Source of the DNA: a virus
DNA: 64,000 nt
Direction: 5' to 3' (one strand)
IMG/VR virus record: IMGVR_UViG_3300030333_006336
Location: 1-64,000 of that record
Shown: in pieces, positions 1 to 64,000 of the stretch
Layout: every line of letters starts with the position of its first letter
Position numbering within the stretch: the stretch's first letter is position 1
Made by a program: the position numbers and the translations under genes
The notes under the pieces: generated by a model
Database searches by the model: none
What the model saw: the letters and a program-made list of their open reading frames with translations, nothing else
What the model was told of the DNA's origin: nothing

Positions 1-661
1 GTAGTTCTTGTTCGGCGGCATTATCAGCACTCAGCATAGAGTCATACTTTTGGAGCAACCTAATGTTGTCAGGGTGCAAATTGAGCAATACGAACGTATC
101 GCGATAACGGCTGTGAAATTGTTTCCATGCTTGTTCTGTAGCGTTCTGTAGCACCTCTCTCACAAATTCTACAGTTTTGCTATTCAAACCCATCTTGCTT
201 AAATTCTTTAACGCCTTTTTGAAAGCCTTTGGCCATTTGCCAAGAGCCTGATCTTTCAGTACGTTGTTTATGTTCTTGAGCACAAACTTTGTGCGTTCAG
301 ATTTCTCGGCGGTCCATTCTTCCCCTTCTCTTAGGAGGCTTTCAAATTCCACCTTTGGTAGTGGGGGATTTATATCCTCTTCCTTTGCGCCCCCTGTGTA
401 ATAGTCAAGGGCCGACAGTAGCGGCTCCATCGTATCAAACCGAAACTTCTGTATACGGTTGCTTGGGCGAACAAATTGATGCAGATATGTTTTCTTCCAC
501 ATGTGTCCCATCCAAGTCTTTGCGCTTTCGGATGAACTGTGTAATGATGATTCAATAAAATCTATTACTTGCTCGGGTAGACCGATGTCTCTTAATCCCT
601 CTTCTAACATTCTAATATCTTCGTTAAGATATTGAAACCACTTATCAGTCGAATAACTCAT
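1..661 (-). CDS. Hypothetical phage protein, 3' end cut by window edge
   Basis: An open frame starts at ATG 661 and runs off the window without a stop, giving about 220 residues. It begins MSYSTDKWFQYLNEDIRML and continues with a charged, mostly helical region. I recognise no catalytic motif. The start is preceded by GGAG and, 14 to 29 bases further up, by the AT-rich motif shared with virion genes elsewhere in the window. That suggests late expression and possibly a place in the particle. The product is unknown; I am confident only that the frame is coding. Confidence 0.75.
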   Translation of the reverse strand, partial: MSYSTDKWFQYLNEDIRMLEEGLRDIGLPEQVIDFIESSLHSSSESAKTWMGHMWKKTYLHQFVRPSNRIQKFRFDTMEPLLSALDYYTGGAKEEDINPPLPKVEFESLLREGEEWTAEKSERTKFVLKNINNVLKDQALGKWPKAFKKALKNLSKMGLNSKTVEFVREVLQNATEQAWKQFHSRYRDTFVLLNLHPDNIRLLQKYDSMLSADNAAEQEL

Positions 662-674
662 TAAATAAACTCCA

Positions 675-690
675 ACATTATAAATAGTTT
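675..690 (-). promoter_or_regulatory. Candidate late promoter motif (AAACTATTTATAATGT)
   Basis: On the minus strand this 16-mer reads AAACTATTTATAATGT. It is identical to the 16-mer upstream of the tape measure gene at 42936-42951. It lies 14 bases upstream of the start codon at 661, just after the stop codon of the preceding gene. The identity between two unrelated gene junctions is seen directly; its role as a late promoter is inference. Confidence 0.5.
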
Positions 691-691
691 G

Positions 692-1027
692 CTATTTCCA
701 AAACAATTGCACTAATACGATTAGAAATGACAAGGCTACACATATCATAGTTTTAGTGGTAAACATGCTCTCGCCTAAGAAGTGCCACGTAAGTATGGGA
801 AAGGTTAAATACGACATGCTGAAAATCAAAAATCGCGGACCCCATACCTGCCCCATCTCTTCGTAAGCAAAGCGCACACCATATAAAAAACAGACACCCG
901 TAGGTAGTCCATACAATACGACTGCCAGAAGTGGGTGGTGGCGCCACCATTCCCACACAAACTGACTATTGATCTGAAACCATGCGAGGGTTTGGCCGAG
1001 CGCAAACAAAGACATAGCCAGCAGCAT
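692..1027 (-). CDS. Small multi-spanning membrane protein
   Basis: This 111-residue protein is almost entirely hydrophobic, with about four membrane-length segments separated by short polar turns and a lysine at the C-terminus. The size and layout recall small multidrug resistance or half-EamA transporters, but no diagnostic glutamate motif was recognised. I chose ATG 1027, one base after the upstream stop; a TTG start at 1042 would add five residues. It is the last gene of the groEL transcription unit. A holin is another possibility, although the four-span layout is not typical of one. Confidence 0.6.
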   Translation of the reverse strand: MLLAMSLFALGQTLAWFQINSQFVWEWWRHHPLLAVVLYGLPTGVCFLYGVRFAYEEMGQVWGPRFLIFSMSYLTFPILTWHFLGESMFTTKTMICVALSFLIVLVQLFWK

Positions 1028-1028
1028 C

Positions 1029-1799
1029 TTAGAAGTTAGCAATTATAACCTCGGCGCAATCTTTTTTCTTGTGAGTGATGTTACCATGCATATCTACTGG
1101 AATTATACGACTTGAACGCTGGTAAGTTTTTACAACATGTGGATGATTCTTGTAAAGAAGAATCCATCTTCTTTTAGCTGACAGCAGTTCTGCCGCAAGC
1201 TCTTTATGATTAAAGATCGTGTCCTCTGGTCCTCGGTTTTTGCCATAGTCATTTAAATTATAGCTGTATTTTCCTGCGGGTATTAAAAGAGTGGGCTTTG
1301 TGGGCTCGTTCAGTTGTAGGGTTTTATTTAAATTGTCTTGCTGGTTCCATTCCACTTTGAAATTAGGAACATTAAAATTAGTCAATCTTCGTGAGGCAGT
1401 GTGGTTAAATTCATCTATATTAATCGTGCCGCGAGATGGTCGACCAACATCAGAGCCTCTTGCTAAGGCATAGAAAAAAGCAGCCCTAACAAATGGATCT
1501 GAGTAGGTGGGCCAATCTTGCTGAACGATGGGTATGAGGGGCGTATCAAATTGAAAACTGTCAGAATGTAGGATATCATAAATTCTTTTTCCATCATGCA
1601 AAAGACATGTCCAAAACTCATAAACCACATACTGAAGTGTGTGGCTTGTGATAGAGTGCCCATAGTTTGCTAATGAAGTTTCAAGGGCAGCATTATATAA
1701 GAGGCAACTTTCTAGAGGCTCCCTATCTCTTATCAGTTCACGAATTCTTGGGGCCAGGTTGCCAAAATCACTTATAGGGTCTTTAAAGAGAGGCTTCAT
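1029..1799 (-). CDS. Decayed D12-class adenine methyltransferase homologue, probably inactive
   Basis: The 256-residue protein can be aligned by eye with the intact D12 Dam encoded at 26245-27135. Parallel blocks include ALARGSDVG with ALNRSSFSG, NFNVPNFKV with NFKVDNFTV, WILLYKNHPHVVKTYQ with WILSYRDCEEIRTLYQ, and the ending EVIIANF with EIVITNL. The catalytic DPPY is replaced by IPAG (about residues 173-176), and the AdoMet-binding FxGxGS loop is replaced by LLYNAALE (about 33-40). The family assignment rests on this internal comparison. Loss of methyltransferase activity is inferred from the missing motifs. The start follows a GGAG site. It could act as a DNA-binding or structural protein. 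Confidence 0.6.
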   Translation of the reverse strand: MKPLFKDPISDFGNLAPRIRELIRDREPLESCLLYNAALETSLANYGHSITSHTLQYVVYEFWTCLLHDGKRIYDILHSDSFQFDTPLIPIVQQDWPTYSDPFVRAAFFYALARGSDVGRPSRGTINIDEFNHTASRRLTNFNVPNFKVEWNQQDNLNKTLQLNEPTKPTLLIPAGKYSYNLNDYGKNRGPEDTIFNHKELAAELLSAKRRWILLYKNHPHVVKTYQRSSRIIPVDMHGNITHKKKDCAEVIIANF

Positions 1800-2091
1800 C
1801 CTTAGCTTCTCCTTCGGGGGTTTTTTGCTCTTTGGCTTCTGTATACTCTACATATCCCTCGATAATAGCACCTATGTCTTCACATGTTCTGTCTATTGAT
1901 GCTAACTTACGCCTAAGTTGATCAATGCCGTGAAATGTACTCAGTGAAAGAATGTCTTCTGTCTCTCTCCATAGTTCAAACTCTTTTAAAAGTTCAATCT
2001 GAGCATTTACTTTGCCTAAAAGGCGCCTTACTTCTTCTGGCAATTCTTTCATAGGAATTGAGTATTGGATTGAAATCCTCTCATTGTTCAT
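1783..2091 (-). CDS. Hypothetical 102-residue helical protein
   Basis: A small charged protein with predicted helices through residues 15-90 and an acidic, lysine-rich tail. The ATG follows GAGGATA at good spacing. Its 3' end overlaps the next gene by 17 bases, indicating translational coupling within the groEL unit. No family recognised. Confidence 0.7.
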   Translation of the reverse strand: MNNERISIQYSIPMKELPEEVRRLLGKVNAQIELLKEFELWRETEDILSLSTFHGIDQLRRKLASIDRTCEDIGAIIEGYVEYTEAKEQKTPEGEAKDEASL

Positions 2092-2092
2092 A

Positions 2093-2398
2093 TTATCCTC
2101 TCAATAATTGTTTTGAATTTGACTTTAGCATAGACTCAACGACATGGGGATCTCCCACAACAACAATCTCAGTGCCAGAATGCCCACGATTGATAGTTAA
2201 TTTAGAGAATCGATGGTTTTTACTTAATTCTCCTGTTCCTCTAACGCTCATCTCGCCACTCTCGTTTAATTCACGCATGCGACTGTCCTCGCGAATCATA
2301 ATCACGTGCTCTGGATTAATAAAAACCTCTCGCAAAATAAATTGTGTTCGTGCAGTAACCGCGCCGTTATTACAAATTTCTGTAAGTTTAACTAGCAT
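2093..2398 (-). CDS. Hypothetical 101-residue protein with FlbD-like flavour
   Basis: It opens MLVKLTE, has NPEHVIMIRED (about residues 28-38), and ends with a hydrophobic strand followed by a short helix. This layout is loosely reminiscent of the small FlbD family (a strand-rich core with an NP-hhh-I motif), but the match is weak and no function is claimed. The start overlaps the end of the gene at 2388-2597 by 11 bases, so the genes are coupled. Confidence 0.65.
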   Translation of the reverse strand: MLVKLTEICNNGAVTARTQFILREVFINPEHVIMIREDSRMRELNESGEMSVRGTGELSKNHRFSKLTINRGHSGTEIVVVGDPHVVESMLKSNSKQLLRG

Positions 2399-2597
2399 GG
2401 CTCAACCCCTTCAGTGGATAAATGTGGTTGCGTCTTACTGACATTGGAATAGAGCCTACTAAGATTTTATAAGTGAACCCTTTTTCCTCTTCTATAAAGA
2501 CCGCAGTCGTGGGTCTGTTTGTTCTAAACCGCTTCTGCTCTCCGAACAATAACACATCTTGTGGCACATATACTAAGTCACCTTTTTCAAAATTCAT
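2388..2597 (-). CDS. Hypothetical 69-residue small beta-rich protein
   Basis: The protein begins MNFEKGDLVYVPQDV and has alternating hydrophobic strands, as in small SH3-like or KOW-like barrels. It starts 4 bases downstream of the groEL stop codon. Its position directly behind groEL in the same unit might suggest a chaperonin partner, but the real GroES homologue lies at 18942-19217. Function unknown. Confidence 0.65.
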   Translation of the reverse strand: MNFEKGDLVYVPQDVLLFGEQKRFRTNRPTTAVFIEEEKGFTYKILVGSIPMSVRRNHIYPLKGLSHAS

Positions 2598-2600
2598 ATA

Positions 2601-4172
2601 TTACTCCGTCTGTATGATACCATAATTAGTAGTTATAAGAGTGCCTGCGCAACTAGCAGCATTTTGTAAAGCAGTACGTGTAACCTTTACAGGATCGATA
2701 ATTCCTTTTGTATAAAGATTAGACAGCTCCCCATTTCTAAAGTCCCAACCCATTGAGGCTTTGCTTTCTTGTACTGTTTTAATAATTAAATCTGGTGATT
2801 CTCCCGCGTTTAAAGACATTTGACGAATGGGTGCTTTACAGGCTTCTCTTACGATACTAGCAGCTACAGCCTGATCGCTTCGGTCTGTGGTGATTGCCAT
2901 ACTATAAGAGGCTTTGAGCAGGGCAGCGCCACCGCCAATAACAACACCTTCTTGCTGGGCCGAGTGCACTGCTGATAGTGCATCTTCGATTCGATGCTTC
3001 TTTTCAATCATTTCTACTTCAGTGGCGCCACCAACACGGATAACCGCAACACCGGAAGACAATCTAACGACCCTACCCTGTATGCGTTCGCACTCACTCA
3101 TGGAATCAGTTACCTTGATCTCGTTCTTTAACGCTTCAATTCTTTGTTCTATAAGCTCAAAGTTAGCACTACCTCCTACAAACGTAGATGCATATTTTGT
3201 ACTCTCGACAAACTTAGCACTTCCAAGGTGCGACATCTCTACCTCACTAAGTTTAACGCCACTCTCTTTAGTAATGAACGTAGCGCCTACCGACAAGGCC
3301 AAGTCCTCTAAAGCGTGTCGGCGCTCTTCTCCATAGAACGGCGCTTTGATTGCGGCAATCTTGAGAGTGCCACGCATTGCATTCATAATCATGGCAGCTA
3401 ACGCTTGTCCCTCTACTTCTTCTGCGACTATAACAAGAGGTCGACCTTCGCGTGCACCAAGCTCTAAGAGTGGTAAAATAGGCTCGACAGTGGTAATCTT
3501 GTGGTCAGTAACAAAGATGAGAGGTTCTTCATAGTACATGGTTGCTCTGCGCTCATCGGTGATGAAAGCACCAGCACAATAGCCAGAGTTTAACTTGAAG
3601 CCCTCTGTCACATCAAGCGATGTTTCTAATGAGCGAGACTCTTCAATTGTAATAGAACCGTCTTGTCCCACGCGATCCACAGCAAGAGAGATAAGCTCTC
3701 CAATTGACCTGTCGTTATTAGCCGAGATAGTAGCGATGTGGGCCACATCAGATGCGCTTTTAATTGGCTTAGACATCTTAGACAAACTTTCTGTAACTTC
3801 TTTAACTGCAATTTCGATTCCTCTTTGTAATTCAATGGGAGATATTCCCGATGCAATATAGCGTTGTGACTCTTGTAATATAGCACGCGCCAAAACAGTC
3901 GCTGTCGTCGTACCGTCGCCAGCATCATTGTTAGTTTGCACCGCTGCTTGTTTAATAATCTGTGCGGCGGCGTCTTCAAAAGGATCTGACAATTCAACGA
4001 ATTGTGCCACCGTTACTCCGTCTTTTGTGATGAATGGATCCTTATCTTTTTCTTTTAGCAACACATTCCTACCTCGTGGACCGAGAGTTGAAGCTACATT
4101 GTCTGCAAGAGTGTTGACTCCTTTCATGATCTTCTGTTGTAATGTTTGTTTATCGTCGTATTCGCGACTCAT
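2601..4172 (-). CDS. groEL: Chaperonin GroEL (phage-encoded, 523 aa)
   Basis: A full-length group I chaperonin that would fold newly made proteins in the host cytoplasm in an ATP-driven double-ring cage. Family signatures are present in order: TLGPRGRNV (29-37), KDGVTV (50-55), the ATP-site GDGTTT (85-90), and the VGGATEVEM...EDAL block carrying the hydrolytic aspartate in the equatorial C-terminal half. It is about 25 residues shorter than E. coli GroEL and lacks the Gly-Gly-Met tail, ending in TTNYGIIQTE. It is the first gene after a consensus sigma70 promoter. The matching co-chaperonin gene lies 15 kb away. Likely clients are capsid or tail proteins; this is inference. Confidence 0.97.
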   Translation of the reverse strand: MSREYDDKQTLQQKIMKGVNTLADNVASTLGPRGRNVLLKEKDKDPFITKDGVTVAQFVELSDPFEDAAAQIIKQAAVQTNNDAGDGTTTATVLARAILQESQRYIASGISPIELQRGIEIAVKEVTESLSKMSKPIKSASDVAHIATISANNDRSIGELISLAVDRVGQDGSITIEESRSLETSLDVTEGFKLNSGYCAGAFITDERRATMYYEEPLIFVTDHKITTVEPILPLLELGAREGRPLVIVAEEVEGQALAAMIMNAMRGTLKIAAIKAPFYGEERRHALEDLALSVGATFITKESGVKLSEVEMSHLGSAKFVESTKYASTFVGGSANFELIEQRIEALKNEIKVTDSMSECERIQGRVVRLSSGVAVIRVGGATEVEMIEKKHRIEDALSAVHSAQQEGVVIGGGAALLKASYSMAITTDRSDQAVAASIVREACKAPIRQMSLNAGESPDLIIKTVQESKASMGWDFRNGELSNLYTKGIIDPVKVTRTALQNAASCAGTLITTNYGIIQTE

Positions 4173-4196
4173 TTATACCTCGCCTGTATATTATAT

Positions 4197-4225
4197 ATTA
4201 TAATCTCAAAACAATTTGTTGTCAA
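4197..4225 (-). promoter_or_regulatory. Sigma70-type promoter for the groEL unit
   Basis: The minus strand reads TTGACA, a 17-base spacer, then TATAAT, both hexamers matching consensus exactly. The -10 box lies about 25 bases upstream of the groEL ATG. It should be read by unmodified host RNA polymerase, implying early expression of groEL and the five small genes behind it. Confidence 0.88.
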
Positions 4226-4227
4226 GT

Positions 4228-5898
4228 TTATTTATCTGATTTAGCTTTTTCTGTTTGTGTCTCAATATTCTGTGCATCGGCAATTGCATTGTTAGCCTTG
4301 TCGGTATCCGCCAGCCCAGTTGCAAAAAAGCCATTTAAGTTATCCGAAAGATTGCGGAGAGACTCAAAGATTGCAAAAACCTCTGAATTAAGAAGTTGTC
4401 TAGTTTCATTTAACATTTGCTGGATCGCTTTCGGTCCAATTTCTAATTTGGCCATTGGTTGCGCTAGATCGTACACCTCGCTTCTATTAATAGAGAATTG
4501 AAGCTCGTTTAGGTATCCGTTTGTTTTAAGTAGCGTAGCTTTTTTGCGCTCTTTATCTTCAATCTCGTTGTAAAACTTTTGGCTTGCGCTAGCGGCTTCG
4601 CCAATATTTGCCGATAGCTTTGCGCGCTGGGTCTTATCGGCTCCCTTCGGTATTCTCATGCCTTTAAAACTTGGAAGCAAGTCAGCGATCTGGGCTTTAC
4701 GATCCATACGCAACTGTTGAATATCAGCAATAGCCTGTTTGAGTGAAGCACCAATTTGAAGGATTAACTGCTGCATTTGCTCATCAGTCAACTGCTCTAG
4801 CCCTGGCAGTGCTCTTAAAATCTGTGCCATGTTTTCGCGGTTTGCGCGAGACTTCAAGTTCTTGTAAGTGCGAAGAGTGCCGGAGCTAGTGGCCAACTCA
4901 AGCATCTCATCTTCACCATATTGAAAGTATGGGCTCTGCACCACAGTGTCAGCGTAGTTGCTGAGAGAGCCGAGATTCGCGGCAAATCTCTGCTGTACAT
5001 CTTCAGGTGTTATACGAATTCTTGCCGGTGCTTCGATGTCTGAGACTCCTTCATCGGTGAGTGGCAATATAATGCACGCTTGGGAAGATGCTTTGGTGTC
5101 CATTAGAATGTTCATCACGTTATCTAACGTAAAATCAAACTGATAGAACGTCAAACTTCCACTTAAATCATCCTTCCCGCCTTTGAGGTTTTTCATGACG
5201 ACCAGATAAGTCATTCGATTATCTTTAGAATCGTTTACAAGATCGCCTACTAAGTCTACAAAACTGCCGCCAACTTCAACACTCTTTTCATTATAAAGCT
5301 TCAAGCTAACAGGAACACCATCTGTTCCTCCTGCATAGAAGTCGGCGATTGTTCCCGTATTAGCCGGCACCTGCACTCCATCCAGCAACGTAGCAAGGAA
5401 TGATTCAAAGCTAAACCCCGCCGATGATGCGTTAAAATTAGCGATGATTTTGGTGAGTGTCTTGTAAAACACCAAAAGAGAAATCGCCTGTTGAATCTGC
5501 TCAGAACGGCTTTCTGTTTGTGCCAAGTATTGCGTAGGATTTTCATAGAACGAACTTAGTTTGGCTAACTGTTGTGGTAGCGAATCCAAACCTCGTCCTT
5601 GTTCTGCCCCTAAGATGTTGGCAAGGTAACTTTCTAACAATTGTCTTTCGCGACCTTTCACCACATCACCCCCACCATCGGGAGTGCGAACGTCCGACCA
5701 GCCAAGCTCTGAAACTTCAATCTCTGGTATCATTTCCAGCGTGAACGTAACGTCTTTTGGTTTATCGTTTCTTTCTATGACCAAGGCCGGCATCTCAAGT
5801 GCTTCGCTTACCATTTTGATGAGCAGATCTGTATCTAAAGTCACAGTGTTGCGTGCTCTCTTATATTCTTCCTTTAGTATTTTTTGTAAGTCTGACAT
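4228..5898 (-). CDS. Hypothetical 556-aa protein with possible PD-(D/E)XK nuclease core
   Basis: I do not recognise a named family. Around residues 160-220 the order is E165 in a helix (GFSFESFL), then TGTIADFY with D186 after a strand, then PVSLK with K200 on the next strand, then GGSFVDLVGDL. This E...D...xLK spacing resembles the PD-(D/E)XK nuclease fold. The C-terminal half (about 370-556) is helical and coiled-coil-like. It lies between a ClpP-like protease and groEL and is transcribed with the protease. The start follows AAGGGATA. The nuclease reading is inference; an alternative is a large virion or scaffold-like protein. Confidence 0.6.
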   Translation of the reverse strand: MSDLQKILKEEYKRARNTVTLDTDLLIKMVSEALEMPALVIERNDKPKDVTFTLEMIPEIEVSELGWSDVRTPDGGGDVVKGRERQLLESYLANILGAEQGRGLDSLPQQLAKLSSFYENPTQYLAQTESRSEQIQQAISLLVFYKTLTKIIANFNASSAGFSFESFLATLLDGVQVPANTGTIADFYAGGTDGVPVSLKLYNEKSVEVGGSFVDLVGDLVNDSKDNRMTYLVVMKNLKGGKDDLSGSLTFYQFDFTLDNVMNILMDTKASSQACIILPLTDEGVSDIEAPARIRITPEDVQQRFAANLGSLSNYADTVVQSPYFQYGEDEMLELATSSGTLRTYKNLKSRANRENMAQILRALPGLEQLTDEQMQQLILQIGASLKQAIADIQQLRMDRKAQIADLLPSFKGMRIPKGADKTQRAKLSANIGEAASASQKFYNEIEDKERKKATLLKTNGYLNELQFSINRSEVYDLAQPMAKLEIGPKAIQQMLNETRQLLNSEVFAIFESLRNLSDNLNGFFATGLADTDKANNAIADAQNIETQTEKAKSDK

Positions 5899-5907
5899 GG
5901 GTATCCC

Positions 5908-6549
5908 TTATACAATAATATCTGCTATTCCTAGTTCTACAGCTTCTTCTGCTGATAAATAGACGTTAACTTTACGTTCCAGCATTTTTTTCAGTTGAGA
6001 TTTCGTCATTTTTGTTTCTTCTACTAAACAATTTGTGTACATTTGTTGCAATTCTTCAATTGCTTCCATCTCATTCATCATATTATGAAGGCTTCCGTGA
6101 TTACCTCCGATAACCGAATGCAGCATCACGCGGCAGTTTTTGCCAATCTTGCGTTCTCCCTTGGTGCCAGCGGCCAATAACAAAACGCCTGCTGACATTA
6201 CTTTTCCGAGTCCCACCGTATGTATTGGTGTCTCATCTCTTACCATACGCATAATATCATATAGGGCAAACATGTCGTCAGCAGATCCCCCATAGGTGGA
6301 AAGATAGAAAGTGATCGGCTTGGGATCTTCTTCTTTCATCTTGTTTACTTCATTTAAGTAAACCATTGCGTGTGCGAGTTCTGCGATTTTCTCTTCAATA
6401 ACTTCGGCGAACAATCCTAATACTTGAAACTCTGGCTCGGGCTCTTTTCCGCCGCTTGGATCTAAAATAATTATCTTCTTGTCGCTTCCTTCCACTTGTT
6501 CTTCGTCGCCTATAAATGTGGTTACTGCTTGCTTAATTTTTTTAATCAT
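5908..6549 (-). CDS. ClpP-like serine protease, copy 1
   Basis: The 213-residue product has the ClpP/crotonase-fold layout: a YLSTYGGSADD turn forming the oxyanion region, the nucleophile serine in MSAGVLLLAAG (about residue 119), and the catalytic histidine in MLHSV (about 144). The third triad residue would lie in the C-terminal third. The usual C-terminal ClpX-docking features were not assessed. I chose ATG 6549 because GGAGGGT precedes it at good spacing; a GTG at 6558 lies within that signal. It overlaps the previous gene by 8 bases. Roles could include processing of phage or host proteins; a second, different ClpP-like gene lies at 12170-12775. Confidence 0.88.
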   Translation of the reverse strand: MIKKIKQAVTTFIGDEEQVEGSDKKIIILDPSGGKEPEPEFQVLGLFAEVIEEKIAELAHAMVYLNEVNKMKEEDPKPITFYLSTYGGSADDMFALYDIMRMVRDETPIHTVGLGKVMSAGVLLLAAGTKGERKIGKNCRVMLHSVIGGNHGSLHNMMNEMEAIEELQQMYTNCLVEETKMTKSQLKKMLERKVNVYLSAEEAVELGIADIIV

Positions 6550-6952
6550 TTGGTGCACCCTCCGTAAAAAAAGAAGCCATCACTTCTTTGTGTTGGTTAA
6601 TAAATTTCATAGCTGATTTCCAATCATCGAAATCTAAATGAGGATGGAAAAACTTTGGATGAAGATATATTAAAGTATCGATGGAGTTCTTCTTATAACG
6701 AGCAATCTCTTCCTCATAACGATAGTTAAACGCATTAATGTTGTGGGCGCTTTCCTCACTCTCTAACATCTTTTCTAACTTGTACATGCGCCCATAGGAA
6801 AAGTTTTCCATACCTTTGGCTATCAAAGACACGCTGATTAACTGAGATGCTCTTAGTAGCGATAGGGCAAGTCGTGTTGAGCGGTAAAAATATAACAGCT
6901 TACAAGTAACATACCCAAAAACAAACATCAATACATACAGTCCCCATTCCAT
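6542..6952 (-). CDS. Membrane-anchored hypothetical protein (136 aa)
   Basis: One N-terminal membrane segment (about residues 4-23, ending at CKLLYFYRS) is followed by a charged helical cytoplasmic-looking domain rich in aromatic residues near HPKFFHPHLDFDDW. No family recognised. It is the first gene after the promoter at 7001-7029 and is translationally coupled to the ClpP-like protease, which hints at a membrane adaptor or anchor for it; that is speculation. Confidence 0.65.
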   Translation of the reverse strand: MEWGLYVLMFVFGYVTCKLLYFYRSTRLALSLLRASQLISVSLIAKGMENFSYGRMYKLEKMLESEESAHNINAFNYRYEEEIARYKKNSIDTLIYLHPKFFHPHLDFDDWKSAMKFINQHKEVMASFFTEGAPND

Positions 6953-6963
6953 AAATCCATCCT

Positions 6964-7001
6964 AAAAAAATAACCACTAGAGTTGAATACCCTAGTGGTT
7001 A
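6964..7001 (-). terminator. Rho-independent terminator overlapping the next promoter
   Basis: On the minus strand a 10-base-pair perfect stem (TAACCACTAG with CTAGTGGTTA) and an 11-base loop are followed by seven T residues at 6964-6970. It ends the transcript of the acidic protein gene at 7033-7914. Its 5' arm starts immediately after the -10 box of the following promoter, so transcripts from that promoter would begin inside the arm and could not form the full hairpin. Confidence 0.85.
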
Positions 7002-7029
7002 TTATAATCTCTTATTGACTAATTGTCAA
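7001..7029 (-). promoter_or_regulatory. Sigma70-type promoter for membrane protein and ClpP-like unit
   Basis: The minus strand has TTGACA, 17 bases, TATAAT. Both boxes are consensus. The expected start point falls within the 5' arm of the terminator at 6964-7001, separating this unit from late read-through. Confidence 0.88.
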
Positions 7030-7032
7030 GTT

Positions 7033-7914
7033 TTATTTTTGTGCCAGACGCTTAAAAATACGCTCGGCCAATTGCTCTGCAATCTCGTCACGCTGTGTTT
7101 TCTTTTCAGCAGCACCAGAGAGACGTTCCATAACCCGTTGGGCAACTTCAGCAACAATGTCTTCAGTCACATCACCTTCGGAAGTAACTCCTTTGATGCC
7201 TACCCCACCACGGCTGTGGCGATCTCGCATACGGTCGCGTGCTTTTGCGCCGGCTGACTTGCGACGTGGCTCTTCGTCGTCGTCTTCCTTTCTATCGTCG
7301 GCTCTCTTTTCAGCAGCATCGCCTTCGCTTGTAACACCTTTGACGCCCATACCGCGTCGACTATGACGGTCGCGCATGCGGTCGCGGGCTTTGGCGCCTG
7401 CGGATTGACGGCGAGGTTTTTCCTCTTCGTCGTCTTCATCGGCCTTGGGACGTGCCTTCTCTGCGGCACCTTCTTCGTACATGTCCATAGCGCCAGGAGC
7501 TTCCTCTTCTTCTGCGCCCATTTCCATGTCCATTTCCATATCCATGCCGTCATCATCCATCTCGATGGCTTCAACGTCTTCGATTTCCTCACCTCCTTCG
7601 TCGCCATCAAGAGACATATCAACACCGTGCTCTTCAGCCCAGTCTTGAACTGCCTGCAATAAACTTAAAACGAGATCTTCTTCACCACCTCCCTCTTCAG
7701 GGGGCATCTCATCGTCCATTGCATCATCCATTGCATCCATGGGAGGTTCAGGATCCATTTCCAATTCTCCACCCATTTCCATTTCTTCTTCATCTTGTTC
7801 GGTGGTAAGACCGACTTCGCTATTGCTGATATATGTCTCAGCGAGAGGGTCTAAATTTGCCAGTTTCATAAACTGACGAATCTCACCTTCAGACAATAAA
7901 GTTTTACGAGCCAT
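7033..7914 (-). CDS. Acidic/arginine-rich repeat protein, probable prohead core or virion component
   Basis: The 293-residue protein starts MARKTLLSEGEIRQFMKLANL, followed by a long Asp/Glu/Met-rich stretch, two 33-residue repeats rich in Arg and Ser, and a helical C-terminus. The start is ATG 7914 because AGGAGAAG precedes it; an upstream ATG at 7929 would contain that site. It has a late-type motif 32-46 bases upstream and its own terminator. Strong charge segregation and lack of catalytic motifs fit an internal head or scaffold protein. That role is inferred from composition and promoter type, not from a recognised domain. Confidence 0.75.
   Translation of the reverse strand: MARKTLLSEGEIRQFMKLANLDPLAETYISNSEVGLTTEQDEEEMEMGGELEMDPEPPMDAMDDAMDDEMPPEEGGGEEDLVLSLLQAVQDWAEEHGVDMSLDGDEGGEEIEDVEAIEMDDDGMDMEMDMEMGAEEEEAPGAMDMYEEGAAEKARPKADEDDEEEKPRRQSAGAKARDRMRDRHSRRGMGVKGVTSEGDAAEKRADDRKEDDDEEPRRKSAGAKARDRMRDRHSRGGVGIKGVTSEGDVTEDIVAEVAQRVMERLSGAAEKKTQRDEIAEQLAERIFKRLAQK
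7171..7416 (-). repeat. Two 99-base in-frame direct repeats (7171-7269 and 7318-7416)
   Basis: Each unit encodes 33 residues running from PRR(Q/K)SAGAKARDRM to GVTSEGD. The two protein copies differ at only four positions, while the DNA copies differ at more wobble positions, so they are not a very recent duplication. They are separated by an acidic linker of 16 codons. Confidence 0.9.
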
Positions 7915-7945
7915 GTAACTTCTCCTCAATTCATTAGATTGAACT

Positions 7946-7960
7946 CAAAAATAAATAGTT
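7946..7960 (-). promoter_or_regulatory. Candidate late promoter motif (AACTATTTATTTTTG)
   Basis: The minus strand contains AACTATTTATTTTTG, matching the motif upstream of tape measure, scaffold-like and fibre genes. It stands alone upstream of the acidic repeat protein within an otherwise early or middle region, and I see no TTGACA box here. Confidence 0.45.
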
Positions 7961-7978
7961 GACATTTTTAATAAATGC

Positions 7979-8236
7979 CTAAAAAAACATATTTGTTCTA
8001 CGCGTTAGTTTCTTTAACTTAATTAGTGCGGCCGTTTCGATTTGTTTTATTCTCGCAAAAGAAAGTCCCATTCTCTCGGCTATCTGCCGTAAGGTCATTG
8101 GTCCGTTTTCATAAATAGAAATAAATGTGCAATTATATTCCTCTTCATAATCGATCCAATATCTGCAATCCTGTACAGGACAGCTTGTCTTTAATTGTTT
8201 GCATTTACGCGAACATTCTCTTAATCCATCTTTCAT
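7979..8236 (-). CDS. Sigma factor region 4-like regulator with Cys-rich N-terminus
   Basis: The 85-residue protein has cysteines at 8, 12, 19, 24 and 36, which could bind a metal, followed by a helix-turn-helix at about residues 46-76 (MTLRQIAERMGLSFARIKQIETAALIKL-type). The pattern of the helix-turn-helix is that of sigma70 region 4.2, which binds the -35 element. There is no region 2, so it cannot melt a promoter alone. It could act as a late transcription co-activator or a small sigma-like protein. ATGA overlap with the upstream gene. The role is inference. Confidence 0.75.
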   Translation of the reverse strand: MKDGLRECSRKCKQLKTSCPVQDCRYWIDYEEEYNCTFISIYENGPMTLRQIAERMGLSFARIKQIETAALIKLKKLTRRTNMFF

Positions 8237-8559
8237 AAGTCGGGGTGCTCCTGCTCTAAAAGATCGAATATATTCTCCCTTTCCCGGTCAGACAGCCCTA
8301 AGCTTTCCAATTGCTTTTCGCCTTTTTCTTTTAGCCTCTTTGATTTAGCTTGTCTTGTTTTAGAGTTTTCACTAACTTCGTTTATATAAGAGGCAATCCT
8401 ATCGTCTCCATCAATGTAGCCACTTATCAAGTGGCGAAAAAAACTAGCCTGGGATATTTTATCGTGACGTAGACGTATAACAAGTTGCGCATGGCGATGA
8501 TCTGTATCAGTAAAGACGATACGTTTGGTGTTTTTACCGTAGGTCGGACTGTCAGACAT
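8233..8559 (-). CDS. Hypothetical basic protein (108 aa), possibly ribbon-helix-helix-like
   Basis: The protein has an N-terminal beta strand (KRIVFTDTDHRHAQLVIRLRHD) followed by helices, then a lysine-rich stretch and an acidic C-terminus. A strand followed by helices could be a ribbon-helix-helix DNA-binding unit, but I cannot show it. I chose ATG 8559, which overlaps the IMPDH-family stop as TAATG and follows AAGGACG. It is coupled to the sigma-like gene. Confidence 0.65.
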   Translation of the reverse strand: MSDSPTYGKNTKRIVFTDTDHRHAQLVIRLRHDKISQASFFRHLISGYIDGDDRIASYINEVSENSKTRQAKSKRLKEKGEKQLESLGLSDRERENIFDLLEQEHPDL

Positions 8560-9587
8560 TACCACGTCCTTGTGCTTATGTGAGTCTTTGACTCTGCTAA
8601 GCCGGAAGTTGTTTGTTCAATAAACTTTGCTTTTGCTTGTAGTTCTAACAGAGAGCGCGAACCAGAATAGGAAAACCCTGAGCGGATTCCTTTTTCTATG
8701 TCATTCAATATGTTCTCCACCGGACCGGAATAAGGCACGCGTGAACTAACTCCCTCAAAAGAAGAATAACGACCACGCCAATTCAATTGCGCCTCTTTGC
8801 TAGCCATGCCTCGGTAGACCTTCCAACGCAGCCCCTTTTCATAGAACAGCTCTCCAGGTGATTCAGTAGCGCCGGCAAGAAGCGACCCACACATTACAGC
8901 GTCTGCCCCAGCGGCCAAAGCTTTTACCATATCGCCAGAGTTTTTTATACCTCCATCAGCAATAATCTTAACATCGCGGTCGGTTTGAGAGCATTCCATA
9001 ATTGTTTGTAAACCTGGGATACCGTGACCTGTTTGTACGCGTGTTGAACATATAGAACCGCCGCCAATATTGCAACGCACACTATCGGCGCCCCAATCAG
9101 CTAAATCATTAACACCTTCCAAGGTGGCAACGTTGCCGGCCATAATGTGATAATCATCTCCCACCAAATAACGCAACTCTTTAAGAGCCTGTTTCATTAA
9201 TAAGTGGTGACCATGGGCAACGTCAACACAAATAAAACTAGCGCCTGCCTCATACATGGACTTTGCTCGCTGCATATAATCATCAGTGATACCAATAGCC
9301 GCACCAACAATGGCGCTTTTGTTCTTTTTAATTGTTTTTTGAACGTGTGCAGCTTGTGTTTCTATATCATTGTAGCGGTGTATGATCGCACATGCGCCAG
9401 CTTTATGCATTGCCTTGGCCATAAAATATTCTGACACGGTGTCCATTGGGGATGCAATGATAGGGAGTGAAAGTTTAACGCCCTTGCCTAAATCTGTGTC
9501 AATGTTGATTTCTGAACGGGACGTAATGTCCGAGTATTGTGGTATAAGCAATACATCGTCGTAGGCATATGTTTTTTTAATCTCCAC
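8559..9587 (-). CDS. IMP dehydrogenase / GMP reductase family enzyme
   Basis: This 342-residue TIM-barrel enzyme would catalyse either oxidation of IMP to XMP or reduction of GMP to IMP. The catalytic loop GGGSICSTR carries the nucleophile cysteine at 180, the phosphate site ADGGIK is at about 211-215, and YRGMAS precedes the flap. It lacks the CBS pair present in most IMP dehydrogenases. The flap contains an Arg-Tyr pair (RGRYSSFEG) followed by RVPYSG, which favours the dehydrogenase, and the C-terminal GLAESKTH resembles that of IMPDH. Start GTG 9587 follows an AAGGAAGA site. Likely tunes host guanine nucleotide pools. Confidence 0.9.
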
Positions 9588-10029
9588 TTTCTTCTTCCTT
9601 CTGCTTTCTCTTTCTTTGTGACGCTTGCTTTTTCTTTGCTGCTTCGACTATTTTTTGGGTTTTGTTGGCTGATCTCAAAGTGGCCGATCTTTCCTCTGTT
9701 AGCTGCGCTGTCTTTTCAACCAGCGGTAGCGTTTGAGAAATCAAGACGTCCAGCTTCTCTACCAAAATAGAAAACCTTTGAGCCTCTGGCAGCAATAGCG
9801 ATTTATTGGCATCACTCGTTGTAACCGATTTTCCGAAATAATTTTCTAGCACTACAGCTGAGTTTTCATTAGTAAATAAGTCCTGTATCGAATTCACTAA
9901 TTCATCAACAGTGTTGGCATCTGGTTCTAATTTAGCACTTCCATCTAAGATCGACTCTGCTCTTCCATACGCCTCCATCGCTTGTGAACGCATGCGCAGG
10001 AGTGCGGCTTCATAAAATTTTCTATTCAT
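9577..10029 (-). CDS. Hypothetical coiled-coil protein (150 aa)
   Basis: Almost wholly helical, with a leucine-rich middle (about 85-130) and a very basic Lys/Arg/Gln tail ending EEESGD. No enzyme motif. It overlaps both neighbours by 8 to 11 bases. It may be a small nucleoid or assembly factor; unknown. Confidence 0.65.
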   Translation of the reverse strand: MNRKFYEAALLRMRSQAMEAYGRAESILDGSAKLEPDANTVDELVNSIQDLFTNENSAVVLENYFGKSVTTSDANKSLLLPEAQRFSILVEKLDVLISQTLPLVEKTAQLTEERSATLRSANKTQKIVEAAKKKQASQRKRKQKEEESGD

Positions 10030-10390
10030 AACTCATTTTTCCTTCAATAAAATTTTTAATTGCGGTCGGGGCATACCAAGTTAATTCATTTGGATTAGTC
10101 GGCTCGGACATGACACGTACGTGCGATGTAGGCGGATCTATATCAATCATTATAAGAGTAGGCACCCCCTTAAACCCAAGACGAGCTTCAAAAGCGGGCT
10201 CATCATCAATATTAAATGCAAAAAAGTGTGTGTCCGGGTACTGTTCCGCTAACTCTTTATATGCATTTTGCAAATTATGACAAAAAGTACAACCGTTAGA
10301 ATAAAACTTAACTACACATTTTGCCTTTTCGCGTGCACGTCCCGTTACCAAAGCCTCTAGTGCTCTGGTGCTAATTCGTTCAACTTTCAT
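10022..10390 (-). CDS. Thioredoxin-fold protein
   Basis: A 122-residue cytoplasmic thioredoxin-like protein. The redox pair is C34-T-F-C37 (NGCTFCHNL) after the first strand, the central strand is HFFAFNIDDEP, and the cis-proline is in GVPTLIM (P77). The CTFC dipeptide differs from the classic CGPC, which will change its redox potential. It could reduce the C-terminal cysteines of the class II ribonucleotide reductase encoded at 19446-21413; this pairing is inference. It has no signal peptide. ATGA-type overlap with the previous gene. Confidence 0.88.
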   Translation of the reverse strand: MKVERISTRALEALVTGRAREKAKCVVKFYSNGCTFCHNLQNAYKELAEQYPDTHFFAFNIDDEPAFEARLGFKGVPTLIMIDIDPPTSHVRVMSEPTNPNELTWYAPTAIKNFIEGKMSYE

Positions 10391-10659
10391 TTTTTCTCCT
10401 CTAAATATGCTTTAGCTACCTTCTGTGCCATGTCCCAACATTCGGGACAGTATAGTCGCACGGGAGGGTCTTTATCCTCTCTTACGACCACGTTCCATGA
10501 TTCTACCATTTCTCTGTTTGTCTTGTCAAATGGTTTTTCGCATGCCAAGCACTCTTGTTCCAGTTTTTCAAACAGGAAAATTTTTTCCGAAAGATTTCGC
10601 TCGGCGTCTGATAACTTCTTTAACTCTTTCTCTCTTGCTCGGCGCTGCTTTCTGTTCAT
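10387..10659 (-). CDS. Small zinc-finger-like protein (90 aa)
   Basis: The start is ATG 10659, forming an ATGA overlap with the methylase stop. The protein is basic and helical at the N-terminus (MNRKQRRAREKELKK) and then carries a CLAC...YCPEC pair of CxxC motifs separated by about 30 residues, a layout suited to one zinc ion. Possible nucleic acid binding. Function unknown. Confidence 0.7.
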   Translation of the reverse strand: MNRKQRRAREKELKKLSDAERNLSEKIFLFEKLEQECLACEKPFDKTNREMVESWNVVVREDKDPPVRLYCPECWDMAQKVAKAYLEEKK

Positions 10660-11147
10660 CTCTGAAGTGCTCCCATGACCGGCGGGCTGCCGACGGCCCA
10701 TGTAGGATGCTTTCTGAAAACAACCACTGCTGATGGGAAGGGCGCGCTATTTTCGCTATCTCCAAACTTCAGCCTTCCTTTGACAAAATACACATACTCA
10801 GCTTTCATGACATAATCGTGCCAATAACGCGTATCGGTGCGCGCGGGGATAAGCATGACCACCTTTGTGCCTTGGCTCTTTTCTGCTTCCTCGTATCCTT
10901 TCTTGATCCACTTCTCGATTCCGCGACCGTAAGGGGGATTGACAAAGACAGTGTGCCCCTCCCAGCTTTTACTCAGTCCGTCTTCAGCGGGACTATAAAA
11001 ATTTGCGCACTTTGTATTAAAAGGTGTCGCACATGCATCTAAATCAAATGGTCCAAAGCGCCAATCTAGTTTTTCAAAAAAATCCTTTGGTGTGGCCCAA
11101 TCTTCAGACTTGCTTGAAAACATGACCTTTTGTGTTTCTTTGTTCAT
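10656..11147 (-). CDS. Phage DNA N6-adenine methyltransferase (Dam, PF05869-type)
   Basis: The 163-residue protein matches the compact phage Dam family: an N-terminal WATPKDFFEKLDWRFG segment, FDLDACAT, the catalytic NPPYGRGIEKW (NPPY at 70-73), a strand with MLIPARTDTRYWHDY, and GRLKFG near the end. It would methylate adenines in phage DNA, probably to evade host nucleases. It belongs to a different methylase family from the D12 enzyme at 26245-27135. ATGA overlaps at both ends. Confidence 0.92.
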   Translation of the reverse strand: MNKETQKVMFSSKSEDWATPKDFFEKLDWRFGPFDLDACATPFNTKCANFYSPAEDGLSKSWEGHTVFVNPPYGRGIEKWIKKGYEEAEKSQGTKVVMLIPARTDTRYWHDYVMKAEYVYFVKGRLKFGDSENSAPFPSAVVVFRKHPTWAVGSPPVMGALQR

Positions 11148-11398
11148 GTTTTGCTATCCGTGCCTGAAATAAGGTTGTAGTTGTTAACTACCTCATCAAT
11201 GTCAACTTTACCTTTAAAGAGCCTGTAAGCCTTTACAGCGGCTCGCAACTCATCTGTGTCGAGCCATCCATTCTCTCGGAACTCCGTGCGCAATTCGCGC
11301 TTCTGTTCCTTGTATGGCTCCATTGCTTCTTCAATTGCGCTAAGAGAGCGAATATACTCCTTAACATATCTCTTCTTTTCTTCATTCGTGTTTGCCAC
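11144..11398 (-). CDS. Hypothetical 84-aa helical protein, weak GapR/DUF2312 resemblance
   Basis: A helical region with EEAMEPYKEQKRELRTEF is followed by NGW(x)nDELRAAVKAYRLFKGK. The order of a long helix, a G-containing turn and a second helix with AV..YRL recalls GapR-type DNA clamps, but the similarity is weak and I do not claim the function. The GTG start follows AAGGAGG, and it is first in its unit behind the promoter at 11423-11451. Confidence 0.6.
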   Translation of the reverse strand: MANTNEEKKRYVKEYIRSLSAIEEAMEPYKEQKRELRTEFRENGWLDTDELRAAVKAYRLFKGKVDIDEVVNNYNLISGTDSKT

Positions 11399-11422
11399 GA
11401 TATACCTCCTTGGTTCTATATT

Positions 11423-11451
11423 AATATAACAAATAACACACTGCGTGTCAA
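11423..11451 (-). promoter_or_regulatory. Sigma70-type promoter
   Basis: TTGACA, 17 bases, TATATT on the minus strand. It lies between the J-domain gene and the gene at 11144-11398 and should drive the methylase, thioredoxin and IMPDH-family cluster. Confidence 0.82.
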
Positions 11452-11458
11452 CATAATT

Positions 11459-12127
11459 TTAAGAAATTTCAATTCCGCGTGTTTGTTTTATGTAGCTAAT
11501 AACCAATAGTCGCCTCTGCTCGTCAGTCTCGCACATCGCGTATTGATAGCCATAAGTTGAGTGCTTAAGAGACATTTCGTGTTGCACTGCTTTCGTTTCT
11601 GCGCGCATCCATTCTATCTGTTCTTCATAGTTTGTGGGTATTTCAATCTTTAATCGCTGTGCATAATCAAGCAAAATAAAGTAATGGCGAGTCTCTAGCG
11701 CTCTCTTGGCTTTATTAAACATGGAGATTTTCTCTTGTCTTTCTTCGATTGAGATATCTTTAGGAAACTTGTCTGGATGTAAGAACACAATTATTTTTTT
11801 GAAGAGTTTGTGAAAGATTTTATATATTTCAGAATCTTTCGTAGAATCTTGCAAATTTTCTGCGAACTCGATAGTCTCGTCAAAACTTTCGGTCGGCTCT
11901 CTTATGGCTAATGGACCAGGGGGAGGCTTGGGTCCCCCTCGCCATTGTTTGGTCGATGGCGGGGTGCTTGGGCTTATTTTCACATTATTTTCTCGACACA
12001 TTTCTTCATAATGACTTTGAAACACAGGAGCAGCATCCTCGCAAATTTGCATACAAAGATCAAGCTCTTGATATAGGAATCTTAACTCATTAACAACTTT
12101 TTGCCACCTGTACTTCGATAGTCCCAC
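11459..12127 (-). CDS. J-domain-like (DnaJ-type) protein
   Basis: In this 222-residue protein, residues 102-160 form two helices joined by a loop with HPDK (117-120), followed by MFNKAKRALETRHYFILLDYA. This is the helix II - HPD - helix III pattern that stimulates the ATPase of Hsp70. An N-terminal helical domain and a proline-rich linker precede it. There is no Gly/Phe region or zinc finger, so it is a type III-like J protein with private domains. It probably recruits host DnaK; no phage DnaK is in the window. Start GTG 12127 follows AGAGGAA. Confidence 0.75.
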   Translation of the reverse strand: MGLSKYRWQKVVNELRFLYQELDLCMQICEDAAPVFQSHYEEMCRENNVKISPSTPPSTKQWRGGPKPPPGPLAIREPTESFDETIEFAENLQDSTKDSEIYKIFHKLFKKIIVFLHPDKFPKDISIEERQEKISMFNKAKRALETRHYFILLDYAQRLKIEIPTNYEEQIEWMRAETKAVQHEMSLKHSTYGYQYAMCETDEQRRLLVISYIKQTRGIEIS

Positions 12128-12169
12128 TCTTCTGTTCCTCTTGTATACCTAGTGAACGAAGAATATCAT

Positions 12170-12775
12170 CTACTCAAATTCAAAGTTAACGCGGGCACGA
12201 ATCTTAAGTGCTGGAATGTATGCGTGATTTGCTAAGTTATGTTTAATGCACTCATCTGCTTCTAGAAACCAGTCTGCATGTCCTTTTTCGTGAATGATTT
12301 CTAAAAAATAATCTTTATGTTTTCCACAGTTTTCGGCCATCATCTGATAAACTTTTTTGTTTAGTCTTTCTGTCTCTTCGGCTGACGATTTAATTTCCTC
12401 CACTTTTCCCCAGTTCATTGAGCTTACATCATGTATCATCACTGTCGCGTCAGGATCAACATATCGATGACCCTCCTCACCGAAGCTAAATAAGATTGCT
12501 CCGCAAGACATAGCCTTTCCTTGAACAATGGTGGCCACGGGAATTCGTGAATTTTTAATATCAGATATCATTGACATCAAGCTGTACACCTGCCCTCCGT
12601 AGCTATCAATAATAACTGGAAGTATCGGTTGTCCTGTGTTTTGCGCTCTAGAGACAGCGCCAGAAAATTCTTTAGCCGATGCTTCGTCAAATTTACGGAC
12701 TCGTATAACAACAGGAAGTCCGTCAATCAATTCTTTGTCCTTCAAAAGAGGACTAAAAGTTTTAATAACATTCAT
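12170..12775 (-). CDS. ClpP-like serine protease, copy 2
   Basis: A 201-residue ClpP-fold protein distinct from the copy at 5908-6549. The oxyanion turn IDSYGGQVYSLMSM, the nucleophile S90 in KAMSCGAIL, and the histidine H115 in VMIHDV are all present, with an acidic residue in EADECIKHNLA as a candidate third member. A short N-terminal extension lacks a signal peptide. It stands between DnaE and the J-domain gene. Having two divergent copies could mean a hetero-oligomer or two different substrates. Confidence 0.87.
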   Translation of the reverse strand: MNVIKTFSPLLKDKELIDGLPVVIRVRKFDEASAKEFSGAVSRAQNTGQPILPVIIDSYGGQVYSLMSMISDIKNSRIPVATIVQGKAMSCGAILFSFGEEGHRYVDPDATVMIHDVSSMNWGKVEEIKSSAEETERLNKKVYQMMAENCGKHKDYFLEIIHEKGHADWFLEADECIKHNLANHAYIPALKIRARVNFEFE

Positions 12776-12783
12776 ATCTTTAA

Positions 12784-15700
12784 TTAGCCCAATAATCTAA
12801 AAGTTTTACCAATTGCGTAAGTAGAAAATCCCCACTGCTCATCATATTTTAATTTTGCCATGTAAGGTCGATTCAAAAATATGCGATCTTTGTCAGGTTT
12901 AACGCCCCAACAGCGAATTCTTGTGGCCTCATTATTAGAGTCAATAGTTTCTACAATCCAATAAGTTTTTCCATTTTTAGTTTTCTTAGGGGTGATCTTT
13001 CTCGGAATAAACCAGCAAACCTGTAGCTGGGGGTCAAACTCAGAGATAGGTGGAATATATTTCTCTTGTAGTTTTTCGATTGTTTCATTCTTAATCACTA
13101 AGTTAATGGGAAAGACACCTGTCAAGTCGGTCTTGAATTGGATGATCTCTTCTTCGCTGAAATCGCCTTCAGGGCGATAGAGATCTAAATTCTCACCAAA
13201 CTTCTTGAGGTTCTTAGGTCGGTCCACAACACATGCAGACCAAAAATGTTTACGACCTGTAAAACGGTCATCAACAATATCGTCTAGCGCTCCACCACGA
13301 CACAAAGCATCCAAAGCTTTCTTATTGAGCTTACTGTACACCACGTCTTCACGAAACAATAAATCTTCTGCATTGCTGAATGGTCGATGAGATAGTATTT
13401 GTTCAATAGCCGACATCCCTAGTCCTTTGATAGAGGTCAACGGTTGGATTAGGGTTGCTCCATCATCGCTAATCTCCCAAACGGTCCCTGATTTGTTTAC
13501 ATGAAGTGGCGCAATCTTAAACCCATACTTCTTAGCAATGTTGATTGCTTTTTCTTTTCTAGTCTCAGGCTCCTTGTCCAAGAAAGCTGCCATCCACTCT
13601 GCTGGATAGTAGTTCCATAGCCATGCGCACTGAAAAGAGATAATAGAATAACTCACTGCATGTGATTTGTTGAAGCCATACCCTGAGAAGAATTCGAACT
13701 TATCCCATAACGCCTGGGCCTCGTCGTATCCGATGTTCTTCTCGGCGCAGCCGTTGACGAACTTAACACGCAGTTTTTCTTTAACTGACCCCTTTCCTGT
13801 TCCTTTCTTGGTCAAGACCTTTCGCAACAAGTTTCCTTCATCAAGGGTCAGTCCTCCTAGCTTATGCGCAAGCAATGCGATCTGTTCCTGAAAAATAAGG
13901 AACCCAAATGTCTCCTCGGTAATTTCTCGCGCTTCTTCTGAAAGATAGGAAATCCGATGCGGGTACCCCTTTGCTTCAACATAGTCAGTATCGACGCCTG
14001 CCGATAGTGGTCCGGGTCGGAAGATTGATGTGATAGCCGACAAGTCAATAATGTTGCGCGGCTTTGCTCTCGTGCAGAAGCTTTGCGCTCCTTGTTCTGT
14101 GAACTGAAATACTCCTGCCCATTTCCCAGGGTGAAAAATATTCTCATACACCTCCTGGTCCTCTAAGTTTAACGCATCTGGGTGCAAGTGCTTCATGTAG
14201 TAATCTCGCACATGCGCAAACGTTGGTTCCTCGACACCGTGATGACGCCGCAGAATATGTTCGATGCACCCCTCCATCATCTTGAGAGTCGAGAGTCCAA
14301 GCAAGTCAAACTTAATGAACCCCATTGGCTCCAAGTGTCGAACGTTCTGTCCCTCGGCCCATGGCGCTTGCCTGACTCCTCCTGAGTTAATCAATGGCAT
14401 ATTTGAATCTAAGTTCTCGGCAATCACAACCCCACCAGCATGGCGCGAGCATGATCGCACTTGTCCCACAAGACCCTCAACGTGAGCCTTAACCGCCGGA
14501 TACTTGGCGAGATATTTTTGAAGGGATGGAGAGTAGTCCATAACTTCTTCCCACGTCGGAGCGTACACACCAGCCTTGATACCGTGCTTTCTTTTAGCCT
14601 CGGGAGTTGCCTCGCGAATCATCACTGATGTGACAGTATTAGCCTCGGTAAACGGAATGTTGTAAAGCTTGGAGATGTCCTTAATCAGTGAGCGAAGTTG
14701 TAGTGTATTCCAGTTAGAGATTGGCGCAACACAATCTTCACCCCACATCTCGACAAGCTTTTCTTTCAAAGCCATGCTATCTGACACATCATAGTCAATA
14801 TCAGGATAGTCGGTGGCATCTGAGCGCAGGAAGCGAGAGAACAGCAGATTGTATTTGATTGGATCAATCTGCGTGATGTTTAGCGCGTAAGCGACAAGTG
14901 AACCAGCGGCAGAGCCGCGTCCTGGCCCTGTCAACATCATCTCGGTTGCAACGTCAGCAATAGATTTCATTGTCAAGAAATACTTAGAGAACCCACGATC
15001 ATCAATAACATTTAACTCATGTCGTAGTCGATCAGTGTACTCTTTGTTCTTGTGGAGTCCTCGCTCCTTCAGTCCCTCTAATGCAAACTGCACAAGCGCC
15101 TGTGTAGCGGTGTAACCAGCCGGCACAACGAATTCGGGTAGGCGAACTGTATTGTCGGGCAGGAATGACTCGATTCGGTCGTGCGCGATTCGATATGTCT
15201 CCTCAATACTTTTCAAGACTACAGTGTCATCGTATTCAAACCCCGTGGACTCAGAATACTCCTTGTAGCTTTCCCAGATTTGATCACCATTCTTCGGATA
15301 CAATTCATATCCGATCTCCTCCACTCCAGCGGGAAGTTGTGACTCTTCCTCGGCCCAAGACGGCTTTCCCTTGCCAAGCCAACCCAAGCGTTTATACAAT
15401 TCACGATCCTTCCACGCGTCAGGATTGGGATAGTGACTGTCAGCGGTGGTGATCACTCCAACGCCAAACTCCTGTGCGACTGTAATGACATGCTGATTAA
15501 GTTCGTGCTGTTCTGGAATATTGTTCCATTGCACCTCTGCATACCATCTGTCGCCAAAAATATCAACCATGCGCTCGGTGGTTTCGCGCATTGCGTCGAG
15601 AACAGCTTCTTTGCTTTCTTCTCGGTTTTCCCAATAATTTCCAGCATATACGCCACCAAGACAAGCACTGGAGGCGATAATGCCTTCGTTGTACTTCTTC

Positions 15701-16209
15701 AATAGTGCATAATCAATGCGAGGATATCGGTAAAAGTTTTCAGCTTTGTATGATTCAGAAACCAACTTAAAGAGGTTGTTGAGTCCTGTCTGGTTTTGCG
15801 CCAGCAACACTAGATGTCGGCGTCGACGAAGGATATCCTGAGTCTTCTTACTCGCTCCCTCGTCTTCCACAGTTGCACCGGATGCCTTGTCGGCCTTGGC
15901 CGAACGGGCGCGCTTCTTATCTTCCATGGCGCGATTGTATTCTTCACGCCATTCTTCGATTGAGGGAATGAAATATGCTTCACATCCAAAAATTGGCTTA
16001 AAATCTCGACCTTCAGCTTGCATCTTCTTGGCATGCAAAACCTGATATGCTAGCCCGTTCATGTTGCCGTGATCGGTTAATGCCAATGCATCGCACCCAT
16101 TTTCATATGCAAAATCCATATGTGCTTGTGGATACCCAATGGCATCGAATAAAGAGCCTGCTACAGAATGTGCATGTAGTCCCACAAATTTAATCTTTGG
16201 TTTGTTCAC
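12784..16209 (-). CDS. dnaE: DNA polymerase III alpha subunit (DnaE-type, family C) with PHP domain
   Basis: A full-length, 1141-residue replicative polymerase of bacterial type. The N-terminal PHP domain keeps its metal ligands: GLHAHS, ALTDHGN, GCEAYF and TADSHYP, consistent with a proofreading-capable PHP. The polymerase core has GPGRGSAAGS and the catalytic PDIDYD, followed by the fingers. A helix-hairpin-helix region and a C-terminal OB-like domain (around CWFIPRKITPKKTKNG) complete the family plan. GTG start after GGAGGGAAATA. It has its own promoter at 16233-16261. A beta-clamp or other holoenzyme parts are not seen in the window, so host partners may be used. Confidence 0.96.
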   Translation of the reverse strand: MNKPKIKFVGLHAHSVAGSLFDAIGYPQAHMDFAYENGCDALALTDHGNMNGLAYQVLHAKKMQAEGRDFKPIFGCEAYFIPSIEEWREEYNRAMEDKKRARSAKADKASGATVEDEGASKKTQDILRRRRHLVLLAQNQTGLNNLFKLVSESYKAENFYRYPRIDYALLKKYNEGIIASSACLGGVYAGNYWENREESKEAVLDAMRETTERMVDIFGDRWYAEVQWNNIPEQHELNQHVITVAQEFGVGVITTADSHYPNPDAWKDRELYKRLGWLGKGKPSWAEEESQLPAGVEEIGYELYPKNGDQIWESYKEYSESTGFEYDDTVVLKSIEETYRIAHDRIESFLPDNTVRLPEFVVPAGYTATQALVQFALEGLKERGLHKNKEYTDRLRHELNVIDDRGFSKYFLTMKSIADVATEMMLTGPGRGSAAGSLVAYALNITQIDPIKYNLLFSRFLRSDATDYPDIDYDVSDSMALKEKLVEMWGEDCVAPISNWNTLQLRSLIKDISKLYNIPFTEANTVTSVMIREATPEAKRKHGIKAGVYAPTWEEVMDYSPSLQKYLAKYPAVKAHVEGLVGQVRSCSRHAGGVVIAENLDSNMPLINSGGVRQAPWAEGQNVRHLEPMGFIKFDLLGLSTLKMMEGCIEHILRRHHGVEEPTFAHVRDYYMKHLHPDALNLEDQEVYENIFHPGKWAGVFQFTEQGAQSFCTRAKPRNIIDLSAITSIFRPGPLSAGVDTDYVEAKGYPHRISYLSEEAREITEETFGFLIFQEQIALLAHKLGGLTLDEGNLLRKVLTKKGTGKGSVKEKLRVKFVNGCAEKNIGYDEAQALWDKFEFFSGYGFNKSHAVSYSIISFQCAWLWNYYPAEWMAAFLDKEPETRKEKAINIAKKYGFKIAPLHVNKSGTVWEISDDGATLIQPLTSIKGLGMSAIEQILSHRPFSNAEDLLFREDVVYSKLNKKALDALCRGGALDDIVDDRFTGRKHFWSACVVDRPKNLKKFGENLDLYRPEGDFSEEEIIQFKTDLTGVFPINLVIKNETIEKLQEKYIPPISEFDPQLQVCWFIPRKITPKKTKNGKTYWIVETIDSNNEATRIRCWGVKPDKDRIFLNRPYMAKLKYDEQWGFSTYAIGKTFRLLG

Positions 16210-17092
16210 TATTTCCCTCCAGTGTATATCCTAATATAGCATGTTTGCGCGGCCGAGTCAACTCTCTAGGTGGACTTTTTATAAAATTATCCGAACCCAT
16301 AAAGTTGCCATACCCTTCCCACGTTGAAATGTCATAATACCAGTCTAATTCTTCTGTGATTGCGTTTGTGTTGTTTACTTTACTAAATACAGTCTCCAAA
16401 CCAAAATAACGCGCAGACCACCTCTCTAAAAGTGGTAATTTTTTTTGGGGGTATTTTTCGCCAGCCGGGGGTTTTTCAAATTCCTTTGTTGTAAGAGAAT
16501 TGACATGACGACGACATGTAATAAAATCTTCACCGAACATTGTAAAAGGCAACGGCACACCGTCTTTTATGTTAGTGCCTTCGCTCGTTAAAAAAAAGTT
16601 GTTTTCAAAATCTGAAATTTTTGCCCGGAAATTTCTGAGGCAATATGGGTTATACGTATTCATCGGGAATGTCACAAAATACTTATCAGGTATCAACCAT
16701 TGTGACATCATCTTAGACACCCTCCATGCAGAATTGATTCCATAAAGAACTGACCATCCATATGAGTCACGCCGGTCTCGATCCTTCGGATGAATAGGTA
16801 CATAGTAAATCGGTATCTCTTTTCGTGCTTCGCTGGGGTATCTGCCTGGGCGCCCATAGTATACGGGATCGTACACCCATTCCCCCACACACTCTCGCAA
16901 AATAGGTGCCTCATCATCATTCGCTACAATCCAAATTGTTTGACAGCCGGCCATGGCACATTCAAACACTGCCTTTTGGATCGCTGAGAAGTCAGTAGCC
17001 ACAGGAAGCATGTAAGCGGGGAACTTTAAATCAAACTCTGTTTTTAAATTAGCTACAGGTATAATACCAGCTAAGTGAACATGTACACTCAT
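16190..17092 (-). CDS. Hypothetical protein with nucleotidyltransferase-like N-terminus
   Basis: This 300-residue protein starts VHLAGIIPVANL and continues to a P-ML-P motif with IQKAVFECAMAGCQTIWIV, the shape of the first Rossmann unit of sugar nucleotidyltransferases. The glycine-rich GxGxR loop is absent, so catalysis is uncertain. A DSYGWSVLYGINSAW segment and a later TFPMNTYNPY could form the substrate part. It overlaps the next gene by ATGA, and the promoter for dnaE sits in its last codons. Function unproven. Confidence 0.65.
   Translation of the reverse strand: MSVHVHLAGIIPVANLKTEFDLKFPAYMLPVATDFSAIQKAVFECAMAGCQTIWIVANDDEAPILRECVGEWVYDPVYYGRPGRYPSEARKEIPIYYVPIHPKDRDRRDSYGWSVLYGINSAWRVSKMMSQWLIPDKYFVTFPMNTYNPYCLRNFRAKISDFENNFFLTSEGTNIKDGVPLPFTMFGEDFITCRRHVNSLTTKEFEKPPAGEKYPQKKLPLLERWSARYFGLETVFSKVNNTNAITEELDWYYDISTWEGYGNFMGSDNFIKSPPRELTRPRKHAILGYTLEGNSEQTKD
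16233..16261 (-). promoter_or_regulatory. Sigma70-type promoter for dnaE
   Basis: TTGACT, 17 bases, TATATT on the minus strand, lying within the 3' end of the gene at 16190-17092 and about 24 bases upstream of the GTG start of dnaE. Confidence 0.78.
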
Positions 17093-17979
17093 AGATATCT
17101 CAAAAATCGATTGGTGTCCATACTAATCTCTGATAAATCTTGGAGTAAATCTTGCTCCGTGGTGATCGGTACGTGGACATTGGGCTCGGCGGGTGTGTGT
17201 GTCGGCTCCAATTGCTCCATTCTTTGACGCTGTATGTGAGAAGTGTTAAAGCGGTAGTACTTAGGTCTACCAGTTGGCGAGTATCCATTAAATAATCCTT
17301 TCATTCCTCTTGATTCCATTTCAGAAATCATTTTAAATTTTGCCATTGTTTCTGAGAAGTCGAAGTCTCTAATCTGGTCTTCCGTCAGGTGTGAAACCAC
17401 ACATGCATCTTTCACGCCGGTGTTGCCATCAATTCGATCAGAGGGATAGAACCATATCTCTTTAACAAAATCATCATCGGTTTTTATGAAATCTACATCA
17501 TGTTTTCCACCGCGATGAAAAGCTATCCAATCATAACACACATAAGGACCTTCTTCAACTTCTTTTTTGTTGACGAATCCTGTAGCACCGCTATCATCAA
17601 AATAATAACACTCTTCAAAGCGCATCTCAGCTATTTTTGAATAAGCGTTGGAACACACAACTGTTTTACCGTTATATCGCAAGCTATGTGCCAAATCAGC
17701 TAATGGTAATTTGCCTTGCACCGATAACAAGTAGAGCAAAGTTTCCCACATAACATACTTAGGGTAACCCAATATGATCTCTTGTCCTGTTGTCAGCATG
17801 GCCGTGGCCGGTGGAGACCGGAAAAGTTTAACGTCACTTAACTGTGCATCTGCTGAAATATAATCAAACCGGAAAGGTGCCTGTGGTTGTGCAAATATTA
17901 ATGGGATTTGCCGAGTGTACGCGAAGAGAACCGCCTTTAAAGAGGAACCTACAACAATTTTATCATATTCAAGAATCAT
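17089..17979 (-). CDS. Hypothetical protein with possible dinucleotide-binding N-terminus
   Basis: The 296-residue frame starts MILEYDKIVVGSSLKAVLFAY, recalling the first strand and glycine turn of an FAD/NAD-binding fold but without the full GxGxxG. The remainder is unknown, ending with a Pro/Thr-rich segment and an acidic helix. I chose ATG 17979, which overlaps the amidase stop; a GTG at 17991 is possible. Coupled to the nucleotidyltransferase-like gene, so the two may act in one pathway. Confidence 0.6.
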   Translation of the reverse strand: MILEYDKIVVGSSLKAVLFAYTRQIPLIFAQPQAPFRFDYISADAQLSDVKLFRSPPATAMLTTGQEIILGYPKYVMWETLLYLLSVQGKLPLADLAHSLRYNGKTVVCSNAYSKIAEMRFEECYYFDDSGATGFVNKKEVEEGPYVCYDWIAFHRGGKHDVDFIKTDDDFVKEIWFYPSDRIDGNTGVKDACVVSHLTEDQIRDFDFSETMAKFKMISEMESRGMKGLFNGYSPTGRPKYYRFNTSHIQRQRMEQLEPTHTPAEPNVHVPITTEQDLLQDLSEISMDTNRFLRYL

Positions 17980-18919
17980 CTCGACACACACCAGGAAAAC
18001 CGGGTCGTCCTGTATGTATCCTATCCTCTACGTCTTGTAGTAACTGATCAATCTCTAAGCCCGCGCAGTCAATCTTGTTCTTACTCACGTGATAGTGACT
18101 GATAAACCCTTTGAAGTTTCCATATTTAACATCTTTCTCGTAGCGAGTGGAAACTCCTCCATGATCACCAAGCACGGTTTGCAATGGGATCTCTACGCCA
18201 TCGTGAATAGCTGCCCACAATGCTTTCAGCGCTTCGATTTGAACTGGATAAAACCCTAGATGCTCTTTTAACTTATTCCCATGTACCCATGCATCATTTA
18301 CCAGCGGCCTTGGTCCAAAGCCATTTTTCTCGTACCAATTTTGATACTTAGTGTAGTAAGCATTTGAAATTTCTACACCCACTGAGGCGCGGTTGACGCG
18401 CTCAGAACCAGCATGCCATGCTCCGTGTTGAATGTCTAAAGTCTGATAAATTGTTCCGTCATTATCGATGAGAAAATGAACTGAAATCCCACGACGGTCT
18501 AGGACCGACTGGCAAGATTTTGAACTTAGGCACACATCCCAGTGGTTAACAAAGAGTCGAATGCTGCGCTTGCTTCTTCCTGTATAGTCATAGTAGGAGC
18601 CTTTCTTGGCAGCTAGACCTCCTTCCTCAGACCACAAGACAACCTTGTGCCATTTAATCGGAACAAACTTGCCATTATAAACTATGTATTCCGAATATCT
18701 AGGGCTGTCTGGAGTGTGTTCGTGAATGGCCGATTGGCGCTCTGTCCAAATACGACGATATGTCATTGGCCCACAAAGTCCATCTCCTGCAAGTCCATGA
18801 GCTTTCTGCCATTTCTTAATAGCCCTTACGAGCTTCTCATCAAAATACTTTTCTCCAAACCAAGTTGGATCCCACCCTAAACTATCCGCTGAAGAGCGGT
18901 TATAGAAATTCTTATCCAT
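17969..18919 (-). CDS. N-acetylmuramoyl-L-alanine amidase endolysin with peptidoglycan-binding domain
   Basis: The 316-residue protein combines an N-terminal PG_binding_1-like domain (KLVRAIKKWQKAHGLAGDGLCGPMTYR, about 30-56) with an amidase_2/PGRP fold. Zinc-ligand candidates are the histidine in NHWD, the histidine in SHYHVSKNKIDCAG, and the cysteine in that same segment. AWHAGSERVN is the usual substrate groove. There is no signal peptide, so release needs a holin, which I cannot identify with certainty. It would cut the stem peptide from murein at lysis. Confidence 0.9.
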   Translation of the reverse strand: MDKNFYNRSSADSLGWDPTWFGEKYFDEKLVRAIKKWQKAHGLAGDGLCGPMTYRRIWTERQSAIHEHTPDSPRYSEYIVYNGKFVPIKWHKVVLWSEEGGLAAKKGSYYDYTGRSKRSIRLFVNHWDVCLSSKSCQSVLDRRGISVHFLIDNDGTIYQTLDIQHGAWHAGSERVNRASVGVEISNAYYTKYQNWYEKNGFGPRPLVNDAWVHGNKLKEHLGFYPVQIEALKALWAAIHDGVEIPLQTVLGDHGGVSTRYEKDVKYGNFKGFISHYHVSKNKIDCAGLEIDQLLQDVEDRIHTGRPGFPGVCRDDS

Positions 18920-18941
18920 GCGCTGTTTACCTTTCCTGTAA

Positions 18942-19217
18942 CTATAAAATACCTACTATATAATTATCTAGAATTACATTTAAACGCTCATTTTGTATGG
19001 TAATTTCTTCAATCATTGATTTGTCAATGACAACTTGAGCGCGTTCAAACAGGCTTTCCTTGAATCTTACGTCATCAGCCCAGCTTAAAACAGTAGCTGT
19101 CACGAATCTTTCTTCCGTGGGTTTAAAGTCCTCTGGTAAAAGTATTCCACTGGCAGTACTGGGCTCTGGTGGTTCCTCCACAGAAACTAAAATATGTCGA
19201 TTAACTGGTTTAAACAT
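18942..19217 (-). CDS. groES: GroES-like co-chaperonin
   Basis: A 91-residue protein with the 10 kDa chaperonin layout: VNRHILVSVEE as first strand, a flexible mobile loop (PPEPSTASGILLPED), a barrel, and the ending ILDNYIVGIL that corresponds to the canonical final strand. The SGILLP segment corresponds to the GIVL edge that docks on GroEL. Together with groEL at 2601-4172 it gives the phage its own chaperonin pair. It follows a small zinc protein with an 8-base overlap and precedes the endolysin. Confidence 0.9.
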   Translation of the reverse strand: MFKPVNRHILVSVEEPPEPSTASGILLPEDFKPTEERFVTATVLSWADDVRFKESLFERAQVVIDKSMIEEITIQNERLNVILDNYIVGIL

Positions 19218-19437
19218 CGCCCACCTCTTTACGAATTAAGTTTTCTTGAATTTTATATTGCTCGCGTGATAAGAAAATATCTTGTCGACTCTTGCATCTT
19301 TTACAAAACATCGTGACATTAAAATTATCACCTGAAGTTGCGCGCGCAGGCCCTGTAGGGCTCCAATAACACTCCCCTTGTCGACCTTTGCAGAGCATTT
19401 TCATGCTTTTTTTTTCCATCAAATAATTAAAGTTCAC
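19210..19437 (-). CDS. Small zinc-ribbon-like protein (75 aa)
   Basis: Start GTG 19437, because AGGAGG stands at ideal spacing; an ATG at 19458 would include that site in its coding sequence. The protein carries CKGRQGECYW and CKRCKS, giving four cysteines in a ribbon-like layout, and an acidic helical C-terminus. Function unknown. It lies between ribonucleotide reductase and groES. Confidence 0.65.
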   Translation of the reverse strand: MNFNYLMEKKSMKMLCKGRQGECYWSPTGPARATSGDNFNVTMFCKRCKSRQDIFLSREQYKIQENLIRKEVGDV

Positions 19438-19445
19438 TATTCCTC

Positions 19446-21413
19446 CTAAATGGTACACGTGTCGTTGGTGCAGAACTTACTGCCAGTAGCCTCTTCGGTA
19501 TTCGCAATAGATTTTACTGGTGTAATATTTTTTGTCATCTCGTGATACTGCTCCTCTGTAATCGGCTCATATGGCGCTTGTTCATATCCTGTTTCTTGAT
19601 ACCTCAAGAAAGAAACCGCCTTTAACCTTGTCTCATACATCTCCAATGCGGATTTGATTTGGTCAGCCTCTTTCTCGTTAAAGGTAACAGTAATCGACAC
19701 TGAATTGTCAGCCCAATAATGTTGGTACTGTGCTGCAATCTCTAACTGCTCCCATATACTAACATCTTTTTTGCCTTTTGTAAAGTAAGGTTCATGCACT
19801 GGGAACTCTACTACAATTGTGTTGGGTGTATACTTGTCTTCTTCCATATAATATCCGCTAGCACGCAGCGGTTCTAAGACGGCTGAATCCTTACCGAATC
19901 GGATGCGTCTAATATAGTATTCGCTCTCAGGAAAATGAATGCCGGGTGTCGATCCGTTTAACAACGAGACTGTGCCAGAAGGTTTGATCGATGTGGTGCG
20001 AACCGACTTGGGAATACAAAGCCAGTTAGAATACTCTTCATCCAATTGTTTAACGTACTCATATGCATTATCACACCAATCATAAACTTCACGACGGCCG
20101 TGTTTATTAAAAGCCTGTACAACTCCAGACTGGGACAGACCAATGCGTCGGTTTTTTAACATCTTTGCGTTTGTCTCAGGCCAGTGAGTGTTGGATAGCG
20201 TAATAGTCTTTCCATACAAGTATGCGATCTTCAGTGTGCGCAAATAGTCTTCTAAGTTGTCATGTTTTGCTGGGAAGGTCTCTACCAGACAACACAATTC
20301 AGCATCCTCTAGCTGCTGCTCTACACAGGGGTTAAACCCTGCGACGTTAATATCATCAAATCGCTCTCCATCTTTAAAACGCCCACGAGTACGCGCATTA
20401 TTTAACCAGATATATCCAGGCTCACCATTCTTTTGTGATTGGTTTGCGTGCCATGTATAGTCCATGCCCACCTGTGCATTAAAGGAGTTGTTCGAACCCC
20501 AGCGATGGTGCATTAGTTTTTCGGAATCGTTTTTCATCTCCAGATATCTAAAGTCGTCGTGAGAACCCATAGCCAACGCAGCGGATCGACGCACGTTACC
20601 AGACACAACACATCTTCCAATGAGGTTTTCTGTATCTACGATGTCGACTGAAGTGATCGGCTCTCCCACCTTCTTCATGTACATCTCAATCAAATTATCA
20701 TGCAACTCTTTGAGTGGTCCATAGCCACTTGACGTGCCACCAAAACCACCGATGGGGGCACCTTCGGCACGGATGGCAGAGTAATCAAACTTAGGCACCT
20801 TGCCGCCAAAAAAGAATCCATCGAGAAGCATGTGCACTGAATCTACCCACCCTTCACGAGAATCATCAATAACTAAAGTATCGTTAGTGAACTGAGGCTC
20901 TTGGATATTAAGAGTTCCAGCCCCCTCTGTGTCAAATCCAACGCCAATACCTAACATCAACGCATCCATCATCCAAGCAAAAAGATAACCGCCTTTTGTG
21001 GCCAAGTCCCTCGTGGATCGAAATGCGCAGTTAAACAGACCGGCTGCAGTGCGCTCCTCTACAAACTTCGTGCCCATCATCCAAAGCCCCCGACCAGGAG
21101 GCGTCCACTTAAGATTAAACAGACGCTCATAAGCATCTTTAGCAGTCTTTTGTGCTTTGTTGTCGTTCCATTCAAGCCCCAACATAAACACATGCTGCTT
21201 TTGCATATTAAACATGCCCTCTACTACACGTCGGCATGTTTGATACCACTCTTCGCTCCCACTTGCTTCTGGATCAAATTCATTAAGTCGTCTTGAATAA
21301 GTTCTTTTATAAGTAACGTACCCCAAAGGACCCCATGGAACTTCTTTCGTTTTATAGGGTTCGATAAAGGTATCCGACAGTCTGAATCTGCGAATGTTGG
21401 CGATTGTTCTCAT
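19446..21413 (-). CDS. nrdJ: Adenosylcobalamin-dependent class II ribonucleoside-triphosphate reductase
   Basis: The 655-residue monomeric enzyme makes deoxynucleotides using a B12-generated thiyl radical. Signatures include the YKRTYSRRL segment, C129 in AGLFNCAF, the radical cysteine in FNPCVEQQL (C363, E365), and the partner C374 in ELCCLVE. The C-terminus ends CTNDTCTI, supplying the redox pair renewed by thioredoxin. SIKPSGTVSLLNGSTPG is the phosphate-binding loop. This variant needs no oxygen and no second subunit, but requires cobalamin from the host or environment. It precedes the helicase only 4 bases away. Confidence 0.95.
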   Translation of the reverse strand: MRTIANIRRFRLSDTFIEPYKTKEVPWGPLGYVTYKRTYSRRLNEFDPEASGSEEWYQTCRRVVEGMFNMQKQHVFMLGLEWNDNKAQKTAKDAYERLFNLKWTPPGRGLWMMGTKFVEERTAAGLFNCAFRSTRDLATKGGYLFAWMMDALMLGIGVGFDTEGAGTLNIQEPQFTNDTLVIDDSREGWVDSVHMLLDGFFFGGKVPKFDYSAIRAEGAPIGGFGGTSSGYGPLKELHDNLIEMYMKKVGEPITSVDIVDTENLIGRCVVSGNVRRSAALAMGSHDDFRYLEMKNDSEKLMHHRWGSNNSFNAQVGMDYTWHANQSQKNGEPGYIWLNNARTRGRFKDGERFDDINVAGFNPCVEQQLEDAELCCLVETFPAKHDNLEDYLRTLKIAYLYGKTITLSNTHWPETNAKMLKNRRIGLSQSGVVQAFNKHGRREVYDWCDNAYEYVKQLDEEYSNWLCIPKSVRTTSIKPSGTVSLLNGSTPGIHFPESEYYIRRIRFGKDSAVLEPLRASGYYMEEDKYTPNTIVVEFPVHEPYFTKGKKDVSIWEQLEIAAQYQHYWADNSVSITVTFNEKEADQIKSALEMYETRLKAVSFLRYQETGYEQAPYEPITEEQYHEMTKNITPVKSIANTEEATGSKFCTNDTCTI

Positions 21414-21417
21414 TCTT

Positions 21418-22788
21418 TTATTTCCTTCTTAGCTTAGAGTATTTTTCTTTTAGTAATTGTTGTTGTGCTCTCGGATCTAATACCACCGGCGCTGTTACCA
21501 CTTGGCTCGATGTGGCCGGAGTTTGTGGAAGGATTTTAATCTTCACATTAGATGTGTCCATAAAGATTGGATATACCATTCCGTCAGGACCGTTTCTATT
21601 TTTGGCAATGAAAATCTTTCCTTGGTTGTTTTGTTTATCTTCAATAGTTCGTGATACTGAGAAGATGAAATCGGCTACGAAACATTTATTAAACGCCTCT
21701 GAAATTTGTTCCATCGTGATCACCTCTGCGCTCAATCCCGAGCGATTAGTTTGAGAGGCGGTCCAGATAGGACATTGAAACTCTGTCGATAATGCTCTTA
21801 ACTCTTCATATATAGACTCAAGTTCATTTCGTTTCTCTTTTCTGACTACAGTTGGGCGCAAAAGATCTGCGTAGTCTACGATTATCATGCCCGGCTTTAT
21901 GCCACGCTTAACAAGTCGTGAAAGATGTGCACGTATGGTGTTAGTAGAAGCAGATTTAGTAGGATATTCCTTAATAATTAAGGAACCATCAAGATTTTTA
22001 AGTTCATCATAAATCTCATCTTTAAAATTTTTAATGTCGCTAAGTGGATAACCTGTGATGCAGCTATCATATCTATTTGCTATTACGGTATCTTGTAGTT
22101 CCAGTGTGTAATGAACAACAGCTTTGCCTTCTTTGATTCCGGTGGCACCTAAGTGCACCAGCAGCATACTCTTGCCGGCCCCTGTGGGCGCTATCACAAC
22201 CCCAAGCTCGCTCTTGCCAAGACCTCCTCCAGTTATATTGTCGATATCTTTCCATCCTGTGCTCAGTGGATTGCGATGCTTTGGTTGAAACCGAACATCA
22301 AAATCCGCCATATAATCGTAACCAAAATTATTTTCTGAACCTAACTTTAACGCATCGTTGATAACTTTTGAGATTTCATCGAAAGAACATGTTTGAAGCA
22401 GCGGCACCGAACGCATCATTGCTTCTTTTAAGTTTTGTTTTCTACAAAAATCTAAAGCAGTTTCCTTAATATACTCAACGTCTCCCATCTCCCTTGTGTG
22501 GATACGAGCAAAGTAATCTCGCACTTGTTTCTGAACTAATTCTTCTTCAGCATCTAACTCTGTTCGTAACATTGTAATCATCGCATCTATAGATGGATGG
22601 GTAGAATATTTTTCTCGATAAGTTACAATTTTTGTAATAAAAATCTGGAGATATTGCAATTCTAAGAAGTTGATATCCAACACTTCTGTGATCTGGTCGG
22701 CGAACGCTCTGTCTTCAAAAATAAGTTGTACTAGTCCTTCTTGGAAGGCTTTGCCGTACCTTCCAAAATTTACTTTTTCAGCGAGCAT
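21418..22788 (-). CDS. DnaB-type replicative DNA helicase
   Basis: A 456-residue hexameric helicase. The N-terminal helical domain (1-150) is followed by the RecA-like motor with STGWKDIDNITGGGLGKSEL, Walker A PTGAGKS (201-207), and Walker B IIVDYADLL (302-310). ALSTEFQCPIWTASQTNRSG is the H3/H4 region. It would unwind the phage template ahead of DnaE. It is first behind the promoter at 22816-22843 and co-transcribed with ribonucleotide reductase. Confidence 0.94.
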   Translation of the reverse strand: MLAEKVNFGRYGKAFQEGLVQLIFEDRAFADQITEVLDINFLELQYLQIFITKIVTYREKYSTHPSIDAMITMLRTELDAEEELVQKQVRDYFARIHTREMGDVEYIKETALDFCRKQNLKEAMMRSVPLLQTCSFDEISKVINDALKLGSENNFGYDYMADFDVRFQPKHRNPLSTGWKDIDNITGGGLGKSELGVVIAPTGAGKSMLLVHLGATGIKEGKAVVHYTLELQDTVIANRYDSCITGYPLSDIKNFKDEIYDELKNLDGSLIIKEYPTKSASTNTIRAHLSRLVKRGIKPGMIIVDYADLLRPTVVRKEKRNELESIYEELRALSTEFQCPIWTASQTNRSGLSAEVITMEQISEAFNKCFVADFIFSVSRTIEDKQNNQGKIFIAKNRNGPDGMVYPIFMDTSNVKIKILPQTPATSSQVVTAPVVLDPRAQQQLLKEKYSKLRRK

Positions 22789-22815
22789 TAACTACCTCTC
22801 TTCTGCGGTATATTA

Positions 22816-22843
22816 ACTATAACACACTCAGGCTGAAAGTCAA
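22816..22843 (-). promoter_or_regulatory. Sigma70-type promoter for helicase and ribonucleotide reductase
   Basis: TTGACT, 16 bases, TATAGT on the minus strand, between the exonuclease and helicase genes. It is the weakest of the eight sites by consensus but is well placed. Confidence 0.7.
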
Positions 22844-22860
22844 CGTTACAACAAAAAATA

Positions 22861-23832
22861 TTAATTTTCATTGTCAAGACACTCCCTACTAATTCGGTTG
22901 AGAATCGTGCGTAGATCCTCCCAGTTTAACTCGCCAAACCCATCATTGCGCATCATTCCCAGTACTTCTGTTTTATTAAAATCACACTCAAAATTTTCTA
23001 TGGATTCTTTAACATGAATTTTAGATTGAACCGACATCTGAGGGGCATAAAGCTGCATCATTTTATAATTGTGTTGAATTAGGCTTTTATTTTGGGCCAC
23101 GTTTGAATAAAACTTTAACTTACTGCCTGATTCTACACAATAATTGATCACCTCGTCAATAGTATAAGTCTTCTCTTCTTTAAGAAATGGTAGACGAGTT
23201 TGCACAGTTTTAAATCCTGCACCCTTTACTCCTGGGAGGTTATCAGATGCATCGCCAATGATTGCACGTGCGAGCGCCATGTTAGTAGGATGCACCCCAG
23301 TGTTCTCAATGATTCTTGCAGTGTTAAGCAGCTCTTTCGCTGTGGGCCTTAGAAGGATTGTCTCGTCATTACAAACCTGCATAAAGTCTTTGTCATTTGA
23401 AACGATAATCTTCTGCCAGCCCTGGTAATATTCCATGCTTGTAATGTAAGCAATAACATCATCAGCCTCGATCTCTGGCATCATAAACTGCATAATTGGC
23501 ATATGATTTAGATATTCAATTACCCTGCTCTGTTGCCACATTTTATTTTGTAGCTCTTCGTCTTCTGTAAGGTTGTGGAAAGTTCGATTTAATCTAATAG
23601 GCTTACGTCCTTCCTTGTAGTTTTTATCCATGCTCTTTCGTTTCTTAGAGCCGTTAGGTCCATCCCACACGACTACGATCTGATCCGGGTTAGTATCTCG
23701 CACAAGTTTCTGTAGGATCTTAATGAACCCTTTAAGTCCGCCAATAGGTTGTCCATTAGTGGAGAGGCTTGGGTCTACGATGTACGCCCTAAGATAAGCG
23801 TTAAGAGCGTCAATGATTAATAGTCTTTTCAT
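22861..23832 (-). CDS. 5'-3' exonuclease / flap endonuclease
   Basis: The 323-residue enzyme matches the Pol I N-terminal domain and T4 RNase H family. Metal-binding acids appear in LLIIDALNAYLR, EIEADDVIAYI and IVSNDKDFMQV; the helix-3-turn-helix DNA clamp is GDASDNLPGVKGAGFKT. It would remove RNA primers and flaps. Here it is a separate gene, while the polymerase half of a Pol I-like enzyme is at 30095-31291. ATGA overlap with the UVDE gene. Confidence 0.93.
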   Translation of the reverse strand: MKRLLIIDALNAYLRAYIVDPSLSTNGQPIGGLKGFIKILQKLVRDTNPDQIVVVWDGPNGSKKRKSMDKNYKEGRKPIRLNRTFHNLTEDEELQNKMWQQSRVIEYLNHMPIMQFMMPEIEADDVIAYITSMEYYQGWQKIIVSNDKDFMQVCNDETILLRPTAKELLNTARIIENTGVHPTNMALARAIIGDASDNLPGVKGAGFKTVQTRLPFLKEEKTYTIDEVINYCVESGSKLKFYSNVAQNKSLIQHNYKMMQLYAPQMSVQSKIHVKESIENFECDFNKTEVLGMMRNDGFGELNWEDLRTILNRISRECLDNEN

Positions 23833-24764
23833 ACTGCCATCCTTTGTTCATTCATTATAACACGATATTCCAACAATGCAAGTTCTTTATGCTTGGCCTC
23901 GATCATGACGTCGAGATCATGACCGTAGTCATTGAAGGAATTGCGAATCATATCAGAGTGTGCTTGTGGTTTAATCTTTGGATTGTTGTACTCTACAGAC
24001 CGAGACTCGGCATAGTGAACCACAGGTTTGATATCACCCCACGTGGACAACGCTGTTTCAAGTGCCTCTTGTTCTGTCTGGCCTCCGGGATGCAACATGT
24101 GGTGGTGGTAGTCAAATACGATTGGAATTCCAATGCGCTTATACACACCGTCATACAATTCTTTTGTAGAATATAGGGATGTCTTGTCGTCGTTTTCAAC
24201 AGTCAATCGTGTGCGAACATTCTCTGGTAGTCGTTCGAAGTTGCGACAGAAGTTGTCAAGTGCGAATGGCTTGTCTCCGTATGCTGCACCAACATGAATG
24301 TTAAGCTTGGCATAAGGTGTACGGGGTAAGCCAATCATGTCGAACAAGTCGCCATGTACTTTGAGATCTTTGTATGTAAGCTGGAACACTCGCTCTTTAG
24401 GTGATGCAAGTTTGTTGAATGGTCCTGGGTGAGATGTAAGCCGCATGCCATGTTGCTTGGCAAAATTACCAGCTTTCTTACACGCTGCCAAGATCAATCC
24501 GTAATCTGGTAGTTCTTCCATTTCATATTCACTTGCCCACGGAATGATGTCAGAAGACAGGCGATAGAAATAGATGTCATTCTCCAGATTCCATTGTAGA
24601 ATCTTGTTTAGATCTCGCACATTTTGTAGAGCAAGCTCGGATGCATATCCGATACCCCTCTCCTTGAACGTACGCTTGATCATAGTCCTGTTAGTTGTGA
24701 TACGTTTCGACTTGGGGCGTTCTGAGAACCCCTTGTTGATACACGCATAGCCATAGTTACGCAT
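23829..24764 (-). CDS. uvsE: UV damage endonuclease (UVDE)
   Basis: A 311-residue TIM-barrel endonuclease that nicks 5' to UV photoproducts, starting alternative excision repair. Characteristic blocks are GYACIN near the N-terminus, ELALQNVRDLNKILQWNLEN, FYRLSSDIIPWASEYE, LTSHPGPFNKLASP, AKLNIHVGAAYGDK, LTVENDDK and FDYHHHMLHPGG, including the histidines and glutamates that bind metal. It is paired with the 5'-3' exonuclease in one transcript, a sensible repair pair. Its ribosome binding site sits in the 3' arm of a terminator hairpin (24767-24809). Confidence 0.95.
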   Translation of the reverse strand: MRNYGYACINKGFSERPKSKRITTNRTMIKRTFKERGIGYASELALQNVRDLNKILQWNLENDIYFYRLSSDIIPWASEYEMEELPDYGLILAACKKAGNFAKQHGMRLTSHPGPFNKLASPKERVFQLTYKDLKVHGDLFDMIGLPRTPYAKLNIHVGAAYGDKPFALDNFCRNFERLPENVRTRLTVENDDKTSLYSTKELYDGVYKRIGIPIVFDYHHHMLHPGGQTEQEALETALSTWGDIKPVVHYAESRSVEYNNPKIKPQAHSDMIRNSFNDYGHDLDVMIEAKHKELALLEYRVIMNEQRMAV

Positions 24765-24766
24765 AG

Positions 24767-24809
24767 AAAAAACCCTCCTGTTTGATTATATTATAACCAA
24801 TCAGGAGGG
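24767..24809 (-). terminator. Terminator hairpin whose 3' arm is the next gene's ribosome binding site
   Basis: Minus strand: CCCTCCTG (24802-24809), a loop of 21 bases, CAGGAGGG (24773-24780), then TTTTTT (24767-24772) and ATG three bases on. It ends the transcript of the His-rich protein. The 3' arm AGGAGGG is an ideal Shine-Dalgarno for UVDE, and a promoter -10 box lies in the loop. Confidence 0.85.
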
Positions 24810-24818
24810 CAAAGTCAA
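24790..24818 (-). promoter_or_regulatory. Sigma70-type promoter nested in the terminator
   Basis: TTGACT, 17 bases, TATAAT (24790-24795) on the minus strand. The spacer contains the 5' arm of the terminator, so RNA started here lacks that arm and leaves the UVDE ribosome binding site free. A second overlapping TATAAT occurs at 24785-24790. Confidence 0.82.
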
Positions 24819-24830
24819 CAAGTTTTTTAA

Positions 24831-25100
24831 TTAAAATCGAACAACTACTTGCCACGATCCAGGCACCCATGCGCCTCGACGTGTATAGTGCCCTGGCACC
24901 CATCTCCAAATGAAGTTTGGGTTGCTGTGGGCGTATACCCAATGATTACGATGCCAACGAACTTGATGTCCATGCACACGCGGAGGCGGTGCAGGGCGAT
25001 GACGCTGAGCATGGCGATGTTTGGGGCGATGCATATGTCGAGGATGAGCCTCGGCAGTGTCGACTGTCCCCATTAAAAGTAGTGCGAATAGACTAGTCAT
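24831..25100 (-). CDS. Secreted histidine-rich small protein
   Basis: The 89-residue protein has a short signal peptide (MTSLFALLLMGTVDTAEA, likely cleaved after AEA), then a His/Arg/Pro-rich region with about a dozen histidines, and ends in WRWVPGHYTRRGAWVPGSW. The last part resembles the W-x-PG-(H/Y) repeats of small bacterial envelope proteins. It may sit in the periplasm and bind metal or the cell wall. It follows recA with 9 bases between and precedes a terminator. Function unknown; host origin is possible. Confidence 0.75.
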   Translation of the reverse strand: MTSLFALLLMGTVDTAEAHPRHMHRPKHRHAQRHRPAPPPRVHGHQVRWHRNHWVYAHSNPNFIWRWVPGHYTRRGAWVPGSWQVVVRF

Positions 25101-25109
25101 GTTTTTCTC

Positions 25110-26267
25110 CTATGCTGGGTGATGGGCCACTTCTAGTGGCAAGTCGTCTGGGTCTGAATAGAATGTGTCAGCTGAACCTTCACGTTTATCAAACTTCTGA
25201 ACGACTTCTTCATCCATTAGACGGATGACATTAGCTTTAAATTCATTATCAGTTGTAATTAATTGGGTCCACTTTGATGGTTGGAACTTTTTAGTGTATC
25301 CGTCAGGCATGCTTAGTGTGTACCATGCACCTGCTGAAGTCAGATGTTCCGAACTCTTGATGGCATCAAACCAGCTTTCTTCATCCCGAATCCCGATCTC
25401 CTCAGTGCCCCATAAGATACGGAATGCACATGATCTACCTTGTGTTCCAAAGCGAGATTTTTCTAGTTTAACTTTAACCTCAGAACCAATTCGGAAACCT
25501 TTATCATCAGTGACAAAGGACGACTTTGCTTTTCTTCCTGTCAACCATATCCTCAATGAATAAGAATAGTGCATTGCCTTTCCACCCGGTGTAATATAGG
25601 GAGTGGTCATTGCAGTGATTCTTGCGTTTGGTCCTTGAGGGATATTTGTCTTTAACTGGTTAAGTACAATTAACGTAGCCTGCTTGTCAGCCAGAGGGAT
25701 TGTTAACTTTGACATACCCTTGGCCAAGATTCGTGCCTTCACAGCCATCGAAGATTGAGGATTGAAGTCTCCCTCAACGTCTGAAATCGATGGGGTAAAC
25801 GCCAAAGAATCCCAGATAAATACTAACTGTTCGTCTGTTGCGCCAAGCAGTTCTTCGATTGTTTCAAGAACAAATTCTACCGAACTAGCTTGAACATACA
25901 TAAGCTGCTCTAGATTGCACCCTGCTCGCTCCAAAAATGAAGGGTCGATAGCAGACTCAGAATCAAAATAAACGATAAGCTTGCCCATTTTCTGGGCGTT
26001 AGCGGCTATCTGGGCCGCCATGTATGACTTACCTGTTGATTCAAGACCGGCAATCTCTGTCACTTTTCCTACAGGAACCCCAGCAACACGACCTTTGCAG
26101 ATGATCGAGTCAAGCCATCGAGAGCCTGTGGGGATCCATTCTTTAACGGAGGTAGGATTATCTCCGGTTAGATCGTGGGCGACATTGCGTCCCGCTTTCT
26201 TATTCACTAAGGTCATCAAATCCTGCATGGATACGCGACCGGCTTTAGTCTTGGCCTTTCTCGGCAT
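25110..26267 (-). CDS. recA: RecA/UvsX-like recombinase
   Basis: A 385-residue strand-exchange ATPase. Walker A is GLESTGKS (74-81), the catalytic glutamate region is FDSESAIDP, Walker B is LVFIWDSLA, and the L2-like region is around PGGKAMHYSYSLRIWL. The acidic C-terminus ends DPDDLPLEVAHHPA. I chose ATG 26267 because AAGGAGA precedes it; an earlier start at 26300 would lie inside the dam gene without a site. It repairs and recombines phage DNA with gp32-like protein. Confidence 0.95.
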   Translation of the reverse strand: MPRKAKTKAGRVSMQDLMTLVNKKAGRNVAHDLTGDNPTSVKEWIPTGSRWLDSIICKGRVAGVPVGKVTEIAGLESTGKSYMAAQIAANAQKMGKLIVYFDSESAIDPSFLERAGCNLEQLMYVQASSVEFVLETIEELLGATDEQLVFIWDSLAFTPSISDVEGDFNPQSSMAVKARILAKGMSKLTIPLADKQATLIVLNQLKTNIPQGPNARITAMTTPYITPGGKAMHYSYSLRIWLTGRKAKSSFVTDDKGFRIGSEVKVKLEKSRFGTQGRSCAFRILWGTEEIGIRDEESWFDAIKSSEHLTSAGAWYTLSMPDGYTKKFQPSKWTQLITTDNEFKANVIRLMDEEVVQKFDKREGSADTFYSDPDDLPLEVAHHPA

Positions 26268-27135
26268 ATTGCTCTCCTTGGTTATTTTCAATTGTAACAT
26301 AAACTTTGCGCTGTGGCAAGTTCGTAATGACTATTTCTGTAGATTCTTTTGTCTTGTTCATCCCATAGGTCCACTCGACTTTGTGAATCTGATAGTCTTG
26401 GTATAATGTTCTTATCTCTTCGCAATCTCTATACGAAAGAATCCAGTTGTCTCGCTTTCTCAACAACGAGAACAGTGCAAGATGCTCAAACCCCTTATGC
26501 ATATCACCGGACATACCATAATAGTTGTCGCTGCCAGGTGGCATAAAATAAGGAGGATCCAAATATAGATAACAGTCGTGATTTTTTATTGCTTTCTTAA
26601 AATCTGCGCAGCGTACGGTAAAGTTATCGACTTTAAAGTTAGCCATCTCATCAATCCTAGACTCTGTGAAGCGTTTACATGAAGCTTCTGCTGAATAACC
26701 TCCCGTCAATGTTGCGCCAGAAAAACTACTGCGATTAAGTGCGTATACTTTTGCTGCTAGTTCGATTGTGGGCGCATGTCCTCGCTCTAAGGCAAAAGCA
26801 ATCTCTTCTTTGAAGCGAAGAAAGTCTTTTTTCCTTAGCCCTCTCTCGCGAAATGGGTCCTTAGTCTTATCATAATCATACAATTGAAGACGTCGAAAGC
26901 TTCTGGCAGTCGCGGCCAGTTGCTCAGGCTTTTTTAATAGAGTTTGCCAAAACCAGACAATCGGCTTGAACGCATCATAGCCGTGTACTGTGATTCCTTT
27001 TTCAACTAATGCCAACTCAAATGAACCACCCCCAAGAAAGGGGGAGCAAAGCTCCCCACAATCATCGGGAATGAATTTCATTAATGTATCAACGGCGCGG
27101 GTTTTGCCGCCGGGATATCTTAATGGACTTTTCAT
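26245..27135 (-). CDS. dam: D12-class DNA adenine methyltransferase (Dam)
   Basis: A 296-residue methyltransferase with all D12 motifs: RYPGGKTRAV near the N-terminus, the AdoMet loop FLGGGSF, ALNRSSFSG, and catalytic LYLDPPYFMPPG (DPPY at about 193-196). It ends with an extra tail after ITNL. ATG 27135 overlaps the preceding stop as TGATG. It is intact, unlike its relative at 1029-1799. GATC-type specificity is likely for the family but cannot be proven here. Confidence 0.94.
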   Translation of the reverse strand: MKSPLRYPGGKTRAVDTLMKFIPDDCGELCSPFLGGGSFELALVEKGITVHGYDAFKPIVWFWQTLLKKPEQLAATARSFRRLQLYDYDKTKDPFRERGLRKKDFLRFKEEIAFALERGHAPTIELAAKVYALNRSSFSGATLTGGYSAEASCKRFTESRIDEMANFKVDNFTVRCADFKKAIKNHDCYLYLDPPYFMPPGSDNYYGMSGDMHKGFEHLALFSLLRKRDNWILSYRDCEEIRTLYQDYQIHKVEWTYGMNKTKESTEIVITNLPQRKVYVTIENNQGEQYAEKGQD

Positions 27136-28244
27136 CAATAACCATCCACATCCACAAGCTTGCCGCTTTCAAAGTCGTGATCGCTAACGATCTGTGGGCA
27201 TGCCCCAATAATATTGAAGGGCTTGTCACTGTCAAGCTTGGCACCCATGGCACTCAGAAGGGCGTCGAGGTCAATCCCAGAGTTACTCAGATGACTCTTT
27301 ACCAAACTAAACGACATATCGTACAACTCGTCAAGCTTTTCAATGGACTTTTGCAAACCATCGCGAGCCTCAGAGGGTCGATAGTGACTAGTGTAGAAGA
27401 TCACATCTACTGGGTCTGAGCCATCGATAATGGCTGGGAGGATACTTTCGCACCAAAGACGCTGAATATACGTCTGATACGAGGACGAAGATGCGTTTAC
27501 CAACACATAATCGCGAGCGTCCTTGTCAAGCCCAAGGTTGCGCTTGATCCACGCGTGCCATGCATTAGTCTTCTTGCGAAGAATTAACGACTCATCACGT
27601 GTACTTTCTTCAACAATGGCTTGCTGCATCTTTGTGATCAGTTCAACCTTGAAGAATCTCCACAGTTCAAGACGCTTCTTCAACCAGTTATTAACATCGT
27701 TAACTGTTGGCTTTAGTTCGCCTTCGTTAACCAAGTGAACTCCTCCGTTAACAATGTCGCGGAACGAAGCGCTACGTCGAGGACGTCCTCCTAAGTTTGC
27801 TTTGAGTCCGTTGGTAACAGTGTTTGAAACTGAAACGTCATCTCGATCATATATTGCAACCGGCATCCATCGCTCGTTACGATTTAGTGCGCCAGTTGTA
27901 CGACCGCGACCGTCGATAAACTCACCAAGATTATCCATTGATGGTGGCCAGTCAACAGTTTCAAAGCCATTGTTCTCAAATGAGACTTCAAGCTCGTCGA
28001 TTCGATTGCCATCATCGCCTTCAAAATCCTCACGAATTCCTAGGTTAGCAAAGCTCTCAGTATCAACGTTGACCGTGGTCAAATCAAGGAACGTGAAGTG
28101 AGAGAAAGTGCAGCCCTCAAAAGTGGGCGGCGTCATTCCCGCATAATCGTTCAAGTCGATTGTTCCCTGACCATTGAACCCTGGTCGGATGGGTGTTCCA
28201 ACAATGTAAGCCTGTTGGGGGACTGCTTTGAGTTGGGTAGACAT
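27135..28244 (-). CDS. ParB/Srx-like domain protein of unknown role
   Basis: In this 369-residue protein, residues 80-125 have RIDELEVSFENNG, WPPSMDNLGEF and IDGRGRTTGAL followed by WMPVAIYD, the order of a ParB N-terminal domain (helix, PP, hhDGRxR, PV-h). The C-terminal two thirds is helical with no known motif. It is the first gene after the promoter at 28341-28369, upstream of dam and recA. It could be a DNA-binding or nucleotide-dependent regulator; a role in partition is unlikely without ParA. Confidence 0.7.
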   Translation of the reverse strand: MSTQLKAVPQQAYIVGTPIRPGFNGQGTIDLNDYAGMTPPTFEGCTFSHFTFLDLTTVNVDTESFANLGIREDFEGDDGNRIDELEVSFENNGFETVDWPPSMDNLGEFIDGRGRTTGALNRNERWMPVAIYDRDDVSVSNTVTNGLKANLGGRPRRSASFRDIVNGGVHLVNEGELKPTVNDVNNWLKKRLELWRFFKVELITKMQQAIVEESTRDESLILRKKTNAWHAWIKRNLGLDKDARDYVLVNASSSSYQTYIQRLWCESILPAIIDGSDPVDVIFYTSHYRPSEARDGLQKSIEKLDELYDMSFSLVKSHLSNSGIDLDALLSAMGAKLDSDKPFNIIGACPQIVSDHDFESGKLVDVDGY

Positions 28245-28278
28245 TTTTTCTCCTTTCGCGAAACGCGTGTTTATGTCT

Positions 28279-28334
28279 AAAATCTCAGGTGCCGCAGCGA
28301 TAGAGATTTTTTACTCATCTTCTGTTAAGAAGAT
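28279..28334 (-). promoter_or_regulatory. Two hairpins in the leader of the ParB-like/dam/recA transcript
   Basis: A perfect 7-base-pair hairpin (ATCTTCT TAAC AGAAGAT, 28317-28334) is at the very 5' end of the predicted RNA. A second, 8-base-pair stem (AAAATCTC/GAGATTTT, 28303-28310 with 28279-28286) follows. Neither has a T run. They could protect the 5' end or regulate translation. A 13-codon frame (28277-28318) lies across the second stem; I do not call it a gene. Confidence 0.45.
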
Positions 28335-28340
28335 ATTCTT

Positions 28341-28369
28341 ATTATATCAAATGCTTTTTGTATTGTCAA
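28341..28369 (-). promoter_or_regulatory. Sigma70-type promoter for ParB-like, dam and recA
   Basis: TTGACA, 17 bases, TATAAT on the minus strand, both consensus, immediately behind the terminator of the gp32-like gene. Confidence 0.88.
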
Positions 28370-28379
28370 GCAACTATTT

Positions 28380-28409
28380 AAAAATGTGGCAGACTTTTCC
28401 CGGTCTGCC
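28380..28409 (-). terminator. Rho-independent terminator after the gp32-like gene
   Basis: GGCAGAC, an 8-base loop, GTCTGCC, then ACATTTTT on the minus strand. It follows the gene at 28429-29196 by 20 bases. Confidence 0.78.
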
Positions 28410-28428
28410 AGCGGGGCAAGCCAAAGAC

Positions 28429-29196
28429 TCAACCGCTCATCAGTTCATCGAAGGCGCGGTCTACATCATTAGTCTTTCCACCGGTATAGCGAGTGGTTTC
28501 AGATGATCGGCTCTCGGCACTACCATCGCCGGCCAGTTGCTCATCGAGAATAGCGTCGACTTGTGCAGATGTAAGACGTTCAAATAGTCCGTCAAAATCT
28601 GGCATGCCATCAAGGAGGGCGGGGATGGCTTCACTGTCTTCCAAAAGAGAAGAAGTGTTTCGACGCATTTTCAGGCTTGTCTGGGGGTATGCTCCCGGCT
28701 TGGTGGGCTTGGTGTAAGTGAGAGTAATATCAGTACCCTCCTTTACATCCGTAATGTCACCGTACTCGGGATCAAGGATGTAGCCAAGAAGGAGTTCGTA
28801 CGCGGTCTTTCCATATCCGTACACCTTAATTCCTTCATCTTCTCGGCCACGTACAACTACGGGGCTGAAATAGCGGGTGCGCACAAAGAGTGACTTTGCT
28901 AGCTTCTTGCTCTCCTCGTCGTTGTTCTCGCTTCCTTCTCGCCATAGCGAGGAAGCGAATTCGCAAATAGGACAATGCTCTCCAAAGTTTCGCTTAGGGC
29001 ATAGAATGCCGCCTTTGTGATCGCCCACATTATAGTGGAAGAACATTTCCTTTAGTGGATCTCCATCGTTCGTTGGAATGATCCGAATGTCGGTGTCTCC
29101 CTCATCTGGCTTGAACCAGACCGAAGTTGAGTCACCTTTGTTTTCGCCGCGCAAACTTGCGAGCTTGCGGCGCATAAGCTCCATATCGATTGACAT
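28429..29196 (-). CDS. Single-stranded DNA-binding protein (T4 gp32-like)
   Basis: The 255-residue protein starts with a basic helix (MSIDMELMRRKLASLRGE, equivalent to the gp32 B domain), has an OB core with a zinc motif built on ILCPKRNFGEHCPIC, and ends in an acidic tail (DRAFDELMSG) for partner binding. It would coat single strands and organise helicase, polymerase and RecA. It has its own promoter and terminator, consistent with high and independent expression. Confidence 0.92.
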   Translation of the reverse strand: MSIDMELMRRKLASLRGENKGDSTSVWFKPDEGDTDIRIIPTNDGDPLKEMFFHYNVGDHKGGILCPKRNFGEHCPICEFASSLWREGSENNDEESKKLAKSLFVRTRYFSPVVVRGREDEGIKVYGYGKTAYELLLGYILDPEYGDITDVKEGTDITLTYTKPTKPGAYPQTSLKMRRNTSSLLEDSEAIPALLDGMPDFDGLFERLTSAQVDAILDEQLAGDGSAESRSSETTRYTGGKTNDVDRAFDELMSG

Positions 29197-29222
29197 TATT
29201 CAATTTCTCCTTTTGTGAATAA

Positions 29223-29251
29223 AGTATATCACTCTGTCTCTAAAGAGTCAA
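29223..29251 (-). promoter_or_regulatory. Sigma70-type promoter for the gp32-like gene
   Basis: TTGACT, 17 bases, TATACT on the minus strand, largely inside the last codons of the gene at 29229-30098. Confidence 0.75.
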
Positions 29252-30098
29252 GAGTTTTTTGTGATTGTATTACGTTAGTATGGGCAACGCAAAACCCAAA
29301 ATCTTCAAATTCAGTTTCGTAGATTGCATACGAAATATTACGATAGCTATTCCTAGGCTTGTTCTTTAACATTTCTACAATCCGCCGATGCATAGAGCCG
29401 TCAGACTCTAATGTTTCTTGATTTATACATAAATAATAACACAGTTCGCGGGGTGTGTCAAGGTCGAAAAACCATTTTTCTTCAAGATTTTTCATATTTA
29501 ATCTCGCGACTGATCTAATCCTATTAATTTCAGATGGTTGTGTAACTTGGCCGATTTCTGGTTCGCCAAATTCAAAAAAGTTTAAGTAATGAACCATCGA
29601 AAAAATAGTTTTGTTAAGTACCTCATAGTAAGTTTTGATTGGCACATCGCCAACAATTTTTTCTAGTTCCTGATTAGATAACAATGTGATGCTTTTCAGC
29701 AAACCAGAGCGCGCGTATTCCTGCATAACGCTGAACACCACTTTCTCCATTAGCTGAGGAACACCAGTTAGTAAGTCTATGTCCGGCTTGACATAAAACA
29801 AATCTATTTCCTTATCTTTCAATTGTTGCAAAATACCTAGACAATAGTTTGAGCTATACGAAGACCCGACAACGAATACTTGAACTCTGTCATTAACATC
29901 TTTAAAAAATTTAGTAAGATCAGGGATGTTCTGTTCATACTCTTCTGGTGTTGAGAAACTTTTTAATTTATACTCTCGCTTAGAAAGCACAGTTTTCTCT
30001 ATCTCGCTTCCGAGTTTGTACACCTGATAATTTTTAGTTGCTGCGAATTCACCCGCGATGGATGCCGCAGCGTTTCCAATACCAATAACAGAAATCAT
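29229..30098 (-). CDS. Hypothetical protein with possible tubulin/FtsZ-like fold
   Basis: I do not recognise this 289-residue protein by sequence. It starts with a strand and glycine turn (ISVIGIGNAAASIAGEF), has a second strand-turn-helix at VQVFVVGSSYSSNYCLGIL (G78-N84) where FtsZ has its GGGTGTG loop, then IDLFYVKPD, a helix, SITLLSNQELEKIVG, and a long helix. This order resembles tubulin/FtsZ, but the G-box is degenerate. ATGA overlap with the polymerase gene. The assignment is tentative. Confidence 0.5.
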   Translation of the reverse strand: MISVIGIGNAAASIAGEFAATKNYQVYKLGSEIEKTVLSKREYKLKSFSTPEEYEQNIPDLTKFFKDVNDRVQVFVVGSSYSSNYCLGILQQLKDKEIDLFYVKPDIDLLTGVPQLMEKVVFSVMQEYARSGLLKSITLLSNQELEKIVGDVPIKTYYEVLNKTIFSMVHYLNFFEFGEPEIGQVTQPSEINRIRSVARLNMKNLEEKWFFDLDTPRELCYYLCINQETLESDGSMHRRIVEMLKNKPRNSYRNISYAIYETEFEDFGFCVAHTNVIQSQKTLDSLETE

Positions 30099-31291
30099 AG
30101 CTTCAATTCTTTTAGGTCAAGATAGTTTTTGCCCGCATTTAGATTAACATTATAACACGCCAATTTATTTTTGGCAAATATTTCTTTTATCTTTGGCACA
30201 ATTTCTTTGTCATCTTCATGCAGATCAATAACCACCTCGTCATGAACTACATGAGAAATAAAAGATTTACGTCCTTCCAAAAATTGATCGAGAGCAACGG
30301 CCCGATCAAGAACAAGATCGGAAGTGACGCTCTGGATTAAATAGTTTAACGCCTTTCTCTTTTCTACTTTTATATGTCGGTGCATAGGAGTTGCCACCCT
30401 TTGTCCATCATAATAATTGTCTATAAGCTTTTCCTTATTATAATATGTAGCAGCGCTGTGATCGTCTGACGAATCGTCATAGAGCCACGCAAAAAATCTA
30501 ACCTTTGCTTCTTCTCTCGTGTTTGTTTCTGCACTATCGTGATAAATGTTTTTCATATTCCATTCGTGAATATCTTCTGTTGGTTGTTCCAAATCAGATA
30601 GTGCAAGAAACGTTCGTATCTCCGCGCCATTATAATCTAATGAAAGAAGCCAATCATTTTGTGGCTTAAGCAATTTTCGAAAATCTTTGCGCACAGTAAG
30701 GATAGGGAAAGAGCCAGGATTGGTAGTTAGACGCCCAGTAACTGTGCCAAATAAGTTGTAGTCAATGTATCTGTAGTTTTCTAGTAGTTCTTTGGCCTTT
30801 TGTCTATTTCGTGACAAGAGGTGTAATTCCCTACACCCTTCATTGTTGAGATTTAATTCTTGGTATCTAATCTTGTACAACAATTTTTCCACATCACACA
30901 AAAATTTATAATTTGACGGAGCATCATAGTTGTTTAGAACGTGTTCAGTGATTTGATTTTTAATTTCGCAATATTGTTTTAGAAAGTCTTCTGGAACCAA
31001 ATCAAAAATGCAATGCTCTCGCATATTAAGCTTGGCGATTTTAAAAGATTTAAGATAAGCATTTAATTTTTTAGAAACTGCTTTTAAATCATCTTGCAGC
31101 TCTATCGGACACACCTGTTCTAATGTTCTCCCCTCACAATAAAGTGACGCATACTCTATATCTGTATTTGGAATAGCTGCACTATATTTCCATGTGCCGG
31201 TTAGATCTTTAGGAAAGTTATCATAGTGCAGTGTCCCATTTGCATAAACACCGATACATTGTTTTTTATCATCAATTGTTTGAAAGTTCAA
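30095..31291 (-). CDS. Minimal family A DNA polymerase (Pol I-like)
   Basis: A 398-residue polymerase with only thumb, palm and fingers. Motif A is LLSLDYNGAEIRTFL (D219), the O-helix is REEAKVRFFAWLYD (259-272), and motif C is HVVHDEVVID (D351). FGTVTGRLTTNPGSFP precedes motif A as in Pol I. There is no 3'-5' exonuclease domain, and the 5'-3' exonuclease is a separate gene. A TTG start at 31291 after GGTGA is the only plausible one. It may fill gaps or repair DNA beside DnaE, or be the main replicase. Confidence 0.9.
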   Translation of the reverse strand: MNFQTIDDKKQCIGVYANGTLHYDNFPKDLTGTWKYSAAIPNTDIEYASLYCEGRTLEQVCPIELQDDLKAVSKKLNAYLKSFKIAKLNMREHCIFDLVPEDFLKQYCEIKNQITEHVLNNYDAPSNYKFLCDVEKLLYKIRYQELNLNNEGCRELHLLSRNRQKAKELLENYRYIDYNLFGTVTGRLTTNPGSFPILTVRKDFRKLLKPQNDWLLSLDYNGAEIRTFLALSDLEQPTEDIHEWNMKNIYHDSAETNTREEAKVRFFAWLYDDSSDDHSAATYYNKEKLIDNYYDGQRVATPMHRHIKVEKRKALNYLIQSVTSDLVLDRAVALDQFLEGRKSFISHVVHDEVVIDLHEDDKEIVPKIKEIFAKNKLACYNVNLNAGKNYLDLKELKL

Positions 31292-31326
31292 AACATCACC
31301 GTATTGTATTTGCTTGTATGTTTAGT

Positions 31327-32763
31327 TTAAGATGGCGTTGAATCATCTTGTATCTCGCGATTTTGGGGCCCCGGTTCTGAGAATTCGGGATCAGTTGCTT
31401 GTCCATATAGTCCGCCGCGAAACATGGCCCCCCGATTTCCCAAATTAGACTCTTTATATATTTCTTGTAGCGTAGGCATTTTAGCAAGATTCGTGTCCAG
31501 TTCTTTTCTTGAATTAAAAGTATAACTCGAAGAGCCCACATAGTCAAATGGTTTATTAAGAATAACTTCAAAATAATAAATCGCTCTTGTGACATTTGAC
31601 ACAGGCGGAGTAAATACTAAATCTATAGAATCTTTTATAATTTGTTGACGTTGTTGGGGCGTAAAGTGAGACTCTTCTTCTAAAAATCTTATTTCAAAAT
31701 ATACTCGCAATAAATCATTAGAAGGGAGTACTTCTTTAAATTGCTCTAAAGTGTATTTCTCAGGTTCTACAAATCTATGATTTGCCAACGTATCGTTACA
31801 ATTTAAAGTGCTCTCCATATACGAGACAGCAATGGCGTTATACATGCGATATAGAACGTCTACAAATGTGCTTATATCCGAATAGCCACAAAGGCTATAC
31901 ATTTTTTTAAATAATATTTTGGGTTGCGACACTCCGTAAAATCGACTTGTTAATAGCTTTACTGCTTCTGGGGCCACATCCGCTATCAGTCGCCATGGCG
32001 CATTGGCATCTATCATAAATCCGCTTGAATTAGCAGCCTTTACAAAAAAATTCCAATTGGGGCTATTAACAAGTTCATCTAATGTTTTTTGGTCATTACC
32101 AGCCTTTAAATCCGCAATCTCTAAAGCAAGCCCGCTACAGTTTACAGGACAAAATCTCGATTTCATAAAAGCACTAAACGTCAAGGGATAAACATTAGAA
32201 ATTGCACCCACAGTATCATAAAGAAACTGTATGAAGGTAGCGCAATCAGTGATTCCCGAGTTACCTCCTGCCACAAAAGCTTCCACATTTCTTTTTAATG
32301 CTATTTCTAGAATATCAAGATACTGCCGGTAAGCTACATGAGGATCTATATATGCCTTATGGATGCGCAAGTCTGAAAGGTACTTATGAGTGCCGTCGAT
32401 AGTACCTTGAGCTACTCTGGCTTTTATTGTATTTTGCAGATGTCTGAACATGGGCATCATAAACACAGGCGCTTTTAAAGTAGCACGATGGTCTGCGAGA
32501 AATTCATTTGGAATATACGACAAGTATTCTTCTTTATTAGAAATGGCGACAGGCATATACCTCTCATTAACTCGTCCATATAAAATCTTTTCGAATCCAT
32601 TATTGAAATCAACAATATTGTTAATCCCTTGCCGAGTAGCAGTTTGTAAAATTGTTTGTCGATATGTGACTTTTTTAGCAAAAAGCTCAAAAGCCTTGTT
32701 TTTTTCCTGACCATCACAATATTCTGTAAATAAGTTGGGATCAGGATATAAAGTATTGGACAT
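31327..32763 (-). CDS. Hypothetical virion-module protein (478 aa)
   Basis: A soluble protein with no recognised motif; many aromatic residues, a mainly helical prediction and a polar C-terminus (ATDPEFSEPGPQNRE). The start overlaps the stop of the 1915-residue virion protein as TAATG, so it is coupled to it and probably a baseplate component. It is the last gene of the structural block. Confidence 0.65.
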   Translation of the reverse strand: MSNTLYPDPNLFTEYCDGQEKNKAFELFAKKVTYRQTILQTATRQGINNIVDFNNGFEKILYGRVNERYMPVAISNKEEYLSYIPNEFLADHRATLKAPVFMMPMFRHLQNTIKARVAQGTIDGTHKYLSDLRIHKAYIDPHVAYRQYLDILEIALKRNVEAFVAGGNSGITDCATFIQFLYDTVGAISNVYPLTFSAFMKSRFCPVNCSGLALEIADLKAGNDQKTLDELVNSPNWNFFVKAANSSGFMIDANAPWRLIADVAPEAVKLLTSRFYGVSQPKILFKKMYSLCGYSDISTFVDVLYRMYNAIAVSYMESTLNCNDTLANHRFVEPEKYTLEQFKEVLPSNDLLRVYFEIRFLEEESHFTPQQRQQIIKDSIDLVFTPPVSNVTRAIYYFEVILNKPFDYVGSSSYTFNSRKELDTNLAKMPTLQEIYKESNLGNRGAMFRGGLYGQATDPEFSEPGPQNREIQDDSTPS

Positions 32764-35700
32764 TAGTTATCGCTCCAGTCGTTTGGGTCAAAAGGATCTG
32801 AGTCATTAGCAAGCGAAGTAGAGCACTTTCTTACTGCACTAGCATCTGTAGATGTAGGATGTAAAGTTTCGGCCCCTCTAGCTGCTTCTGATTCAATTTG
32901 GTGCACCCATTTTGCAGTTATTTTAGTTTCGGCAATGCCTGCTGCAAAATTGTTTTCAGACTTAATCACCATGTAGTACCCTCCAATTCCATACTGAGTT
33001 AGATTATAGGGGCTGTCGCCAATATTTCCGCCGGCGCGCTCAAAAGAGCCCGGTGAATAACCTCCGGGATCAATATAAATATAAGTACCAGGATAAATTT
33101 TTACTGATGCGTACAAAGTTACATAAGCGTCATAAACTACGCGTAGTTGACGTAATCCATCGTACCCGTCTTGCTCGAACCTTACTTCTGCGAGTCCTGG
33201 TGTCTCTGTCTTTTGTAGTTCTATTGTCTTAACTAACCCTCTTGGGGCACCTAAGAGGAAATGAGGAATTCCAACTTTCTCATCATACCGACGATTACCG
33301 ACCATCAAGTTAGATGGATTAACCCTTCCGCAAAAATAAACAAGATATTGATATGAGTCAGTAGGCGACAAGTTACTAATAGGAGATAGATCTCCTCCGG
33401 GATTTAAAGCTATCACTGGTCGACCACTCCGAGGTCGATTGCTTAATGTCAAGTTGGCTACGCGTCTTCGGTCCGCCAAAGCTGCCTGACTCAGAGAGTC
33501 GATATTTGGTCGACGGGCGTCTATTTGTTGATAGCCTGTGATACTGGCTTGTTGAACGCGTACGCGCTGGCTAATATTCCAACCAAAGCATGAGTCATTG
33601 TTGAGGAAGGCGCGAACAATTTCATTATAGAAATCGTTCATAAAGCGTGTCAAAGGATAAACACTTTCTTCCTTGGAGAGCATTTTTTCAGTTAACCATT
33701 CTATAAAATATTTGGTAGAAATAGGAACATCTCCCAAGCTTGCCGTGTATACTTCAGAAATATCTCCTTGATTTACCACTTCTAAAGGACCCAATACAAC
33801 TCTTAACTTTTTAAGTGTTTTCTGAAGGCGCCTTATGGTGTGCACACGGGTTTTCTTTTTACAAACAAACGAATCTCGCAATTCGGCGCCGGCGCTTTCA
33901 GGCAAGCCGATTGAATCTACTTCGTTAGGCAGGCGCGATAGCTCTGATTGAATGTTTTCAAGTATATAATCGATTAAGTCACCGGCATAAAAATAAGACA
34001 ATGTTTGGTTTTCTGGATCTGCGCCCGCAAATAGGGAGGCCCTCCAGTTGTTTTTAATCTGTGTGCCTGATGGTCCGCCGGCTTCTGCGTCGGCTGCCTC
34101 ATTAAATGCCCTATTAGTGGCGGTCGTTGTAGCTTCGGTTATGTTGCTAATTAATTGTTGATGGATTCCTCCATCACCAGAAATAGAGCGGAAGAAGTCG
34201 TCACCGGTGCCAAAGTTCCCATCGTCTCCCGCTGCATTTTGCGATGTGCGATTATAAAAAGGTCCTAGGCGAATAAATGACTTAATGTCATCATACGGCA
34301 AATTAACATAATACATCTTGCCACTAGTCATCATACCGGCCAAAAGATGTCCGATTGCTAATCGCTTCTCTTGATCTACTGTTTTAGCGTAATTCTCGCG
34401 TATGTTGTTAAGCTCTGTAGTGCTGCACTTTTTAGTAAAAAAGTCCATATGCAATTCTCGCTCAATAGATTTTGTAGTTATTCTACGTTCACCGGTGGTA
34501 CTTGGGGCGTTAGCAAATATATTAAACATATTTTGATCATATATATCTTCAATATAAGCTAGATATTTAATTTTAAAGGTAACTCGCCCTTGTTCGTCAA
34601 ATGCAAAATCGTGCACCGTGGGAGTAAGCTCTAGTGTAACATAAGAATCATAAATAGCACGCAGCACACTGTCGGAGTTAGATCCATAATTCCGAGTTAA
34701 AGTCTCAGGGCGGGCCCAACCTACTACTGCCTTCAATCTAAAGTTTAATTTCTCTAGATTTGCATTTTGTTCCGCTGTGCGGAATCGACTTGCATTTCCA
34801 GCGCGACACTCTCGAATGTCTACCGTATCTGAGGAACTGGCTGTTTTTAAAGCTAGTTCAATGAATTGATAATTGATATTCTCTCCATTACGACTTTGCA
34901 ACAATTCTTCAAAACTGTTTGCAAAGACTGTTAAAGAACCTTTAATGCTTTTTTTGACCGCGAAAGGATTGCTTCCATCGTAAGTAAAACTAAAATCTTT
35001 TATCCCTACGCCACTTCCTCTTGAACTACGATCACTCAATAACGCCTGGGCAGTTCGCCCACTGTCTCTTGAGCCCATTGAGGCAAAATTAGACTCAAAA
35101 TGATATTCTTGTTGGGCTGGCTCGCCTGTGGCTTCGTTACTGTAAATTTTAAATAGCCTAATCATTGGCTGTAAATTAGCCAGTTCTGAGTGTGGCATTT
35201 CGTTTAATAAGTTAGCTGGTCCAGTTTGCGAATCACTAAATGTGTCAATGAATTGATGGCTTAATCCACCGATGTCTCCACCGCGCCAGGGGACCATGCC
35301 GGCCTGAGCAAATTCGCTGCCTTCGAGATTCCAATCGTCGAAAGAAGTGCCGGGTTGTGTCAGTCGATTCATAAATCCATATCCGTCGCCCTTTACTTGA
35401 ATGCATGCTTGTTTGCCATTCTCGTCATAAGCTGCACCAGTGATGTAAGGAAGCTTTTTAGGGCTAACACCCAGTCGGTAATTCCTATATTCACAAGCTT
35501 GTACAATATAAGACAACAAAAAGCACTGCTCTTTAAAAATAAGGCGCTCGACGTTAGACTCCAAGAAGCCGCCAAGTGTCATGCTTCCCAAACGATTCGC
35601 TTCCGCACGCAGGGCATTAAAGTTAGCTGCGTCACCATATTTTCCAAAGTCGCTGTTAATGAAATCAGGAACCAATCGATCATACCAATGAGAGCCGGGC

Positions 35701-38510
35701 CTATGTTCCTCAGCAGCATCCGACAGAGTGTCGGTTTGGGCCTCAACAAAGTCATCAAAATTTGCAGCGGAATCGATAATGCATTTAAGAGATCTCAGCC
35801 AAAGATCTAATGCAGACATCATGTTTTCAACAACTTGTTTGTTTCCATCTGTAAATGTTGATCTTATGTTTGCAAGAGCAGGAGATGTCTCACCACTCGC
35901 GACCCATTCTGATTCTGAATTGTAATCTTCATGCCAACTGAGAGAGCCATCATCGCTTCTAATGGTGTTCGTGCCGATATATGCATCGCTCCCCCACATA
36001 TGCCACATGACGCCTTTAGGTCTTTCGGGATTGTAAGTATAGCCACTAGTGTTATTAGGGCTGTGTTCGAATTCAACTTCGGACCATGTAACGTTAGCAC
36101 CTCCTCCATAAACCGGAGCAGTCATAACATCTCTATATGACTCGGGTGTTAAATTATCTGGTACTCGAATCTGAAGATTTGGCTGATTGTAGTAATATCC
36201 ATAATTTGAAGGGGCAGTGGCGCCATCTGCGACGGTTTCCAATCTACTTCCACGAAGATTATAGTTTACAGATTCAATTCCGTTTGGGCCGGTCGTAGTA
36301 AGTTGTGGCCACACTTTCTGTAATAAGATCATACATCCCAAATACATGCGTGCAGCATCAGCCATGCTTCTTTTTGCTTTTGTAACTAGGACCGTCAAAG
36401 ATGTTCCCGCGTCTGCGCTGTTGATCTGTGCAAAATCTTCTGGAGTCCAAAAAGCTATCTTTCCATCTGACTGTGGATTATTGAAAGGTCCAGCAGCGCG
36501 GCTGGCAGTGCCAGTTCCGGTTTCGTTAGCTTCTTCTAGTGTGTCTGCATAATAATCGAAATAAGCTACAATTTCATCCCACAATAAATTAACGTCTGTT
36601 ACAGTTAGATCATCAAAGGAGCGATTCGCATCCCCTACAGCATTAAAACCATTTAATGGATCCAATGTCTGCGATGTGGCACCATCGCGCGACGTGGTGG
36701 TTCGAGCGGTATCATGCGCAATCCGATTGGCCTCATACCAGTCGGTAGAGTCATGACTGCCAATGAGTTGACCAAACGGTGTTGACCCCCCTCGGTTGCC
36801 GTTTAAAAAATCGTAGTTACCCGTTTCTCCTAAATCCGCGCTAGTAGGAATGGCTAACTTACTTGCCAAAGCATAAAGTTCGTCGCGAGTAAGTCCACCT
36901 TCCACACCTCGTTCCCCTGATGTTTGATACATGGCGCCGGCGATATCATAATCTCCCTGTACGCCCCCCGGCACCAAGTGTCCCATAACAGCCCCATCCA
37001 TCATAATCAGATGTAGAACAAATGCGCGAAGAATTTCGCCACCTTCGCGAGTCAAATAACCATAGCCGTTGTCTGAAAGATATCGCGCCTGGGTGGTGAT
37101 AGTTCCTGTATATGGGTTCCAAACTCTATATTGATTCTTTGCTTCCTGGAGTTCGTCGGTCCAAGTTGCTAACCCGCCGGAATCGGTGGTGCCCCACCAA
37201 GTGTTCCACTCTTGGTTGGATTCTTGGGTGTTTCCTCGAAATGTTGTATATTGTCGACCGATGCCTATCGAATTCGGATTAACTATCCCAGTGAATTCTC
37301 CGATGCTACCTAGAGTCAAAACGTTTCCATCGGCATCTGGCAGAAACCCTGAAGTACCCCCCTCAAACTCTGTCCAGTTGGCGTACGGATTAGTGCGGTA
37401 GACTATGGCGTAGTCACCGCCGACCTCGCCGCCGCCGAGTACTCGGTTATAGGCTGATGGTACACCACCGGGACCAAGACCAAATCCTGGGAGGTCATGT
37501 ACATAATAGACTGCGTGACCTCCCTCGCTTCGAGCGACGGCATCGCGGGTTGGGTGAGAAGAGGCAAAGACGCTATTATGAAAACCACCACCGCCGGCCC
37601 TAGAAACATTAGATCCTCTAGGCAACGCGTTGAAAGAATAGTTGCCACGAACGTCCTCAGATATCGTATCGCGAATCACTTCTTGAGATGAATTGTTGGG
37701 GATATATCTATTTGGACTTTGAAACCCGTCAGGGTTATTAACTCCTTGGGCCCAACCGTTTTCGGAAGTCATCAGTTGACCGCCAACAGTTGTTGCTAGT
37801 CCGTAAGCCATGGGGGTCTGCGTGTCATGTGAGCCGGCTTGGGGGCTCGTACGAGCCCATCGTTCAGGACGTGCTTGTCCCATGCGATTCAGAATCATCT
37901 CATGCATGTACCCTAAAAATTCATCAACGGTGCCCTCTAATTGGATAGACACATTGGCGTTGAGGCGATTCGAAGTGAGCGATTCGCCAGATATAACCCC
38001 GTTCCGCTGCAGTGCGGAGAGGGTGCGCGGCGTTGATAATGCTAGCATTCGGGCGCCGCCCATGAGTCGCGTTTGCATTTGGTATGTGTCTGAGCGTGCG
38101 GTTAAACCTTGTTCTTCTGCTCTTGCTTGAGTTCTATATTGTTCTATATCATTGTGCTCAAACCATTCACTGTTGTCTTGTGCGCGTAATCCGAAAGAAA
38201 TATTTTGAACTCCTGCCGTCCAATCCTGCATCGCCCTCATCCTACTAAAGTCTGGATTGGCTATTAAAGTGGGCACATAGGATGTCATTGACCAATTCAA
38301 TATAGTTTCCCTAAAGTTTCTCACGGAATTTTGCGCAGACATAGCATCTTGCGCACAGCCTCGAATATCTGCTTCAGTACGATTGGCCTGCTCCATGATA
38401 GAAGCCTCAACGGCCAGAATCTGCCCAATAACGTTAGCGTCGACGCCTTGAGATCTTAGTTCGGTTCCAATATCGCGAAGAACTTGCGAATCGCTGCGTT
38501 CATCACCCAT
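32763..38510 (-). CDS. Very large virion protein, probable baseplate component (1915 aa)
   Basis: The largest gene in the window. The N-terminal 100 residues are helical. The middle is rich in Asn, Gly, Ser, Thr and Tyr, with loop-like stretches (GFGLGPGGVPSAY, SDNGYGYLTREGG) typical of virion surface proteins. Around 1180-1400 is a segment with GIKDFSFTYDGSNPF and FAFDEQGRVTFKIKYLAY that looks like a baseplate-type beta domain. The C-terminus has PGTYIYIDPGGYSPGS and a final ITAKWVHQIESEA. Neighbours are a gp53-like wedge protein and the hub genes. The exact T4 counterpart is unknown. Confidence 0.75.
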   Translation of the reverse strand: MGDERSDSQVLRDIGTELRSQGVDANVIGQILAVEASIMEQANRTEADIRGCAQDAMSAQNSVRNFRETILNWSMTSYVPTLIANPDFSRMRAMQDWTAGVQNISFGLRAQDNSEWFEHNDIEQYRTQARAEEQGLTARSDTYQMQTRLMGGARMLALSTPRTLSALQRNGVISGESLTSNRLNANVSIQLEGTVDEFLGYMHEMILNRMGQARPERWARTSPQAGSHDTQTPMAYGLATTVGGQLMTSENGWAQGVNNPDGFQSPNRYIPNNSSQEVIRDTISEDVRGNYSFNALPRGSNVSRAGGGGFHNSVFASSHPTRDAVARSEGGHAVYYVHDLPGFGLGPGGVPSAYNRVLGGGEVGGDYAIVYRTNPYANWTEFEGGTSGFLPDADGNVLTLGSIGEFTGIVNPNSIGIGRQYTTFRGNTQESNQEWNTWWGTTDSGGLATWTDELQEAKNQYRVWNPYTGTITTQARYLSDNGYGYLTREGGEILRAFVLHLIMMDGAVMGHLVPGGVQGDYDIAGAMYQTSGERGVEGGLTRDELYALASKLAIPTSADLGETGNYDFLNGNRGGSTPFGQLIGSHDSTDWYEANRIAHDTARTTTSRDGATSQTLDPLNGFNAVGDANRSFDDLTVTDVNLLWDEIVAYFDYYADTLEEANETGTGTASRAAGPFNNPQSDGKIAFWTPEDFAQINSADAGTSLTVLVTKAKRSMADAARMYLGCMILLQKVWPQLTTTGPNGIESVNYNLRGSRLETVADGATAPSNYGYYYNQPNLQIRVPDNLTPESYRDVMTAPVYGGGANVTWSEVEFEHSPNNTSGYTYNPERPKGVMWHMWGSDAYIGTNTIRSDDGSLSWHEDYNSESEWVASGETSPALANIRSTFTDGNKQVVENMMSALDLWLRSLKCIIDSAANFDDFVEAQTDTLSDAAEEHRPGSHWYDRLVPDFINSDFGKYGDAANFNALRAEANRLGSMTLGGFLESNVERLIFKEQCFLLSYIVQACEYRNYRLGVSPKKLPYITGAAYDENGKQACIQVKGDGYGFMNRLTQPGTSFDDWNLEGSEFAQAGMVPWRGGDIGGLSHQFIDTFSDSQTGPANLLNEMPHSELANLQPMIRLFKIYSNEATGEPAQQEYHFESNFASMGSRDSGRTAQALLSDRSSRGSGVGIKDFSFTYDGSNPFAVKKSIKGSLTVFANSFEELLQSRNGENINYQFIELALKTASSSDTVDIRECRAGNASRFRTAEQNANLEKLNFRLKAVVGWARPETLTRNYGSNSDSVLRAIYDSYVTLELTPTVHDFAFDEQGRVTFKIKYLAYIEDIYDQNMFNIFANAPSTTGERRITTKSIERELHMDFFTKKCSTTELNNIRENYAKTVDQEKRLAIGHLLAGMMTSGKMYYVNLPYDDIKSFIRLGPFYNRTSQNAAGDDGNFGTGDDFFRSISGDGGIHQQLISNITEATTTATNRAFNEAADAEAGGPSGTQIKNNWRASLFAGADPENQTLSYFYAGDLIDYILENIQSELSRLPNEVDSIGLPESAGAELRDSFVCKKKTRVHTIRRLQKTLKKLRVVLGPLEVVNQGDISEVYTASLGDVPISTKYFIEWLTEKMLSKEESVYPLTRFMNDFYNEIVRAFLNNDSCFGWNISQRVRVQQASITGYQQIDARRPNIDSLSQAALADRRRVANLTLSNRPRSGRPVIALNPGGDLSPISNLSPTDSYQYLVYFCGRVNPSNLMVGNRRYDEKVGIPHFLLGAPRGLVKTIELQKTETPGLAEVRFEQDGYDGLRQLRVVYDAYVTLYASVKIYPGTYIYIDPGGYSPGSFERAGGNIGDSPYNLTQYGIGGYYMVIKSENNFAAGIAETKITAKWVHQIESEAARGAETLHPTSTDASAVRKCSTSLANDSDPFDPNDWSDN

Positions 38511-38511
38511 A

Positions 38512-38856
38512 TTAATAAACCCCTAAAAGTGTCATAACCGCCTCTATATTAGTAGGAACAGTAATAACATCGCCAGGGAACACTTGAACCTCTGTTGGAT
38601 ATCCATTGTACCATGCAATGACCCACCAAAGCTTAGGATCGTTATAATATTGATCTGCTAACTTATAATATCGATCTCCGTAACTCCAAATGTGCTGTGT
38701 TACGTTTAGCATAGAGCGTTCCGCTGCTGTGGGGTTTCGAATCACTGGTGTTGGATATTGTTCTATCGCTTTTACTCCTCGTTTTTCCATTAAAAACTTA
38801 TAGTAAGGGTTACGATTTAAAAAAGATGTGTAAATTATATCATATCTACTAGACAT
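38512..38856 (-). CDS. Baseplate wedge protein gp53-like with LysM-type end
   Basis: The 114-residue protein has HIWSYGDRYYKLADQYYNDPKLWWVIAWYN, the block shared by T4 gp53 and related LysM-containing wedge proteins, and a VFPGDVITVPTN end that is the final strand of a LysM fold. It would lock wedges around the hub. It lies between two other tail genes with 1 to 22 bases on either side. Confidence 0.85.
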   Translation of the reverse strand: MSSRYDIIYTSFLNRNPYYKFLMEKRGVKAIEQYPTPVIRNPTAAERSMLNVTQHIWSYGDRYYKLADQYYNDPKLWWVIAWYNGYPTEVQVFPGDVITVPTNIEAVMTLLGVY

Positions 38857-38878
38857 TTAATAGTTATCTCCTGTAAAT

Positions 38879-40213
38879 TTAAAAATCAATATCGTCAGGC
38901 ACATCGCTGATATCGGCATTGTCGAATGCCTCTGGGAGCCCGCTTAAATACTCGCCGGTAGGGCTATAGACATAATAGTCCATAAACATGTGTGCGTATT
39001 CAGCATACAATCCGGCCGTTTCGAAAGCATCTCCGCCGGCCTCCCAAGCATTAACAGCACCTTGTGCAACGTACTGACTGCCAGGAACAATTGCATTATC
39101 CCATACCCATTCACCGCCCTGACCGATAGCTCTCCCAGTGGCGACTACACCCTTTCCTGTAGCTGAAATTCCACGTCGAGCCATAGAATCTGGATTGCGA
39201 AGGGCTCCAAACATTCCCATATTTCTACCAGCTTGATTAGCTTCTGCTGCTTCTGACGCGTCTAATCCGCTTTGTCTTTCTCGATCAGCCCTTAGTTGTT
39301 CTCGTGTAACTGCTGTAGGTGCTGTATTTGTACTTTGCATAGCTTCTCTTGTAGTTTCAGTAGTGATACTTGTGTTCATGCCATAAGGAAATTTAGGCGC
39401 TGCGAACTTCATGTTGTCGCCGTTTTTTTGCCAGCCAATTGAGTGCTCGTGTACAACGGAAAAATCAAAATTTAATTCAATTAATTTAGGAAGAATTGTT
39501 CCGTTCATCTGAAAGACTCCCACATCTCCTTCCATATTGTAATTTACGGTAAGATTTTTTACTACCCCCAACAAACCATCAACAGCCTGGTTTGTATTTG
39601 TGGGTATTCCAAATTCAGTTGCAGTGCCGGCATCGGATGTAGTGTATTTTGAAATCATGTTTTGAAACTTTAAACGTATAAGAGGAGATTGGGAAATAGT
39701 CGTTCCCGAGGCTACATCTTTATATGCTGGGTACAAAAACTGAATTAGTCTTTGTAGGCGTTCTAGGTTTTCTGCTGCCTCACCTGTAGTTGCAGCGGGT
39801 ATTTTAATGCCTACCGTTATATTCCGTGTTGTTTGTTTAAACATGTAAATAGGATCGGCACGTCCGTATACGCTCTCTTCTGTCCACTCCGGACTATAAG
39901 TCTCATTATAGGCAGTAAGAAAAGCCTTAAAATAGACAGCTAGCTGCGAAGGAATATGGAAAAAACTTATAACCTGTTTGTATTGATTTGCTAGATAATC
40001 AGAACCATCAATATAAGCACGGGTTCCGATATTGGCGCCAGATGTTCTTCGTGACGAAGGAGTGCCTTCTGAAGCTGTGTTTCCCTCTTCATCCACAAAT
40101 CCTACGTTTTCGCGTACGCGAGTAGTACGCGGACTTCCAATCCTTTCAGCATTGAAATAATTACCAAATTTACGATAGGCTGAGTCACCACTGTTAGAAT
40201 CGCTTTCGCTCAA
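38879..40213 (-). CDS. Baseplate/tail-tube-associated virion protein (444 aa)
   Basis: A structured region of about residues 85-270 (FHIPSQLAVYFKAFL, SPEWTEESVYGR, ITVGIKIPA, LIRLKFQNMIS, LNFDFSVVHEHSIGWQ) is followed by a flexible Ala/Gly/Arg-rich tail. The first part resembles proteins that cap the tail tube on the baseplate in contractile tails. It sits between the tape measure and the gp53-like gene, the place where T4 gp48/gp54-type proteins are needed. No direct homologue recognised. Confidence 0.65.
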   Translation of the reverse strand: MSESDSNSGDSAYRKFGNYFNAERIGSPRTTRVRENVGFVDEEGNTASEGTPSSRRTSGANIGTRAYIDGSDYLANQYKQVISFFHIPSQLAVYFKAFLTAYNETYSPEWTEESVYGRADPIYMFKQTTRNITVGIKIPAATTGEAAENLERLQRLIQFLYPAYKDVASGTTISQSPLIRLKFQNMISKYTTSDAGTATEFGIPTNTNQAVDGLLGVVKNLTVNYNMEGDVGVFQMNGTILPKLIELNFDFSVVHEHSIGWQKNGDNMKFAAPKFPYGMNTSITTETTREAMQSTNTAPTAVTREQLRADRERQSGLDASEAAEANQAGRNMGMFGALRNPDSMARRGISATGKGVVATGRAIGQGGEWVWDNAIVPGSQYVAQGAVNAWEAGGDAFETAGLYAEYAHMFMDYYVYSPTGEYLSGLPEAFDNADISDVPDDIDF

Positions 40214-40238
40214 AATCTTATCTCCTTGTTACTATATA

Positions 40239-42914
40239 TTAAGCATCTCCAAAAACTGCAGAGCGATCTCGCCGTCCTTGGATCTGTGTTATTTGTCCCT
40301 CTAAGAAGGACTGTGTTTGTGCTGCATCTAATTGTACGTACAATTCGACCGGCCCACTTTCAGACGAATTACTCACTTGGGAACCTGCAGGCTCAAACGG
40401 ACTGACTCGCTGTTGTTTAGCTCCACCAAGTGCACGAACCAGAGGTCCTAATGCGGCAGCTGCTAGGGACATGGCGCCGAAGCCGGCTGAAATGATCATG
40501 GTTTTAACCACTGGTACATCGTTAATAGCCTCCACTGAATCCCGCATTGCTTGTGAAACTTGCTGTGCTTGGGCGCCCGAAATAGAATTCATCGCTGACC
40601 CTAGGCGTTCAAATGCGGTTGCCGTAGAGTTGACAGAATTTGCAAACGCATTAAATTGTGTCGACATTTCTACTAATTCTATCAGACTATCTAATGAACT
40701 AGCGCTCATGTCATCTGCTGCGCTAGCTATAGACCTTATACCTCCCGAAATAGAATTCCAATCTGCTCCGAATTCAGCAGCCTTTCCGAGACCCATCATA
40801 ATTTGCCCAATAGACTCTAACTTTCGAGCACTTACAAGAAACAACCCAACGCCGAGCAACGTCAAGCCCACGCCCATAGCAGCTAATCCAACACCAGCAA
40901 AGACACCTGCAGGCCCTAACAACACCAGGGCGCCCACCCATTTAAACATTGTTTCGACGGGAGCAACTTCAAACAATCCAGCAAAAGCAGTTATAAGCTG
41001 CCCCATACCTGCATACAGCGCTGCTACACTGCCAACGATAAGGGCAATACCCGCACCAAAGGGTATCAACCCAACTGATGCGGCTCCCGCTGAGGCGCCT
41101 AATTGCCTAATCACAGGACTAGCTAGACGCGCGGATAGTGCAAGAGTTCCTATGGCTGCAGAAAACTTAAGAAGCCCTTCTAAAAAGTTGGAGGCAAATT
41201 GTTGCTGGAAAAGCAAAAACGCTAGCGCGGTGAGTGCCAACGCTAAAAGTCCCGTTTTCCAAGCCAGACTACTTGATCCCGCTGCAGCAGCCTGCATTGA
41301 GAACTGCATGAGTATACTGGCAGATTTTAATAGGACCAGAAGTCCAATAATTTTAGGAAGCAAGTGTTCCATCTCCGACAGCTTTCTAATAAACTCTACT
41401 GCAGAGCGAGCTATTGATTCAAAAAGCGGCGCGTTTTCTGCTAAAATAGCTGCCATTTGTTCTTGAAAATTTTGCAAATCTTTAGCTGCTTCTGCCTGTG
41501 CGATGAGTTCTTCAGTTGACATTTGAGTGGCCCCAGCCATTAAGTCCATGCGACCCGAGAGCATTAGCGCTAGATCATTTACATTATCTAAGCCAGCAGC
41601 TTGTGCAAAATATTGTTTCTGGAAATAAGACATGCTCTCAAACGAAAGTCCAGTGTCTAGGATAGAATCTCGGATCATTCCAAAGCGGGCTACTGGATCA
41701 GTCTCCATCAGCAGGTCCATTGCATTAACAGCATTCTGTCCCAACGCAGCGTTAAGAGAACCAGCAGCCTCTGCAGCGCCTTCAAAAGTATCAAACTTTT
41801 CCGTAATACGTAAAACTTTTTCCATCTCCATGCCAGTCAATTTCTGCACACGAGCTAGTTCTTTAAAAGTTTGAACTCCATCGTTTCCAAATTTTGCTAA
41901 GCTGCTACCCATTGAGGCATATGCAGCAGCCATATCTGCCGGTATGACCCCTAACTCTTGTGATAGTGTTAATAAATCTTGGGCTATCTCACCGGAATCC
42001 TCCATAGATTGTCCAAAAAGCTTCATTGAATTTTGTACACCTTGCGCAAGATCCTCCACTGACATTCCGTATTCTTGCAGGGTACTAATAGTATCTCCAA
42101 GTTGCTGTCTCTGTCCTTCTTCGGCTAACGTAAAATCAGTTACTGTTCTATAAAGAGCCAAATGAGCTTCCTTTGCTTCGTCCATACTTACGCCGTATTG
42201 TTTTAGAGTATCGAAACTTTGCATCATGCTTTCGGTAAATTCAACATTACCACCCGTAGTGCGCTCGAAAGCTTTATACGCTGTATTAAATTGGAAAACT
42301 AGGTCTTTAATACCACCGATGACGAAGCTCTGAAGCTTACTAGCCATCGAATCAACAGCTTTACCTAGCTTCTGTGCCAGGCTATCTCCGAGGTCATTAA
42401 GAGCTTCCATGCGGCCCTCTGCGGTTCCCAGCTTTAGAACAAATTCGCCGGTTGCTTTAAGCAAGTTTTTTGAAGCATTAAGTCTACGTTGTAGTATCCG
42501 TATGGCCTCTTTGGCTTTTTTGAGGTCTTCGCCCGTCAGTTCTCCCGCTGCTATTTTGGCTTCTAGTCTGGCTTTTTCTAATTCTAATTCGTTTTCTAAA
42601 GCCTCGACGCGCCCTTGTATTGTTTTTTTGCCACTCTCTAAAAGCTCTTGCATTTTCTCTAATTTTGCAACATTTTCTTTTATGGCAAGTAAACTTTTTT
42701 CTTCTGCTTCAGCAGATTTAACAATCGCTTTAAGGATAGCCTCTTTTCTGATGGCCAACTCTCTTGCAGCATCTTCTAGAGAACCATAAGCGTCCACCAG
42801 ACGCTCAGCTTCCTTTTGCATCTCTTTGCCAAGCTTCTTATGCGTCTCTAGTTGATATTCAATTTTTTTTAAAGCTGCTAATTTGGCTTCTATGTCGTCT
42901 AATCTTTCGGCCAT
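40239..42914 (-). CDS. Tail tape measure protein
   Basis: The 891-residue protein has an N-terminal coiled coil (1-170), a conserved-looking middle (FNTAYKAFERTTGGNVEF, SMEDLAQGVQNSMKLFG), and a cluster of long hydrophobic, Ala/Gly/Leu-rich segments around 530-700 that could enter the host membrane, followed by a polar end. It is preceded by the gp26-like chaperone pair, as expected for tape measure genes. It has its own terminator-promoter junction upstream. It sets tail length and helps DNA entry. Confidence 0.9.
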   Translation of the reverse strand: MAERLDDIEAKLAALKKIEYQLETHKKLGKEMQKEAERLVDAYGSLEDAARELAIRKEAILKAIVKSAEAEEKSLLAIKENVAKLEKMQELLESGKKTIQGRVEALENELELEKARLEAKIAAGELTGEDLKKAKEAIRILQRRLNASKNLLKATGEFVLKLGTAEGRMEALNDLGDSLAQKLGKAVDSMASKLQSFVIGGIKDLVFQFNTAYKAFERTTGGNVEFTESMMQSFDTLKQYGVSMDEAKEAHLALYRTVTDFTLAEEGQRQQLGDTISTLQEYGMSVEDLAQGVQNSMKLFGQSMEDSGEIAQDLLTLSQELGVIPADMAAAYASMGSSLAKFGNDGVQTFKELARVQKLTGMEMEKVLRITEKFDTFEGAAEAAGSLNAALGQNAVNAMDLLMETDPVARFGMIRDSILDTGLSFESMSYFQKQYFAQAAGLDNVNDLALMLSGRMDLMAGATQMSTEELIAQAEAAKDLQNFQEQMAAILAENAPLFESIARSAVEFIRKLSEMEHLLPKIIGLLVLLKSASILMQFSMQAAAAGSSSLAWKTGLLALALTALAFLLFQQQFASNFLEGLLKFSAAIGTLALSARLASPVIRQLGASAGAASVGLIPFGAGIALIVGSVAALYAGMGQLITAFAGLFEVAPVETMFKWVGALVLLGPAGVFAGVGLAAMGVGLTLLGVGLFLVSARKLESIGQIMMGLGKAAEFGADWNSISGGIRSIASAADDMSASSLDSLIELVEMSTQFNAFANSVNSTATAFERLGSAMNSISGAQAQQVSQAMRDSVEAINDVPVVKTMIISAGFGAMSLAAAALGPLVRALGGAKQQRVSPFEPAGSQVSNSSESGPVELYVQLDAAQTQSFLEGQITQIQGRRDRSAVFGDA

Positions 42915-42935
42915 CGTAGAATTATTTCCTTCTTC

Positions 42936-42951
42936 ACATTATAAATAGTTT
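42936..42951 (-). promoter_or_regulatory. Candidate late promoter motif (AAACTATTTATAATGT)
   Basis: Identical 16-mer to that at 675-690. It stands directly after a terminator and 22 bases upstream of the tape measure start. Confidence 0.6.
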
Positions 42952-42955
42952 AAAC

Positions 42956-42983
42956 AAAAAAAGACAAACATTTAGAGTTTGTC
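42956..42983 (-). terminator. Rho-independent terminator before the tape measure gene
   Basis: GACAAAC, a 7-base loop, GTTTGTC, then TTTTTTT on the minus strand. The stop codon of the gene at 42972-43292 falls in the loop. The late-type motif follows within 5 bases. Confidence 0.8.
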
Positions 42984-43292
42984 CTTTAAGTGAGAAGGAA
43001 CAGCCGGCTGGTTATGGACACTTAAAGTTTGAGAGCGCCCTTTACCACTAGATGCTTGGTTTACAGCCTCGTTTTCCATTTCAATCTGTTTAACTAATCT
43101 TTCTACAAACCATTTTCGAAGCCCTATGGGCAGATTGTATGCTTCCGAGAAAGACCACCCTCCAGAATATTTTAAGAAAAAGAATTGTTCATACACATTT
43201 TCTATATATTCAGCTGTCAGGCCAAAAAAAGTTCGCTGAAAGCGGCACCTCCAGTAGTTGCTCATGTCCACATTCGTCGCATTGAAAATCAT
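42972..43292 (-). CDS. Tail assembly (hub) chaperone second frame
   Basis: A 106-codon frame overlapping the end of the gp26-like gene by 83 bases. The well-structured part begins at FFGLTAEYIENVYEQFF and continues with GGWSFSEAYNLPIGLRKWFVERL, typical of small tail assembly proteins just upstream of tape measure. I see no ribosome binding site before ATG 43292 or the internal ATG. It may be made as an extension of the upstream protein by frameshifting at 43224-43230. T4 gp28 is a positional alternative. Confidence 0.65.
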   Translation of the reverse strand: MIFNATNVDMSNYWRCRFQRTFFGLTAEYIENVYEQFFFLKYSGGWSFSEAYNLPIGLRKWFVERLVKQIEMENEAVNQASSGKGRSQTLSVHNQPAVPSHLKDKL

Positions 43293-44079
43293 AATTCAAT
43301 TCTACGTTTGGCGCAACTACCCGATATGCGTTACGCAAATAGCGGGAATCTAAAGAAGGAATATTTTCTACCAAATAACGTCTGGCACTAACACTGTCGT
43401 CTCCATTTACTGCCAATACCAAATGAGATAGCTGTGTTGTAACTGCTTGTTCATAAAGTTCTTGTTTGGCTTTCTTGCGATTATTAGATGACTTGCTGAT
43501 GCGGTTTTCGTCATGTCCTGTTAGGAGGCGCATTGTTACGGTCGCCCCAGAACGTGGCAAAACCACATCAAAAGTGCCATTTTGATTATCTTGTATCTCC
43601 ATATCAAGTGGAACTTCACCAGTGTACACAGTGGCGTCATTTAAATCATACGCATTTTGCTGGGTTGCTCCACAATGAGGGCAAGTAATACTAGTTTGAT
43701 ATTCCCTCCCATATCCACTTACGCGCATAGCAATAATTATGGCATTGCGATCTCCTACCAAAAGAGATTCAGCATTAATTGTTCGTTCAACAATCAAGCT
43801 TTGTATCACTCTGTCTAGAGCAACTCCTTTTTTCAGTAAAGTTTTAGACGTTAACATATCCTCTTCTTTGGCTGTCATCTGTCTAATCTCAATGGTTGTT
43901 TCTCCGTGAAGCGGATGCTGCGGTGGGTAATATCTCCCTTCTGACGGTAGCGCTACAAACTCAGTTGGCACCACAAATGCGAACCCAGGATTATCGTTTT
44001 GCAACACCGTGGGGGGAGCGTCGGTAGCCGCATCCGGCCGTGACTGTCCCATGCCCAAACGATCTTTATTTCGTGACAA
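43210..44079 (-). CDS. T4 gp26-like baseplate hub assembly chaperone with zinc ribbon
   Basis: The 289-residue protein has VPTEFVALPSEGRYYPPQHPLHG and IEIRQMTAKEEDMLTSKTLLKKG, the signature of the T4 baseplate hub chaperone family, then ITCPHCG and FQCDECG as a zinc ribbon (about residues 132-137 and 270-275). It helps assemble the hub and tape measure and is not expected in large amount in the particle. Its last codons contain seven T residues, where a shift into the next frame could occur. Confidence 0.88.
   Translation of the reverse strand: MSRNKDRLGMGQSRPDAATDAPPTVLQNDNPGFAFVVPTEFVALPSEGRYYPPQHPLHGETTIEIRQMTAKEEDMLTSKTLLKKGVALDRVIQSLIVERTINAESLLVGDRNAIIIAMRVSGYGREYQTSITCPHCGATQQNAYDLNDATVYTGEVPLDMEIQDNQNGTFDVVLPRSGATVTMRLLTGHDENRISKSSNNRKKAKQELYEQAVTTQLSHLVLAVNGDDSVSARRYLVENIPSLDSRYLRNAYRVVAPNVELNYDFQCDECGHEQLLEVPLSANFFWPDS
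43224..43230 (-). other. Candidate +1 (or -2) frameshift site, T7 run
   Basis: In the upstream frame the codons are AAC TTT TTT TGG, with the stop four codons on. The downstream frame reads ACT TTT TTT GGC. A forward slip of one base on the T run joins the two frames. A GGAGGTG ribosome-binding-like sequence lies about 16 bases upstream. Confidence 0.45.
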
Positions 44080-44108
44080 TATACACCTCTATGTTATATA
44101 ATTTATTT

Positions 44109-44696
44109 TTAAACGGTAAAGAATTCTTGACCACCGCCACCGCCAACAGCAATAGATGGGTTTGTAGTTTCAACGCGAGCCCAATCATACTTAAGGGTAA
44201 CAGTCATCTCAGTCAAGTCATCACCACCATACTCCAAATCGCCATATTTTACTTCTTTAATCCAAGCATTCCACAGAGTCCAAGTTTCCAAAGGCTCGCC
44301 TTCGGAGTCAATCTGAGTAATAATTACGGAACCGAGCGCTCCAGCGGATTTAGCTTTAGACATAGAACCTAGAGAGTTTGCAGTAGTAGGAGGTGAATAT
44401 CCTGATAATACCACAATATCTGACAGAGTTGCAGCCATATCTGGGCTCACAGGATCAACAAGGGTCAAACTAATATCTTGCCATGTAACGGATCCAGGAT
44501 AATAGAACGTATGGTTCAAGTATTTGTGCTCAGCTTCAGCGATCTGGAAAGACGGCTTATTAACAGTCTTTGCGTACCACAACAAGGCGCCACCTTGTGA
44601 AGATTGCACTCCTTGGAACTCAACCGTAAATCTAAATTTTCTCTTTGGATCGTTAATGGCTGAATTCTCACCAAAGTTTTCTGCCCAAAATGCCAT
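44109..44696 (-). CDS. Tail tube protein (T4 gp19-like)
   Basis: The 195-residue protein has KFRFTVEFQGV, TVNKPSFQIAEAEHKYLNHTFYYPGSVTWQDISLTLVDP and WTLWNAWIKEVKYGDLEYGGDDL, the recognisable tube fold strands of gp19. It polymerises inside the sheath. It follows the sheath gene, as in T4. Confidence 0.95.
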   Translation of the reverse strand: MAFWAENFGENSAINDPKRKFRFTVEFQGVQSSQGGALLWYAKTVNKPSFQIAEAEHKYLNHTFYYPGSVTWQDISLTLVDPVSPDMAATLSDIVVLSGYSPPTTANSLGSMSKAKSAGALGSVIITQIDSEGEPLETWTLWNAWIKEVKYGDLEYGGDDLTEMTVTLKYDWARVETTNPSIAVGGGGGQEFFTV

Positions 44697-44736
44697 AATT
44701 TGTTACTCCTATAAAGCCTTATAATTTAATTAGTGA

Positions 44737-44758
44737 GGAAGGGGAAAAAACCCCCTCC
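44737..44758 (-). terminator. Hairpin after the tail sheath gene
   Basis: GGAGGGGG, a T-rich loop, CCCCTTCC on the minus strand. There is no T run after the 3' arm, so it may be a weak terminator or an RNA-stabilising hairpin between sheath and tube genes, allowing different amounts of each. Confidence 0.45.
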
Positions 44759-44768
44759 GGTATGACTT

Positions 44769-47759
44769 TTAATCATCAAAGGATGCACCTGTCGAACTAA
44801 TAACAAAGTCAATAGCAATGTACTCAATCGCGCGTGCAGGTTTCACCATAATCTTTGCATAAAGAATATTTTGATCGATGAGATCGTCCGTGGTGGTGGT
44901 CTCATCAAGAATCAATTTATACTCTGTAATACCAAAATTAACTTTTACATTGGCCAAAAGAGGCTCAATGAGAGATTTAAATCGATTCCACGTTGCTTGA
45001 ACATTTTGCTCAAACAATACTTCCGTAGAAAGGATAGAAATCTGCTTCTTAAGATAGATAACAAGGCGGCGAACATTGATTCTGTCCAGTGCCGAGGCAT
45101 CTGCCTGAAGAGTTTTTTGTCCAAATACCACAATGCCCGTGTTAGGGAACGAAGCAATGGGATTAATTCTCGCTTCGTATAGTGTGTCGCGATCTTTGGA
45201 TGTGAGCCTTTCGGTCACAGCTGTGACTGGAATTCCGGCGGCACCATCGGAGAGACCTCCGCGATTAAAACCAGCCGGAGCAAACCACACATCAGTAGCT
45301 GCTTGAGAGCTAGCCAGAACACCGGCCATTGCGACAGAAGGTGGCACCCACAACAGAATACCAGTTGCGGCATCTTGTGTTTGCACCCATGGGTAGAAGG
45401 TTGCACCATAACTTGAATCAATTCTTCTATTTAATAATGCGTTGGAAGCATCAGTGGGGGTTGTACCAATACGATTGACCACAGACGATTTATATTGCTC
45501 ATGTGGGGGGATGTAAACGTTAGCCAAATCAATTAACGCTAATGCATCGGCGCGTTCACTACACACATCAATCATGTGATTTGTTAGATTATCAACTGTA
45601 AGACCCGGAGCAACCATCAAGTTCATGTCAACAGACTCTGGATCTGCTACGGTGTCCATTGCGCGGCGCCAAGTGTAATATGGCGAACTATTAAGGTTGG
45701 TGGATGTAGAGTCCATGCTACCATTATACAGAGGATCTGGCAGCTTAATATCAAAGCCATCAGCGCCACCCCAGAAGGGTGCGGTAAAGTTTCTATATCC
45801 AGCGGACAACAAATCATCGTACGATGCAGATGTGACTGATTTTTCAGATTGGCGCGAACCAGACTCATAGTAATATACTCCGCTACCAGCATCTTTGACA
45901 ATATCATCCAGGGAGAAAACATATGAATATGTGTCAACACCAGTAGATGCTGCGTCTGTTTGACCAGCAAACCAGAGACGCTGAACATCAGCAACGCTAG
46001 CATCATTGATAGTAGAAGTACGTGTGCGCGTTGTTTGGAATCCAAAATAGGCGTTTGTGGGATCGGATAATCCTCCGTCTGACGCCGACAAGCGCAATCT
46101 TGTACGTGGCCATGCAAGGGATCCTGTGATTCCGCAACCAACACGAGAGCCGGGATCCGAGTACGAACACGACAACACTGCTTCTAACTGTCCGCCGCTG
46201 AATGCGCTGGAGGGTGTTGCCGGGAAGGCGCCTGCTGCCCAATAAACATATCGACCAGCTAACGCACCATCAGGAATGTTGCTTGCGTCAATTCCACCAC
46301 TAATATTCGTTAGCCCTGTAAAGCGAGGTGGACCGAAGTAGCCAAAAGGAAGATATGTGGCGTTTGCTTGTCCATCTTGCACCTTTGAATTTAACTCTAC
46401 GTATACAAATTTAGAATTATTTGGATAATCTCCGTAAGTTTTAAGTCGGCGACTAGTATCATCCCATTGTGTAAACTTAGTACCAATTCTACGACCAATG
46501 AAGTCAGGAGAAGCTGGATTTAGATTAAGGTTGTCAAATCTTTCATAAACTGAAATATTGCTATCTGTATCACTTAAAGCTCGTATAATAACTGAAAACG
46601 TTCCATAGTCACTACTTGGAGACGTTGATGCACGTACGTTTGCAATAGAAACTTTAGCATTCTTTTGTAGCCATTCTCCATGTCCGCGACCTTTAAGCTT
46701 AAAGAGCTTTTGAGAATTTTGAGGATAGAAGTCTTCAGGAACACCAAGATCCTGTCCAACGAACCAGCCGGTCTCTGCTTCTCGGCTAGGCTGGTTATTC
46801 ATTTTTGCTGGGGATTTGGTGAGATCGCTTATTAATGCGATTGGTAAAATAACTCCATGAAGAGCTACTCCAATCTTAGAAGTACCATTTCCGACTAATG
46901 CATCTGTACCATCTCGAAGATCTTGCTCAAATGTCTCTCCAAGCCAATATTGCTTATAAGCATCACTGGCGAAAAATGTTCCACGAGAAGAAGCCAATTG
47001 AGGATTCGTGTTGAATCTCTGACGGATGAACATATCCGAAGAATCATCAAATCCGAACTTGGTCTTCTCTTCTCCCCCATAAGAACTAGAAATTGTTACT
47101 GTAAAATAATTGCTAGCGTCTGTTCCGATAACTTTTCCGATACCAGCTGTGTTACCGTCCGTCTGCATCGTGTCCGAGCCGTCGCGGTTTGGGTAAGAAC
47201 TTGATATGAAACCACCGAGAAGGGCGCCGCTTAGAGCAATAGTTGCTGCTGTATCTAAATACCAAATAGCCGCTAATTGTCCAGTGCCAAGATCTACTCC
47301 TCCGTCAGCAGCAGGATTTCCGCTAGAACTTGGCCAAACCCAAAGTCCGTAAGCGCCACCATTCGAGGCTGCAGTTGCATTAATATTGCTTGTGGTTTGC
47401 CAGCCGGCATAGCCAGCTTCCGTTGCATTGTTAGACTGCTGTCCTAAAAGGCGAATGTATGTGAGAGGAGCAACATTCGCATTTAAAAATGCTTTAGCGG
47501 CGTAAGTGCCGTACATCGGGGACTGAAGATTTCCGTCTCGATAAACATCATTACCCGCGCCACCGCCAGGAACTGTATCTCCAAACATTTCTACAAAATC
47601 AGAGTAAGACCCCACTTTTACTGGCTGCATCGCCAAGCCTCGTTGTGATCTTCCGATAACTACGGGCCCGATTTCTTCAGATGAAGCTGGGATAAATGAG
47701 TTGTCAATCTCATTAATAAAAACCCCTGGTGAAACAAACTTAAAGCTTTTAATTGACAT
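44769..47759 (-). CDS. Tail sheath protein (T4 gp18-like)
   Basis: A 996-residue sheath protein. The N-terminus has FVSPGVFINEIDNSFIP and GPVVIGRSQRGLAMQPVKV, the standard sheath opening, and the C-terminal domain has RRLVIYLKKQISILSTEVLFEQN and YIAIDFVIS, which forms the contractile mesh. It is much longer than T4 gp18 (about 660), owing to a large middle insertion that probably decorates the outside. Confidence 0.95.
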   Translation of the reverse strand: MSIKSFKFVSPGVFINEIDNSFIPASSEEIGPVVIGRSQRGLAMQPVKVGSYSDFVEMFGDTVPGGGAGNDVYRDGNLQSPMYGTYAAKAFLNANVAPLTYIRLLGQQSNNATEAGYAGWQTTSNINATAASNGGAYGLWVWPSSSGNPAADGGVDLGTGQLAAIWYLDTAATIALSGALLGGFISSSYPNRDGSDTMQTDGNTAGIGKVIGTDASNYFTVTISSSYGGEEKTKFGFDDSSDMFIRQRFNTNPQLASSRGTFFASDAYKQYWLGETFEQDLRDGTDALVGNGTSKIGVALHGVILPIALISDLTKSPAKMNNQPSREAETGWFVGQDLGVPEDFYPQNSQKLFKLKGRGHGEWLQKNAKVSIANVRASTSPSSDYGTFSVIIRALSDTDSNISVYERFDNLNLNPASPDFIGRRIGTKFTQWDDTSRRLKTYGDYPNNSKFVYVELNSKVQDGQANATYLPFGYFGPPRFTGLTNISGGIDASNIPDGALAGRYVYWAAGAFPATPSSAFSGGQLEAVLSCSYSDPGSRVGCGITGSLAWPRTRLRLSASDGGLSDPTNAYFGFQTTRTRTSTINDASVADVQRLWFAGQTDAASTGVDTYSYVFSLDDIVKDAGSGVYYYESGSRQSEKSVTSASYDDLLSAGYRNFTAPFWGGADGFDIKLPDPLYNGSMDSTSTNLNSSPYYTWRRAMDTVADPESVDMNLMVAPGLTVDNLTNHMIDVCSERADALALIDLANVYIPPHEQYKSSVVNRIGTTPTDASNALLNRRIDSSYGATFYPWVQTQDAATGILLWVPPSVAMAGVLASSQAATDVWFAPAGFNRGGLSDGAAGIPVTAVTERLTSKDRDTLYEARINPIASFPNTGIVVFGQKTLQADASALDRINVRRLVIYLKKQISILSTEVLFEQNVQATWNRFKSLIEPLLANVKVNFGITEYKLILDETTTTDDLIDQNILYAKIMVKPARAIEYIAIDFVISSTGASFDD

Positions 47760-47860
47760 ATTAGATTCCTCTCTTTAACGAAATATGCGCTACTGCAATC
47801 ATTAATTAAATAGTATTTTTATTCTCAAAAAGCTCCTGACCACACAATAAATATAAAGTT

Positions 47861-48754
47861 TCACTTCAGGATGTCACCAAAGATATTGGGAACACCCGGA
47901 GGTGCTGTGGATTCTTGAGGAAAAGAGATCTCGACCGTATTTTCATCCACGCGAACAATAGGGCGATCATCACTCTCCCCTTCGCCGATCAAATAACCCA
48001 AAACACGAATGTTAATATCTGTAGAAAACATCCGCATCTCTTCTGACAAATTACTTACATTGTTCGAATGGTTAAAATTTTGATCAATAAATCCTTCGTA
48101 CATGTGACCATTTCTTCTCATCACAAATGCATTAATCTGTCCAGTGCGCGTGATTAGAGGCGCCATCATTGTGTTCATTTGCTGTTGATATTCAGACTTT
48201 AGTGTAATCTTATAATCTACATTTACATAAACTGGAATCGGAATCGATAAAGATTTAATTACTACTTTTTTGTTTGTACGAGGGTAATAACGCTGATTAG
48301 TTCCGTCAGTCACATTGCCTTGACGCATATTATCCACTACCGCAAAGTTCCTGGTTTTATCTTTTACTATCTGCTTAGCAATAACCATTCTTCCAGCACG
48401 ACCGTTCTTGCGCTTAGAAAATAAGTGGGCTTGAAAAGAACCTTTTCTTGCTGGATCTTTTACAATGGCTGTCCTCTCCACACTGATTAAAGGGAGCTTC
48501 AATGCGCCGGCATCATCTCGGAGGGCTTTTTCATGTTTAACCTGATAGGCCCTTTCAGGCGCCTGCCATAGAACTGGAATTTTTTTGAATCCTTCATTTG
48601 TTCTTGCAGAAATATCTAATTTAGTGTTTACCCATTCTACGATAGCTGAGTCGATGGTTTCTATAGTTGACTCCAACATCCCTACTTCTTTCAAGCTATA
48701 GCTGCCACTCAATCCAGGTGGCAGAAGTGCAAAATCAAAATTATCAGGTAGCAT
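47861..48754 (-). CDS. Neck/tail completion protein (T4 gp15-like position)
   Basis: I chose ATG 48754 because AAAGGGG precedes it; the longer frame from 48799 has no site. The 297-residue protein has SIPIPVYVNVDYKITLKSEYQQQMNTMMAPLI and YLIGEGESDDRP, the layout seen in tail terminator and sheath-stabiliser proteins. It lies between the neck genes and the sheath. Assignment is by position and general features. Confidence 0.7.
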   Translation of the reverse strand: MLPDNFDFALLPPGLSGSYSLKEVGMLESTIETIDSAIVEWVNTKLDISARTNEGFKKIPVLWQAPERAYQVKHEKALRDDAGALKLPLISVERTAIVKDPARKGSFQAHLFSKRKNGRAGRMVIAKQIVKDKTRNFAVVDNMRQGNVTDGTNQRYYPRTNKKVVIKSLSIPIPVYVNVDYKITLKSEYQQQMNTMMAPLITRTGQINAFVMRRNGHMYEGFIDQNFNHSNNVSNLSEEMRMFSTDINIRVLGYLIGEGESDDRPIVRVDENTVEISFPQESTAPPGVPNIFGDILK

Positions 48755-49232
48755 CGAACAACCCCTTTCTTGCGCGTTTACATGTGGCGGTAATCTCAAA
48801 ACTGTGATCTACTTGTCCAAATAATTTGCGCGGCTCAGATAGTTTAACTATCTCATAATAGAAATCTCCGTATAAAACAAAATCTCCTTCGCGCACATAC
48901 AGATCCTGATCTTCGGTTAATCGACGTCTATGAAAATTTACAGCAATTTCCCACGATTTATCAATTCCCATGTTCTCTAGATACGATGTAGAGTATTCAG
49001 TAAACTCAACCAGGGCGTATACACGTATTGGAGGGAGAAAAGTTTTTTCAATAGCTTCTCCATAAAGTTCATTAAAATTAGTTGAACTCATGTCAATTGG
49101 ATAATACAAGATCTGCTGTCCAATAACCTTTTCAATTAACTCATCATTTACTTGTTTAACTAGGTTTCGTTCTTTTTGTCCTAAAAATAACGGTGGCGGT
49201 GGGGCCTCTGGTTTCTTCCATTTATCTGACAT
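48744..49232 (-). CDS. Neck protein (T4 gp14-like)
   Basis: The 162-residue protein has KERNLVKQVNDELIEKVIGQQILYYPID, ELYGEAIEKTFLPPIRVYALVEF and EGDFVLYGDFYYEIV, which fit the T4 neck protein family. It joins the head connector to the tail. Confidence 0.75.
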   Translation of the reverse strand: MSDKWKKPEAPPPPLFLGQKERNLVKQVNDELIEKVIGQQILYYPIDMSSTNFNELYGEAIEKTFLPPIRVYALVEFTEYSTSYLENMGIDKSWEIAVNFHRRRLTEDQDLYVREGDFVLYGDFYYEIVKLSEPRKLFGQVDHSFEITATCKRARKGLFDAT

Positions 49233-49238
49233 CTATAA

Positions 49239-50510
49239 TCACCCCACAAAAATTGGCAGCGGTGAATATTTGAATGTTTCGGCGGTAGCAGCTGCTTTCT
49301 CACTGTCATCTTTGATAAGTTGTAAGTATTCAACCTCTTTTAACATTTCCGCTAATTTATCTTTAAGTTGTTGTTGCTCTTCTTTAGCTTGTGACAATAA
49401 CTCAGCATGATTTAAAGTAACACTCTCGCCAGGAATTGGCATTGTGGTAAACTTGCCTCGAATTTGTCCCAGCATTTCTTTGCACAAAGCTAAAGAGTAT
49501 TTGCGAATCCATTGCTTACCAATTGCGTTGATGTTGATATATGGAACGTTATCAAAAGGTATAGTATTCATATTGTTGATACCTTCAATGCTTCCTGTAT
49601 ACCCTGAAGAGCCAGAGAACGCATTCTCTTCAATGTAAAATCTAAACCAGATTCTATCGTCTTCTTGGAATCCCCAGTTGCTGGGTATTGGGTAGATTCG
49701 TAATTTGTTATTGATAAGCTCGTATGAATAATGAGAGGTGCGTGTGTATATTGAATCTTCATACATGATGGCTTGCATTTTATTTTGCCATGTAGGGATA
49801 ATTTCAAATGTAGAATCGTCAGCGAACTGTCCATACGTAGAATAATTTCCTACCACTCCAATGCCCCCATAGTAGCCATAGAAACGCCACATAGCACGGG
49901 GAGATTTATAATAGACTTTTGTTACAACAATCTTACTGCCATCTACTTTTCCAGCATATCCAATAGCTCCTCCGGCGTCGTCTTCGCCCGCATCAGAAGC
50001 GCTTACAACGATTGCTTGGAGGTCATAATCTTGCACATCATCTGTGGGCGAGAAAGAGGCTGAGTATTGCTCTATAGTTCCTCCGAAGCCGCCAACGGCA
50101 GAAAGCCCTTCTCCTACTGTTTTAGCTGTCGCCATTTGAAACCGTGGATATTTAAGATTTACATTTTCAGGTCCTGATTTTAGCTCGCCGAGATGATCAA
50201 ATGTACCCGTAGTGTTGCCCAAAACATTTGAAAGAACATTTTTGCCTTGATGCAAATTGATAATATACGAATATTCTAGCACTGCTTCTTCATAAGATGC
50301 GTATACATTATTGGCCGTCAATTCAATGTCAACAACATCTCCTCCTAGCTTTTTATAGACGTAATCTACCTGGGCTGCAGCACCACTTAAAAATTCTTCT
50401 GACGAAGTGTACATCCCGAAAGGGCATCCAGCAGCTACTTTTGTGACAGTGCCAGTTACAGGCAAGACAATAGCACTTACTTGAGAGGTTGGATTTAAGT
50501 CAGTTGGCAT
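49239..50510 (-). CDS. Neck protein (probable T4 gp13-like), 423 aa
   Basis: The C-terminal part has WIRKYSLALCKEMLGQIRGKFTTMPIPGESVTLNHAELLSQAKEE followed by a coiled coil. It is the same kind of segment seen in gp13-type head completion proteins, and the gene precedes the gp14-like one. The N-terminal part has Gly-rich loops. No enzyme features. A candidate late motif variant (CACTACTTATAATAG) is 13 to 27 bases upstream. Confidence 0.65.
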   Translation of the reverse strand: MPTDLNPTSQVSAIVLPVTGTVTKVAAGCPFGMYTSSEEFLSGAAAQVDYVYKKLGGDVVDIELTANNVYASYEEAVLEYSYIINLHQGKNVLSNVLGNTTGTFDHLGELKSGPENVNLKYPRFQMATAKTVGEGLSAVGGFGGTIEQYSASFSPTDDVQDYDLQAIVVSASDAGEDDAGGAIGYAGKVDGSKIVVTKVYYKSPRAMWRFYGYYGGIGVVGNYSTYGQFADDSTFEIIPTWQNKMQAIMYEDSIYTRTSHYSYELINNKLRIYPIPSNWGFQEDDRIWFRFYIEENAFSGSSGYTGSIEGINNMNTIPFDNVPYININAIGKQWIRKYSLALCKEMLGQIRGKFTTMPIPGESVTLNHAELLSQAKEEQQQLKDKLAEMLKEVEYLQLIKDDSEKAAATAETFKYSPLPIFVG

Positions 50511-50547
50511 TGTTATAAACTCCCGCTATTATAAGTAGTGAATACAT

Positions 50548-50578
50548 AAACAAAACCCCCGTCCAAAAGGAAAGGGGC
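50548..50578 (-). terminator. Rho-independent terminator after the small head protein gene
   Basis: GCCCC, inner TCC/GGA pairs, CGGGGG, then TTTTGTTT on the minus strand. It lies between the gene at 50606-51079 and the neck gene. Confidence 0.7.
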
Positions 50579-50605
50579 TAAGGTTAAAACATTTAACACT
50601 GATTA

Positions 50606-51079
50606 TTAAACTGTACCTTGAGTCAGTGCATTGTTGACAATTCCATCAACATACCAATTAGTGCCATCGCACCAAAACTCAAGACGATCACCAATTGCTC
50701 TACCAGAAGAATGAAGCGTTAGCTTGCCCTTGTTAGCGATAGCAACACGTGTCATGGTAGTTGTTGCCGAATTGTGACGATAGTTGCCTTGCATCACGTT
50801 TGATTTTGCCTGAATGATGTGTATTTGTGCACTTGTAACATATACAGTAAATCTTAATCCATCTGCTACGGCCGGTAAGGTCAAAGTAGACGGATCAGAA
50901 CCACCCATAAACACCACACATCCAGAATCAGATGCTTCTAGTTGTTTTGTTGCTCCTGCACCGGTCAGACTAATTGTCTGTTGTTCAAGCCCATTCAACC
51001 GAGCCCCTGTCATTGCTATATCTGTTGTAATTTCAGCCATCAACTTTTTAAGTCGTGCTAAATTTGGTGTTACCGCCAT
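50606..51079 (-). CDS. Small virion protein, possible head fibre or decoration (157 aa)
   Basis: An N-terminal helix (LARLKKLMAEITTDIAMTGARLN) is followed by a beta module with LTLPAVADGLRFTVYV, IIQAKSN, a middle loop and DRLEFWCDGTNWYVDGI. The same module type ends the fibre-like proteins between 54384 and 60207. Placed directly after the capsid gene, it is a candidate capsid decoration protein or head fibre. Confidence 0.65.
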   Translation of the reverse strand: MAVTPNLARLKKLMAEITTDIAMTGARLNGLEQQTISLTGAGATKQLEASDSGCVVFMGGSDPSTLTLPAVADGLRFTVYVTSAQIHIIQAKSNVMQGNYRHNSATTTMTRVAIANKGKLTLHSSGRAIGDRLEFWCDGTNWYVDGIVNNALTQGTV

Positions 51080-51142
51080 AATGTGCTCTCCTTGTTTTCT
51101 ATGGACTTTACCTAGTCAGTTTTAAGTAGTATCTTACATAGT

Positions 51143-51170
51143 AAAAAGCCCCCATCTTTCGATGGGGGCT
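51143..51170 (-). terminator. Strong Rho-independent terminator after the major capsid gene
   Basis: AGCCCCCATC, loop GAAA, GATGGGGGCT, then TTTT and ACTATG on the minus strand; a perfect 10-base-pair stem with an ultra-stable GAAA tetraloop. Confidence 0.92.
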
Positions 51171-51200
51171 TAATGTTTTATTGATTAAAGTTGATTATTA

Positions 51201-53018
51201 TCAACCGCCGCTCTCACCAAGGAGTCCTCGCACGATAACAAGACCGTACATATCTGGACGAACCATCTGCTTGGCATAGCGAGTCATCACGCCCTTACGG
51301 GGCACGAAGTCCTCTGGTCCAAAGATGGTTGGTGTGGTCTGCAGGGGTACGTAAGGTGCGTACACATATCCGCTTTCAAGGAAAGAGGAGCCGCGACGAC
51401 CAACGAGAACCACATTACGCAAGAAGTAGGGGTCAACAATGACATCAAACTTCTTGGAAAGCGATCCAACCTTGACAGCGCCAACGCTACCGCGATCATC
51501 ATCTGCTGTGACAGAAGCACGGAACCCAGCGGTGAACTCAAGGATGTTAGCAATTTCAGGTCCGCAGACGATGAAATTAGCTCCACCACGTAGAGTCTTA
51601 CGGTGGATTTGTGCAGACACATCATTGATGGTCTCAGCAAGTGTCTCATACCACTCGCTCACAGTACCGGTGAAGTCGGGGGCCTTAGCGGAAGCGCCGA
51701 TTTCGGCTCCACTAGTGCGATCCACGAACAGACCGGGGGAACGAGACCAGTAATAAGTACCGGCTGTTGCACCGACAACGAGGTCAGCAAGGATCTCGCG
51801 GTCAATCTCAAGAGCAACTTGCTCAGAGAGAATGCTGGTAAGCTCAACCTCGGCATCAAGGTTGTGGTAGGCGTTAAGATCTTGTCCTAACTCCGGAGTC
51901 CACTTAGCCTTAAGCTTCTTGGTTTGTGCGGTAACAGCAATGCTGTCGACCTTAATGTCGATCTCAGGAATGAGTGCTTGATTTTCAAGACCCCACTCAG
52001 TTTGACCAACAACCGAGCCAAGAGCGCCACCTGCTGCGAAGTCATCCTTAACAGGAACTTCCCAGGTCATGTTACCCTTCTCGACAACGACACCACAAGC
52101 GGCCGACAATGCAACAACTGTTGCTCGAACACTTTCAACCGACTGAGCTGATTCTGTAGCACTAACGACGTCAGTGAGACGACGTACAAGTTGGTACTCG
52201 TTAGAGCCCGAACCTGCAAGGGTACCAGAAAGCGCTAATCCAAGATTTGCAATGCTGCACTGGAAAGCGGCCATGTTGTCAAAGTCTGCATCACCGACGT
52301 TACTAATGCTCTCGAATACAGACTTAGCAATGTCTACGATAATTACCTTATATCCGCTACCGGAAAGAGCAAGCAAGTCTGGATCATATTGGATCAGCTT
52401 ATCACCGCTTGTGCCGTCTGCCAACTCATAAGTTCCGTCAAGGTTAAATTGCCCCTTAAGTGCATAAGAAGAATCAACAACCGTAACAGAGCCAGTAGGA
52501 GATGCGTACGCATAACCACGTGCGCCGACAGTGCGCGGACCAGAAAGGTCAGCCGCATTATCGCTCACAAGGTTAACACCATCCACAATTCCCTTACCAA
52601 CTTTGTCAGTACCGTAAATGGACGAACCAGAAACGTTACCAAAACGCTCACTTAATGTACCGCTCTCACCAATCTCCGAAGAGAATGTAAAGTCAAGGAA
52701 GAAGATGAGACCGCTAGGCAGACTCATGGGCTGAACGGAAACGAGATCGTTTGCAATCAGTCCTGCGAAAACACGGCGCACGATGGGGAACGCGACGGCT
52801 GCAAAGCCCTCAACATCACCACCAGCCATTGTGCTGCTCTCACGAAGTAATTCCTTGGCTTGATTTTCCAAGAGACGAGCCATCGATGTCTTCTGACGGG
52901 AATCGGTAAGACCTTCTAAAAGACCTGTGCGCTCCCACTTACTCAGTAAGGCATGACCCTCGGCTCTCATATCACGATTGACAACGCCTTCGGTCAATCT
53001 TTCAATAATACTAGCCAT
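51201..53018 (-). CDS. Major capsid protein (T4 gp23-like)
   Basis: The 605-residue protein has TSMARLLENQAKELLRESSTM, AAVAFPIVRRVFAGLIANDLVSVQPMSLPSGLIFFLDF, ALIPEIDIKVDSIAVTAQTKKLKAKWTPELGQDLNAYHNLDAEVELTS and VGRRGSSFLESGYVYAPYVPLQTTPTI, which are recognisable gp23 blocks. A central insertion rich in Gly/Ser/Asp makes it longer than T4 gp23. The first about 65 residues may be removed by the prohead protease at 61321-61944. Confidence 0.95.
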   Translation of the reverse strand: MASIIERLTEGVVNRDMRAEGHALLSKWERTGLLEGLTDSRQKTSMARLLENQAKELLRESSTMAGGDVEGFAAVAFPIVRRVFAGLIANDLVSVQPMSLPSGLIFFLDFTFSSEIGESGTLSERFGNVSGSSIYGTDKVGKGIVDGVNLVSDNAADLSGPRTVGARGYAYASPTGSVTVVDSSYALKGQFNLDGTYELADGTSGDKLIQYDPDLLALSGSGYKVIIVDIAKSVFESISNVGDADFDNMAAFQCSIANLGLALSGTLAGSGSNEYQLVRRLTDVVSATESAQSVESVRATVVALSAACGVVVEKGNMTWEVPVKDDFAAGGALGSVVGQTEWGLENQALIPEIDIKVDSIAVTAQTKKLKAKWTPELGQDLNAYHNLDAEVELTSILSEQVALEIDREILADLVVGATAGTYYWSRSPGLFVDRTSGAEIGASAKAPDFTGTVSEWYETLAETINDVSAQIHRKTLRGGANFIVCGPEIANILEFTAGFRASVTADDDRGSVGAVKVGSLSKKFDVIVDPYFLRNVVLVGRRGSSFLESGYVYAPYVPLQTTPTIFGPEDFVPRKGVMTRYAKQMVRPDMYGLVIVRGLLGESGG

Positions 53019-53062
53019 AATTTATATACCTCCATATGTATTTTTTGTATTTGTATTTGGCA

Positions 53063-54322
53063 TCATTCGATACCTGCTAGTTTTTTCATCCTATCCGAAA
53101 ACGGATCCGATGAAGTGCTCTCCTTACGGGAAGCACGAATCACAGAGGTACTAGGACGTCTAATTGCTTCGCTCAGTGATTGAGTAGACCGCTTAGGTGC
53201 GGCCGGCACTGCGCTTTCAAGCGTTTGATAGATTGTCTTCGCTTCTGTGACAGAACCAGCTTGTGAAATAGCATCGGCAATTTTAGTTTTTTGCCGCTCA
53301 TTTAGGGAGGCATTTCCCAAAACACGGTTCGTGTAAAGCAAGCGTGCGTTGGAAAGATTAACCTCTTGTAAGGTTTGCTCTAAGCTACCAACTACTTGCT
53401 TATGGTTTTCAAGAGACTTATTGAGTTGTTTATTTTCGAAAACTAACTCTTCATAAGCTTTCTTTAAAGTCTGTATCTCTTCTTCAACATCAGTGCTCCG
53501 ACGATGCGCCATTTCGCGCTCCATCTCATACTTCTGACTCTCGGAAGAGCGTCCGGCCCAACCTGATAAAGTTGCACCCATATCTACTGTTAATCTTTCG
53601 ACGATTTCATCTACAAGAAAATCGATATCTTCTTCTTGGATTTCTGGATCATCTTTGTCTTTGTCTCCGCCATCGGGAACACCGTCACCATCGTCGTCGA
53701 CGCCGGCTTTGTGTCGCGCTCCGCCAGCATATGGGCCCTTGTCACCTTTCTTTTCGGAAACCGGACCTTCTCCGCCTTCACCGGAGGCTTCGAATTCATC
53801 CTCTTCTGCTTCTGATTCAGCAGCGCTAGCTTCTCCGGCAGTATCGGCATCGACCAATTCTGCTGCTTCAGCTAATTCGGATGCAATTAGTTCCATCAAG
53901 TCTTCTTCGTTGACGTTGATTTCTTCACCTTCTTCAATGGATTGCTCAAGTTCGCGAACTGCCTCTTGGAGAGCGTCAACATCAATTGTAAGTTCCACAG
54001 TGTCACCACTAACAGGGGCGTCACGCAGTCCTGTGCTATCCTCGCCACCAATATCATTCGCGGCTGAATAAGGAACATCGTCCGATAAATCGTCTTCAAG
54101 AGCTTCTTCTCCCTCTCCCGCAACATCAAGAGGTTCTTCGGTCGGCGATCCTAAATCTCCACCGAGATCGGCGCCTAACTCCTCTTCTTGCTCTAATAGT
54201 TTTTCTAGTGTAGTCTGTACTTCTTGTGAATACTTGTCCACAACTGCAGCTTCGGCGTTTCTTAAGGCTGCTTCGCGCAATGCCTTAGCATCGACAATAG
54301 CTTCGTTCAACAGATTAGACAT
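53063..54322 (-). CDS. Prohead scaffold-like acidic protein (T4 gp22 position)
   Basis: A 419-residue protein with an N-terminal helix, a very acidic stretch (about 45-200, with many Glu, Asp and Gly), then a long coiled coil (about 265-345) and a basic C-terminus. This composition and its place just before the capsid gene match internal scaffolds that are later digested. It has a late-type motif upstream. A few DDDGDG-like acidic clusters occur, possibly calcium-binding. Confidence 0.75.
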   Translation of the reverse strand: MSNLLNEAIVDAKALREAALRNAEAAVVDKYSQEVQTTLEKLLEQEEELGADLGGDLGSPTEEPLDVAGEGEEALEDDLSDDVPYSAANDIGGEDSTGLRDAPVSGDTVELTIDVDALQEAVRELEQSIEEGEEINVNEEDLMELIASELAEAAELVDADTAGEASAAESEAEEDEFEASGEGGEGPVSEKKGDKGPYAGGARHKAGVDDDGDGVPDGGDKDKDDPEIQEEDIDFLVDEIVERLTVDMGATLSGWAGRSSESQKYEMEREMAHRRSTDVEEEIQTLKKAYEELVFENKQLNKSLENHKQVVGSLEQTLQEVNLSNARLLYTNRVLGNASLNERQKTKIADAISQAGSVTEAKTIYQTLESAVPAAPKRSTQSLSEAIRRPSTSVIRASRKESTSSDPFSDRMKKLAGIE

Positions 54323-54348
54323 TCATATGCTCCTAAATGACAGTAATT

Positions 54349-54362
54349 CAAAATAAATAGTG
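54349..54362 (-). promoter_or_regulatory. Candidate late promoter motif (CACTATTTATTTTG)
   Basis: Minus-strand CACTATTTATTTTG, 27 bases upstream of the scaffold-like gene and in the 61-base gap after the fibre gene at 54384. Confidence 0.5.
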
Positions 54363-54383
54363 CTGTTAAAACGAAAACGACTA

Positions 54384-55256
54384 TTATTGTGGTTGAGTTT
54401 TCTTACTAATCCACCAATCAGATGTGTCGCTTACTTTATTCACGACCCACCAGTTATGAGAATCGCTTTGAACTGTTATATATGAATTTTCATCTTTAAG
54501 AATTTGAATCTCTTTGTTGTCAATTTTTGCATTGACACAATTAAGAGCTATCTGGTTTAAATCGCTAGCTTTTTTAATAATTATTAAACGCCCTTCACAT
54601 AACGATGGTCGAGGAAGCGTCACTGTTACATCTTTTTCAGTTGTATCAATAATTAACGTATGATCGCTTGCTTCAACTACATAATCATTTTCAATTTTAG
54701 AGATATTTGTTTGAAACGAGCCTTTTACTTTTAGATTTTGAGTCTCAGTTAAACTATTAATTACAAATGTTTTTCGCGATGCGTCATATTTTAAGTCAGG
54801 AGTTGATGTAAAATCGGCGCCGCCTTTGATTTGAATGTGTCCGCCATGGCCGGCGGCGTGAGGTATTTGCAAATGAATAAACTGCTTATACAACTCCATT
54901 AAATTAACTTGACGAATCTCTTCGCGAGAAGAATCATATAAAAGTACAACATCATCTTGAGAAATAGTTTGTCCTTTTTCTGAAAGTCTTTTTACATGAC
55001 GTGGGCTTAGACTAAGTTCTCCCCCTAAAGTACACAACCCACTGTCATTTCTTACAGGCAGGACTTCAAGCGGAAGTTCTCCAGTTAAATTAGTGGCCGG
55101 AATGTTCTCTAATGGTGCGCCGTTGCCGGCTAACAACTCTCTGATTTTGTTCTTAGATTCCTCCAACTCATTTCTTAAGTCGTCAATTGATTTTTGCAAA
55201 TCATTAATTGTTTGTTGCGTAATATCTGCTCGATGCGCATCTTTGTTATAAGCCAT
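54384..55256 (-). CDS. Fibre-like virion protein with N-terminal coiled coil (290 aa)
   Basis: Residues 10-45 form a coiled coil (DLQKSIDDLRNELEESKNKIREL), then a beta-rich middle with GGHIQIKGGADFTSTPDLKYD, ending in the shared module VTLPRPSLCEGRLIIIKKASDL...IDNKEIQILKD...WWVVNK. It is probably a trimeric fibre or head-tail whisker protein. Position between fibre genes and scaffold gene. Confidence 0.7.
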   Translation of the reverse strand: MAYNKDAHRADITQQTINDLQKSIDDLRNELEESKNKIRELLAGNGAPLENIPATNLTGELPLEVLPVRNDSGLCTLGGELSLSPRHVKRLSEKGQTISQDDVVLLYDSSREEIRQVNLMELYKQFIHLQIPHAAGHGGHIQIKGGADFTSTPDLKYDASRKTFVINSLTETQNLKVKGSFQTNISKIENDYVVEASDHTLIIDTTEKDVTVTLPRPSLCEGRLIIIKKASDLNQIALNCVNAKIDNKEIQILKDENSYITVQSDSHNWWVVNKVSDTSDWWISKKTQPQ

Positions 55257-55269
55257 GTTTTTCCTCTTT

Positions 55270-55282
55270 CAGTATAAATAGA
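55270..55282 (-). promoter_or_regulatory. Candidate late promoter motif (TCTATTTATACTG)
   Basis: Minus-strand TCTATTTATACTG, 13 bases upstream of the fibre-like gene start at 55256 and touching the stop codon of the Smr-like gene. Confidence 0.5.
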
Positions 55283-55501
55283 TTATTGTAGGTTATTTAA
55301 GATTATTAAACTTCCTAAATTATAATCACTTTCGTAGTGGCATTTAAAATTATGTCTGTGTGCAATGTGTTTTACTATTTTTTGCATACGCGGGGAATTG
55401 CCAGTTATAATTCTCATAGGTGTGTCGTTTAATAAAATAAAATTCTCTACCTTTCGTTCAACGGCCGAATGATATAATCCATGTAAATCTAAAGTTGTCA
55501 T
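55283..55501 (-). CDS. Smr-domain miniprotein (72 aa)
   Basis: The protein starts MTTLDLHGLYHSAVERKVENF and has MRIITGNSPRMQKIVKHIA and NLGSLII, matching the Smr fold order: LDLHG, a helix, ITG-x-(S/G), a helix, and a final GxL strand. Smr domains nick DNA or RNA branched structures or cleave collided mRNAs. Here the domain is stand-alone. I set the start at ATG 55501: longer frames run back through the terminator at 55517-55550 into the fibre gene. No ribosome binding site is seen before this ATG. Confidence 0.75.
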   Translation of the reverse strand: MTTLDLHGLYHSAVERKVENFILLNDTPMRIITGNSPRMQKIVKHIAHRHNFKCHYESDYNLGSLIILNNLQ

Positions 55502-55516
55502 GATAGTAAATAGTAT

Positions 55517-55550
55517 AAAAAAAAGGATGCCCCCCACAAGGAGGGGCACC
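55517..55550 (-). terminator. Rho-independent terminator after the large fibre gene
   Basis: GGGTGCCCC, a short inner stem and TTGT loop, GGGGGCATCC, then eight T residues on the minus strand. A late-motif variant (TACTATTTACTATC) follows at once at 55502-55515. Confidence 0.9.
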
Positions 55551-55577
55551 CAAGGAAAAAGAACAAATATTCTTAGA

Positions 55578-57344
55578 TTAAATAATCTTCCAACCCAAAG
55601 TACCAGCAGAAGCCGATGTAAACACAAGTCCAACTGATGCGTTAGGCGAAATAAGATCAATGCTTGTTAAGCTATCGTCAATAACTTGTGCACCAGCACG
55701 AGAAATTGTGATTTTAGCATCATCTAATCCAGCACCACCCTTGACATAAACAACATCACCAACTTCTGGAGATGCTGGGAGTGTCCAAGTACGGTTGGCA
55801 GTGATTCCTGCGCTACAGAAGTTGAGCCCACCAGAAAGTACCTGATTTGCATCACCGTGATCAGTCACACTAACAGAGTCACCACCAGTTGTGTCAACAC
55901 TAAGAACACCGTTAGTTGCGGTAATACCGGTACCAGCGATAGCACTAGCATATGCACTAAAGGTGCGACTCTTAAGAACACCACTATCGATCCAAACTAA
56001 CGAATCGGAAGCAAGTGTAGGAGCAGCAGCGACAGTGTTGCTAGCTTTAAGCGTTGAAGCTTGAAGCGCGCCAGAGCCCGAAAGAGCGCCGTCAGAGTCG
56101 ACTTCCCAAAGGACAGCTTCAGCAGAATCTTTGACTCTCCATTTAGCATTACCATCAGCGTCACCAAGAACAGCAGCAACTTCTTTAGCAGCATCACCCT
56201 CTAAGCGAAGATTAGCGGCCGATGTACCACCCATAGAAATAACACCTTGCATTTGCGAAGAGTTATTACGGAAGTACAATGCTAAACCAGCTTCATCGGT
56301 ATTACCAACAAAGATAAAGTTAGAAGCACCACCATTAACTCCGCTTCCTTGTTTAAGGCTCAAAGAAGTTCCAACTTCCATCGCGGCTGATGCAGAAACG
56401 TTACCAGCAACTTTTAACACTCCAGATGACAAAGTAAGCAAATCAGTATCAGAATCGAGACCAATGGTACTATCGTCGGCGACTCGAATGGCGTCGATGT
56501 AACCAATTCCATCTACATAGAGATCTTTCCATTCTAATCCATCAGCACCTAAGTCATAGGTGTTGTCAGCTTTTGGATCGATATCTGCAGCAATGCGACC
56601 GGTAATAGTCACGTCATCGCCGGTATCTGCACCTAATGTAACGTCACCGTTAACAGTTAAAGCTTCTGGTGCTAGCACCAGCAAGTTAGGATCGCTGTAT
56701 GGTCCAATTTGTCCCGAACCAGCACCGCCATCGACAATGAGGGAGGCCAAAGAACCGGCGCCCGAACCAGAAATGGTTGTAGCATTGGAAATTGCACCAC
56801 CAGCACTGACACCCACTGCAACGACTGCACCAGCAGCAGAAACAGTAAAGGCATCATTGACGTTGATACCACCGTCAAGGCTAGCCAAACCATCAACACT
56901 TAAAGTACCATTCGAAAGAATGTTACCACCCGCACTTACGGCAAAATCGCCTTCTTGTGCAAGAAGATTTCCTTTGATGTGAAGTGTAGAAGAACCGGAA
57001 GCAGCACCAGCAGTAGAAACAGTCCACTTGTCATCAACATTAATACCGCCGTCAAGGCTAGCTAAGCCGCTTGCACCAAGAGTGCTAACAGATGTGGCCC
57101 CAAGAGTAGCAACACCAGCACGAGTGATGCTATAGTCGTTAATTGTTAATTGTCCACCAACAGAAACGTTTCCAGAACCGGAAACAGTCGAGCCGGCGAT
57201 GGCGCCAGCAGTAAGAGCACCAGCAGAAGTAAACGAGTAGGCAGAACCTAATGTTAATTTCTCCGAAGCACTTAATTCAGTAACATATAAATCAGAATTG
57301 CCAACGGCACCCGATAAATTACCTCTTAAAAATTTATAACTCAT
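55578..57344 (-). CDS. Repetitive tail fibre-like protein (588 aa)
   Basis: A low-complexity protein of Ala, Gly, Ser, Thr and Val strands. It has two near-identical GLASLDGGINV(D/N)D units and a GADTGDDVTITG - NTYDLGADGLEWKDLYVDGIG section, typical of phage fibre shafts. It ends with the shared module TWTLPASPEVGDVVYVKGG...IDDSLTSIDLI...GWKII. It probably forms a trimer. The N-terminal MSYKFLRGNLSGAV would attach it to the particle. Confidence 0.8.
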   Translation of the reverse strand: MSYKFLRGNLSGAVGNSDLYVTELSASEKLTLGSAYSFTSAGALTAGAIAGSTVSGSGNVSVGGQLTINDYSITRAGVATLGATSVSTLGASGLASLDGGINVDDKWTVSTAGAASGSSTLHIKGNLLAQEGDFAVSAGGNILSNGTLSVDGLASLDGGINVNDAFTVSAAGAVVAVGVSAGGAISNATTISGSGAGSLASLIVDGGAGSGQIGPYSDPNLLVLAPEALTVNGDVTLGADTGDDVTITGRIAADIDPKADNTYDLGADGLEWKDLYVDGIGYIDAIRVADDSTIGLDSDTDLLTLSSGVLKVAGNVSASAAMEVGTSLSLKQGSGVNGGASNFIFVGNTDEAGLALYFRNNSSQMQGVISMGGTSAANLRLEGDAAKEVAAVLGDADGNAKWRVKDSAEAVLWEVDSDGALSGSGALQASTLKASNTVAAAPTLASDSLVWIDSGVLKSRTFSAYASAIAGTGITATNGVLSVDTTGGDSVSVTDHGDANQVLSGGLNFCSAGITANRTWTLPASPEVGDVVYVKGGAGLDDAKITISRAGAQVIDDSLTSIDLISPNASVGLVFTSASAGTLGWKII

Positions 57345-57440
57345 ATTTTAAAACCCTCCAATTAATAGTTTTTATAGTTATGGTTAAGACACAATGATCC
57401 CCATCATTATGCCAAGCACATATAGATAAACCAATGCGCT

Positions 57441-57455
57441 CATTTATAATTAGTT
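57441..57455 (-). promoter_or_regulatory. Candidate late promoter motif (AACTAATTATAAATG)
   Basis: Minus-strand AACTAATTATAAATG, in the 130-base gap between two fibre genes. The same gap also holds a palindrome (57393-57408, AATGAT/ATCATT) without a T run, and AACTATTAATTGG just ahead of the gene at 57344. Confidence 0.45.
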
Positions 57456-57474
57456 TAACACCAAGCGGCAGATA

Positions 57475-58227
57475 TCATGTAATAAAGAATTTATTTATGC
57501 CATTGCAATATAACGTAATAGATGCATAAGGTGACTGTAAAAGCACCATTGTTTGCCCATCAATTAAATCACTTCCAGATCCTGATATTGTGATGTTATT
57601 TTGATTTGAAGAGCCTCCCTCGTCCTTAAAGACCCACGTTTGACCTGATGTTCCGGCTGAAGCAGAGGGCAGCGTTAATTTGACTGCTCCGCCTGATGTG
57701 TCGACTCCTAAATAGTAGTCAGATGTAGAAACTACTGTGTCGCTTGTGATTGCTACGCGGCGGTGGATGACCCCTCCGCTTAAAAAGCTAGTTCCAACTA
57801 CAGAGAGTGTCTGGGATGGAGTTGCGTTCGATCCCACATTTAAACTGCTTGTAGTAAACGCTTGCGAAGAATTAATCTGAGTGAATATACCACCACCAGA
57901 ACCTCCACCGCCTGCTGTAATTCCTGTTAATCGTGAACCATCTCCCTCAAGATAGGAAGCAGAAATGCCAGCACTAGCTGTAATATCTCCGGTAACAGAA
58001 AGGACCGATCCGTCAAAGGTAAGATTGGCCTCGCAGTTTAATACGTTTGCATCACCACCTACATTTGTTATTATTGCATTGTTAGTCGCATTAAAAACAC
58101 GTGGCACATTTTCGATATCGGTGCCGTCGCCTCGATAAGTTCCCGAGACGATGTTTTCGACAATTAAATCACCGGGAACAAATTCTTGGGGAGTTACCGT
58201 GGTGCCTGATAAAACGTTGTAGGCCAT
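57475..58227 (-). CDS. Short tail fibre-like protein (250 aa)
   Basis: After an N-terminal MAYNVLSGTTVTPQEF there are repeats of strands, then ASAGISASYLEGDGSRLTGI and a Gly hinge, ending with the shared module LTLPSASAGTSGQTWVFKD...LIDGQTMVLL...ITLYCNGINKFFIT. It resembles the longer fibre at 58246-60207 and may share its attachment point. Confidence 0.75.
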   Translation of the reverse strand: MAYNVLSGTTVTPQEFVPGDLIVENIVSGTYRGDGTDIENVPRVFNATNNAIITNVGGDANVLNCEANLTFDGSVLSVTGDITASAGISASYLEGDGSRLTGITAGGGGSGGGIFTQINSSQAFTTSSLNVGSNATPSQTLSVVGTSFLSGGVIHRRVAITSDTVVSTSDYYLGVDTSGGAVKLTLPSASAGTSGQTWVFKDEGGSSNQNNITISGSGSDLIDGQTMVLLQSPYASITLYCNGINKFFIT

Positions 58228-58245
58228 AGTTTACCGCACCTCCCT

Positions 58246-60207
58246 TTAGAAGATAAACCACTTGCTATCCCCATCACTATATAGGTTAATGGAAGCCATT
58301 GAACCTGTAACAGTGAATGATGCGGCGCCATCAATAGTATCTCCAGCTGAGGCCGATACATAAATTGCTGTCGTTGTTCTGTTTAATACTTCATCTTTAA
58401 TTACAAAAACTGCTCCTGAATTTACGTCGTCAGCCTCTGGTAATCTCACTTCCATATTGAAATCACCGCCAGCAGAACGAGAGACGCCCAAGATATACCC
58501 TCCTGTATTAACAGAAGCTGTATAGGGAGTTGTTCGTACAGGCAAGTAAGAACGATTTAAAAGGTTTAATCCAGTAAAGCTACCGGCTTGTACTCGATTA
58601 CTGGCGGATACGCTTCCTGTGACATCAACATGGAACATCACGCTGTCGGATTGATTTCGAACTTGAAACTGCTCTTGATTGGCGTTAGAGCCTAATACTA
58701 CTTCTGTGTTTTTACCTGCGCCGGTTTCTAAACGCAGTGTGGTGTTAAAACCTTGAAGCACTGTTTGCAGTTGACCTGAATCATTCCGCAGGTAAGACAT
58801 CAGTCCACCTTCGGTTTCTGAGCCTATGAACAATCGATAGCTGTTGCCTCCATTAGTAGTAGTAGGTTGTGTAATACTAATGTTACCTGACGCTTGTAAT
58901 TGTCCTCCGAGAACCAATTGGGAAGCAGACACTTGGCTATTGACCGCTAATATCCCGGTAGAGGTATTCATTTGGAGTGCATTGTGTCCTTTTATCGCAT
59001 CACCGTTATGCCAAATTGCAACTTGATTAGCGCTTGGCGAGCCAAATGTGTCAGGAATACCGGTTAATGTTGTTCCATCTCCAACAAATGCGGATGCTGA
59101 AATAAAGGTACTCGCGGATAAGCTAGTCGCGAATGCAGTTCCCATGTGCACTGTTCCACTTAGCTCAGTTAATGCACTAGCTGATAATGTTCGCGCTATA
59201 ACTGCACCGGTGGACACTCCTACACTTGATGTTAAGGTACCACCGATAGTCAATGTATCAGTGCCGTTCCAAGCAAGATCACTATCTGCTTTAAGGGTGT
59301 CTTCATCAGACCATAAAGTAAGCTGATTTGCCGATGGGGTACCTGTGTAATCTACAAGTTTTCCAGCCCAAACTTTAGAATCAATTTCATCATGAGCGAT
59401 TTTATTTTCACTGTTGAGTATAAGAACAGTATTGTCTGTGCTGGCCGTAACATTGCTTAATTTAACATGGGCGCCAACAATTGTAATTGCAGCGCTGTTG
59501 TTCTCGCCAAGGGTCGTATTGGCTAATAGGCTTGCATTAACTGTTGAGTTGAACTTATCTCCTGTGACACTAAGCCCGGCAGAAGCTGTGACTTGTGAGT
59601 TTGCGGTTGTGACGTCTGCTGCTGCATCGCCTAAAGTCACAGTCCCGCGAGCAGTAAGCGTGCTATCAAAATGCGCTGCGGCGGAAGCTGTTAACGGCGC
59701 ACTAACTAATAAGCCTCCAGATGCAGTAAGTTGTGAAGTCACTGTGGTAACATCTGTCGCAGCATTTCCTAAAGCAACGTTGCCATGAAGAGATGAGTTT
59801 CCTGAAACTCCTAATGTTCCTGTGACGGCCAAACTATAGTCAGGAGTAATCGTATTGATACCAACATAGCTGGAGCTTGCGTATAGTGTGGGGGTCGCAT
59901 ATGCAGTAGAGGGTCCACTTATAATTAAACTACCGGTTCTTACATGAACATCGGCGTTGTCATTACCAAAAAAAGTTGAACCCGTGAGCGATAAATCACT
60001 CACAAAAACACTAGCAGTAACTGGACCTTCAACCTTTAAAGAGCCGCTTAAGACCACAGTGTTAGAAGCGGTTAAAAAGACAAAATTGCTCGAACCAGAT
60101 GCAGTATCGTCAGCAGTGACAAAAAGAATCTGTTCCGCGCTTCCTTGGATATCTTCCGAGGAGCCGGTGTCGCTACAGCGAATATAAGCCCAGCCGAAAG
60201 TAGACAT
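58246..60207 (-). CDS. Long tail fibre-like protein (653 aa)
   Basis: A shaft of repeated units of TLGDAA(A/T)DVTT-(x)-SQ(V/L)TAS type, then SASAFVGDGTTLTGIPDTFGSPSANQVAIWHN, a second such (T/S)PSANQ(L/V) unit, and a C-terminal domain ending EVRLPEADDVNSGAVFVIKDE...TIDGAASFTV...INLYSDGDSKWFIF. These are features of trimeric receptor-binding fibres. No chaperone domain seen. Confidence 0.8.
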   Translation of the reverse strand: MSTFGWAYIRCSDTGSSEDIQGSAEQILFVTADDTASGSSNFVFLTASNTVVLSGSLKVEGPVTASVFVSDLSLTGSTFFGNDNADVHVRTGSLIISGPSTAYATPTLYASSSYVGINTITPDYSLAVTGTLGVSGNSSLHGNVALGNAATDVTTVTSQLTASGGLLVSAPLTASAAAHFDSTLTARGTVTLGDAAADVTTANSQVTASAGLSVTGDKFNSTVNASLLANTTLGENNSAAITIVGAHVKLSNVTASTDNTVLILNSENKIAHDEIDSKVWAGKLVDYTGTPSANQLTLWSDEDTLKADSDLAWNGTDTLTIGGTLTSSVGVSTGAVIARTLSASALTELSGTVHMGTAFATSLSASTFISASAFVGDGTTLTGIPDTFGSPSANQVAIWHNGDAIKGHNALQMNTSTGILAVNSQVSASQLVLGGQLQASGNISITQPTTTNGGNSYRLFIGSETEGGLMSYLRNDSGQLQTVLQGFNTTLRLETGAGKNTEVVLGSNANQEQFQVRNQSDSVMFHVDVTGSVSASNRVQAGSFTGLNLLNRSYLPVRTTPYTASVNTGGYILGVSRSAGGDFNMEVRLPEADDVNSGAVFVIKDEVLNRTTTAIYVSASAGDTIDGAASFTVTGSMASINLYSDGDSKWFIF

Positions 60208-60209
60208 AT

Positions 60210-60614
60210 TTACCCTACTCCAGAAGAACCACTCCAGCTAGGTCCTGCGCTGCCTGAACATCTGTCAACTTCGATGCTGGTTAATCCTGCTACCACATCA
60301 CAAACGGAATTAGCATTACCTGGGCTATAGAGCCACAGTTGAGAAACTTTTAACTCTAAAGGAGGAGTTTCCTCGTTAGCCTGAACTGAAAAATAATTAC
60401 TTCCCGAAACTCCTATTTCCGAAAACCCTACTCTAAGAACTGAATTGTCTAGATTAACGATTCTTACCCAGCGAGTTACATAGGGAAATTCTACTACTGT
60501 TGCATCGTCGCACTCAATTCCTGCTGATGCGTAAGGCTGTCCGCTGACTTGGTACGCTCCGACATGATTAATTCCAACCTTAGCTTGCCAGGATGGGGTG
60601 AAATTCGTTGCCAT
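60210..60614 (-). CDS. Small virion protein (134 aa), possible fibre base
   Basis: A beta-rich soluble protein with WVRIVNLDNSVLRVGFSEIG, LELKVSQLWLYSPG and a Gly/Ser-rich C-terminus. It starts a fibre gene run and sits 2 bases before the long fibre gene. It may be a fibre-attachment or capsid decoration protein. Not recognised. Confidence 0.65.
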   Translation of the reverse strand: MATNFTPSWQAKVGINHVGAYQVSGQPYASAGIECDDATVVEFPYVTRWVRIVNLDNSVLRVGFSEIGVSGSNYFSVQANEETPPLELKVSQLWLYSPGNANSVCDVVAGLTSIEVDRCSGSAGPSWSGSSGVG

Positions 60615-60643
60615 TATAAAGCTCCTATAAATTTAATACTGTT

Positions 60644-60657
60644 CACTATAATTAGTC
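60644..60657 (-). promoter_or_regulatory. Candidate late promoter motif (GACTAATTATAGTG)
   Basis: Minus-strand GACTAATTATAGTG, 30 bases upstream of the gene at 60210-60614, right after the stop codon of the bS21-like gene. Confidence 0.45.
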
Positions 60658-60658
60658 C

Positions 60659-60901
60659 TTACTTTTTTCTATTACGTCTTTCTTTCGCTCTTTGGCGTTT
60701 TCTCTGTTCTCTAAGTCTGGTGCGTTCTGCGCGTAGTCTTTTTTCTTTCTTAGCTACAGAAGGTTTTTTGTATCGACGATTGTCTTTTACGGTTTCTATG
60801 ATCTTTTCTTTTTTAACTTTTTTGATAAATCTTCTTATCATTCGTTCAGGATTTCCCCGACACTCTGACGCCTTAACAGTTACATTCGCTTTTCTAGACA
60901 T
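60659..60901 (-). CDS. rpsU: Ribosomal protein bS21 homologue
   Basis: An 80-residue basic protein with VTVKASECRGNPERMIRRFIKKVKKEKIIETVKDNRRYKKPSVAKKEKR, the bS21 pattern (V-V-x-E-x-x-P-x-x-h-R-R-F-K-K...h-R-R-Y-K-P-S), and a longer Arg/Lys tail. bS21 sits near the anti-Shine-Dalgarno end of 16S rRNA, so it could steer host ribosomes towards phage messages. It lies between prohead and fibre genes and would be late. Phage bS21 has been reported in aquatic viruses. Confidence 0.85.
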   Translation of the reverse strand: MSRKANVTVKASECRGNPERMIRRFIKKVKKEKIIETVKDNRRYKKPSVAKKEKRLRAERTRLREQRKRQRAKERRNRKK

Positions 60902-60908
60902 TAATCAC

Positions 60909-61334
60909 CTACTTCATCGCCTGCCAAATTTGAGAAGCGCCGCCCATCAAAGAACTAATGTCTACTCCTGCGTCACTGGGACTTCCTAGATCGACTGAGC
61001 CTGGTTTTGGCTCAGCGGCCTCATAACTACTCATTGCTTCAGTTCCTTCAAATAAATTGACACCATTATAGGCATCCGAATTAATTGAAGACATTAATTT
61101 TTCACGATGTTCTTGTATTTTTTTATTGGCATTTTGCGTCTTTCTTCGCATTTGTGAAGGAGCGGGCTCTTTCATTGTTCGTTGATTCCGCACGGATTCT
61201 GTTAAAACAGCTCCCTGCATTCCTTGCGCCACTTCTGAAACAATTCCAGATAAAAGCCCTTCTTCTAAAAGGACTTCATGTATGCACTCTTTTACAAGAG
61301 GTTTGATTATTTTTTTTAAATCATTCTTCTTCAT
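60909..61334 (-). CDS. Hypothetical head-assembly-region protein (141 aa)
   Basis: An N-terminal basic helix and VKECIHEVLLEEGLLSGIVSEVAQGM are followed by a Lys/Arg/Gln-rich middle and an acidic Ser/Gly-rich C-terminus. I chose ATG 61334, which overlaps the protease gene by 14 bases; a GTG at 61343 is possible. A prohead core component is plausible by position. Confidence 0.65.
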   Translation of the reverse strand: MKKNDLKKIIKPLVKECIHEVLLEEGLLSGIVSEVAQGMQGAVLTESVRNQRTMKEPAPSQMRRKTQNANKKIQEHREKLMSSINSDAYNGVNLFEGTEAMSSYEAAEPKPGSVDLGSPSDAGVDISSLMGGASQIWQAMK

Positions 61335-61944
61335 CAAAGTCACTCAATACTTCATTTAAAAGTCTATTAATTCTATCAGCTTTTGTAAAAACGCGAGATG
61401 TATCAAATTCTTTAGCTTCGCGCATCATAAAAGCATTAGGTGTCGAAGGCTCAGACACAAAATCAAAACAAATAAGTTGAAAATCGTCTTCAACTACAAC
61501 ATGCCCTTGTGCAGACTCGGTAACAGAGCCCATACCTCGTGAGGAAATACCTAGTTTGACACCTGATTCTACCAAGGATTTAAGAATACCCCCTGAAGGT
61601 GTGTCTAAAACTTTTACTTTACCCATCACATTTTTGTTTTCCCACCAAACATCAGTCACCATGTGTGAGGCGTTCTTTAGGTTGATTACCGAATCATCGG
61701 GATGGTCAAGCTCGCCCAACGCTCTACGTTCTTTTACCAATTTTTGGTAATTTTTCATTTCGCGCATTAAAACTTTATGAGGGTACACTCTTCCATTTCC
61801 ATTTTGAACATCCGCTTCTTGTAGTTTACCAGACAAGATCATGCCGCCATTGGCCACAAATCTTTTTTCTTCTTCTGTTAAAAGGTCTTGACAAACACCA
61901 CCTTCACAAAGTTCATAATATTCTCGTAATAATTTCTGACTCAT
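61321..61944 (-). CDS. Prohead core protease (T4 gp21/S80-like)
   Basis: The 207-residue protein has ELDHPDDS with the catalytic histidine (H81) and LGISSRGMGS with the nucleophile serine (about 134-135), as in T4 gp21 and herpes-type assemblins. NGNGRVYPHKVLMRE is a typical early block. It digests scaffold and trims the capsid protein during head maturation. It lies upstream of the scaffold and capsid genes. Confidence 0.93.
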   Translation of the reverse strand: MSQKLLREYYELCEGGVCQDLLTEEEKRFVANGGMILSGKLQEADVQNGNGRVYPHKVLMREMKNYQKLVKERRALGELDHPDDSVINLKNASHMVTDVWWENKNVMGKVKVLDTPSGGILKSLVESGVKLGISSRGMGSVTESAQGHVVVEDDFQLICFDFVSEPSTPNAFMMREAKEFDTSRVFTKADRINRLLNEVLSDFDEEE

Positions 61945-61989
61945 AGTTAAGATCCCTTACAGCACCGTCTCACTGGTTGTAGCATCCAC

Positions 61990-62313
61990 TTAGTTGTGCA
62001 CATGTCTGTGTTCATGTTTGACTCCTTCGTCTCCAAAAATCATGTTAAATATATATGACGTGCCTGATGCTAAACCGCCTAAAAGGAAAAAATTAAACAC
62101 AGAGACATCAAAATTAAATAGTTCTGTGTATGGGGAAAGTAACATTAAAATCCACCCAACATGAAACCCCATGCACATAGGGCAGTGAAATACCTTTCCG
62201 TATCCTCGCAAAAAGTCTTTGGAAGGTCGTATTTTCTTTAACAGTGGCATATCGCTGTATACCAAAATTTGTGTTAGCCCGTAAGCACATAATATAAAAG
62301 TTAATAATTCCAT
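61990..62313 (-). CDS. Membrane protein with CPMC motif (107 aa)
   Basis: There are three likely membrane segments. Between the first two is VFHCPMCMGFHVGW, with a CxxC pair next to histidines; the C-terminus is KHEHRHVHN, rich in histidine. It might bind metal or be redox-active. It stands within the head-assembly genes, overlapping the next gene by 13 bases. A holin role is possible but not shown. Confidence 0.65.
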   Translation of the reverse strand: MELLTFILCAYGLTQILVYSDMPLLKKIRPSKDFLRGYGKVFHCPMCMGFHVGWILMLLSPYTELFNFDVSVFNFFLLGGLASGTSYIFNMIFGDEGVKHEHRHVHN

Positions 62314-62837
62314 TTTTGCCTCCGCATATCTCGTTTGCCAACTAGTTCGACGGTACCCAAAGCTGTTTCAACTCCACTTTCAATACCCTTTTGGGCAGTT
62401 GCTTTTGCAACTTTCGCTGCACTGATTGCATACTCAGGATCTATTGTCGCCCCAGTTGTCATGGCTTTCGCCAAAAGTCCCAGTGCGATAACTGGTCCTC
62501 CAAATTTTAAAAGAGTCTTAAATGCTGGGTTATTGGCTAAATCGATTCCGGTTTGATAGGTGGCCGTTCCAGCTTTGAGTCCTAAGTCCGATATGTCGTC
62601 CATAAGCCCCTCTTGTTGCATTTTTTCAGATTCTTCTTCTATATTCTGTAAAAGTTGAACAACCTGTTTAATATCTGGATCCTGTAATAAGGTTTTTCCC
62701 GCTGCCTCTAATTCTTTTTTATCTGTTGTTTTTGAAGCTTTCTTAATAAAGTCAGAAGTTTTAATTTTATTATTTTTTAAATCCTCAATCCCTTCAGACA
62801 ATATAAATCTATTCCAATTTTTAAAAATTTGTTCCAT
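62301..62837 (-). CDS. Hypothetical 178-aa protein with one hydrophobic segment
   Basis: An N-terminal helical region rich in Lys and Glu is followed by a hydrophobic stretch (LLKFGGPVIALGLLAKAM) and Ala-rich helices. Start ATG 62837 after AGGAA. Possibly a small membrane-active or internal head protein; not recognised. Confidence 0.65.
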   Translation of the reverse strand: MEQIFKNWNRFILSEGIEDLKNNKIKTSDFIKKASKTTDKKELEAAGKTLLQDPDIKQVVQLLQNIEEESEKMQQEGLMDDISDLGLKAGTATYQTGIDLANNPAFKTLLKFGGPVIALGLLAKAMTTGATIDPEYAISAAKVAKATAQKGIESGVETALGTVELVGKRDMRRQKWNY

Positions 62838-62846
62838 CAAAGGTTC

Positions 62847-63386
62847 CTAAATTGTATACAAATAGCTCAGTGAGTAGGGATCTCTGATGTAACCTGGGCG
62901 AATGGAGCCTTGTTCATCGCGCTGGGGCACTTCTCCTAATTCCGTTGAGTCTTCCTTATCAGGGTGTATAAGTTCATCATCGGCCATTGAAACAATCGCC
63001 TCAGTGGATTCAAAGTATGGGCGTTCTTCATCAATGAATTGTGAAATATTAATAAGCGCCATCTTGGGAGCGCTGACACCTTCTGCCATTGGCTTCTCTA
63101 AAGTTGCTTCAATAGAACCATAGAACGAGCCGGCTTGAATCGAGTCGGCAACAACTATACCTTTTTTGCGCAAGTGTGCAAATAATCTATTTTGTGCACC
63201 GTATACTAAATCGTTCATAACCTCTTTAGGAAAAGCAGTAACTTTATTCTTAGCCGTAGAAAGAACAATATCGATATCTCCATGATCAAATATCATAAGA
63301 TCTCCGCTTAGACTTTTACGGATATCCATCTCCAGCCGAACCGTGCGCGGTTCAGCTTCTGTTCCAATTTTAACTACGATTGCCAT
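62847..63386 (-). CDS. Hypothetical head-region protein (179 aa)
   Basis: A mixed alpha/beta protein with RTVRLEMDIRKSLSGDLMIFDH, KGIVVADSIQAGSFYGSIEATL and an acidic, proline-containing tail. It shares a 17-base overlap with the gene upstream. Its place ahead of the prohead protease suggests a role in head assembly. No family recognised. Confidence 0.65.
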   Translation of the reverse strand: MAIVVKIGTEAEPRTVRLEMDIRKSLSGDLMIFDHGDIDIVLSTAKNKVTAFPKEVMNDLVYGAQNRLFAHLRKKGIVVADSIQAGSFYGSIEATLEKPMAEGVSAPKMALINISQFIDEERPYFESTEAIVSMADDELIHPDKEDSTELGEVPQRDEQGSIRPGYIRDPYSLSYLYTI

Positions 63387-63957
63387 CAGTATTAATTTCC
63401 CTTACGAGTTGCTGTGTTTTCATAACAGTTAGGAGCAGGTTATCACTCAATGGTTGTTTTGAGAACTCATTTAAGCGGTTTAGCACCTTATCAGTTTTAA
63501 AAACCATGTCTGTATCTGATTTAATTTCTTGACTTGTTTTTGCTTCTTCTAACGCAATTTTAAGTCTTGCAATTTCTTCGTTTAAATAACTTTTTAAATC
63601 AAGAGCATTGTCTACAAAAGAAACAATGTATCTTGTTAGGAGTTCTTTCTGTTCATCTAAAAGCTCTCCGTTGTATTTGTCATTAAATTTTTGAACAAAA
63701 GTTCGATATACCACATTATCAATATCTGTTAAGTTTTCTGTTTGTGCCTTTTGAGCACTCATCATTTTTTGAGCAACTTCGTTTTCTAAGATAACTTGAT
63801 TTTTAGGTGAAGCTTTATGAGAAAAGATCTGAGCAATTGTAGCTAAAGTTTTATAATTTGGGACATAATTGTTAAACACCTCTGGGGAAAGTTTTTTGTT
63901 AACATCATGAATTAGTGCCGTTTGTTTATTAAATAATTCTTGAGGATTAATCACCAT
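63370..63957 (-). CDS. Hypothetical helical protein, start may lie outside the window
   Basis: At least 195 residues, helical, with KLSPEVFNNYVPNYKTLATI and a C-terminal coiled coil. ATG 63957 lacks a ribosome binding site, and the same frame stays open to the window edge (coding TTEKIIKEAKLTR before the Met). The true start may be upstream. Another frame there ends in a stop (TGA) overlapping this ATG region. Probably head-associated. Confidence 0.65.
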   Translation of the reverse strand: MVINPQELFNKQTALIHDVNKKLSPEVFNNYVPNYKTLATIAQIFSHKASPKNQVILENEVAQKMMSAQKAQTENLTDIDNVVYRTFVQKFNDKYNGELLDEQKELLTRYIVSFVDNALDLKSYLNEEIARLKIALEEAKTSQEIKSDTDMVFKTDKVLNRLNEFSKQPLSDNLLLTVMKTQQLVREINTDGNRS

Positions 63958-64000
63958 TCTTGTAAGTTTTGCTTCTTTAATAATCTTCTCAGTGGTAAAT

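Follow-up and report, generated by a model that had tools for sequence, protein, structure and literature searches.

A predicted promoter nested in a terminator-like hairpin that contains the Shine-Dalgarno sequence of a phage UV damage endonuclease gene

Introduction

The leaders of bacteriophage T4 genes e, soc, 49, and I-TevI carry hairpins that sequester the ribosome binding site (RBS) and contain nested late promoters (reviewed in PMC3014915). In the gene e type, the long RNA arriving from upstream hides the Shine-Dalgarno (SD) sequence, and the RNA from the inner promoter, made without the 5' arm, is translated. The T4 promoters are gp55-dependent late promoters (TATAAATA) that serve timing, the e hairpin has no T-tract, and the genes concerned are lysis or late genes under temporal control. 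Tn10 and Tn5 protect their transposase from outside transcription. In IS200, the transposase is shielded by two separate stem-loops, a terminator and an RBS hairpin (PMC3196728). The Extended Start Associated Sequences (ESAS) of Cluster K mycobacteriophages combine a 13-bp sequence, GGGATAGGAGCCC, with conserved 17-bp repeats, and their function is unknown (PMC3203893).

Here we describe an element that precedes a UV damage endonuclease (UVDE) gene in a window of 64,000 nucleotides, out of the 67,669 bases of IMG/VR record IMGVR_UViG_3300030333_006336. Its predicted logic resembles that of T4 gene e with an intrinsic terminator added. As in gene e, the SD is paired in the modeled read-through RNA, and a promoter with a putative start site lies inside the hairpin. 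By contrast, a T4-type late promoter is not present at the UVDE promoter, which instead reads TTGACT-N17-TATAAT and is sigma-70-like; the hairpin of the phage element is usually also a terminator, and UVDE is a repair gene. With IS200, Tn10, and Tn5 the element would share the termination of incoming transcripts, the hiding of an RBS, or both, but one stem would do the two jobs divided between stem-loops in IS200, and it sits at a fixed phage junction rather than in a mobile element, heading UVDE, a deaminase, and other phage genes and not a transposase. ESAS are likewise inverted repeats just 5' of start sites that recur within a phage group, yet their sequence is conserved, whereas here the arms vary among relatives and only the pairing is kept; the ESAS 13-mer is absent from positions 24740-24840. 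A GC-rich stem and a U-tract are common to this element and to ordinary intrinsic terminators, but here a promoter lies inside and the 3' arm is the SD of the next gene. Searches with literal terms in a mostly open-access literature found no description of such a combined promoter, terminator, and SD element, a weak indication of absence.

Results

The window encodes a tail sheath, a major head protein, a UvsX-like recombinase, a gp32-like single-stranded DNA-binding protein (SSB), a DNA polymerase, a B12-type ribonucleotide reductase (RNR), and GroEL, and therefore belongs to a contractile-tailed phage. Genes on the minus strand follow the order SSB, a 369-aa gene, a methyltransferase, the UvsX/RecA-like recombinase (25110-26300; PF00154, phrog_97), and a small His-rich ORF (24831-25100), and then the element, UVDE (23829-24764; PF03851, E 1.3e-57), a 5'-3' exonuclease, a DnaB-like helicase, and RNR. 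The recombinase belongs to the upstream unit that would be terminated, and UVDE is the gene that the element would serve. Homologues of the His-rich ORF, with 32-43% identity, occupy the same place in loci L088, L089, L106, L137, L163, and L177. The relatives are presumably marine, as we take several of the source metagenomes to be. No cultured relative with RNA data was found, and the best UVDE matches in the phage collection were below 45% identity.

All named parts of the element lie on the minus strand. An earlier note, made from the sequence alone, had described a stem followed by TTTTTT as a terminator for the upstream unit, its AGGAGGG arm as the SD of UVDE, and a TTGACT-N17-TATAAT promoter overlapping the 5' arm and the loop. 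Each of these parts is present. The -35 hexamer TTGACT (24813-24818) begins 12 nt after the stop of the His-rich ORF, and the -10 hexamer TATAAT occupies 24790-24795. The promoter matches the sigma-70 consensus at 11 of 12 positions, with a 17-nt spacing inside the usual 16-18 nt, the sigma factor of the host being assumed. Promoter-like matches in general are no more frequent in the window (53) than in shuffled sequence (44.6), and the promoter call therefore rests on the 11/12 match together with conservation. The SD AGGAGGG (24773-24779) lies in the 3' arm, 8 nt before the ATG at 24764, and the T6 tract (24767-24772) forms part of the SD-to-ATG spacer.

The stem noted earlier, CCCTCCTG (24809-24802) with CAGGAGGG (24780-24773), proved too small. 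The predicted hairpin has nine outer pairs between GCCCTCCTG (24802-24810), an anti-SD arm within the promoter spacer, and CAGGAGGGT (24772-24780), and eight inner pairs between TTGGTTAT and ATAATCAA (24782-24800) around a 3-nt loop; the inner stem takes in half of the -10 hexamer, the rest of which reaches into the loop. The computed fold of -24.1 kcal/mol (z -4.99) was equaled by none of 200 shuffles and ranks among the two top-scoring terminator-like structures of the window. The pair of arms occurs once in the 64 kb and in none of 100 shuffles. The stable GC-rich stem is followed directly on its 3' side by the U-tract, as in an intrinsic terminator, although the terminator rules applied, like the sigma factor, are assumed to hold in the host. 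On the opposite strand no T-run follows the stem, and the signal is therefore one-way.

By the usual sigma-70 spacing, transcription is predicted to start at 24782-24784, 6-8 nt after the -10 hexamer, and RNA starting there would lack the 5' arm. Folding of the two RNA forms agreed with the insulator logic proposed earlier: opening the SD is predicted to cost about 18.9 kcal/mol in the read-through RNA, in which every SD base has an unpaired probability of 0.0, compared with 1.2-1.3 kcal/mol in RNA starting at 24782-24784.

Homology to UVDE, at 79-92% identity, brought in 80 further loci. In 76 of the 81 loci, UVDE, or a deaminase gene immediately upstream of it, is headed by a TTGAC-type promoter whose hexamers stand 16-18 nt apart. 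We analyzed the 37 distinct promoters, which had been selected by UVDE homology and not by their arms. The duplex between each spacer and its own leader averaged -13.1 kcal/mol, compared with -9.4 kcal/mol when spacers were swapped between loci, a difference reached in 0 of 5000 permutations (z -8.6). When each spacer was shuffled on its own, 16 of the 37 loci were significant at p<=0.01 and 19 at 0.05; among 34 promoters that serve helicase, recA, and SSB genes in the same phages, none was significant (Fisher 5e-6). The SD itself varies among relatives (GGAGGG, GGGGG, AGGGG, GGGAGG), and the anti-SD arm changes along with it in L015, L024, L027, L038, and L056. Promoter and SD are kept without a significant hairpin in 18 of the 37 distinct relatives, so that insulation is dispensable rather than essential. 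The UVDE tree requires about nine gains or losses of the hairpin, as labeled by an energy cut-off of -14 kcal/mol at which borderline loci may be miscounted. Together with the absence from about half of the relatives, these changes indicate a feature that is readily gained or lost. Seven loci (L020, L022, L025, L044, L065, L066, and L073), most of them without the SD hairpin, carry a short palindrome wholly within the -35/-10 spacer, such as CTGCCaccgcGGCAG in L044 and CTACTTcaAGTAG in L073. In L030 and L177, which share the same element, a CTG after the T-tract lies in the UVDE frame 10 codons before the ATG and is a possible non-ATG start served by the hairpin SD.

A viral collection was scanned with the pattern TTGACN5CCTCCN8TATNNTN6-24GGAGG, with CCACC arms as a control. 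The complementary arms were found in at least 119 viral stretches, compared with 19 for the control. Among 68 distinct elements found in this way, the six pairs on the inner side of the seed lay outside the query. At pairs 1-6, Watson-Crick combinations numbered 48, 35, 41, 35, 37, and 34, where 21.7, 20.0, 22.6, 23.7, 18.7, and 17.6 were expected (0 of 2000 column shuffles each), and several pairs showed all four Watson-Crick types. Thus the arms covary among relatives, as one check suggested in the earlier note had foreseen, and, in line with another, the -10 hexamer stays within the loop or inner stem. Because relatedness survives column shuffles, the argument rests jointly on the covariation, the swapped-spacer test, and the control promoters. 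Four or more T residues in a row follow the 3' arm in 27 of 37 extended hairpins and in 6 of 32 non-hairpins (Fisher p 9e-6). The gap from -10 to GGAGG ranges from 6 to 17 nt; arm and SD coincide exactly in most elements, and the start codon follows GGAGG by 3-9 nt.

A second phage lineage (L112, L130, L143; about 64% polymerase identity in L112 and L143) has a like element at another place, before a 75-aa gene of unassigned family. The arms plus T5 occurred only six times across 257 Gb of bacterial and archaeal genomes, and four of these cases are Megasphaera species. The Megasphaera elements (L222-L225) combine a nested promoter, terminator, and SD with 12-18-bp arms before an RNase T-type exonuclease gene (PF00929 domain), apparently a convergent bacterial case.

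The element holds its position at the junction between recA and the exonuclease-helicase genes as the following gene changes. The upstream gene is co-directional at every locus, and 3-20 nt usually separate its end from the -35 hexamer. The following gene may be UVDE, a deaminase (PF00383) with or without UVDE, a pyrimidine-dimer-glycosylase-like gene (PF03013) in the UVDE slot (L104/L163), or a 62-63-aa ORF (L088, L089); in L137 the exonuclease comes next and has an SD of its own about 60 nt further on. The element therefore belongs to the junction and not to UVDE, and L104/L163 suggest that UV-repair genes are exchanged behind it.

The window contains a second nested junction, at about 6968-7029 on the minus strand, in which TTGACA-N17-TATAAT is followed by a terminator (AATAACCACTAGGGT/ACTCTAGTGGTTATT) and a T-run; at 7029, TATAAT adjoins AACCACTAG..CTAGTGGTT and then the T-run. 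On its 3' side lie a 136-aa ORF and a ClpP-like protease (5908-6952, minus strand; PF00574, E 3.8e-31 for 5908-6558). The start point is predicted to fall inside the 5' arm. This junction is conserved in all 26 distinct clpP-locus sequences with a recognised promoter, the window included. In these 26 sequences the 5' arm starts 1-5 nt past the -10 hexamer, so that initiation would remove most of the arm; the mean predicted fold is -19.4 kcal/mol for the full RNA and -5.3 kcal/mol for the nested RNA. The fit is poorer at L234 and L256, where most of the arm remains after the start point. Pairs 6-9 covary, in a count that favors pairing because the arms were picked as stems. A scan with a clpP-type pattern found at least 119 viral stretches, and 72 of the 73 distinct ones precede the same small protein family. 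Elsewhere in the window (42986-42960, minus strand), a promoter-like site has its -35-like TTGTCT within the 3' arm of the terminator-like hairpin that precedes it.

Discussion

We consider it probable that the UVDE element is a compact boundary separating two transcription units by means of a terminator, a nested promoter, and a hidden SD. Promoter activity, the start site, termination, and translational blocking are what we infer from the observed sequence parts, predicted RNA folds, covariation, and conserved position. Polymerase coming from the recA and His-rich genes would copy the entire hairpin, and the hairpin with its U6 tract would halt most of it; RNA that escaped would keep the UVDE SD shut in the stem. 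The nested sigma-70 promoter would initiate 3' of the 5' arm, and the hairpin could not form in its RNA because transcription begins after that arm. This RNA would not be terminated, and its SD would be free 8 nt from the ATG. The downstream unit, which comprises UVDE and probably the exonuclease as well, would thus depend for its expression on its own promoter only.

Chance pairing between pyrimidine-rich spacers and the purine-rich SD contributes to the signal, since the SD is always purine-rich and CT-rich spacers pair with it partly by chance, as the swapped spacers show. As the whole explanation it was rejected and has a negligible probability, being contradicted by the permutations, the column shuffles, and the control promoters. 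The inverted repeat could also be a DNA operator, or a leader regulated in trans by a protein or small RNA, with no insulating role. Palindromes near promoters are often operators, and in several relatives without the hairpin the spacer contains other short palindromes. However, complementarity persists while the arm sequence differs by locus and the gap varies, unlike a fixed protein site, which led us to reject the operator; a trans-regulated leader is disfavored because the promoter's own RNA, without the 5' arm, leaves no structure to regulate. We regard this explanation as very improbable.

Selection might instead act on one of the two proposed functions. If it acted only on an intrinsic terminator, the SD would be a convenient G-rich arm in a tight gap and its hiding a by-product. 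The association of T-runs with hairpins fits this proposal, as do L137 and L179, where hairpin and T-run persist although the following gene seems to rely on a different SD further downstream, and the clpP-type junction, whose terminator arms leave the SD out. Against it, hairpins of 12-15 pairs cover the SD in L034, L035, and L042 but lack a T-tract, and most arms coincide exactly with an SD placed to serve a start codon. We hold selection for termination alone to be possible but doubtful. Rather less likely, in our judgment, is selection only for hiding the SD, as in T4 gene e, such that mistimed read-through RNA would go untranslated with weak or absent termination. The T4 e layout is the same, with a fold over the SD and no T-tract (PMC3014915), and the T-less hairpins agree with it, but T-runs are concentrated behind hairpins, the window has T6 after a GC-rich 9-bp stem, and loci that do not use the SD still keep the terminator. 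Whether L034, L035, and L042 block translation only, and L137 and L179 terminate only, is a question that their sequences raise; taken together, these loci suggest selection for both functions, to differing extents. The insulator logic of the earlier note draws support from the comparative tests, with the qualifications that about half of the relatives have promoter and SD without the hairpin, that some with the hairpin lack the T-tail, and that others have hairpin and T-tail but do not use the SD.

More broadly, we give an even chance to the proposal that, in this marine phage lineage, start-inside-terminator junctions are ordinary punctuation of co-directional units in at least two designs. 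In one, the 3' arm would double as the next SD; in the other, the 5' arm would be the stretch from -10 to +1. The recA/exonuclease junction would then be an insulated expression slot in which genes (UVDE, deaminase, pyrimidine-dimer glycosylase, and small ORFs) are exchanged while compensatory change preserves the punctuation.

In conclusion, the element would unite a terminator, a promoter, and an RBS lock in one natural insulator some 55 bp long, which covariation maintains at a fixed junction and which recurs elsewhere, in four Megasphaera species. It would provide a testable rule for where transcription starts and stops in such phages, with the design of reporter constructs ready-made, and would show how dense phage genomes can part neighboring units without added DNA.

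What the first reader, a model, noticed from the sequence alone, without database searches (positions are those of the whole stretch)
43210..43292. Candidate programmed frameshift joining the hub chaperone frames
The two frames overlap by 83 bases just upstream of the tape measure gene, in the manner of lambda G/GT. The second frame lacks a visible ribosome binding site. A T7 run in the overlap (AAC TTT TTT TGG) allows a +1 (or -2) slip that gives ...FFGLTAEYIE. A GGAGGTG lies upstream.
Basis: partly seen in the sequence, partly recalled or inferred. Interest (0 to 1): 0.6.

Follow-up and report, generated by a model that had tools for sequence, protein, structure and literature searches.

The report
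Tail chaperone +1 ribosomal frameshift site
This virus very probably makes two versions of a tail-building helper protein from one gene by having some ribosomes skip one base at a run of Ts; such tricks are known in other phages, but the forward direction of the skip in these uncultivated T4-like phages looks new.

Summary
ORF1 (PF12322; AlphaFold model closest to the HK97 tail assembly chaperone) and the +1-frame ORF2 sit between the tail tube and tape measure genes. In 175 distinct junctions from three phage groups (31-62% identity to the window's ORF1) the ORF2 frame is open after [UUU/CUU/CUA]-UGG/UAC. Selection switches from ORF1's frame to the +1 frame exactly there. In 43 of the 175 the second frame has no start codon before the site. 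A scan of viral contigs for ACTTTTTTTGGCCTGA, without protein information, returned 80 readable loci: all end a TAC-N gene, and all 79 testable ones continue as TAC-C in +1.

Variants (TTC TTT TGG, TTT CTT TGG, TTT CTA TGG) destroy the T7 run yet keep UUU-pyrimidine, favouring a +1 slip of tRNA-Phe over -2 or transcriptional slippage. The upstream GGAGGT is conserved only in the window's own group, 19 nt before the slipping codon; its role is unclear. Tail chaperone frameshifting is well known, and -1 poly-T sites are reported for other T4-like phages (Vladimirov 2022, not readable here). The +1 mode in Far-T4 phages, with one clade at -1 on the same Phe-Phe codons, is a variant. No protein product has been shown.

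The parts
43210..44079 (-). ORF1, TAC-N (T4_baseplate PF12322, T4 gp26/gp51 family), 289 aa, TTG start preceded by AGAGGTG
   Evidence: PF12322 57.7 bits against cut-off 24.5, phrog_150; AlphaFold2 model pLDDT 89; top PDB matches are HK97 tail assembly chaperone 2ob9 and YqbN 3klu
42972..43223 (-). TAC-C coding stretch in the +1 frame, from GGC just after the slip to the stop; about 83 aa added to TAC-N
   Evidence: +1 frame open in 165 of 165 untruncated relatives; purifying selection in +1 frame from the site onward; weak DUF6760 match
43222..43230 (-). Shift site TTT TTT TGG (T7 run 43224-43230); P-site UUU slips +1 to UUU while UGG waits in the A site
   Evidence: conserved in 175 distinct junctions as [TTT/CTT/CTA] T(GG/AC); reference phages
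43246..43252 (-). GGAGGTG; the core GGAGGT is invariant in the window's own group, 19 nt upstream of the slipping codon; role unknown
   Evidence: 56 of 56 distinct sequences; Glu codon GAG in 32 of 32 clusters although GAG is 39% of GAA+GAG elsewhere in these ORF1s; absent from the other groups
43265..43292 (-). Upstream part of the ORF2 frame with ATG 43292, GTG 43271, ATG 43265; judged not used for initiation
   Evidence: no Shine-Dalgarno; translation not conserved and often closed by a stop in relatives
40239..42914 (-). Tape measure protein gene, 891 aa, directly downstream
   Evidence: phrog_167 E 3.9e-7; PF20155 TMP_3 weak, E 0.0044
44109..44696 (-). Tail tube protein gene directly upstream
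   Evidence: PF06841 gp19, phrog_4542

Best explanation
ORF1 and ORF2 are one tail assembly chaperone gene. Most ribosomes stop at ORF1's end and give TAC-N (289 aa). A fraction slip +1 at UUU UUU UGG: the P-site tRNA-Phe moves from UUU onto the next UUU while UGG waits in the A site, and translation goes on as GGC-CTG..., giving TAC-NC (368 aa). By analogy with lambda gpG/gpGT, the mixture coats the tape measure protein and recruits tail tube subunits. Shown by sequence here: the joined frames, the site, absence of usable starts in many relatives, selection in both frames, a TAC-like fold. Inferred: that slipping happens, its +1 direction, its rate, and the chaperone role.
For: Gene order tube - ORF1 - ORF2 - tape measure. 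+1 frame open in all 165 untruncated distinct relatives, minimum 195 nt; 43 of 175 have no start codon at all before the site, 96 no ATG, and only 20 have any start with an SD-like sequence. Codon-position variability flips from ORF1's third position to the +1 frame's third position at the TGG codon. P-site codon is TTT in 88, CTT in 15, CTA in 1 and TTC in 0 of 104 clusters, although TTC is 24% of Phe codons elsewhere in ORF1. 16-mer DNA scan of IMG/VR made without protein information: 80 of 80 loci TAC-N, 79 of 79 testable TAC-C in +1. Reference phages with UUU-pyrimidine and a +1 ORF2: Mel-JY01, RM378, SP-15, LIS04, SagM-GXN1, BRock, LuckySocke, LR756508; in immuto the codons are TTT CTT TGG. 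Fold: HK97 TAC first hit, probability 0.99, E 0.035, VIA Z 5.7; YqbN Z 5.4. UUU-pyrimidine as a +1 prone site: Schwartz and Curran 1997, known here from memory and from its citation in PMC3789692.
Against: No protein or ribosome data. UUU-UGG was proposed as the +1 site of Yersinia yopN, but changing it did not remove the hybrid protein there (PMC3789692), so the hexamer alone need not suffice. No stimulatory RNA structure downstream (mean z -0.6 to -0.8, near control). In the window itself the T7 run also permits -2. Fold matches are modest in score.
Confidence: 0.85

Rival explanations
1. The same fusion, but by a -2 slip (as in phage Mu), giving one extra Phe (NFFFGL).
For: Window sequence C TTT TTT TGG lets the Phe tRNA re-pair two bases back; -2 reaches the same frame; Mu precedent (PMC5009743).
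Against: Relatives with TTC TTT TGG (3 clusters) and TTT CTA TGG cannot re-pair properly at -2 but keep UUU-pyrimidine for +1; several distant phages keep only TTT-C.
Confidence: 0.07
2. RNA polymerase slips on the T7 run and a share of the mRNA carries an indel that joins the frames.
For: Homopolymer of seven in the window and most relatives.
Against: About half of the immuto-like group has TTTCTTTGG or TTTCTATGG and a subgroup of the window's own group has TTTCTTTTGG, with runs of only 3-4 T.
Confidence: 0.04
3. ORF2 is a separate gene with its own start in the overlap (ATG 43292 or 43265), comparable to the separate T4 genes 26 and 51.
For: The window and about half of the relatives do have an ATG upstream of the site in that frame; T4 uses two separate PF12322 genes.
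Against: No SD at any of them while nearly all neighbouring genes have one; upstream translation is not conserved; 43 of 175 have no start of any kind, often a stop directly before the site.
Confidence: 0.04

Closest known systems
Lambda gpG/gpGT tail assembly chaperone frameshift (G-T type, widespread in long-tailed phages)
   Same: Position before the tape measure gene, short and extended forms, overlap without own start, TAC-like fold.
   Different: Lambda shifts -1; here +1 at UUU-pyrimidine, in a larger TAC-N with a zinc-ribbon-like part.
Tail assembly chaperones of T4-like phages (Vladimirov, Gautam and Davidson 2022; -1 poly-T sites as cited in PMC12846349)
   Same: Tail assembly chaperone of T4-like phages with a poly-T site near the end of TAC-N; T4 gp26 and gp51 are in the same PF12322 family.
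   Different: Jumbo phages of the RaK2/BF/PA5oct kind and cyanophage S-CAM22 show T TTT TTC and a -1 ORF2; the window's lineage has a +1 ORF2. T4 itself has two separate genes.
HSTV-2 tail chaperone, Listeria phage PSA, RF2 (prfB): +1 frameshifts
   Same: +1 direction; HSTV-2 is a tail chaperone case (PMC5009743); the CTT T sites of the immuto-like group have the RF2 shift tetramer.
   Different: No stop codon in the A site and no SD 3 nt upstream as in RF2; the slipping tRNA is mostly Phe rather than Leu or Pro.

Membership tests
Frameshifted tail assembly chaperone gene (G/GT kind) | Two overlapping frames between major tail (tube) gene and tape measure gene | tested here: met
   same order in reference phages
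Frameshifted tail assembly chaperone gene (G/GT kind) | Downstream frame lacks its own initiation signal | tested here: met
   no SD; 43 of 175 relatives without any start codon before the site
Frameshifted tail assembly chaperone gene (G/GT kind) | Conserved shift site at the junction and both frames under selection | tested here: met
Frameshifted tail assembly chaperone gene (G/GT kind) | TAC fold in the short form | tested here: inconclusive
   2ob9 and 3klu are the top matches but at Z 5.4-5.7 and E 0.035
Frameshifted tail assembly chaperone gene (G/GT kind) | Extended protein is made at a fixed low ratio and is needed for tail assembly | not testable with these tools
   needs protein data
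Lambda-type -1 slippery heptamer | X XXY YYZ with -1 downstream frame | tested here: not met
   ORF2 is in the +1 frame in the window and its relatives
PF12322 T4_baseplate (T4 gp26/gp51) | Profile score over curated cut-off | tested here: met
   57.7 bits against 24.5; T4 gp26 and gp51 both match
PF20546 DUF6760 | Profile score over curated cut-off | tested here: not met
   19.8 bits against 27 for the window's ORF2; 23 of 45 relatives match only at E up to 0.1; a lead, not membership
RF2-type +1 frameshift | SD-like element 3 nt before the slip codon and stop codon in the A site | tested here: not met
   GGAGGT lies 19 nt before the P-site codon; A-site codon is TGG
UUU-pyrimidine +1 site | P-site UUU followed by U or C | tested here: met
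   window UUU-U; a TTT followed by T or C is present at every site variant seen

The most novel reading that the evidence does not exclude
In Far-T4 phages the tail chaperone ratio is set by a +1 slip at UUU-pyrimidine with no stimulatory RNA structure. A related jumbo-phage clade uses a -1 slip (U UUU UUC) at the same Phe-Phe codons, so the direction of the programmed shift changed within one gene family while the two-form output was kept.
Probability: 0.6. Interest if true: 0.6.

Novelty: new variant of a known kind. Interest (0 to 1): 0.48.

Why it matters
It assigns function to two usually unannotated or mis-split genes in an abundant, mostly uncultivated T4-like lineage and gives a sequence signature that identifies them. 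If the +1 slip is real, the family offers natural site variants (UUU-U, CUU-U, UUU-C) for studying what makes a +1 site efficient, and a case where the direction of frameshifting changed while the product pair was preserved.

Tried and rejected
Downstream stimulatory structure: folding of 80 nt downstream in 168 relatives gave mean z -0.6 to -0.8 against -0.2 to -0.6 for control stretches; not convincing. Upstream hairpin CCGC/GCGG in the window's own group: both arms nearly invariant with no supporting pair changes beyond a wobble and broken in a few, so not claimed. Internal start at the +1 codon 14 nt before TGG (8 nt after GGAGGT): ATG or GTG in some relatives, but CAG in the window and CCG, CAG, ACG or CGG in many. 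GGAGGT as RF2-type stimulator: spacing 19 nt and absent outside the group. PDB sequence search with both profiles: no match. Fold of TAC-C alone: helical, pLDDT 76, no informative match. Bacterial (contractile injection system) relatives: none reached by the genome scan or in plasmids. Vladimirov 2022 is not held, so whether it already lists +1 sites is unknown.

Full report
Observation. The window lies in a 67.7-kb virus record. On the minus strand, ORF1 (44079..43210, 289 aa) is followed by ORF2 (43292..42972, 106 aa from its first ATG), overlapping by 83 bases; the tape measure gene (42914..40239) comes next, and the tail tube gene precedes. The T7 run is at 43230-43224, reading GCG AAC TTT TTT TGG CCT GAC AGC TGA in ORF1; ORF2 is in the +1 frame, ACT TTT TTT GGC CTG. 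Skipping one base gives one 368-residue product.

What the proteins are. ORF1 matches PF12322 (T4_baseplate, 57.7 bits, cut-off 24.5) and phrog_150. T4 gp26 and gp51 both belong to PF12322, gp51 with about 48 extra C-terminal residues. An AlphaFold2 model of ORF1 (pLDDT 89) has the HK97 tail assembly chaperone 2ob9 as its best PDB match (Foldseek probability 0.99, E 0.035; VIA Z 5.7 over residues 29-123), and YqbN 3klu as the next by VIA (Z 5.4); I know YqbN from memory as a skin-prophage protein at the chaperone position. These scores are modest, but the top two of the realigned chains agree with gene position. The rest of the model (125-285) resembles zinc ribbons, in line with its two CxxC pairs. 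ORF2's segment is helical and weakly resembles DUF6760. The phage's Gp23 is nearest to LR756508, Flavobacterium phage immuto, Microcystis phage Mel-JY01 and Rhodothermus phage RM378, that is, the Far-T4 side of the T4 superfamily (Far-T4 phages are described in PMC4360716, which does not mention this junction).

Conservation. Three protein-based scans of IMG/VR gave 175 distinct +1-type junctions: 54 of the window's group, 66 Mel-JY01-like, 55 immuto-like. All 165 untruncated ones have the +1 frame open for at least 195 nt beyond the site. The site is TTT TTT TGG CCT in most, with variants TTC TTT TGG TCT, CTT TTT TGG, TTT CTT TGG, TTT CTA TGG and TAC for TGG. At 85% protein clustering (104 clusters) the codon before TGG/TAC is TTT in 88, CTT in 15, CTA in 1 and never TTC, though TTC makes up 24% of Phe codons elsewhere in ORF1. 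Clusters are related, so no probability is attached to this. In the window's group, the most variable codon position is ORF1's third position up to the site and the +1 frame's third position from TGG on. In 43 of 175 the +1 frame has no ATG, GTG or TTG between its last stop and the site; only 20 have any start preceded by an SD-like sequence.

Direction and mechanism. +1 and -2 reach the same frame. The T7 run of the window allows both. TTC TTT TGG and TTT CTA TGG variants remove proper -2 re-pairing but keep UUU followed by a pyrimidine, on which the Phe tRNA can re-pair one base forward. Distant phages with a +1 ORF2 keep TTT-C (SP-15, SagM-GXN1, BRock, LuckySocke, LR756508) or TTT-T (RM378, LIS04, Mel-JY01). 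Long T runs are absent in much of the immuto-like group, which argues against transcriptional slippage. UUU-pyrimidine sites are documented +1 prone sites (Schwartz and Curran 1997, known from memory; cited in PMC3789692). A caution: UUU-UGG was proposed for Yersinia yopN-tyeA, and changing it there did not stop hybrid formation (PMC3789692). No special downstream RNA structure was found.

GGAGGT. It is invariant in the window's group (56 of 56), including a silent GAG choice, together with nearly invariant silent CCG and GCG choices nearer the site, but it is not shared by the other groups and lies 19 nt before the slipping codon. It may tune the rate in this group; this is not shown.

Direction across the family. 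Six jumbo phages (XbC2, BF, RaK2, Munch, Paride, Atu_ph07) and ten IMG/VR relatives of BF have T TTT TTC with the downstream frame in -1, as has cyanophage S-CAM22. In a TAC-N tree the six -1 phages lie on one side of a single branch (100/100), with +1 phages on more than one side of them. This fits a single change of direction, but the tree is unrooted and long branches make the deeper order unsure.

Known or new. Lambda-type G/GT frameshifting is textbook; a 2016 review says it is widely conserved 'except T4' (PMC5009743). Vladimirov et al. 2022 later identified the T4-like chaperone genes; the paper is not held, but PMC12846349 cites it for -1 poly-T slippery sequences in T4-like TAC-N genes. 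From memory, its abstract says that frameshifting is conserved in several T4-like groups and that T4 uses genes 26 and 51 instead. So the kind is known, -1 in T4-like phages is known, and +1 chaperone frameshifts are known elsewhere (HSTV-2). What appears new, subject to that unread paper, is the +1 UUU-pyrimidine site in Far-T4 phages and the change of direction at the same codons.

Noticed in passing
window 43210-44079: TAC-N carries two CxxC pairs (CPHCG near residue 131, CDECG near 265) whose modelled region resembles zinc ribbons; immuto and Mel-JY01 relatives lack these cysteines.
   Followed up: partly
window 42975-43229: The TAC-C domain weakly resembles Pfam DUF6760, of unknown function; DUF6760 may be a tail assembly chaperone extension in other contractile systems.
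   Followed up: partly
L084, L089, L083, L390: In deposited genomes (immuto, SP-15, Mel-JY01, S-CAM22) the TAC-C part is annotated as a short separate hypothetical or 'hub assembly catalyst' gene.
   Followed up: partly
L087 and L391: LR756511 and Pseudomonas phage Cygsa01 have a TAATG stop-start overlap and a -1 frame TAC-C, suggesting coupled initiation instead of a slip in these phages.
   Followed up: no
window 43246-43252: GGAGGT plus silent CCG and GCG choices are nearly invariant in the window's group although ORF2 is probably not translated there; cause unknown.
   Followed up: partly
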